A DNA stretch of 21,857 nt from a virus, in IMG/VR virus record IMGVR_UViG_3300009610_000099, positions 1-21,857 of that record, one strand, 5' to 3'. The notes below the pieces were generated by a model. The model saw only the letters and a list, made by a program, of their open reading frames with translations, did no database searches and was not told the origin of the DNA. Shown piece after piece: positions 1-21,857 of the stretch; within the stretch, counting starts at the first letter, position 1, and every line of letters begins with the position of its first letter. The translations under genes were made by a program, and so were the position numbers.

Positions 1-52
1 GCACGGCCCGATGAAAGAGTTTGTTTTTCAAGCGGTTTTTTCAAATGGCTAG
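1..52 (+). CDS. C-terminal end of an upstream gene (partial)
   Basis: An open frame enters from the left edge and stops at TAG 50-52, giving a tail that ends in FSNG. The stop overlaps the likely terminase ATG at 45 by 8 bases, which is the same tight junction style as the rest of the block. In lambda-like gene order the terminase small subunit would lie here, but only about 16 codons are visible, so identity cannot be judged. It could also be chance open frame. Confidence 0.3.
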   Translation, partial: HGPMKEFVFQAVFSNG

Positions 53-2201
53 GAAGCTCATCAAGAAAAAAAAAGTCGCAGCAAAAAAACGGAAGGCCGC
101 GCGACCCAAACCCATCCCGCCGGCGAAAGTCAATTACGATCAGCACCGCGAATCGATGGCCGCGAAGTCGCGGCAGAAGTCGGAGGCCGGCCGCGAGATC
201 GGGCCTCTGCCCGAGGTGCAGAATCCCGCGCGTCGCGCCCGCGGCCTGGCTTCGCTCGCCGCATTCGAGCGAGAGTATTTCCCGCACCGGTTCTTTCTGC
301 CCGATGGCCCGCCGCACGCGCGGGCCACCGAGCGTCTGGAAAAATGCACCGACGCCGGCGGCCTCTTCGCCGTCACCATCATGCGGGGCAGCGGCAAGAC
401 CACGAAGGCGGAAGTCGCCGCGATCCGGGCCGTGCTGAGCGGCAAGCGGCGCTTCGTGGTCATCGTCCAGGCGACGGAAAAACTCGCGGCGAAGAGCCTC
501 AAGAAAGTCCAGCGCGAACTGGAAGACAACGAGGCGCTGCTGGCCGATTTCCCGGAAGCCGTCTTCCCCATCCGCGCGTTGAAGCGAATTCACCACCGCG
601 CCAACGGGCAGACCCTCAACGGCGAGCCGACGCGGATCGAGTGGACCAAAGAGGGCGTCACGTTTCCGACCATCGCCGGGTCGCCGTCGTCGGGCGCCAT
701 GATTTACGTGGTTGGCATAACCGGGAGCATCAAGGGCCTGTCCGCACCTGACCCGATCACCGGCGGCATCATGCGGCCGGACTTTATCATCATCGACGAT
801 TGCCAGACGCGCAAGTCGGCGAAGTCGCCGGTGATGACGGCCGAGCTTGAAGCCACGGTCATGGACGATCTGCTCAACCTCGCTGGGCCGACCGTGAAAA
901 TTGCCGGCGTGTTCCTCTGCACGCCGATGTACCCAAACGATCTGACCGAACGCTTCCTCGACCACGAACGGCACCCAGAATGGGGCGGCGTCCGCAGCGC
1001 GATGCTCGAAGCCTTCCCGCAGCGAATGGATCTGTGGGACCAATACTTTGAAATCCGGAAGGACTCTCTGCGCGTCGGCGGCGACGGCGCCCAGGCGACG
1101 GCGTTCTACCGCGCGAAGCGGGAAGCGATGGACGCCGGAGCGGTGCTGGCCTGGCCCGACCGCAAATTTGAAGATGAACTGAGCGGTCTGCAGCACGCGA
1201 TGAATCTGTATTATCGCAGCCCCCGCAGTTTCATGGCCGAATACAACTGCCGGCCGGACGAGGGAGTTGCGGCGGCCGACGGCAAGGCGATGATTCCCGC
1301 GGAACTCGCGAAGCGCTTGAACGGCACGGAGCGGTTGAAAGTTCCGCCCGATTGCTCGTTGCTCACGATCGGAATTGATCCCGGGGTTTGGGCCGTGTGG
1401 TACACGGTCGCCGCCTGGAACGAGCACTTCGGCGGCGCCGTCGTCGACGTCGGGTGCTGGCCGCCACAATCGCGATCGCAGTTCGCGGCGGACGATTGCA
1501 GGCCATCGTTGCGCGAGACGTACCCTGACCACACCGACGCACAACTGGCTTTCAAATCGCTACAGGCTCTAACGGCGGAAGTGCTCCCGCGCATCTATTA
1601 CCACGCGCAGACCGGCGGCCCGATGAAAATCGAGCGTTGCCTGATCGACGCCGGTTGGCAGACGGACGCCGTTTTCCAGTTCGCGCGGCAGTCGCCGTTC
1701 TCGACGATCATCACACCGTCGAAGGGGATCGGCCGGACACCGACGACGCGCGGGGTTGTCGAATGGCAGCCGCGGCCCGGCGAGCGGAAAGGCCCGGCCT
1801 GGCGACTCACGAAAGCCGAAGGCGGCCGCGGGCAACAATGCCAATTCGACCCCGACTTTTGGAAATCGGAATTGCACTCGAAGCTCACCGTGCCGCAGGG
1901 CGGCATGAATGCGCTGACGCTCTGGGGCAAATCGTCGGGGGCGCTCGAAATGCTCGCGGATCATCTCTCGAGCGAAACCTCCCGGCCAAAAAACATTCGG
2001 GGCATGACGTTCGACGCCTGGACGAAGACGCCGGGGACCGACAATCACTGGCTCGACACCACCGTGCTGGCGGCGGTGGGGGCCAGCGTGAACGGGCTCC
2101 GGGCGAATTTCGATCCGACCACGTCGCCGGCGAGGCCGAAGAAGCGCAAAGCGATTTCGCTGTCCGAACTCGCGGCCCAAAACCGAAAGCGTGTGGCGTG
2201 A
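45..2201 (+). CDS. Phage terminase large subunit, GpA type (packaging ATPase and nuclease)
   Basis: This is the motor that pumps DNA into the prohead and cuts the concatemer. Numbering from ATG 45 (718 aa), a strongly basic N-terminus is followed by a Walker A motif, MRGSGKTT, at residues 113-120. The Walker B motif DFIIIDD is at about 246-252. The C-terminal half resembles an RNase H-like nuclease, with acidic residues in GIDPG (D445), LIDAGW (D535) and NHWLD (D671). The length fits GpA-family large subunits (about 600-720 aa), and the gpW and portal genes follow directly. An in-frame TTG at 21 would add eight residues, but ATG 45 overlaps the preceding stop in the manner typical of this window. 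Two adenine runs (63-72 and 83-89) lie in the basic N-terminus and are possible sequencing-slip sites. The family call is firm; the exact start is not. Confidence 0.93.
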   Translation: MARKLIKKKKVAAKKRKAARPKPIPPAKVNYDQHRESMAAKSRQKSEAGREIGPLPEVQNPARRARGLASLAAFEREYFPHRFFLPDGPPHARATERLEKCTDAGGLFAVTIMRGSGKTTKAEVAAIRAVLSGKRRFVVIVQATEKLAAKSLKKVQRELEDNEALLADFPEAVFPIRALKRIHHRANGQTLNGEPTRIEWTKEGVTFPTIAGSPSSGAMIYVVGITGSIKGLSAPDPITGGIMRPDFIIIDDCQTRKSAKSPVMTAELEATVMDDLLNLAGPTVKIAGVFLCTPMYPNDLTERFLDHERHPEWGGVRSAMLEAFPQRMDLWDQYFEIRKDSLRVGGDGAQATAFYRAKREAMDAGAVLAWPDRKFEDELSGLQHAMNLYYRSPRSFMAEYNCRPDEGVAAADGKAMIPAELAKRLNGTERLKVPPDCSLLTIGIDPGVWAVWYTVAAWNEHFGGAVVDVGCWPPQSRSQFAADDCRPSLRETYPDHTDAQLAFKSLQALTAEVLPRIYYHAQTGGPMKIERCLIDAGWQTDAVFQFARQSPFSTIITPSKGIGRTPTTRGVVEWQPRPGERKGPAWRLTKAEGGRGQQCQFDPDFWKSELHSKLTVPQGGMNALTLWGKSSGALEMLADHLSSETSRPKNIRGMTFDAWTKTPGTDNHWLDTTVLAAVGASVNGLRANFDPTTSPARPKKRKAISLSELAAQNRKRVA

Positions 2202-2213
2202 ACCAGCCGGCCA

Positions 2214-2221
2214 CTAGATAC
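2214..2221 (+). promoter_or_regulatory. CTAGATAC motif, candidate late promoter -10 element (site 1)
   Basis: CTAGATAC lies 4 bases before the gpW-like ATG, and the full string CTAGATACGATC-ATG nearly matches the one at 17028. There is no Shine-Dalgarno sequence between terminase and this ATG. If TAGATA acts as a -10 element, transcription would start at or next to the ATG, giving a leaderless mRNA. No -35 hexamer is apparent. Confidence 0.45.
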
Positions 2222-2225
2222 GATC

Positions 2226-2450
2226 ATGGCCGAGCCCACGCTCGAAGAGATTGACGAGACGATCGCCACCTCGGCGACGGAGCCCGCGGAGCATTCGGCG
2301 GACGGTCAAACCACGAAGTCCCGTCCCCTCGGGGAACTGCTCGACGCCCGGGATCGGATCGCCAGCCGCAAGGCGGCTCAGCGCCGGCGCTCCGGCTGGG
2401 CGGGCGTCATTGTCAGCCGCGGCCGCACCCAAGGCGGTGGCGCGTGCTGA
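2226..2450 (+). CDS. gpW-like head-tail connector protein
   Basis: This 74-aa protein lies between terminase and portal, exactly where lambda W lies. Its C-terminal half has the layout I associate with gpW-type connectors: an LGELLDARDRI helix at about 35-45, then a basic stretch, then a beta hairpin ending in VIVSRGR. The N-terminal half is acidic and probably a helix plus a disordered part. In lambda, gpW binds the portal after packaging and prepares the head for the tail. The gene has no Shine-Dalgarno sequence and is preceded by the CTAGATACGATC motif. Its stop overlaps the portal GTG by 7 bases, suggesting translational coupling. The assignment rests on position, size and short motifs. 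Confidence 0.65.
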   Translation: MAEPTLEEIDETIATSATEPAEHSADGQTTKSRPLGELLDARDRIASRKAAQRRRSGWAGVIVSRGRTQGGGAC

Positions 2451-3976
2451 GTGGCTTGAAGCGATTCCTGCGCGACACATTCACCACTCCGAAGGTTGTG
2501 CGCCAGGTCGTGATTCGGAACCCGTTGCAAGCGAGACACGAAGCGCTCGACGACGAAAACCCGGACCACTGGAAGAATGCCTATTCGACGTCGCCGAACG
2601 GCGTCTCCACAAGTCAACGCGCGAAGCTCCGCAACAAATTCCGCCACGAGCGGGACAACAACGCCACGCTCGACGCGATGCTGGAACAGTACGCCGGCGA
2701 TTTCATCGGGAGCGGCCCGCGGCTTCAGTTCAACGAAGACGTCGCGGGCATCGACACTTGGGCGCCTCAAGTCGAGCGGTCCTTTGCAAAGTGGTCCGAA
2801 GCCATCAATCTCGCCGACAAGCTGACTCTGTTCGTTGAGAGCGCGCCGGGTGACGGGGCTTCGTTCCTTCAAGCCCTGGTCAATCCCGTCGTCGATCATC
2901 CGGTGAAGCTCGACTTCCGCGGCCTCGAAGATGAACAGGTTGCGACTCCGGATTTGAAAGCGTGGCTCGACCCGAAAATTATTGATGGCGTCGTGCAGGA
3001 CGAATTCGGAAACGTCGAAGCCTATCACGTTCTCCGCGAGCACCCCGGCGACTTCCTGCGCTGGGGGGCGAAATACGACACCATCCCGGAATCGCAAATC
3101 GGCCACTGGTATCGGCCGACCCGCGCGGGCCAACTGCGCGGTCATTCGAGGTTCGCCAGTACGCTGGAAGACCTGGCGATGATCCGCCGTTTCCAGAAAG
3201 CCACGCTCGCAAAGCAGGAGGCGCAGGCGTGCATCGTGGCGACGATGGAAGTCGACGCGCCCGCGGCGGACGTTCCGGAATCGGATGAAGACCCGGCAGC
3301 CTCGTTCAAGCTCGCGGACGAAGTGCCGATGCCGCGGCAGGGTTTCTTCACCGTGCCGAAGGATTCGAATGTCAAGCAAGTCGAGCCGTCGGACACGACC
3401 ACGGATTACAGCGAATACGTCGACAAACTCCAGACCCAGGGCGGCCGCCCGCTGCTCGCGAGCCGCGCCGCCGTGACGGGCGACAGCAGCGGCTACAACT
3501 TCGCGTCCGGGAAGTTGGACAAGCTGCCCGCGCAAGACTCGATCCTGCGCCTTCGCGAGAAGCTCCGCCGCCTGGTCCTCAAAAAGATCGTCAAGCTCTG
3601 GGCCGCGTTCGCGCTGCACGCCGGCGAGATTCCGGCTCACGCCCCGCCGTTCAAGGACTGGGTTTTCGACTTCGCCTACGACGGCTTTTCGTCGATCGAC
3701 ACGCTCAAGGATTTGGACGCCGCGGCGAAGCGGATCACCACCGGCCTGTCGAATCTGTCTCTCGAATGCGCCGCGCTCGGGTACGACTGGAAACAAATTG
3801 CCCTGCAGCGCAAGAAGGAAATCGCGTTCTACAAGTTGCACGGCTTGGACCCGACGCTCGGGCTCGGCAAAGTACCCGCGGCACAGCCGGCCAAACCGCC
3901 TGAACCCGAACCCGAGGACGAAGCGGAGACGGACACGACGTTGGAGCGGCGGTCCGCGGAGGGCGCGTATGTCTAG
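2444..3976 (+). CDS. Phage portal protein, lambda gpB family
   Basis: This forms the dodecameric ring at the head vertex through which DNA enters and leaves. The 510-aa protein shows family landmarks: an N-terminal NAYSTSPNG segment and GDFIGSGPRLQF near residues 85-96, matching the GtG-type conserved core. A GYNFASGK segment near 350-357 corresponds to the Y-x-(S/A)-S-G/R motif of lambda-type portals. The last 40 residues are Pro/Glu/Asp-rich and likely disordered. The GTG start at 2444 overlaps the connector gene, and the stop overlaps the next ATG (3969) by 8 bases. I see no truncation. The gene order terminase, gpW, portal, protease supports the call. Confidence 0.9.
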   Translation: MLSGLKRFLRDTFTTPKVVRQVVIRNPLQARHEALDDENPDHWKNAYSTSPNGVSTSQRAKLRNKFRHERDNNATLDAMLEQYAGDFIGSGPRLQFNEDVAGIDTWAPQVERSFAKWSEAINLADKLTLFVESAPGDGASFLQALVNPVVDHPVKLDFRGLEDEQVATPDLKAWLDPKIIDGVVQDEFGNVEAYHVLREHPGDFLRWGAKYDTIPESQIGHWYRPTRAGQLRGHSRFASTLEDLAMIRRFQKATLAKQEAQACIVATMEVDAPAADVPESDEDPAASFKLADEVPMPRQGFFTVPKDSNVKQVEPSDTTTDYSEYVDKLQTQGGRPLLASRAAVTGDSSGYNFASGKLDKLPAQDSILRLREKLRRLVLKKIVKLWAAFALHAGEIPAHAPPFKDWVFDFAYDGFSSIDTLKDLDAAAKRITTGLSNLSLECAALGYDWKQIALQRKKEIAFYKLHGLDPTLGLGKVPAAQPAKPPEPEPEDEAETDTTLERRSAEGAYV

Positions 3977-4175
3977 CGCCCGCGCAAAACTTCTCGAAAT
4001 TCCCGACCTCTTGGCCGAGAAGCTGAAGGCCCTGATCGATCTGGGTTGCGTTCAACCCGCTGATCGCTCGGCGCTGTGCACCGACATCAAAACCATCAGT
4101 GAAGCCATCGGCGCGCTGGGGCACGAGCCAGTCAAAACGCCGGGCTTCGGTGTTTTCGAGGCGGTGTCGAAATGA
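3969..4175 (+). CDS. Small unknown protein between portal and capsid genes
   Basis: This 68-aa protein is mostly helical by composition (SSARAKLLEIPDLLAEKLKALIDLG at the start, written here only as its leading helix) and has two Cys. It overlaps the portal stop by 8 bases and the capsid-fusion ATG by 4 (ATGA), so it is almost certainly translated in this operon. I do not recognise a family. A small minor head protein, portal cofactor or protease regulator would fit the position, but nothing in the sequence selects among these. Confidence 0.7.
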   Translation: MSSARAKLLEIPDLLAEKLKALIDLGCVQPADRSALCTDIKTISEAIGALGHEPVKTPGFGVFEAVSK

Positions 4176-6277
4176 GTGTGATCCTCAACGCTGCCGCTTT
4201 TCCGTCCACGCTGCGACTGACCAGCGGCGAGCCCGTCGTCCTGGAAGCGGCCGAAGGCGAAGCCGGTGCCAGCGGCCCGGCGAAGTTTTCGGCGAATGCC
4301 TACACCGGCGGAGCGATGAGCGTCGAAGGCTTCGGGTTACCCGTCGTCGTCGACCTGGCAGGACTGTCAGTCCCGCGCGAGAAATCGCCGGTGCTGCGCG
4401 AACACGACCGGGGCCGACCGATTGGTCACTCCGCGAAGATCGACGTCGGCGTGAAGGGCATCAAAGTTAACGGCCTCTTCTCGTATCCCGGCAAAGACGC
4501 CGACGAAGTGAAGGCCTCGGCGGCCAACGGTTACGAGTGGCAGACATCGATTGGCACCACCGTTGACCAAATCGAGCACGTGGACCGCGGCCAGTCGGTC
4601 AAAGTCAACGGCCGCAATCATCCCGGGCCTCTTTACGTCATCCGCAAATCACGCTGGCGCGAGCTCAGCTTTGTGACGTTAGGCGCAGATTCCAACACCT
4701 CCGCGAAGATCGCGGCCAGTTCCTACGAGGGCGATGCAATGACTTTTTCGGAATGGCTGAAAGCCAAGAAGATCGACGAAGCCGCTACGCCGGCGGAAAC
4801 GCTCGAAGTGCTCCGCGCCACCTACAAGGCCGAGCAGACGCCGCCGCCGCCCAATCCGAACCCGACCACCAAAGGCGGCAACGGCGACGACGAATCGGAC
4901 CCCATCAAGGTGGCCCGCGTCGAAAAGGCCCGACGCGATGAAATCAACTCGCTGATCACCGCGGCGGTCAAGCGCAATCCCGACAACCTCGACGAACTCG
5001 AAGCGATCTCGAAGCAGGCCGTCGAGCAGAACTGGACGATCGAGAAAACCGAAAGCCGCCTGCTCATCGCCAGCGTTCCGACGGCGGCCCCGTTGGTGTT
5101 CAGCCGCACTCGCGGCGACGTCACGGCCAAAGTCCTTGAAGCCAGCATCTCCCGCAGCATCGGCCTGAAGGACGTGGAGAAACATTACGACGAGCAGGTC
5201 CTCGAAGCGGCCGACCATAACTTCGGCGGCGGCAACGTGGGACTGCTGGAACTGATCGGCCTTTGTGCGCGAGCCGGCGGTTTCAACGACACCGTCCGAA
5301 GCGCAAACCTGGACCGAGCGCTCAAAGCCTGCCGGCGTGCGGAACTCCTCGCCAGCGCGGGGCCGAGCACGTACAACCTGGGCAGCATCCTCAGTGACTC
5401 TGCCAACAAGATCGTCCGCGAGCAGTTCTTATTCGTCGAGCAGCTCTGGAAGAAGCTCTGCGCGACCCGCCCGGTGAAGGACTTCCGCCAGGTGGAAAGC
5501 TGGTCGCTCACCGGTGACCTCGTTTACCAGCGAATCGCCAAGGGCGGCGAGATCAAGACGGGCACGTTCGCCGACACCGGGTACACGAACAAAGCCGAGC
5601 CCTACGGCCTCGGCTTGTTCATGGACCGTCAGCACATCGTGAACGACGACGCCGGCATTTTGCTGTCGATCTACAAGCGGCTCGGCCGCGGCGGCGGTCT
5701 GATCCTGAGCAAGATTTTCTGGACCGTGGTCATGGGCGGCCAGACCGCGGGCTTCTTCTCGGCGGCCCACGCCGACGGCCCGGCGGGCACGACCGGTGTC
5801 AATTACGACGACGGCGTCGACACCGCGCTGACGCTCGATGGCCTGGTCGCCGCGGACCTGATCTGGTCCGCGATCACCGATCCGGACGGGCAGCCGATGG
5901 ATCATCGGGCCGCGTTCCTGGTCGTTCCGCCGGCGGGCCGGATTCCCGCGAAGCGGTTGATGACGTCGGAAGAACTCGGAGCCTCAGACGAGGAGGGGAC
6001 GTCAAACCCGCTGGCCGGCGAATGGGAAGTGATCTGTTCGAAGTACCTCAACAACCCGAATTACACCGGCAATTCCTCGAAGGCCTACTACCTCTTCGCC
6101 GATCCGAACGAAGTCGCCGCCGTCGAAGGCTGCTTCCTCGACGGCAAGGAAGAGCCGGTCGTCGAAACTGTCGAGCCGCCGCCGGACCGGGTGGGCCTGC
6201 TGGTCCGCGCCACGCACGACTTCGGCTTCTCGCTTCAGGAATGGCGCGGCGCCGCGAAATTCAAAGGCGAAGCGTAA
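4172..6277 (+). CDS. Prohead protease-major capsid protein fusion
   Basis: This 701-aa polyprotein joins two normally separate head functions. Residues 1-185 look like an HK97-type prohead protease (U35 family): an AYTGGAM segment (43-49), PVLREHDRGRPIGH with candidate catalytic His78, and WRELSFVTLGAD with candidate catalytic Ser166. Residues 190-310 are charged and helical with a Pro-rich break (PPPPNPNP), like the delta or scaffold domain that the protease removes during maturation. Residues from about 310 to 701 form the capsid part, with the A-domain-like stretch ending in RVGLLVRATHDFGFSL. The protease would free the shell protein and then degrade the scaffold. An in-frame ATG at 4739 (Met190) follows GAGGG by 7 bases and could yield protease-free capsid chains. 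The next gene is a decoration protein, as expected. Confidence 0.88.
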   Translation: MSVILNAAAFPSTLRLTSGEPVVLEAAEGEAGASGPAKFSANAYTGGAMSVEGFGLPVVVDLAGLSVPREKSPVLREHDRGRPIGHSAKIDVGVKGIKVNGLFSYPGKDADEVKASAANGYEWQTSIGTTVDQIEHVDRGQSVKVNGRNHPGPLYVIRKSRWRELSFVTLGADSNTSAKIAASSYEGDAMTFSEWLKAKKIDEAATPAETLEVLRATYKAEQTPPPPNPNPTTKGGNGDDESDPIKVARVEKARRDEINSLITAAVKRNPDNLDELEAISKQAVEQNWTIEKTESRLLIASVPTAAPLVFSRTRGDVTAKVLEASISRSIGLKDVEKHYDEQVLEAADHNFGGGNVGLLELIGLCARAGGFNDTVRSANLDRALKACRRAELLASAGPSTYNLGSILSDSANKIVREQFLFVEQLWKKLCATRPVKDFRQVESWSLTGDLVYQRIAKGGEIKTGTFADTGYTNKAEPYGLGLFMDRQHIVNDDAGILLSIYKRLGRGGGLILSKIFWTVVMGGQTAGFFSAAHADGPAGTTGVNYDDGVDTALTLDGLVAADLIWSAITDPDGQPMDHRAAFLVVPPAGRIPAKRLMTSEELGASDEEGTSNPLAGEWEVICSKYLNNPNYTGNSSKAYYLFADPNEVAAVEGCFLDGKEEPVVETVEPPPDRVGLLVRATHDFGFSLQEWRGAAKFKGEA

Positions 6278-6287
6278 TCCACAGAAC

Positions 6288-6321
6288 GCCTGTCTGAGTT
6301 CGCCGGCCAATTCGGACAGGC
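6288..6321 (+). other. Intergenic RNA hairpin after the capsid gene
   Basis: GCCTGTCTGAGTT and AATTCGGACAGGC can pair over 13 positions, two of them G-U in RNA, around the 8-base loop CGCCGGCC. A run of five T comes only 15 bases later, so it is not a clean intrinsic terminator. It may be a partial terminator, a processing site or a 3' stabiliser that sets the ratio of capsid to downstream proteins. Confidence 0.55.
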
Positions 6322-6378
6322 ATACACCATGCGGCGTTTTTCGATCGCACGGTCCGACACATACTGAGGTTTCCGAAC

Positions 6379-7350
6379 ATGAAGAGCATCTACGACTGCG
6401 AAGGCGACACCATCAACATCACCGCCGATCAGGCATACACCGCCGGCGACATCATCCAATTGCCGGACGGCCGGGCCGGTCAAGTCATCCCCAGTTGCAT
6501 CAGCGGCGAACTCGTCGGCGTCCGCGTCTTCGGCGTCCTTCGCGACGTGGCCAAGTCCGCGAACCTGGTCTGGATCAAGGGCGACCCGATCTGGTTCGAC
6601 AAGGCGGCCCAGGCCGCGACGCCGCTGGAGCCGCTGGGCGACAGCACCGCGTTCTACTTGGGCACCGCGGCAGACGATGCCACGGCCGCGGCCGTGCTCG
6701 GCAACGTCATCCTGAACGTGGAGCCGCATTACGTCATCGACAGCGCCCGCGACAACGGCGACACGGTCATCGTGAAAACCGTCGTCGGCTCCACGACCGT
6801 CGAAGTGCCTCAGGTCCAACAGCGCGGCGGCATGACCTACATGCAGTTCGGCACCACGGCCGAAGCGCAAAAAACGGACTGGCTCTCGGCCCGCGGCTTT
6901 CAGGTCGGTTCGAACTGGATCGTGGACATTCTCTTCGAACTCATCACGGCGGCGGACGCGGCCGCGGTGGACATCGACCTGGGTGTGGCCAGTGGCACGG
7001 ACGCGACGAACTTCGAATCCGTCGTCACGTTCGCCGCGTTCCACCTGGACGGCGACGACCTCAACCTCGACGCGCATTCCGACGACGGCACCACGGACAA
7101 AGCGCCGACCGACACGACCGTTGACGTGGTGGCCGGCACGCCGATCCACCTCAAGCTTGACGGCCGCGATCCGACCGACGTGAAGTATTACGTCAACGCC
7201 GTCGAGAAGCTGGCCGCCGAGGCGGACCTCGGCAACCTGGCCGCGGCGAGCCTCACGTCCTATCTGCGTGCGATCCTCCACGCCGAGAAAACCGCCGACG
7301 ATTCGCCGCTGGCGTTCCGCGCCCGCATCCGCGTGCGGACGCAGCAGTAA
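6379..7350 (+). CDS. DUF2190-type capsid decoration protein with extra C-terminal domain
   Basis: Residues 1-110 look like the DUF2190 family of capsid-surface proteins: YTAGDIIQLPDG, then a GVRVFGV strand, then a GDPIWFD strand, then a G-rich segment ending in VLGNVILN. Members usually stop at about 110-130 aa. Here a further 200 residues follow, rich in beta-strand patterns (TYMQFGTTAEAQKTDWL, HLKLDGRDPTDVKYYVN), compatible with a jelly-roll or lectin-like fold displayed on the capsid. TGAGG (6365-6369) precedes the ATG by 9 bases. Strong hairpins lie on both sides of the gene. The decoration role is inferred from family and position next to the capsid gene; the C-terminal domain is not identified. 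Confidence 0.75.
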   Translation: MKSIYDCEGDTINITADQAYTAGDIIQLPDGRAGQVIPSCISGELVGVRVFGVLRDVAKSANLVWIKGDPIWFDKAAQAATPLEPLGDSTAFYLGTAADDATAAAVLGNVILNVEPHYVIDSARDNGDTVIVKTVVGSTTVEVPQVQQRGGMTYMQFGTTAEAQKTDWLSARGFQVGSNWIVDILFELITAADAAAVDIDLGVASGTDATNFESVVTFAAFHLDGDDLNLDAHSDDGTTDKAPTDTTVDVVAGTPIHLKLDGRDPTDVKYYVNAVEKLAAEADLGNLAAASLTSYLRAILHAEKTADDSPLAFRARIRVRTQQ

Positions 7351-7357
7351 ACGTTTC

Positions 7358-7388
7358 GCCGACCATCGCCATTTGTGGCGAGGTCGGC
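7358..7388 (+). other. Intergenic RNA hairpin after the decoration gene
   Basis: GCCGACC-A-TCGCC pairs with GGCGA-GGTCGGC, giving 12 base pairs with one bulged A and the loop ATTTGT. No T-run follows. With the hairpin at 6288-6321 it brackets the decoration gene, suggesting mRNA processing or 3' protection rather than termination. Confidence 0.55.
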
Positions 7389-7421
7389 CGACCACGCCGC
7401 CGGTTTTCAGAGGACTAGTCG

Positions 7422-8054
7422 ATGTCCGTTCAAACTCAGGTCAATCTCGGCGGCACGCTCGGCGGGCGACGGTACGAAGGCATCGTCCTCTCGCCGGCGT
7501 TCGGTGTTGAAACCAACGTCCCGGAAATCACGCTGCCGGCGGCGAAGCCCGGAGCGCTCACCACGCGCACCGACAACAACACCGGCGTGCTGACGATGGA
7601 CGCGGGCCACGGGCTTGCCACCGGCCGCATCGACGTCTACTGGGACGTCGCCGGCGTCAGAGGCTGTCGCCGCCAGATGGACGGCGTGGTCACTGTGGAT
7701 TCCATCGCCATCGACGGCGGTTATGGCGACAATCTTCCGCCCGACGAATCGCCGATCACGGCCGTTGCGCCGGTGTCCGAAGTCGTCGCGCTCGACGCCG
7801 ACGCGCTGAAAATCTTCGCGGCCAGCGTCAACAAGGATTCGCACTGCTCGATCAGCTTCGGCACCCAAGGCACGGCCTACGCCGAGGGCGGCGCGATCGA
7901 GCTCAATGACGGGCTGTTCGGTCAGGGGCGTTTCTGGGTGGACGGCGCCTTTGGCACCAACCCGCTCGCCGACGCCAATAACTTCGATCGCATTTACGCG
8001 TCGCAGGGCGGCACGTCCGCCGCGCTGCTGAACATCAGCCTGGGCGGGCAATAA
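7422..8054 (+). CDS. Unknown structural protein, probable capsid-surface or head protein
   Basis: This 210-aa, glycine- and alanine-rich, mostly beta protein has no signal peptide or membrane segment. AGAGGA (7409-7414) lies 7 bases before the ATG and supports this start. Segments such as GVLTMDAGHGLATGRIDVYW and GVVTVDSIAI suggest a beta-sandwich. It sits directly after the decoration gene and before the connector genes, so a second decoration or head-fibre protein is a reasonable guess. I do not recognise a named family. Confidence 0.7.
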   Translation: MSVQTQVNLGGTLGGRRYEGIVLSPAFGVETNVPEITLPAAKPGALTTRTDNNTGVLTMDAGHGLATGRIDVYWDVAGVRGCRRQMDGVVTVDSIAIDGGYGDNLPPDESPITAVAPVSEVVALDADALKIFAASVNKDSHCSISFGTQGTAYAEGGAIELNDGLFGQGRFWVDGAFGTNPLADANNFDRIYASQGGTSAALLNISLGGQ

Positions 8055-8060
8055 CGGACA

Positions 8061-8549
8061 ATGAGTATTTCGCTGCGACTCCGGGCGGAAGTGACAGTCA
8101 GCGAGGCGCTGAGCCTGGCTGCCCTGGCCACGGCCACGCCCGCGGCGGAATACAGCGCTTACGCCACGCAACTGAACCTCGCCGGCACGACCACGCCGCC
8201 CGTCGAAAAACACGCCTCGCTGTCGAAAGCCTTAACGGCCGGTGCCGCCACCATCGACCTGACGGCGATTGCCGGTCAATTCGGCAACGTGAATTTCACC
8301 GGGCTGAAGCTGCAAGCGATGCTGCTCAAGAACAGTTCTTCCAACGGCACCATCACCGTCAGCAAGGGCGCGTCCAACGGCTACGGCCTGGACTCCGGCG
8401 GCGCCACGTTCACGATTCCCGTCGCGCCCGGCGCCACCGTGGTTTTCTTCTTCGACGACGAACCGCCCGACGTCGCCGGCGGCGCAAAGAATCTCGACCT
8501 GGCAGGCACCGGAACGCAGTCGCTTCAAATGACTCTGGTTGCGGGGTGA
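8061..8549 (+). CDS. Unknown phage structural protein
   Basis: This 162-aa protein begins six bases after the preceding stop. After an Ala-rich N-terminus it shows alternating beta-type segments (NVNFTGLKLQAMLLKN, GTITVSKGASNGYGL, FTIPVAPGATVVFFF), compatible with a small jelly-roll. Its position between head and connector genes suggests a virion component. No catalytic motif, signal peptide or transmembrane helix is seen, and the family is unknown to me. Confidence 0.65.
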   Translation: MSISLRLRAEVTVSEALSLAALATATPAAEYSAYATQLNLAGTTTPPVEKHASLSKALTAGAATIDLTAIAGQFGNVNFTGLKLQAMLLKNSSSNGTITVSKGASNGYGLDSGGATFTIPVAPGATVVFFFDDEPPDVAGGAKNLDLAGTGTQSLQMTLVAG

Positions 8550-8552
8550 ACC

Positions 8553-8948
8553 ATGCTCACCCTTCAAGAGCGCGGAGTCAAAATGCACAACCGCCATGCC
8601 CCGAAGGCGGCGGGCATCCGCGGCGTTTATGCGACCAAAGCCAGCAACTACACCGCGTCCGTCACGCTCTTGGACTTCATTGCCGGCAACTCCGATTTCG
8701 TCAGTCAGCCCGCGCCCGGGGACGTCCGCGCCCGCCACGACTTCCAGACGCGGACGATCATCGGGCCACGGGCTTCGCTGGTCATCGACGGCACGCCGTT
8801 CACACCGGCCGTCGGGGACCGCTGGACGGAAACGATTTTCGGCGAGGTCTGCCGCTTCGAAGTGACGGACGATCAAACGTCCGATGCCGCGACGTTCTCT
8901 GACACGGGCCGCACCCGCATCCGCATCCGCCTCAAGAGGGTCAACTGA
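8553..8948 (+). CDS. Putative head-tail joining or head-closure protein
   Basis: This 131-aa protein occupies the slot of lambda FII and other head-closure proteins, just before the tail-completion genes. A short N-terminal helix is followed by beta strands (SVTLLDFIAG, HDFQTRTIIG, PAVGDRWTETIFGEVCRFEV). The segment PAVGDRW is reminiscent of adaptor proteins with a P-x-x-G-D loop. An in-frame ATG at 8583 follows GGAG by 5 bases and is a credible shorter start beginning MHNRHAPK. I kept 8553 because it fits the tight gene spacing. Its stop overlaps the next ATG (TGATG). Function is inferred from position. Confidence 0.6.
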   Translation: MLTLQERGVKMHNRHAPKAAGIRGVYATKASNYTASVTLLDFIAGNSDFVSQPAPGDVRARHDFQTRTIIGPRASLVIDGTPFTPAVGDRWTETIFGEVCRFEVTDDQTSDAATFSDTGRTRIRIRLKRVN

Positions 8949-9454
8949 TGACCCTCTATGAGCGAGCCTTGCAGGTGGGCGAGGACCTGGTGGACAAGAT
9001 TCGCATGGCGCTGAAGCCGTGGAAGTCCGCCACGGTGGCGCGCGAGTACGCTCCGAAGATTGACGACGCGCAGTTCGACGCCTGGATTGCGACTCAAAAA
9101 TCCTTGGGCGTTTTCGTCATTCCGCTGGGCCTGCGATCAGAACTGGCAACCCGCGGCCACGACAACGTCACTTACCGGTACGGCGTCATCTTCGCGGAGA
9201 AGTGCGACGAAGGCGGACTGCCGTCGCTGGCCTGGATGGACAAGCGCGTCACGGCGCTGCTCCAGGTTGAGGAAATGCTCGGCGATATCCGGTCCTGGGA
9301 AGAGAGCCCGCTGAAGCCGGAGGAATCCGAAATCACATTGATGTTCGACCCCGACGCCTACCGGCTCAACCACGCCTTCTGGGGCTTGTGGGAGATCAGC
9401 CTCAACGAGACCTGCCGGCGAACCCACCCCATCCGATATGAGGTGGACCCGTGA
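8948..9454 (+). CDS. Putative tail terminator or tail-completion protein
   Basis: This 168-aa protein has an N-terminal helix and then strand segments (YRYGVIFAEKCDEG), followed by a helix WMDKRVTALLQVEEML. This layout resembles gpU-type tail terminators, where a conserved Asp helix packs against a sheet. In that role it would cap the finished tail tube and meet the head connector. It overlaps both neighbours by one to four bases, consistent with coupled translation. The similarity is at fold level and by position only, so a different adaptor role is possible. Confidence 0.5.
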   Translation: MTLYERALQVGEDLVDKIRMALKPWKSATVAREYAPKIDDAQFDAWIATQKSLGVFVIPLGLRSELATRGHDNVTYRYGVIFAEKCDEGGLPSLAWMDKRVTALLQVEEMLGDIRSWEESPLKPEESEITLMFDPDAYRLNHAFWGLWEISLNETCRRTHPIRYEVDP

Positions 9455-9996
9455 ACATTGCCATGACCGCTTCGCAGCGACTGTTCTTCGACAGCGACGC
9501 CATCCTGAAAGAACTCAGCGCCGCCGAACGGAAGGTGAATTCCCGCTTCGGTAGCTTCGTCATGACGGGCGCCCGCCGGTCGATGCGGGAAGTCGGCAAG
9601 GACGGGAAGCCTTCGCCACCCGGCAAACCGCCGAAGGCCCGCAAAGGCAAACGCGGCGGGCTCTTGAAGCGTGGCCCGTTCGCGGTCCAGTTCGCCTGGG
9701 ACACCGCCCGCCGCACGACCGTTGTCGGGCCGCTGGTGATTCCGGGAGGGAAGGATCGCAACCCCGGCGGCACGATGCCCGAAGCCCTGGAGCATCCCGG
9801 CGGCAAGGTCATCGTCAAAGAGGCGCAAAAAAAGGACGGTACCTACAGCGTTCGGGCCGCGGCCTGGGCGCACATCAACGGCGGCAAGATTCGCGAGCGC
9901 GTCGCCAGCGTGAAAGCCCGGCCGTTCATGCAGCCGTCGCTCGACAAGGAAGCGCCGAAGTTCCCCGGACTCTGGCGCAACGCAATTACCAAGTGA
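9451..9996 (+). CDS. HK97 gp10/lambda gpZ-like tail-completion protein
   Basis: This 181-aa protein carries the typical pattern of HK97-gp10 or minor tail protein Z relatives: a basic Gly/Pro segment SPPGKPPKARKGKRGG at about 55-70, a middle TTVVGP strand, and the C-terminal motif ARPFMQPSLDK before a tryptophan-containing helix. Such proteins help finish the tail's head-proximal end. GTG 9451 follows GAGG (9440-9443) by 7 bases and overlaps the previous stop (GTGA); ATG 9463 is a weaker alternative. The tail tube gene lies immediately downstream, as in many siphoviruses. Confidence 0.75.
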   Translation: MNIAMTASQRLFFDSDAILKELSAAERKVNSRFGSFVMTGARRSMREVGKDGKPSPPGKPPKARKGKRGGLLKRGPFAVQFAWDTARRTTVVGPLVIPGGKDRNPGGTMPEALEHPGGKVIVKEAQKKDGTYSVRAAAWAHINGGKIRERVASVKARPFMQPSLDKEAPKFPGLWRNAITK

Positions 9997-10006
9997 GGTA
10001 TTCGAA

Positions 10007-10549
10007 ATGAAGCGAGGCATTCTCTGCGATTTGTACGTCAACACGGCGGCCCACTCTGGCTCTTACAACTCCGGCACTTGGGATGAAATCGACATCGCCC
10101 AGGACGTGAACCTGGGCAAGTCGAAGGAAACCCACGACACGACGAAGCGCCGCGGCAAGGGCATCAAGACCATCAAGACGACGCTGACTGACATCGTCAT
10201 CACCGGGAAGATTCCGGTGCCCGACGATGTTGCCGTCGGCAACCCCGACTACGATCAGTGGCTGCTCTTCAACGATGCCTGGGACGCGGACGAAGCGCTC
10301 GACGTCATGGCCCTGACTGGGCCGATCACGACGAACGGGAATAGCGGGGTCCGCGGTTATTTCGAAATCACGAAATGGGACCTGGATCAGGCGAACGGCG
10401 TGGCGCTCTTCCACGACTTTGAACTCCGAGTGACGGACGTGCCGTTCGCCGTGCTCACCGCCGTAGCGGGGGCGAAGCCACTGCGGAAAGTCAAAATCTC
10501 CGGAGGCTCGCCGGTCTACGCGGCGATGGGCTCCAAGGTCTACGCGTAA
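10007..10549 (+). CDS. Major tail tube protein
   Basis: This 180-aa protein would polymerise into the tail tube. It shows the tube-protein layout: an N-terminal WDEIDIAQDV strand pair, then a basic loop (KETHDTTKRRGKG) followed by KTTLTDIVITGKIP. A D-x-W..LFNDAWDADEAL helix comes next and then FEITKWDLDQ strands. GAGG (9994-9997) lies 9 bases before the ATG. Size, and its place just before the gpG/gpT and tape-measure genes, match lambda V and its relatives. Sheath genes are absent here, so the tail is presumably non-contractile. Confidence 0.75.
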   Translation: MKRGILCDLYVNTAAHSGSYNSGTWDEIDIAQDVNLGKSKETHDTTKRRGKGIKTIKTTLTDIVITGKIPVPDDVAVGNPDYDQWLLFNDAWDADEALDVMALTGPITTNGNSGVRGYFEITKWDLDQANGVALFHDFELRVTDVPFAVLTAVAGAKPLRKVKISGGSPVYAAMGSKVYA

Positions 10550-10558
10550 AGGGGATGC

Positions 10559-11011
10559 ATGCAATCGTTCAAAGACGTTAAGGGCGACGCCTGGATCTTC
10601 CCGGCGTTCACGTTCGGCCTCGTCCTGGACATCAGAGACAAGACCGGCGTCGATTTTCTCGGCGACGATTCGCCCGAAGCGAAGGGCGCCGGCAAGTGGT
10701 TCGGCATGCTCTTCAACCCGCGCTATCTCGGGCGCGTGCTGTACGTGATTTTCGAAGACGTGATTCACGAGCGCGGCCTGGATGAACGGTCCTTCGCCAA
10801 ACGCTTCGACGCCGACGCCTGCGAATCCGCACGCATGTGCATCATCGAGAGCCTTGTGCTTTTTATCCACGGCCGGCAGCAGGGGGCGGCGATGAACAGA
10901 GAACTGTCGGCCGTCGTCGCAAAGCTGAACAGCGCTCTGCTCACTCGCTGGAAGAGTACGGTTGGCGCTGCGCTGGCATCGCTGGACTCGACCCCCGACC
11001 CTTCAGCCTGA
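10559..11011 (+). CDS. Tail assembly chaperone, gpG-like
   Basis: This 150-aa protein lies between tail tube and tape measure, where tail phages encode a chaperone for the tape-measure protein. The first 110 residues look folded (KGDAWIFPAFTFGLVLDIRD; KWFGMLFNPRYLGRVLYVIF). The frame continues with a helical tail to TGA 11009-11011. A second, -1 frame opens across its 3' half and encodes a conserved-looking gpT-type segment, so this gene probably makes two products, G and G-T. Candidate slip sites are given in the next entry. The function is inferred from context and the two-frame architecture. Confidence 0.75.
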   Translation: MQSFKDVKGDAWIFPAFTFGLVLDIRDKTGVDFLGDDSPEAKGAGKWFGMLFNPRYLGRVLYVIFEDVIHERGLDERSFAKRFDADACESARMCIIESLVLFIHGRQQGAAMNRELSAVVAKLNSALLTRWKSTVGAALASLDSTPDPSA

Positions 11012-11244
11012 GGCACTTGTCCTGGATGGCTCGTGGCGCCGACGAGGCGGCCTGGAATCGGGCGCGGTCGCTCGCGGAGGTGACGTGGGCCGTCTGGGCC
11101 AAAGACCCGCTGCCGCGGGGAATCTGCGAACCGTACTTCGTGCAACCCGCCATGAACAGCCGGGGCAACAAACTGGCGATGGCCGGGCTTCTTTCGGACC
11201 TCGACAAGTCGGAGCGTAGCAATGGCGGCGGGCGGCGGCGGTAG
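10925..11244 (+). CDS. gpT-like C-terminal extension read by -1 frameshift from gpG
   Basis: In the -1 frame relative to gpG, translation reads SLEEYGWRCAGIAGLDPR and then PFSLRHLSWMARG before ending at TAG 11242-11244. This matches the look of tail-chaperone C-terminal segments (W-R-x-A-G-x-A-G-L-D-P-R-P). From 10837 to 11017 this frame has no ATG, GTG or TTG, yet the motif lies upstream of its first ATG (11026). A frameshift from gpG is therefore the simplest route. Possible slip sites are CGCAAAG (10918-10924, used for the start given here), the G-run 10882-10886 and the T-run 10860-10864. None is a textbook heptamer. It overlaps the tape-measure ATG by 23 bases. If there is no frameshift, the product is only 11026-11244 (72 aa). 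Confidence 0.6.
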
Positions 11245-12997
11245 CGGCAAGAGCGGGGCCATCCGTACGGGTGCCGCCTTCGTTGAGATATTTGCCAAGG
11301 ACAAGGGACTCCGCGCCTGGCTCAACACCGTCCCGAAACAATTCCAGGCCTTCGGTAAAAAGCTCAGTGCGATCGGCCTGGCCGGCGCAGGCATCGGCGC
11401 CGCCGTCGCCGCACCGCTGGTCGGGCTCATCAATCATTTCGTCGAAGCGGGCAGCGCGGCCACGGACATGGCGGCCCGTTTGAACACGAGCACCGAAACC
11501 GTCACCGGGCTGTCTTACGCCGCGGATCTGGCCGGCACGTCGGCCGAAGACATGGAAGGCTCGCTGGCGAAACTGCAAAAGCAAATCGCAGCCGGCGAGA
11601 AAGTCGCGGGCATCGACTTAAGCGCGTTGAAGGACGCGGACCTGGAAACCCAAGTCTACGCCGTGGCCGACGCCATCGCGGCGATTGAGAATCCAACGGA
11701 GCAGGCGGCCGCGGCCACGGAAGCGTTCGGTAAGTCCGGCCGCAAGATGCTGCCGTTTTTGAAGGAAGGCGCGGCCGGCCTGGCGAAGCTCAAAGCGCAG
11801 GCCGCGGCCGATGGCGCGATCATCACCACTGCGGAAGCCGAAAAGGCGGACCGCATCGGCGACGCGATCAGTCGTATTTGGACCATCATCAAAAGCATCG
11901 GCCGCAAGGTCGGCGACGCGCTCCTGCCCGACGCCGCCGCGGTCGAACATTTCGTATCGCTCATCAGTTCCTACGGGCAGCAGATTCGCCAGTTCATCAG
12001 CGATAACGCCGGACTCTTCAAGATCATCGGCATGGTGGCCGGCGGCCTGATTGCCGGCGGGCTCGCCGTCGCGGCCTTCGGCGCGGCGTTCACGGCGCTG
12101 GGCGTCGTGCTGGGCGGTGTCTTGACGGGGCTCGGCGCTATCGCCGCCGTCATTGGCGCCCTGCTCTCACCGCTGGGCTTATTCGTGGCGGGGCTCGCGG
12201 GCATTGCCGCGCTCATCATTGCATCCGATTTCGACACGTACAGCGAAAGCGTTGAACGATTGGGACTCATCTTCGGCCAGACCTTCGGCGGCATCCGCGA
12301 CGCGCTGGCGGGCGGTGACTTGAAGCTCGCCGGCGAGATTGCGATGATCGGTTTGGAAATGGCGTTTCAGGAAGGCGTCGGCCTCCTCGAAAAAATCTGG
12401 ATCGGCTTCAAATTCTTTTTCTTCGGATTGTGGCTGGCCATCGAACACGCGGCCCGGCTGACCGCCGCGGCGATCGGCAGCGTAATGTTCGAAGTGATCC
12501 AGGCCACAATCGACGGGCTGAATCTGCTGATCGACGGGATCAACAAAGTCATCGAAGCGTCGAACGAACTCAACCCGTTCGGCGACATCGGCGCGCTGGG
12601 GCACGTCAACAAATTGAAGGACCGTTCCGTGCTGGGCCGCGAAGTCGCGCAGCAGAATCGGGAAATCCGCGAGCTTGAAGAGGATAAGCGCCGGCAAATG
12701 GAAGAGGCCGGCAAGGTCGATCCCGCACTACAAGCTCGCCTGGATCAATTGACTGCGCAGGCACGCGACTTGAAGCGGCCGGAAGCGGCGAAGGCGGAGG
12801 AGGTTGCGCGGGCCGCGAAGGAAATGGTCGAGGGCACCGGCCCTGTCCAAGGCGCCTTTGGCAGTTCGGCCAGCAGCGGGGCCCTCGGCCTCGGCGACGG
12901 CAGCGGCATCGAAAAGAACACGGAGCGGACGGCCAAAGCCTGCGAGGGCACGGAGAAAGCGATCAAAGGGCTCAAGCCCGTGTTGATGGAAGAATAA
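11222..12997 (+). CDS. Tail tape measure protein
   Basis: This 591-aa protein would set tail length and pass into the host envelope during injection. The N-terminal part is Ala/Gly-rich and helical. Residues 267-340 are one long hydrophobic run (VAGGLIAGGLAVAAFGAAF and following), and a second hydrophobic segment, FKFFFFGLWLA, lies near 395. These are typical membrane-active parts of tape measures. A charged coiled-coil candidate (REIRELEEDKRRQMEEA) lies near 478-495, followed by more helix. At roughly 1.5 angstrom per residue a tail of about 90 nm is expected, which is short for a siphovirus. No peptidase or lysozyme domain is evident. It follows the gpG/gpT pair as expected. Confidence 0.85.
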   Translation: MAAGGGGSGKSGAIRTGAAFVEIFAKDKGLRAWLNTVPKQFQAFGKKLSAIGLAGAGIGAAVAAPLVGLINHFVEAGSAATDMAARLNTSTETVTGLSYAADLAGTSAEDMEGSLAKLQKQIAAGEKVAGIDLSALKDADLETQVYAVADAIAAIENPTEQAAAATEAFGKSGRKMLPFLKEGAAGLAKLKAQAAADGAIITTAEAEKADRIGDAISRIWTIIKSIGRKVGDALLPDAAAVEHFVSLISSYGQQIRQFISDNAGLFKIIGMVAGGLIAGGLAVAAFGAAFTALGVVLGGVLTGLGAIAAVIGALLSPLGLFVAGLAGIAALIIASDFDTYSESVERLGLIFGQTFGGIRDALAGGDLKLAGEIAMIGLEMAFQEGVGLLEKIWIGFKFFFFGLWLAIEHAARLTAAAIGSVMFEVIQATIDGLNLLIDGINKVIEASNELNPFGDIGALGHVNKLKDRSVLGREVAQQNREIRELEEDKRRQMEEAGKVDPALQARLDQLTAQARDLKRPEAAKAEEVARAAKEMVEGTGPVQGAFGSSASSGALGLGDGSGIEKNTERTAKACEGTEKAIKGLKPVLMEE

Positions 12998-12999
12998 GC

Positions 13000-13971
13000 A
13001 TGCACGTTCTGCAGTTGGATTTGCAGGAAGACATCACCGCGGACGCGAAGAATTCGTCCGGGGAACTGCTCTACCACGCCTTCGACATCGGCGAAGACGA
13101 AGCGGACCTGGACAAAGTCGTTCAGGCGGTGCTGGATCAGAGCTACGAGTTCCTCACCTTCCGCGTGCCGAACACGCCGGGGCAGCCGTCGAACTCGCGA
13201 CTGGACCGCATCTTCCGCAAGTCGGTCAAGCCGGCCTGGCTGACTCACAATCAGGCGCTGGCCGTCGTCACCTACGGGATGCTCGACGCGCTGCCGTGGC
13301 CGGATCTCGGCACGGGCGGGACGCCGGGGCCCGGCGGGCAGACGAACCCGAGCGAGAAGCCGGCGGCGGAAGAGTTCGGGCCGGAGCTTTCGTTCGACAC
13401 CCAGGGCGGCAACTCGCGGATTTTGATTTCGAAGAAAACGCGCTGGCGCAACAAGTCCGAAGACTTCCTGATCAACAACGCGCCGGACCTGCACGGGGCC
13501 ATCGGCTATTCGGACGGCAAGATTGAAGGCTGCGACATTTACACCGGCTCGTTGCGGTGGTCGATCACGTTCAAAGGCGTGCCGGTCACGGGGGAGTATC
13601 TCGACAAGCTGGAATTCATGACCGCGAAAATCGGCAGCGATGGCGACGGCGGCATTCACAAGTTCTTCGGCCGTGATCCGTACTCGCAACTCTTCCTCGG
13701 CGCGTCCGGCAATTACCGGCCCGCGGATAAATGGGTGGTGACTTACAACTTCCTCGGCGGCAAGAACCGCTCCAATCTCTACATCCCGGCGACGGGCGGG
13801 TTCCGCGTCTACTTCGACGACGTCCGGGCGCACGACTACGTCTGGATGATGTACAAGGAAATCACGGAAGACAGTTTCGTCTTTCAAGTGCCCAAGGCGG
13901 GTTACGTCGAAGAGGTCTACGATCCCGTTCAGTTGCGCCAACTCTTCTGGCCGGGGGGCTACGTCGGATGA
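13000..13971 (+). CDS. Putative tail-tip (distal tail-like) protein
   Basis: This 323-aa protein follows directly after the tape measure, the usual place of the distal tail or baseplate hub gene. It begins with HVLQLDLQEDI, has a Gly/Pro-rich linker near residues 103-120 (GTGGTPGPGGQTNPSEK), and then a beta-rich, aromatic-rich C-terminal half (GSLRWSITFKGVPVTGEYLDKL; KWVVTYNFLGG). The linker suggests two domains. It overlaps the next gene by 4 bases (ATGA). I do not recognise a specific family, so the function is by position. Confidence 0.65.
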   Translation: MHVLQLDLQEDITADAKNSSGELLYHAFDIGEDEADLDKVVQAVLDQSYEFLTFRVPNTPGQPSNSRLDRIFRKSVKPAWLTHNQALAVVTYGMLDALPWPDLGTGGTPGPGGQTNPSEKPAAEEFGPELSFDTQGGNSRILISKKTRWRNKSEDFLINNAPDLHGAIGYSDGKIEGCDIYTGSLRWSITFKGVPVTGEYLDKLEFMTAKIGSDGDGGIHKFFGRDPYSQLFLGASGNYRPADKWVVTYNFLGGKNRSNLYIPATGGFRVYFDDVRAHDYVWMMYKEITEDSFVFQVPKAGYVEEVYDPVQLRQLFWPGGYVG

Positions 13972-14612
13972 TCGACCCCGGCAAACGCCAGGTCGCGGGC
14001 ACACGGCCGAAGCTCTCCGCAGGCGCCTGGAACTCATTCATCGCGATGTCGAATGAATTCCAGATGCAACAGACGGGCGACCCGTCCGCCAATCCGCCGG
14101 TTGTCGAAGTCAACCCGTCGCTCACGGTCATGGTGCTGAACAGCACTGGTGTGGCCCGCGAGCCCGGTCACATCGTCGCTATGCCGAAGAGCACGACGGC
14201 ATTAGGCCGATTCCCCGATGACATGCTCGACGCCGGACGCCGCCCCTACCTGACGGGCAGCACACCTGCCGCTGGCGGCGGGGTTCCAATTGCGGTCTAC
14301 GTCGATGCGGTCGATGTCGATGAAGCCGGCAAGGCCGTTATTCTCGGCGTCGCATCGACCATCGTGAACATGACCGACGCCGCTCACAATTTCGCCAAAC
14401 CGACGCCGTCGGACTGCACCAAGTTCACCAGCGATCCGGGCGGACCGTACCCGATTCTGAAAGTCGAGACCGGCACCGGCAACAAAAAAGCGCAAGTGCT
14501 GATCGGCCTGCCGCTGAAAATGCTTGAAGTCGTCACCGACGTCCAATGCGACGGCGGCGAGCTCGATGTGACGTATACGGAAATCTGGACCCTCTACGAA
14601 GAGGAGTCCTAA
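13968..14612 (+). CDS. Unknown tail-tip region protein
   Basis: This 214-aa protein starts at an ATG overlapping the previous stop. It has beta-type segments (LTVMVLNSTGVAREPGHIVAM; GVPIAVYVDAVDVDEAGKAVIL) and no membrane segment. It could be a small baseplate or tip component. The 3' end carries GAGGAG (14601-14606), positioned not for this gene but for initiation of the next one just after the TAA. Confidence 0.65.
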   Translation: MIDPGKRQVAGTRPKLSAGAWNSFIAMSNEFQMQQTGDPSANPPVVEVNPSLTVMVLNSTGVAREPGHIVAMPKSTTALGRFPDDMLDAGRRPYLTGSTPAAGGGVPIAVYVDAVDVDEAGKAVILGVASTIVNMTDAAHNFAKPTPSDCTKFTSDPGGPYPILKVETGTGNKKAQVLIGLPLKMLEVVTDVQCDGGELDVTYTEIWTLYEEES

Positions 14613-15182
14613 CTGGGCACGCGCACTGAGACCATTGATGGCTGCGAGTGCTGCACGCCGGTCTGCAACCTGCTGTGTAATGAATGCGCGTCCACCGATA
14701 TGAACATGGAACTATTACGGTGGCGCGACGTTGTCTGGAGCGGCTGCACGCCGACCTTCGACGCCTGGAGCACTGATATCACATCGGCGAACCGGAATTT
14801 TTCTGAGTTCATGAGTGGCGGCGAATGCACCTACCTGGGCGACGTCGGGCCTGGGCCTGGCTTTGAAGAAGACCCTTCAATCCCGACCTCGCCGCTTCGA
14901 AGGATGATCGTCGCGCAACTGATCTGTTCCAATGAATTCCTCGCCAAAACACCCTGCGAGGATAACCCGGCCGGCGACCGCTTCGTGCTCTCGTGCAACG
15001 TCCAACGCGCACTTCCTCCGACCTACGTCACCCCGTTCTACGTCTCGGTTTACTGGCAAGTGATCTCCTTCGACCCCTCGCCGTTCGATCTGGTGATGCG
15101 AGTCGGATTGTATCACGCCGCTAACGCCGACCTCGGCGATCATTGGATGGAACTCGAAGTCCGTTTTACGTGTGTGCCATGA
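14613..15182 (+). CDS. Cys-rich unknown tail-region protein with probable CTG start
   Basis: The frame opens immediately after the previous TAA with CTG GGC ACG. GAGGAG ends 6 bases before that CTG, so a CTG start would give 189 aa. Its first 26 residues hold six Cys (GCECCTPVC, then LLCNEC), which looks like a metal-binding or disulphide knot. The first ATG (14700) would remove all six. More Cys follow (SGCTPTF, GGECTYL, QLICSN, TPCEDN, LSCN, FTCVP), and the C-terminal half is beta-rich. No family is recognised. A secreted or virion-surface disulphide-stabilised domain is a guess. The stop overlaps the next ATG. The conservative annotation is 14700-15182. Confidence 0.6.
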   Translation: MGTRTETIDGCECCTPVCNLLCNECASTDMNMELLRWRDVVWSGCTPTFDAWSTDITSANRNFSEFMSGGECTYLGDVGPGPGFEEDPSIPTSPLRRMIVAQLICSNEFLAKTPCEDNPAGDRFVLSCNVQRALPPTYVTPFYVSVYWQVISFDPSPFDLVMRVGLYHAANADLGDHWMELEVRFTCVP

Positions 15183-15466
15183 TCCTCGAGCCCTACGTTG
15201 CCTGGCTCGAATCGAATTTCGATTCGCACCTGAAGCCCGACGCCGTCGCGGCCCACGCCGCCTTCATTGCCGATTACCGCGAAGGCCTGGAGCTTCCGCT
15301 CGTCGGCGCACTGGCGTCGCCCGCGACGGAGAGTTGTGTCGATCGCGATCGCGAACTGACGGCCGGCGAGATCGCCGCCCTGGGCCTCGACACCCGTTGC
15401 CGGTGGTTCGCCTGCAAAACCGGCGAGCACAAAGCGCACCGGCAATGCCAGAGGAAACGAAGCTAG
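15179..15466 (+). CDS. Small unknown protein with basic Cys-containing C-terminus
   Basis: This 95-aa protein begins at an ATG overlapping the preceding stop (ATGA). The first half looks helical (LEPYVAWLESNFDSHLKP). The C-terminus is basic with Cys and His (RCRWFACKTGEHKAHRQCQ), which could bind a metal or nucleic acid. It sits between a Cys-rich protein and a fibre-associated protein. Function unknown. Its TAG stop is embedded in a CTAGATAC motif. Confidence 0.6.
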   Translation: MILEPYVAWLESNFDSHLKPDAVAAHAAFIADYREGLELPLVGALASPATESCVDRDRELTAGEIAALGLDTRCRWFACKTGEHKAHRQCQRKRS

Positions 15467-15470
15467 ATAC
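15463..15470 (+). promoter_or_regulatory. CTAGATAC motif, candidate late promoter -10 element (site 2)
   Basis: This motif is identical over 8 bases to the sites at 2214 and 17028. It is 2 bases from an ATG (15473) that opens only a 14-codon frame, and 31 bases before the better-supported ATG 15502, which has GGAGG. A transcript starting near 15473 would carry that Shine-Dalgarno sequence. The overlap with the upstream gene's TAG stop makes chance somewhat more likely here than at the other sites. Confidence 0.35.
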
Positions 15471-15501
15471 TGATGCCAAAATTTCCGGAGGTCAGACCCC
15501 G

Positions 15502-15873
15502 ATGCAGACTCCGCTGATCGACTTCCGTGGCGGGCGGCTGAATCTCGCGTTTCGCCGAGGCTCGACCGTCGGCCTGACCTATCAGGACATCCGCGACGCC
15601 GCCGGAACGCTGATTCAAAACATCGCGTCCGCGGAAATCACGTTCCGCGAAGGCACGACCGCCGATGAGGTCCTCGGCGCGGCGGTCGTTGGTCTCACGG
15701 TGACGCCGACGAACACCTTGACGGCCGTCGTCTGGGAAATGTCGGTCGCCGACACGCGGCTTTTCGATCCGACGAAAACTTACTGGTATCAACTCGACCT
15801 CATCACGCTCGCCGGCAAAACGTGGACGATTGTGTTTGGCGACGTTGAAGTCGATCCGGAGGGCACCTCGTGA
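15502..15873 (+). CDS. Putative baseplate or fibre-associated beta-sandwich protein
   Basis: This 123-aa protein starts at ATG 15502, 10 bases after GGAGG (15487-15491). An in-frame ATG at 15445 would add 19 residues but has no such site. The pattern (F-x-R-G-S-T at the start; GVTYQD-like and SAEITFREG strands; TKTYWYQLDLITLAGKTWT; FGDVEVDPEG at the end) resembles the small N-terminal beta-sandwich domains of baseplate upper proteins. It overlaps the glycine-rich fibre gene by 4 bases (GTGA), supporting a fibre-attachment role. This is a fold-level guess. Confidence 0.6.
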   Translation: MQTPLIDFRGGRLNLAFRRGSTVGLTYQDIRDAAGTLIQNIASAEITFREGTTADEVLGAAVVGLTVTPTNTLTAVVWEMSVADTRLFDPTKTYWYQLDLITLAGKTWTIVFGDVEVDPEGTS

Positions 15874-16925
15874 ATAACATCGTCGGGCACGTGACGGTCA
15901 TTGCCGGCGGGCCGCGGGTCGTGGCCGTCGGACCATCGACGGACCCCGTAACGACTCTGGGAGATCCCGGCGCGGACCGGCTCTACTTCTGGGACGACTC
16001 CGCAAATAAAGTCGGACTCCTGGAACCGGAAAGCACGATCACGATCACCGGCACGAAATTCGGCGTCACGCCGAACACGTTTCAGCCGGTTGATGCGACG
16101 CTGACGGCGCTGGCCGGTCAAGCCGTGGCGGCCGACAAACTCATCTATGCGACCGGGGACGACACGTTCGCCATCACCGGGTTCACCGCGGCGGCGCGGA
16201 GCGTGCTAGACGACGCCACCGTCGGTGATATGGTGAACACCCTTTTTGGGGCCGCGTCGGTCGGCACCGGCGGGGCGGCCCGCGCCACGTCGCCGATTTT
16301 TGGAACGGGCGTGGGCATCGACAATATTTTCGTCATCAACGGTGACAACAGTAATCCGGCGTCAACAACGAACGGCGGTCAGGTTTGCATCGTGACGGCG
16401 GCCGGCACGAACGGCGCCGGCGCCACTGCGGGCAAGGACGGGCGCAATTACATTATCCGTACCGGGGCCGGCGGCACGTCCGGGAGCGGGGTTGGCGGCA
16501 ACGGCGGCAACTTCTTGATCGGCCTGGGCGTCGGCGGGGCCGGCGGCGGCGGCAACGGCAGCGCGGGCGGCTTCAGCGTTTCCGTGAACGGCGTGCCACT
16601 ATTCACAATTCTTGGCTCAACCACCGACGTCTTCGTCGGAGAAAACTCACAGAACGTCTATATCGGCGGGTCGAACAGCGGCGGCGGCACGAACGCAAGC
16701 ATCAACATCGGGCAAGCGGGGTGCGATGCCATCAACCTTGGCAACGCCGGCGGCAATTGCTTCGTGAACGTACTCGGCCACTTCCAGATGGGCGACGATT
16801 ACAACAACGGCGTCGAACTCATTGATCCCGGCGCGATCATGCCCAGCGCGACGGCACGCGGCGGATTCGCTGTTTATCAGGGTGGCAACCTCATCGGCTA
16901 CGTGCCGATCTTCGCCGTGGCCTGA
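15870..16925 (+). CDS. Glycine-rich tail fibre or adhesin protein
   Basis: This 351-aa protein is a likely receptor-binding element. Residues 70-120 carry a pattern common in tail fibres: a TLTALAGQ helix, then ADKLIYATGDDTFAITGFT, then AARSVLDDATVGDM. Residues about 195-235 are over half glycine, with GGNGG and GGAGGGGNG stretches, like the polyglycine-II sandwich of phage S16-type adhesins. After that come repeated VYIGGSNSG and NIGQAGCDAINLGN strands suggesting a beta-helix. GTG 15870 overlaps the previous stop. Low-complexity glycine DNA makes this region prone to expansion and recombination. It closes the structural block. Confidence 0.75.
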   Translation: MNNIVGHVTVIAGGPRVVAVGPSTDPVTTLGDPGADRLYFWDDSANKVGLLEPESTITITGTKFGVTPNTFQPVDATLTALAGQAVAADKLIYATGDDTFAITGFTAAARSVLDDATVGDMVNTLFGAASVGTGGAARATSPIFGTGVGIDNIFVINGDNSNPASTTNGGQVCIVTAAGTNGAGATAGKDGRNYIIRTGAGGTSGSGVGGNGGNFLIGLGVGGAGGGGNGSAGGFSVSVNGVPLFTILGSTTDVFVGENSQNVYIGGSNSGGGTNASINIGQAGCDAINLGNAGGNCFVNVLGHFQMGDDYNNGVELIDPGAIMPSATARGGFAVYQGGNLIGYVPIFAVA

Positions 16926-16943
16926 CATCGAGGCCGGCAAAGT

Positions 16944-16980
16944 TTCCGCAAGCGGCCGGGTTTGCCGGCCGCCTGCGAAA
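16944..16980 (+). terminator. Strong hairpin at the end of the structural genes
   Basis: GCGGCCGG-GTTTG-CCGGCCGC forms eight perfect pairs. After one mismatch the stem continues for four more (CGCA with TGCG), and after another mismatch for two A-T pairs. It lies 19 bases after the fibre stop. No T-run follows, so a factor-dependent or partial terminator, or a processing site, is more likely than a classical intrinsic terminator. The rest of the 16926-17039 gap holds only the motif at 17028. Confidence 0.5.
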
Positions 16981-17027
16981 TCCTCCACGGGCACGCCCCG
17001 GCCAGCGGGTGCACAACTGTTTCCGTC

Positions 17028-17035
17028 CTAGATAC
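17028..17035 (+). promoter_or_regulatory. CTAGATAC motif, candidate late promoter -10 element (site 3)
   Basis: CTAGATACGTTC directly precedes the sigma-factor ATG at 17040. It matches the site before 2226 in 11 of 12 bases with identical spacing to the start codon. No Shine-Dalgarno sequence lies upstream of the ATG. A promoter here would place +1 at about the ATG and could make the sigma gene autoregulated. Confidence 0.5.
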
Positions 17036-17039
17036 GTTC

Positions 17040-17723
17040 ATGCTTTACGCCCCGCCCGCGGAACTCCGCCGAAACGTGCGACGCTGCAAACGAACGGGAC
17101 AGATCGACCACGCGCTGGCGCTCATGCTGATGAAGATCGCGCTGGAAGTGAACAAACGATGGCGATACATCCCCTGGCGCGAGAACGATGAATTCGTTCA
17201 GTGCGCCATGCTCTACCTGCTGGAAACCCGCGTACTCGACAACGCCGACCCCGACAAGAATCTCTTCGCCTACTTCACCGAGGTGCTGCGGAACTTCGGC
17301 AAAGCGCTCAAAGACCGGGCCATCAAAGAAGCCCAGGCCCGTTGGGATTACCTGGAACTCGTGAAGCAGATCGTGGTCGCGTCCCTCGACCGACGGAAAA
17401 ACCTGAACGACACCACAATGGAGGATTTGCATGCGATCGTTTCTTACGAAGCCGAACCTGGAGAAAATGACCCTGTTCCTCTCGATCGCGCTGACGATCA
17501 CCATCATGCTGTTGCTGGTCACTGTCGCGAGCTACAACGCCGGGCGACGCAACGAAGCGGCGCAGGCGCGGACGTCGCCCGCGGCCGAATCGGAGGAGAG
17601 CTACGCCGCGGCCGTGGGCAACTCGATCAACGACACCGCGGCGATCGAAGACGTGCCGGCCTGGTTCGACGCCAACGCCGAACACGCGGTCCAAGGAATC
17701 GGCTACAAGAAGCGCGCGCTTGA
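17040..17723 (+). CDS. T4 gp55-like late sigma factor (sigma-70 region 2 type)
   Basis: Residues 20-100 resemble T4 gp55 and other sigma region 2 proteins. The order is an ALALMLMKIALEV helix, then KRWRYIPWRENDEFVQCAMLYLL, an acidic NADPDKN turn, and the signature NLFAYFTEVLRNFGKALKDR, which parallels gp55's N-x-x-AY-x-T-Q segment. Such proteins direct host RNA polymerase to short late promoters without a -35 element. No region 4 is seen. From about residue 131 the frame runs 293 bases inside the next gene, and its product becomes Arg-rich (RRR-type), unlike real coding. The functional protein may effectively be the first 130-150 residues, or a stop may have been lost. The gene follows a CTAGATACGTTC motif and has no Shine-Dalgarno sequence. 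It could alternatively be a diverged ECF-like factor. Confidence 0.72.
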   Translation: MLYAPPAELRRNVRRCKRTGQIDHALALMLMKIALEVNKRWRYIPWRENDEFVQCAMLYLLETRVLDNADPDKNLFAYFTEVLRNFGKALKDRAIKEAQARWDYLELVKQIVVASLDRRKNLNDTTMEDLHAIVSYEAEPGENDPVPLDRADDHHHAVAGHCRELQRRATQRSGAGADVARGRIGGELRRGRGQLDQRHRGDRRRAGLVRRQRRTRGPRNRLQEARA

Positions 17724-18144
17724 ACGCCGGACTCGCATCATCGTCAACGCCGGCGTCCGCGAAGCCGGCCAGCAGTTCCTGGCTGCGATCGTCATTCAGC
17801 CCGGCGCTGTCAACGAAGTCGGCGCGCCGGTCTACACCCTCGACCGCTCGAAGCTCATCAACATCGACCAGGAGAAGCTGAAGCGTTGGGCCGCCATCGC
17901 GCTGGTCGTACTGCAGTTCGTCGAGCCCTTCGTTCCGCCGCCCTACAACTTCGCCGTCCACGCCGCGGTCATGCTGCTGAAGCTGTACCTGGCCGAAGAC
18001 GAGCCGATCCTCCGCACCTTCTTCGTCGCCGGCGGCCCGCCAGACGGCCGCATCCAGCCCTCCTATTGCGTCCGCGTGTGTGATTGTCCGGCTCGATGGC
18101 GACTTGAACGCTGTAATGGCTTCGGGTTTGCGACCGCGGCCTGA
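17431..18144 (+). CDS. Unknown membrane protein
   Basis: This 237-aa protein starts at an ATG 6 bases after GGAGG (17420-17424). An N-terminal transmembrane or signal-anchor helix lies at residues 14-34 (LFLSIALTITIMLLLVTVASY). A polar region and a second hydrophobic region near 152-185 (WAAIALVVLQFVEPF; FAVHAAVMLLKLYLAE) follow. The last 35 residues (Cys-containing, PSYCVRVCDCPARW) look less regular. It lies between the sigma gene and the secreted papain-like protein, so a role in the late or lysis module is plausible. Not recognised as a known holin or spanin. Confidence 0.65.
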   Translation: MRSFLTKPNLEKMTLFLSIALTITIMLLLVTVASYNAGRRNEAAQARTSPAAESEESYAAAVGNSINDTAAIEDVPAWFDANAEHAVQGIGYKKRALERRTRIIVNAGVREAGQQFLAAIVIQPGAVNEVGAPVYTLDRSKLINIDQEKLKRWAAIALVVLQFVEPFVPPPYNFAVHAAVMLLKLYLAEDEPILRTFFVAGGPPDGRIQPSYCVRVCDCPARWRLERCNGFGFATAA

Positions 18145-18155
18145 AATCCGGGCGG

Positions 18156-18163
18156 CTAAATAC
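18156..18163 (+). promoter_or_regulatory. CTAAATAC motif, candidate late promoter -10 element (site 4)
   Basis: CTAAATAC differs from the other three sites by one base (G to A) and contains TAAATA, the 3' part of the T4 late promoter TATAAATA. It lies 2 bases before an in-frame GTG (18166) and 23 bases before ATG 18187 of the papain-like gene. There is no Shine-Dalgarno sequence between. It would drive the small-membrane-protein cassette. Confidence 0.45.
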
Positions 18164-18186
18164 GAGTGTCTCCTTTCGAGCACGTC

Positions 18187-19698
18187 ATGACCCGCCTGTA
18201 CTCCACCCTGCTGATCGCGGCGATCGGCTTTAGCTGCACTTCTTGGTCGATCGCCGCGATCGGCGCCGCCGAGGCCTTCTCGCCGGCGAAGGGACCGATC
18301 TCCGCCAGCGGCAAGCCGGCGACGATCGACGTGCCGGCGAACCTGCACATCAAAAACCTCTCCGGCTCCGACGGCCTCGGTCTCTGCGTGTTCACGAGCG
18401 TCGAGCTTTCCGCACGCTGGCAGAACGTCACTGAGTTCGACGGCTTTCAAAAGTGGATGACGCGCCGGCCCGGCGGCGGCTCCCCGAATAAGCTCGACAA
18501 GATGATTGCCCTTTTCGCCCAGGAGAAGGGTCTGCCCGCTCCACTCTACATTCAGCACACCGGCGGCGACGAGACCCTGCTCGAGCTGGCGCTCATCACC
18601 GGCCGCATGCCCTCCGTCACCTACGCCGGCCGCGACGACTTTTACCGTCCTTCGCCGCGGAATCCCAGCGGACGAATCGCGCACATGGTCAACCTCGCCC
18701 ACCTCGACGCAACCGAAGCCGCCATCATCGACAACAACCGACCCGGCGTCTGGGTTTGGATGACGCGCGCCGAGTTCCTGCAGCGCTGGCGCGACATGGA
18801 CGGTGGTTGGGCCGTGGTGCTGCTGGCGCCGCCCCCGCCGCCACCGGCGACGTCGCCGCAGCGGATGTTCGGGCAAACCGCCGGACCGAGCGCAGGAAAT
18901 TATTTTTGGTACGGTCCCTATGGTGAGGGCGACGGCCGTTCTTGGCAGCTGAGAGAAGTTTTCTGCAACAGCAACGGCTGCAGCTACCGCTCCATCGGCT
19001 TGCTCGACTTCACGGGCTGGTATCCCCGGGGCGGCGAATGCCTCCCCGTCCGTGATTGCCCGAAACTTCCACCGGCTGCCTACCTCGCGATCAAACCCCT
19101 CGACCCGCCGGCCGCGGCCGACGTCGCGCCGCCGGCGATCGAGAATTACGGCATCGAACTCGACAAGGTCCACCAGGGCAAACGCTATTCGATCTCCGGA
19201 TTCGAAGTCGATCGCGATTCAGCCATGGCCGCCATGACGTCGCTTGCCAACGACAGCGGCCGTTACCACCTCTCGATCGTCAGCGACGACGACGCGGCCC
19301 GCCGCGCCGCCCTGCAGGCGATCGCCATGGAACCGGCCCTGGCCGCGTTCCGCGACAAGGTCCACGTGCAGAGCTACCGGTCGACCGATTGGCCCGTGCA
19401 ATTGCGTTCGCTCAAGTCCGGTCTCACCGTGCAGAAGCCGCGGATCGCCGGCGGCGCCGTCGTGTGGCAGTCGCCCGACTTCACGCCGGCGATGATCGCT
19501 GAAGGCCTGAAGTACACCGACCCGAACTTCTCGCCGCCGAAGCCGATGCCGGCGCCGCCCTCCCCTGCCCCGTCGCCGCCGGGACCGGCGAACCCGAACA
19601 CCCCGTCGCCGGCGACGCCTCCGATCAACGGCAAGGTGCTGCTGATCCTGATTGGCGTCGCCCTTCTTTACTTTCAACTCCGCAACACCCGGACCTGA
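18187..19698 (+). CDS. Secreted, C-terminally membrane-anchored papain-like (C39-like) protein
   Basis: Numbered from ATG 18187 (503 aa; an in-frame GTG at 18166 adds seven), the order is as follows. A signal peptide covers about 1-30 (LYSTLLIAAIGFSC, cleavage likely near AAEA). A peptidase-like domain follows, with candidate Cys67 in GLGLCVFTS, His166 in AHMVNLAHLD and D182/N183/N184 in IIDNNRPG. This Cys-His-Asx order fits the papain/C39 fold. A Pro-rich break (PPPPPP, near 216-222) leads to a Cys-containing segment. A second alpha/beta domain spans about 315-455, then a long Pro-rich linker, and a final transmembrane helix near 484-500 (VLLILIGVALLYF). It appears built to work outside the inner membrane while tethered to it. 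It could cleave peptidoglycan peptides or an envelope protein. The catalytic assignment is by eye, and an inactive structural role is possible. Confidence 0.7.
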   Translation: MTRLYSTLLIAAIGFSCTSWSIAAIGAAEAFSPAKGPISASGKPATIDVPANLHIKNLSGSDGLGLCVFTSVELSARWQNVTEFDGFQKWMTRRPGGGSPNKLDKMIALFAQEKGLPAPLYIQHTGGDETLLELALITGRMPSVTYAGRDDFYRPSPRNPSGRIAHMVNLAHLDATEAAIIDNNRPGVWVWMTRAEFLQRWRDMDGGWAVVLLAPPPPPPATSPQRMFGQTAGPSAGNYFWYGPYGEGDGRSWQLREVFCNSNGCSYRSIGLLDFTGWYPRGGECLPVRDCPKLPPAAYLAIKPLDPPAAADVAPPAIENYGIELDKVHQGKRYSISGFEVDRDSAMAAMTSLANDSGRYHLSIVSDDDAARRAALQAIAMEPALAAFRDKVHVQSYRSTDWPVQLRSLKSGLTVQKPRIAGGAVVWQSPDFTPAMIAEGLKYTDPNFSPPKPMPAPPSPAPSPPGPANPNTPSPATPPINGKVLLILIGVALLYFQLRNTRT

Positions 19699-19700
19699 CG

Positions 19701-20009
19701 ATGAACCTCGACGAAATTCTCCTGCAGCTTCAAGCGCACGGCACCTGGGGCTGGGTGCTGGCCGTCGCGATCGTCGCCCTCTCCGCACTGCGGAAGTCGC
19801 GGTCGCCGGCGACGCCGGTTTCGCCGCCGCCGAGCCCAACACCCGCGGTTCAGGTCGCGAGTGCCGGCGGCGGCATTGAAGTCAGCTACGCCCAGGCCCT
19901 CCTGGAGCAGCACGCGGCTCTAGTCACTGCCGCCGCTGCAGAGCGTAAGCGCCTCAAGACTGAACTGGGCACGCTCGTCTCCATCACCGGCATCGCACCG
20001 CTCGATTAG
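19701..20009 (+). CDS. Small single-pass membrane protein
   Basis: This 102-aa protein has a short helix, a transmembrane segment at about 15-31 (WGWVLAVAIVALSAL), then a Pro-rich stretch (SPPPSPTPA) and a C-terminal Ala-rich helix likely to form a coiled coil (AQALLEQHAALVTAAAAERK). Its start is two bases after the stop of the papain-like gene, so the two are surely co-expressed. A short amino-terminal membrane anchor with a helical outer part could serve as a holin partner or spanin-like element, but no family is recognised. Confidence 0.7.
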   Translation: MNLDEILLQLQAHGTWGWVLAVAIVALSALRKSRSPATPVSPPPSPTPAVQVASAGGGIEVSYAQALLEQHAALVTAAAAERKRLKTELGTLVSITGIAPLD

Positions 20010-20044
20010 TCAGTCCCAATTTTAGAACCCCAAGGAGACCTGCC

Positions 20045-20218
20045 ATCGAAACGATTCTCAGCCTGGTGAAGTTCGACTTCCTGAAAGGCTATCGCACAAT
20101 GGCTGCGGCCGCGGCCGCGATCGCCGGCGGCGTCGTCTTTCTCGTCGACGGCAACACCGCCGGCGGCATCCAGTCCATCGCCCTGGGCCTCGGCCTCCTC
20201 GGCGTCCGCTTCAAGTGA
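20045..20218 (+). CDS. Tiny hydrophobic membrane protein with probable ATC start
   Basis: A perfect AAGGAGA (20032-20038) lies 6 bases before ATC 20045, from which the frame encodes (M)ETILSLVKFDFLKGYRT and then a hydrophobic Ala/Gly-rich segment to the C-terminus (57 aa). The next candidate starts, GTG 20066 and ATG 20099, are too far from that Shine-Dalgarno sequence. ATC is a very rare initiator; an ATG-to-ATC error or mutation is possible. The hydrophobic half (residues 19-57, AAAAAIAGGVVFLVDG and GLGLLGV) could form two short membrane helices. Small holin-like by size, function unproven. Confidence 0.55.
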   Translation: METILSLVKFDFLKGYRTMAAAAAAIAGGVVFLVDGNTAGGIQSIALGLGLLGVRFK

Positions 20219-20319
20219 CCGACCTCGCCATGCTCAGGGTCGGCCTCTGCGTCGGTTTCTTCATCGGCGTGGCCTTCACCATCGGCGTGACCGAGCTGTT
20301 CAACAACGACTGCGATTGA
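20215..20319 (+). CDS. Micro membrane protein (34 aa)
   Basis: GTG 20215 overlaps the preceding TGA (GTGA). The product is almost entirely one transmembrane helix (about residues 7-29, LRVGLCVGFFIGVAFTIGV) with a short acidic tail ending NNDCD. Tight coupling with neighbours and a clean hydrophobic pattern argue that it is real despite its size. Function unknown. Confidence 0.55.
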   Translation: MTDLAMLRVGLCVGFFIGVAFTIGVTELFNNDCD

Positions 20320-20321
20320 AG

Positions 20322-20462
20322 ATGACCACCACCGACCCGGACAACGCCATGCCAAAGAGCAAAGCCGAAGCGATCACCTCGTACATCTGCTCCATGATCG
20401 TCAAGCTGGCCTTCCTGGGCCTGCTCGCTGTTGTCGCAATTTACGGTTGCAATCGCCATTAA
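20322..20462 (+). CDS. Micro membrane protein (46 aa)
   Basis: ATG 20322 lies two bases after the previous stop. A polar N-terminus (TTTDPDNAMPKSKAEA) is followed by one transmembrane helix at about 19-41 (ICSMIVKLAFLGLLAVVAIY) and a short CNRH end. ATG 20349 is an alternative shorter start. Unknown function; part of the run of micro membrane proteins. Confidence 0.55.
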   Translation: MTTTDPDNAMPKSKAEAITSYICSMIVKLAFLGLLAVVAIYGCNRH

Positions 20463-20474
20463 CTGGAGATCCGG

Positions 20475-20648
20475 ATGAAAGCGCGTACTCTGCTGAGGGA
20501 CTTTTTAATTTCGTTGACCGCGACGCTCCTCGTGGGAATGATCTGCAGCACGATCTACCTTTGCCACGAGAAGTGTCCGTGTGACAGGGGCGGCGACGGC
20601 GTCAGCGGCTGTCCCTGCAGCAAGCTGTGCGAGTGCAAGAGACGGTGA
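20475..20648 (+). CDS. Micro membrane protein with Cys-rich tail (57 aa)
   Basis: GGAG (20465-20468) lies 6 bases before the ATG. An N-terminal transmembrane helix at about 10-30 (FLISLTATLLVGMICSTIY) is followed by a tail with eight Cys in 28 residues, in CxC and CPC patterns (KCPCDRGGDG; GCPCSKLCECKRR). The tail could bind metal or form disulphides outside the membrane. This is the last gene before the intrinsic terminator. No family is recognised. Confidence 0.6.
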   Translation: MKARTLLRDFLISLTATLLVGMICSTIYLCHEKCPCDRGGDGVSGCPCSKLCECKRR

Positions 20649-20700
20649 TTTGCTTTCGACGGTGACCCGTTCTAACTGTTGTGGGAAGGCTCCGTTGGTT

Positions 20701-20736
20701 GCCCGCCGGCGTCCCCGAACGCCGGCGGGCGTTTTT
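20701..20736 (+). terminator. Intrinsic terminator closing the late operon
   Basis: GCCCGCCGGCGT (20701-20712) pairs perfectly over 12 bases with ACGCCGGCGGGC (20719-20730) around the loop CCCCGA, and is followed by GTTTTTG. This is a textbook Rho-independent terminator on the plus strand, 52 bases after the last micro membrane gene. The remainder of the 20649-20844 gap holds the repeats listed next. Confidence 0.92.
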
Positions 20737-20751
20737 GTTCATGGCCACACT

Positions 20752-20835
20752 CGGCATTTCTGGCGATGGCGGATCCTCTCGGCATTTCTGGCGATGATCG
20801 ATCGACACTTGACGGCCACGGCATTTCTGGCGATG
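20752..20835 (+). repeat. Three direct copies of a 17-bp repeat before the methyltransferase gene
   Basis: CGGCATTTCTGGCGATG occurs exactly at 20752-20768, 20780-20796 and 20819-20835, at spacings of 28 and 39 bases. The first copy is out of frame with the other two, so it is not a protein repeat. The third copy lies between a TTGACG (20809-20814) and a weak -10-like GATGCT (20832-20837), just before ATG 20845. This suggests an operator array or iteron-like binding sites controlling the methyltransferase. The binding protein is not in the window as far as I can tell. Confidence 0.8.
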
Positions 20836-20844
20836 CTACCAGGT

Positions 20845-21732
20845 ATGAACTTCCCCGGCAGCAAACAATCGGCGGGCGTCTGGCAGCGGCTCATCAACTT
20901 GATGCCGCCCCATTCCGTCTACATCGAGGCGTTCCTTGGCAGCGGCACTCTGATGCGTATGAAGCGGCCGGCGCGACTTAACATCGGGCTCGATTTAGAT
21001 CCGGCCTCGTTGAAACTGGCGGTGTCAGCTGAGCCGTTCCGCGGGCCCCACACGGTGAAAACAGCGATGGTGGACGCCGTTGCTGCAGCCACGGCAATTA
21101 TGCCGAGGTCGGCCGCTCTCGCCGGGAAAGGCGATGCTCGAGCACACTTCGCGTTCTTCCGCGGCGACGGCATCGAGTTCCTCGAACGTTACCCTTTCAC
21201 CGGCGACGAACTCGTCTATTGCGATCCGCCGTACCTGCTGAGCACCCGGTCGCGTAAGCGCATTTACCGCTACGAAATGTCCGACGTCGCCCACGCCAGA
21301 TTCGTCGAGGCCGCCGGCAAGTGCCCGGCCCACGTGATGATCTCCGGCTATTGGTCAAAACTGTACGCGGAGCGATTGGCCGGCTGGCGCTCGATCAAGT
21401 ATCAGGTGATGACGCGCGGGGGCCTGCGGACGGAATGGCTCTGGTTCAATTTCCCGCGGCCACGGCGCTTGCACGATTACGACCAGGTCGGCCAAGACTT
21501 CCGATCCCGCGAGTGCATTCGGCGCAAGGCCGGGCGCTGGGTCGCGAAGCTCGGGAGACTGCCGTCCCTGGAACGGAATGCGATGCTCGCGCTGATCGAG
21601 GTCCTATGGCAGCCGCGCCTGGGTTTCCGGCGTCGCGAAATGATCCGCCGCAAGATCGAGCGATTGACGGGGGGCCTTGGCCGGCTCGAAGAGTTGGAAC
21701 GCAACGCGATCATCAACGCGTTGCGCGGATAA
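20845..21732 (+). CDS. D12-class (Dam-like) DNA N6-adenine methyltransferase
   Basis: This enzyme transfers a methyl group from S-adenosylmethionine to adenine in DNA. From ATG 20845 (295 aa) it shows FPGSK (3-7), the SAM-binding EAFLGSGT (about 29-36) and the catalytic DPPY (127-130), the order of Dam-like enzymes. Behind the catalytic domain is a basic C-terminal extension with two copies of a helical unit of about 34 residues, at roughly 220-253 and 262-295: R-x-RE-x-IRRK, then LGRL and LERNA. ATG 20833 is an alternative start inside the third repeat copy. No restriction enzyme gene lies beside it, so protection of phage DNA or regulation is more likely than a complete restriction-modification system. 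It has its own promoter region after the terminator. Confidence 0.85.
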   Translation: MNFPGSKQSAGVWQRLINLMPPHSVYIEAFLGSGTLMRMKRPARLNIGLDLDPASLKLAVSAEPFRGPHTVKTAMVDAVAAATAIMPRSAALAGKGDARAHFAFFRGDGIEFLERYPFTGDELVYCDPPYLLSTRSRKRIYRYEMSDVAHARFVEAAGKCPAHVMISGYWSKLYAERLAGWRSIKYQVMTRGGLRTEWLWFNFPRPRRLHDYDQVGQDFRSRECIRRKAGRWVAKLGRLPSLERNAMLALIEVLWQPRLGFRRREMIRRKIERLTGGLGRLEELERNAIINALRG

Positions 21733-21857
21733 AAACCCTTCAGAGCGATTTGTTTGCGCTAGTCGTCGAAAAAAAACTGTAAACATTGAACCTCGACGTC
21801 CTCGATCACCACCCGCCGGCGGGCTGCAGCCTCGACGGCTCGCCGGAGAAAAATCGC

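Follow-up and report, generated by a model that had tools for sequence, protein, structure and literature searches.

A membrane-tethered papain-like protein with thioredoxin-like and small membrane partners in a candidate late envelope module of Planctomycetota phages

The window analyzed here is the whole of a 21,857-base viral record (G000), which looks like a fragment. Genes on its + strand run from the terminase and portal through a protease-major capsid fusion and tail genes with a tape measure protein to a tail fibre, followed by a gp55-like late sigma factor, an ORF with a transmembrane (TM) segment, a protein with a putative catalytic Cys (the Cys protein), and five tiny membrane ORFs (s1 to s5), after which a strong terminator leads to a D12-type DNA methyltransferase (Table 1). 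The gene for the Cys protein sits close to that for the tail fibre. Our own ORF calls agree in coordinates and sizes with an initial annotation of the Cys protein and the five small genes, made from the sequence alone, and the signal peptide, the C-terminal membrane helix, and the residues Cys67, His166, and Asp182 that it described were all recovered. Translation of the Cys protein may begin at 18187 or at an alternative GTG at 18166.

Table 1 Features of the module and its upstream region in the window
Feature	Position	Strand	Basis or remark
gp55-like late sigma (PHROG 234), possible module regulator	17040..17723	+	E 5.8e-5
ORF with N-terminal TM	17431-18144	+	weak Rz-like spanin match, E 0.071
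CTAAATAC, candidate late promoter element	18156..18163	+	one of four CTARATAC sites
Exported papain-like Cys-His-Asp protein (predicted), 503 aa	18187..19698	+	ORF, alignment, predicted model
Papain-like catalytic domain, aa 40-215	18304..18831	+	pLDDT mostly above 90; Z about 11-12.5 to papain-like folds
Putative catalytic residue codons	18385 (Cys67), 18682 (His166), 18730 (Asp182)	+	
Thioredoxin-like domain without CXXC, aa 333-445	19183..19521	+	Foldseek; hhalign
C-terminal transmembrane helix, aa 482-502	19630..19692	+	model; position hydrophobic in L088 and L199 too
s1, 102 aa, N-terminal TM, Pro-rich linker, and helix	19701..20009	+	equivalents at same place in relatives
s2, 57 aa, two hydrophobic segments, GYRT...GVR; holin-like	20045..20218	+	relatives, z 4.5-7.4
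s3, 34 aa, single TM	20215..20319	+	start overlaps s2 stop
s4, 46-48 aa, single TM	20322..20462	+	hydrophobicity
s5, 57 aa, TM and Cys-rich tail	20475..20648	+	same architecture, same place in L060 and L015
Intrinsic terminator hairpin, 13-bp stem then TTTTTGTT	20700..20731	+	52 bp after last stop

Both proposed boundaries of the block, the CTAAATAC site at its start and the terminator at its end, were located. The consensus CTARATAC occurs at four sites in the window, all on the + strand, where 0.10 would be expected, and none of 100 shuffles reached four. Together with the gp55-like sigma gene, these sites (2214, 15463, 17028, and 18156) may represent a phage late promoter set. CTAAATAC was also considered as a promoter conserved across the family and was rejected, as it is missing upstream of the Cys genes of relatives. 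The 3′ part of the sigma ORF overlaps another ORF, leaving its true end uncertain; the overlap, with the TM-segment ORF, covers about 290 bases in a different frame, so unless the genes really do overlap, one of these readings is in error. Between the terminator and the start of the methyltransferase gene are three copies of CGGCATTTCTGGCGATG (window 20750-20842, spacing 28 and 39), a possible operator or iteron.

The Cys protein is predicted to contain, in order, a signal peptide, a catalytic domain, a thioredoxin-like domain, and a C-terminal TM anchor. An AlphaFold2 model built on 41 sequences had a mean pLDDT of 79, with values of 87-98 in blocks across most of residues 41-220. In this model residue 67 begins a helix, residue 166 is near the start of a strand, and residue 182 is just past a strand. 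Aligned with papain-like folds in VIA-align, the catalytic domain gave Z scores of 10-12.5 over 131-165 residues, and the top matches were a CDI toxin (12.5), CtaG (12.0), phytochelatin synthase (11.9), the pseudomurein endoisopeptidase PeiR (11.6), and a C39-like peptidase (11.2); because these scores are almost tied, they fix the superfamily but not the function. In its modeled fold, with a Cys at a helix start, a His, and an Asp, the protein fits the papain-like cysteine peptidase superfamily, and the site proposed for Cys67, His166, and Asp182 is thereby placed in a confidently predicted papain-like fold. Non-peptidases, for example phytochelatin synthase and CtaG, also have this fold.

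Single-sequence searches with the Cys protein returned no relative in viral contigs, annotated phages, Pfam, or PHROGs, a PDB sequence search also returned none, and a neighboring gene (N), the sigma gene, and the window terminase used as queries found zero relatives in viral contigs. Relatives were nevertheless recovered from IMG/VR with a degenerate DNA motif for HMV, then DNN, then GGWA, which indicates that they were hidden by sequence decay rather than absent. The scan gave at least 119 stretches; in 118 of those listed the frame is open across the motif, and all 118 match the window protein by BLASTP. The closest of the matches listed are L088, at 41% over a 490-residue alignment that takes in the C-terminal TM, and L028, at 68% over 193 residues. 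A model lacking a papain-like site had been named as grounds for abandoning the original proposal, but the model has the site and the triad is invariant in homologues. Among the matches listed, Cys67 is invariant in all 115 homologues covering the position, as are Asn57, Gly65, Gly97, and Trp191 where covered, and all five residues lie outside the retrieval motif; HMV, DNN, and GGWA belong to the search motif itself, and the invariance of those residues therefore proves nothing.

The Cys domain, in the window protein as in 40 relatives, is described by no peptidase family of Pfam, PHROG, or NCBIfam, and no curated peptidoglycan-hydrolase family was matched. Incidental matches of this 41-protein set were to thioredoxin models via one member, to lipoprotein attachment sites, and two marginal ones in NCBIfam. 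No paper describing a planctomycete papain-like/thioredoxin module was found in the literature searched, and the main text of a survey of viral lytic proteins includes neither planctomycetes nor papain-like enzymes.

The thioredoxin-like partner is a feature of the module absent from the initial annotation. Residues 333-445 of the window protein match thioredoxins by Foldseek and contain no CXXC. This part is fused to the enzyme in the window, L088, the L026 group, and L199, and is encoded by a separate partner gene with a signal peptide and C-terminal TM in L014, L100, L024, L083, L080, and others. In one clade the enzyme is a short lipoprotein whose gene is followed directly by that for a partner about 230 residues long; this partner matches the C-terminal domain of the window protein in hhalign profile comparison (prob 97.5, E 5.7e-12); the model of this partner gave thioredoxin matches at a low overall pLDDT of 66.9, higher in the core. 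At lipoprotein-clade loci the partner gene is present in 25 of 25 and a downstream WCxxC thioredoxin in 22 of 25. Among module proteins, CXXC is found only in this extra thioredoxin and in the N-terminal domain of L017; neither the domain in the window protein nor the products of the partner genes have it. As no WCxxC thioredoxin was found in the window either, disulfide reduction is not to be assumed there. L017 carries a canonical thioredoxin domain (CGPC) N-terminal to its Cys domain, a third way of joining both activities.

Downstream of the Cys gene, at 19701-20648 on the + strand, five of six short ORFs are hydrophobic, compared with a mean of 0.13 and a maximum of 2 in shuffles (n=200) and with 6% of short ORFs by the same criterion in the remainder of the window. 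Five short membrane ORFs in a row on one strand are not expected by chance. Each has the membrane segment originally described (19-residue Kyte-Doolittle mean 1.59-2.57), and the last does contain eight Cys, although one is inside the TM and only seven follow it in the tail. An N-terminal-TM small protein occupies the s1 position in many lineages. Translation of s2 may start at ATC 20045 behind AAGGAGA (57 aa) or at the first standard start, GTG 20066 (50 aa); its counterpart is a two-helix protein with GYKT...GLR (z 4.5-7.4 to L060, L015, L041, and L076), separate in L203 and fused behind the N-TM protein in L041 and L076. No relative of s3 or s4 was detected. Sequence conservation of s5 was considered and rejected, since its similarity to the L060 and L015 proteins is not significant and extends to architecture only. 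The small membrane proteins adjoin the candidate lysis enzyme, as holins would, and gave no significant match to holin families in Pfam or PHROGs; many holins belong to no family. The only trace of a spanin was the weak Rz-like match of ORF 17431-18144, and no partner lipoprotein was seen.

In relatives, the module consists of the enzyme, the thioredoxin-like partner (fused or separate), and the N-TM small protein, with the two-helix protein in several lineages. The expectation that the gene set would be kept in related phages is borne out for these components, but s3 and s4 have no relative and s5 is kept in architecture only. In the window and in G006 the module closes the tail operon; elsewhere it lies 2-3 kb ahead of the terminase, and in the lipoprotein clade the Cys gene is near the terminase. 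When loci were fetched by the lipoprotein-clade terminase alone, enzyme and partner were present in 22/22 with enough upstream sequence, although the fetched terminases are at least 80% identical and this test therefore covers one clade only.

Hosts were sought by scanning the same DNA motif over the genome contigs of 84,980 species genomes. There were 18 matches in 17 genomes, 13 of which were confirmed by profile. Eleven of these 13 are titled Planctomycetota or subgroups, and the remainder are one Chloroflexi MAG and one other MAG; the Planctomycetota groups represented are Gemmataceae, Gemmatales, Pirellulales, Thermogutta, and Planctomycetales. In Gemmataceae CJuql4, a homologue of the window sigma (38% over 92 residues) is encoded immediately upstream of the Cys gene and an s1-like gene is downstream. 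By sequence likeness, these relatives tie the window to the Gemmataceae as host family, short of direct proof. A profile scan across the Planctomycetota detected the family in 1 of 294 genomes, which is not usable as a rate because only five candidates per genome were scored.

The initial annotation reported no recognizable endolysin, holin, or spanin elsewhere in the window, and we likewise recognized no endolysin or holin in the ORFs scanned, but since the window is an apparent fragment this absence says little, and relatives had to be tested. A record-by-record search with five Pfam families found Amidase_2, Phage_lysozyme, SLT, and Peptidase_M15_4 absent from 38/38 records and M23 absent from 31/31, and the same tool detected thioredoxin in 12/38 records, so it works on such records. 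ORFs of four genomes (G006, G021, G007, and G022) were also scanned against Pfam and contained no peptidoglycan hydrolase. These ORFs were at least 60-75 residues long and included those spanning fetch boundaries, with the omission of a contig-edge ORF and the Cys gene in G007 and a 122-aa ORF in G022. G006 (49,675 bases, 127-bp terminal repeat) is the sole one of the four with a clear terminal repeat. In these searches ORF calling was crude, divergent hydrolases may be missed, and the genome of the window is incomplete. A standard endolysin elsewhere, which had been put forward as evidence against the module, was thus found neither in the four genomes nor, for the five families, in the 31-38 records.

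We interpret the block as the representative, in this window, of a late envelope-degrading (lysis or egress) module conserved among Planctomycetota phages, a reading to which we give a little better than an even chance. The fold, invariant site, predicted export and anchor signals, gene set, host group, and lack of a recognized hydrolase in the relatives examined are supported by computation, and from them we infer catalysis, substrate, timing, and lysis. As no known wall-cutting enzyme was found where searched, this gene set may be the exit route of these viruses. Three refutations were tried and failed, so a role at the envelope of an unusual host is well supported; of the originally suggested lysis or envelope-passage module for an unusual wall, it is the envelope role that stands, and lysis, proteolysis, and substrate are proposals. 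The site, partners, small proteins, late position, conservation in one clade, and lack of a recognized hydrolase best fit an essential envelope-degrading step, lysis foremost, and a putative protease replacing the endolysin is the most economical reading. Against this, a promoter-like element and a terminator are also the typical look of accessory "moron" genes.

In the proposed mechanism, the phage gp55-like sigma would drive late transcription and the Cys enzyme would be exported by Sec and remain membrane-anchored. The small membrane proteins would most likely damage or gate the inner membrane in a holin-like manner or tether the enzyme, which would attack the cell wall, standing in for a classical endolysin. 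Its substrate would most likely be the Cys-rich protein wall reported for Planctomycetales, e.g. Gemmataceae, with peptide links in peptidoglycan as the alternative. Lysis of a protein wall with no peptidoglycan hydrolase, in which a disulfide-rich Planctomycetales protein layer would be cut by the tethered papain-like protease and handled by the partners of thioredoxin fold, is put forward tentatively, at clearly less than an even chance. Most Planctomycetales, the Gemmataceae among them, are reported to lack peptidoglycan synthesis genes and to have Cys-rich YTV proteins in their walls instead (PMC8567305); however, lysozyme-sensitive peptidoglycan sacculi were described in Gemmata obscuriglobus (PMC4432640), and Gemmata-type hosts may therefore still require a peptidoglycan enzyme. 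Given this conflict, a protein-wall target ranks first for us, though its probability is modest, and peptidoglycan cleavage, exclusion, and processing are retained as alternatives.

The enzyme may be a tethered peptidoglycan endopeptidase of an unrecognized endolysin family that cuts stems or cross-links, making a protein wall irrelevant. We consider this unlikely. Wall-cutting enzymes do exist among papain-like folds, as the PeiR match at Z 11.6 illustrates, and the Gemmata sacculi are reported to be lysozyme sensitive (PMC4432640), but PeiR scores within 1 Z of unrelated papain-like proteins, no wall-hydrolase family in Pfam or NCBIfam was matched, and most Planctomycetales reportedly lack peptidoglycan genes (PMC8567305).

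Less likely still is superinfection exclusion or lysogenic conversion, in which the exported, membrane-held protein would alter or block the host envelope against other phages. Exported phage proteins that are lipoproteins or membrane anchored frequently have such roles, a promoter-like site and a terminator flank the block, and integrases are encoded in G007 and G022. Accessory genes for exclusion tend to have a patchy distribution, however, whereas 22/22 loci of a single terminase clade have this module, its catalytic site is invariant, and several partner genes are conserved with it, and the CTARATAC motif is common to three further + strand sites in the window. A processing or assembly enzyme that matures phage or host surface proteins (e.g. 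receptor-binding parts) at the membrane, or acts at entry, is very improbable, as a tail fibre gene close by in the window is outweighed by the signal peptide or lipobox plus TM anchor, the location near the terminase instead in the lipoprotein clade, and small membrane proteins left unexplained.

The module enzyme shares a core fold with the C39-like group (PDB 3erv, PCAT1/ComA peptidase domains), CDI toxin 9l5u, CtaG, and phytochelatin synthase, including a Cys at a helix start and the His and Asp/Asn on strands, but is only about 8-19% identical to them, is predicted to be exported and anchored, and has an extra thioredoxin-like domain. The pseudomurein endoisopeptidases PeiW, PeiP, and PeiR, lytic for a non-standard wall, are likewise papain-like (PeiR over 145 residues), but the module enzyme has no sequence match to that family (Pfam E up to 0.01; PDB) and the hosts differ. 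We know of no thioredoxin-like partner of PeiW, PeiP, or PeiR. PeiR was considered as the structural homologue of the Cys enzyme and rejected because it ties with unrelated papain-like folds. As in canonical holin-endolysin-spanin cassettes, small TM proteins lie next to an exported enzyme in a late position; unlike in those cassettes, the enzyme is outside the peptidoglycan-hydrolase families, has a signal peptide plus a TM anchor, and is accompanied by a thioredoxin-fold partner. That fused or partner domain has the fold of thioredoxins but not their CXXC, and a true WCxxC thioredoxin is added in the lipoprotein clade.

It is disputed whether peptidoglycan or Cys-rich proteins hold together the Gemmataceae and related bacteria (PMC4432640 versus PMC8567305). 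The lytic enzyme of planctomycete phages would be an independent witness to the envelope layer that needs breakage, and the module names a single candidate enzyme. The module also provides a marker by which phages of a major phylum in the environment can be recognized, and its enzyme could be put to use in breaking open planctomycete cells. The protein family described here is large and absent from the curated libraries that were searched.

Further genes were observed around the module in some relatives. L053 and L072 are on one 103-kb contig (IMGVR_UViG_3300050333_000165), which has two Cys modules, each near its own terminase gene. Besides the module and a thioredoxin, G021 (L068) has a gene with a Trypsin_2 peptidase domain. 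On the viral contig G030, a large ORF close downstream of the Cys module of L088 reads like a Cas3-type HD/helicase protein and may mark a prophage edge or be a phage-borne CRISPR gene.
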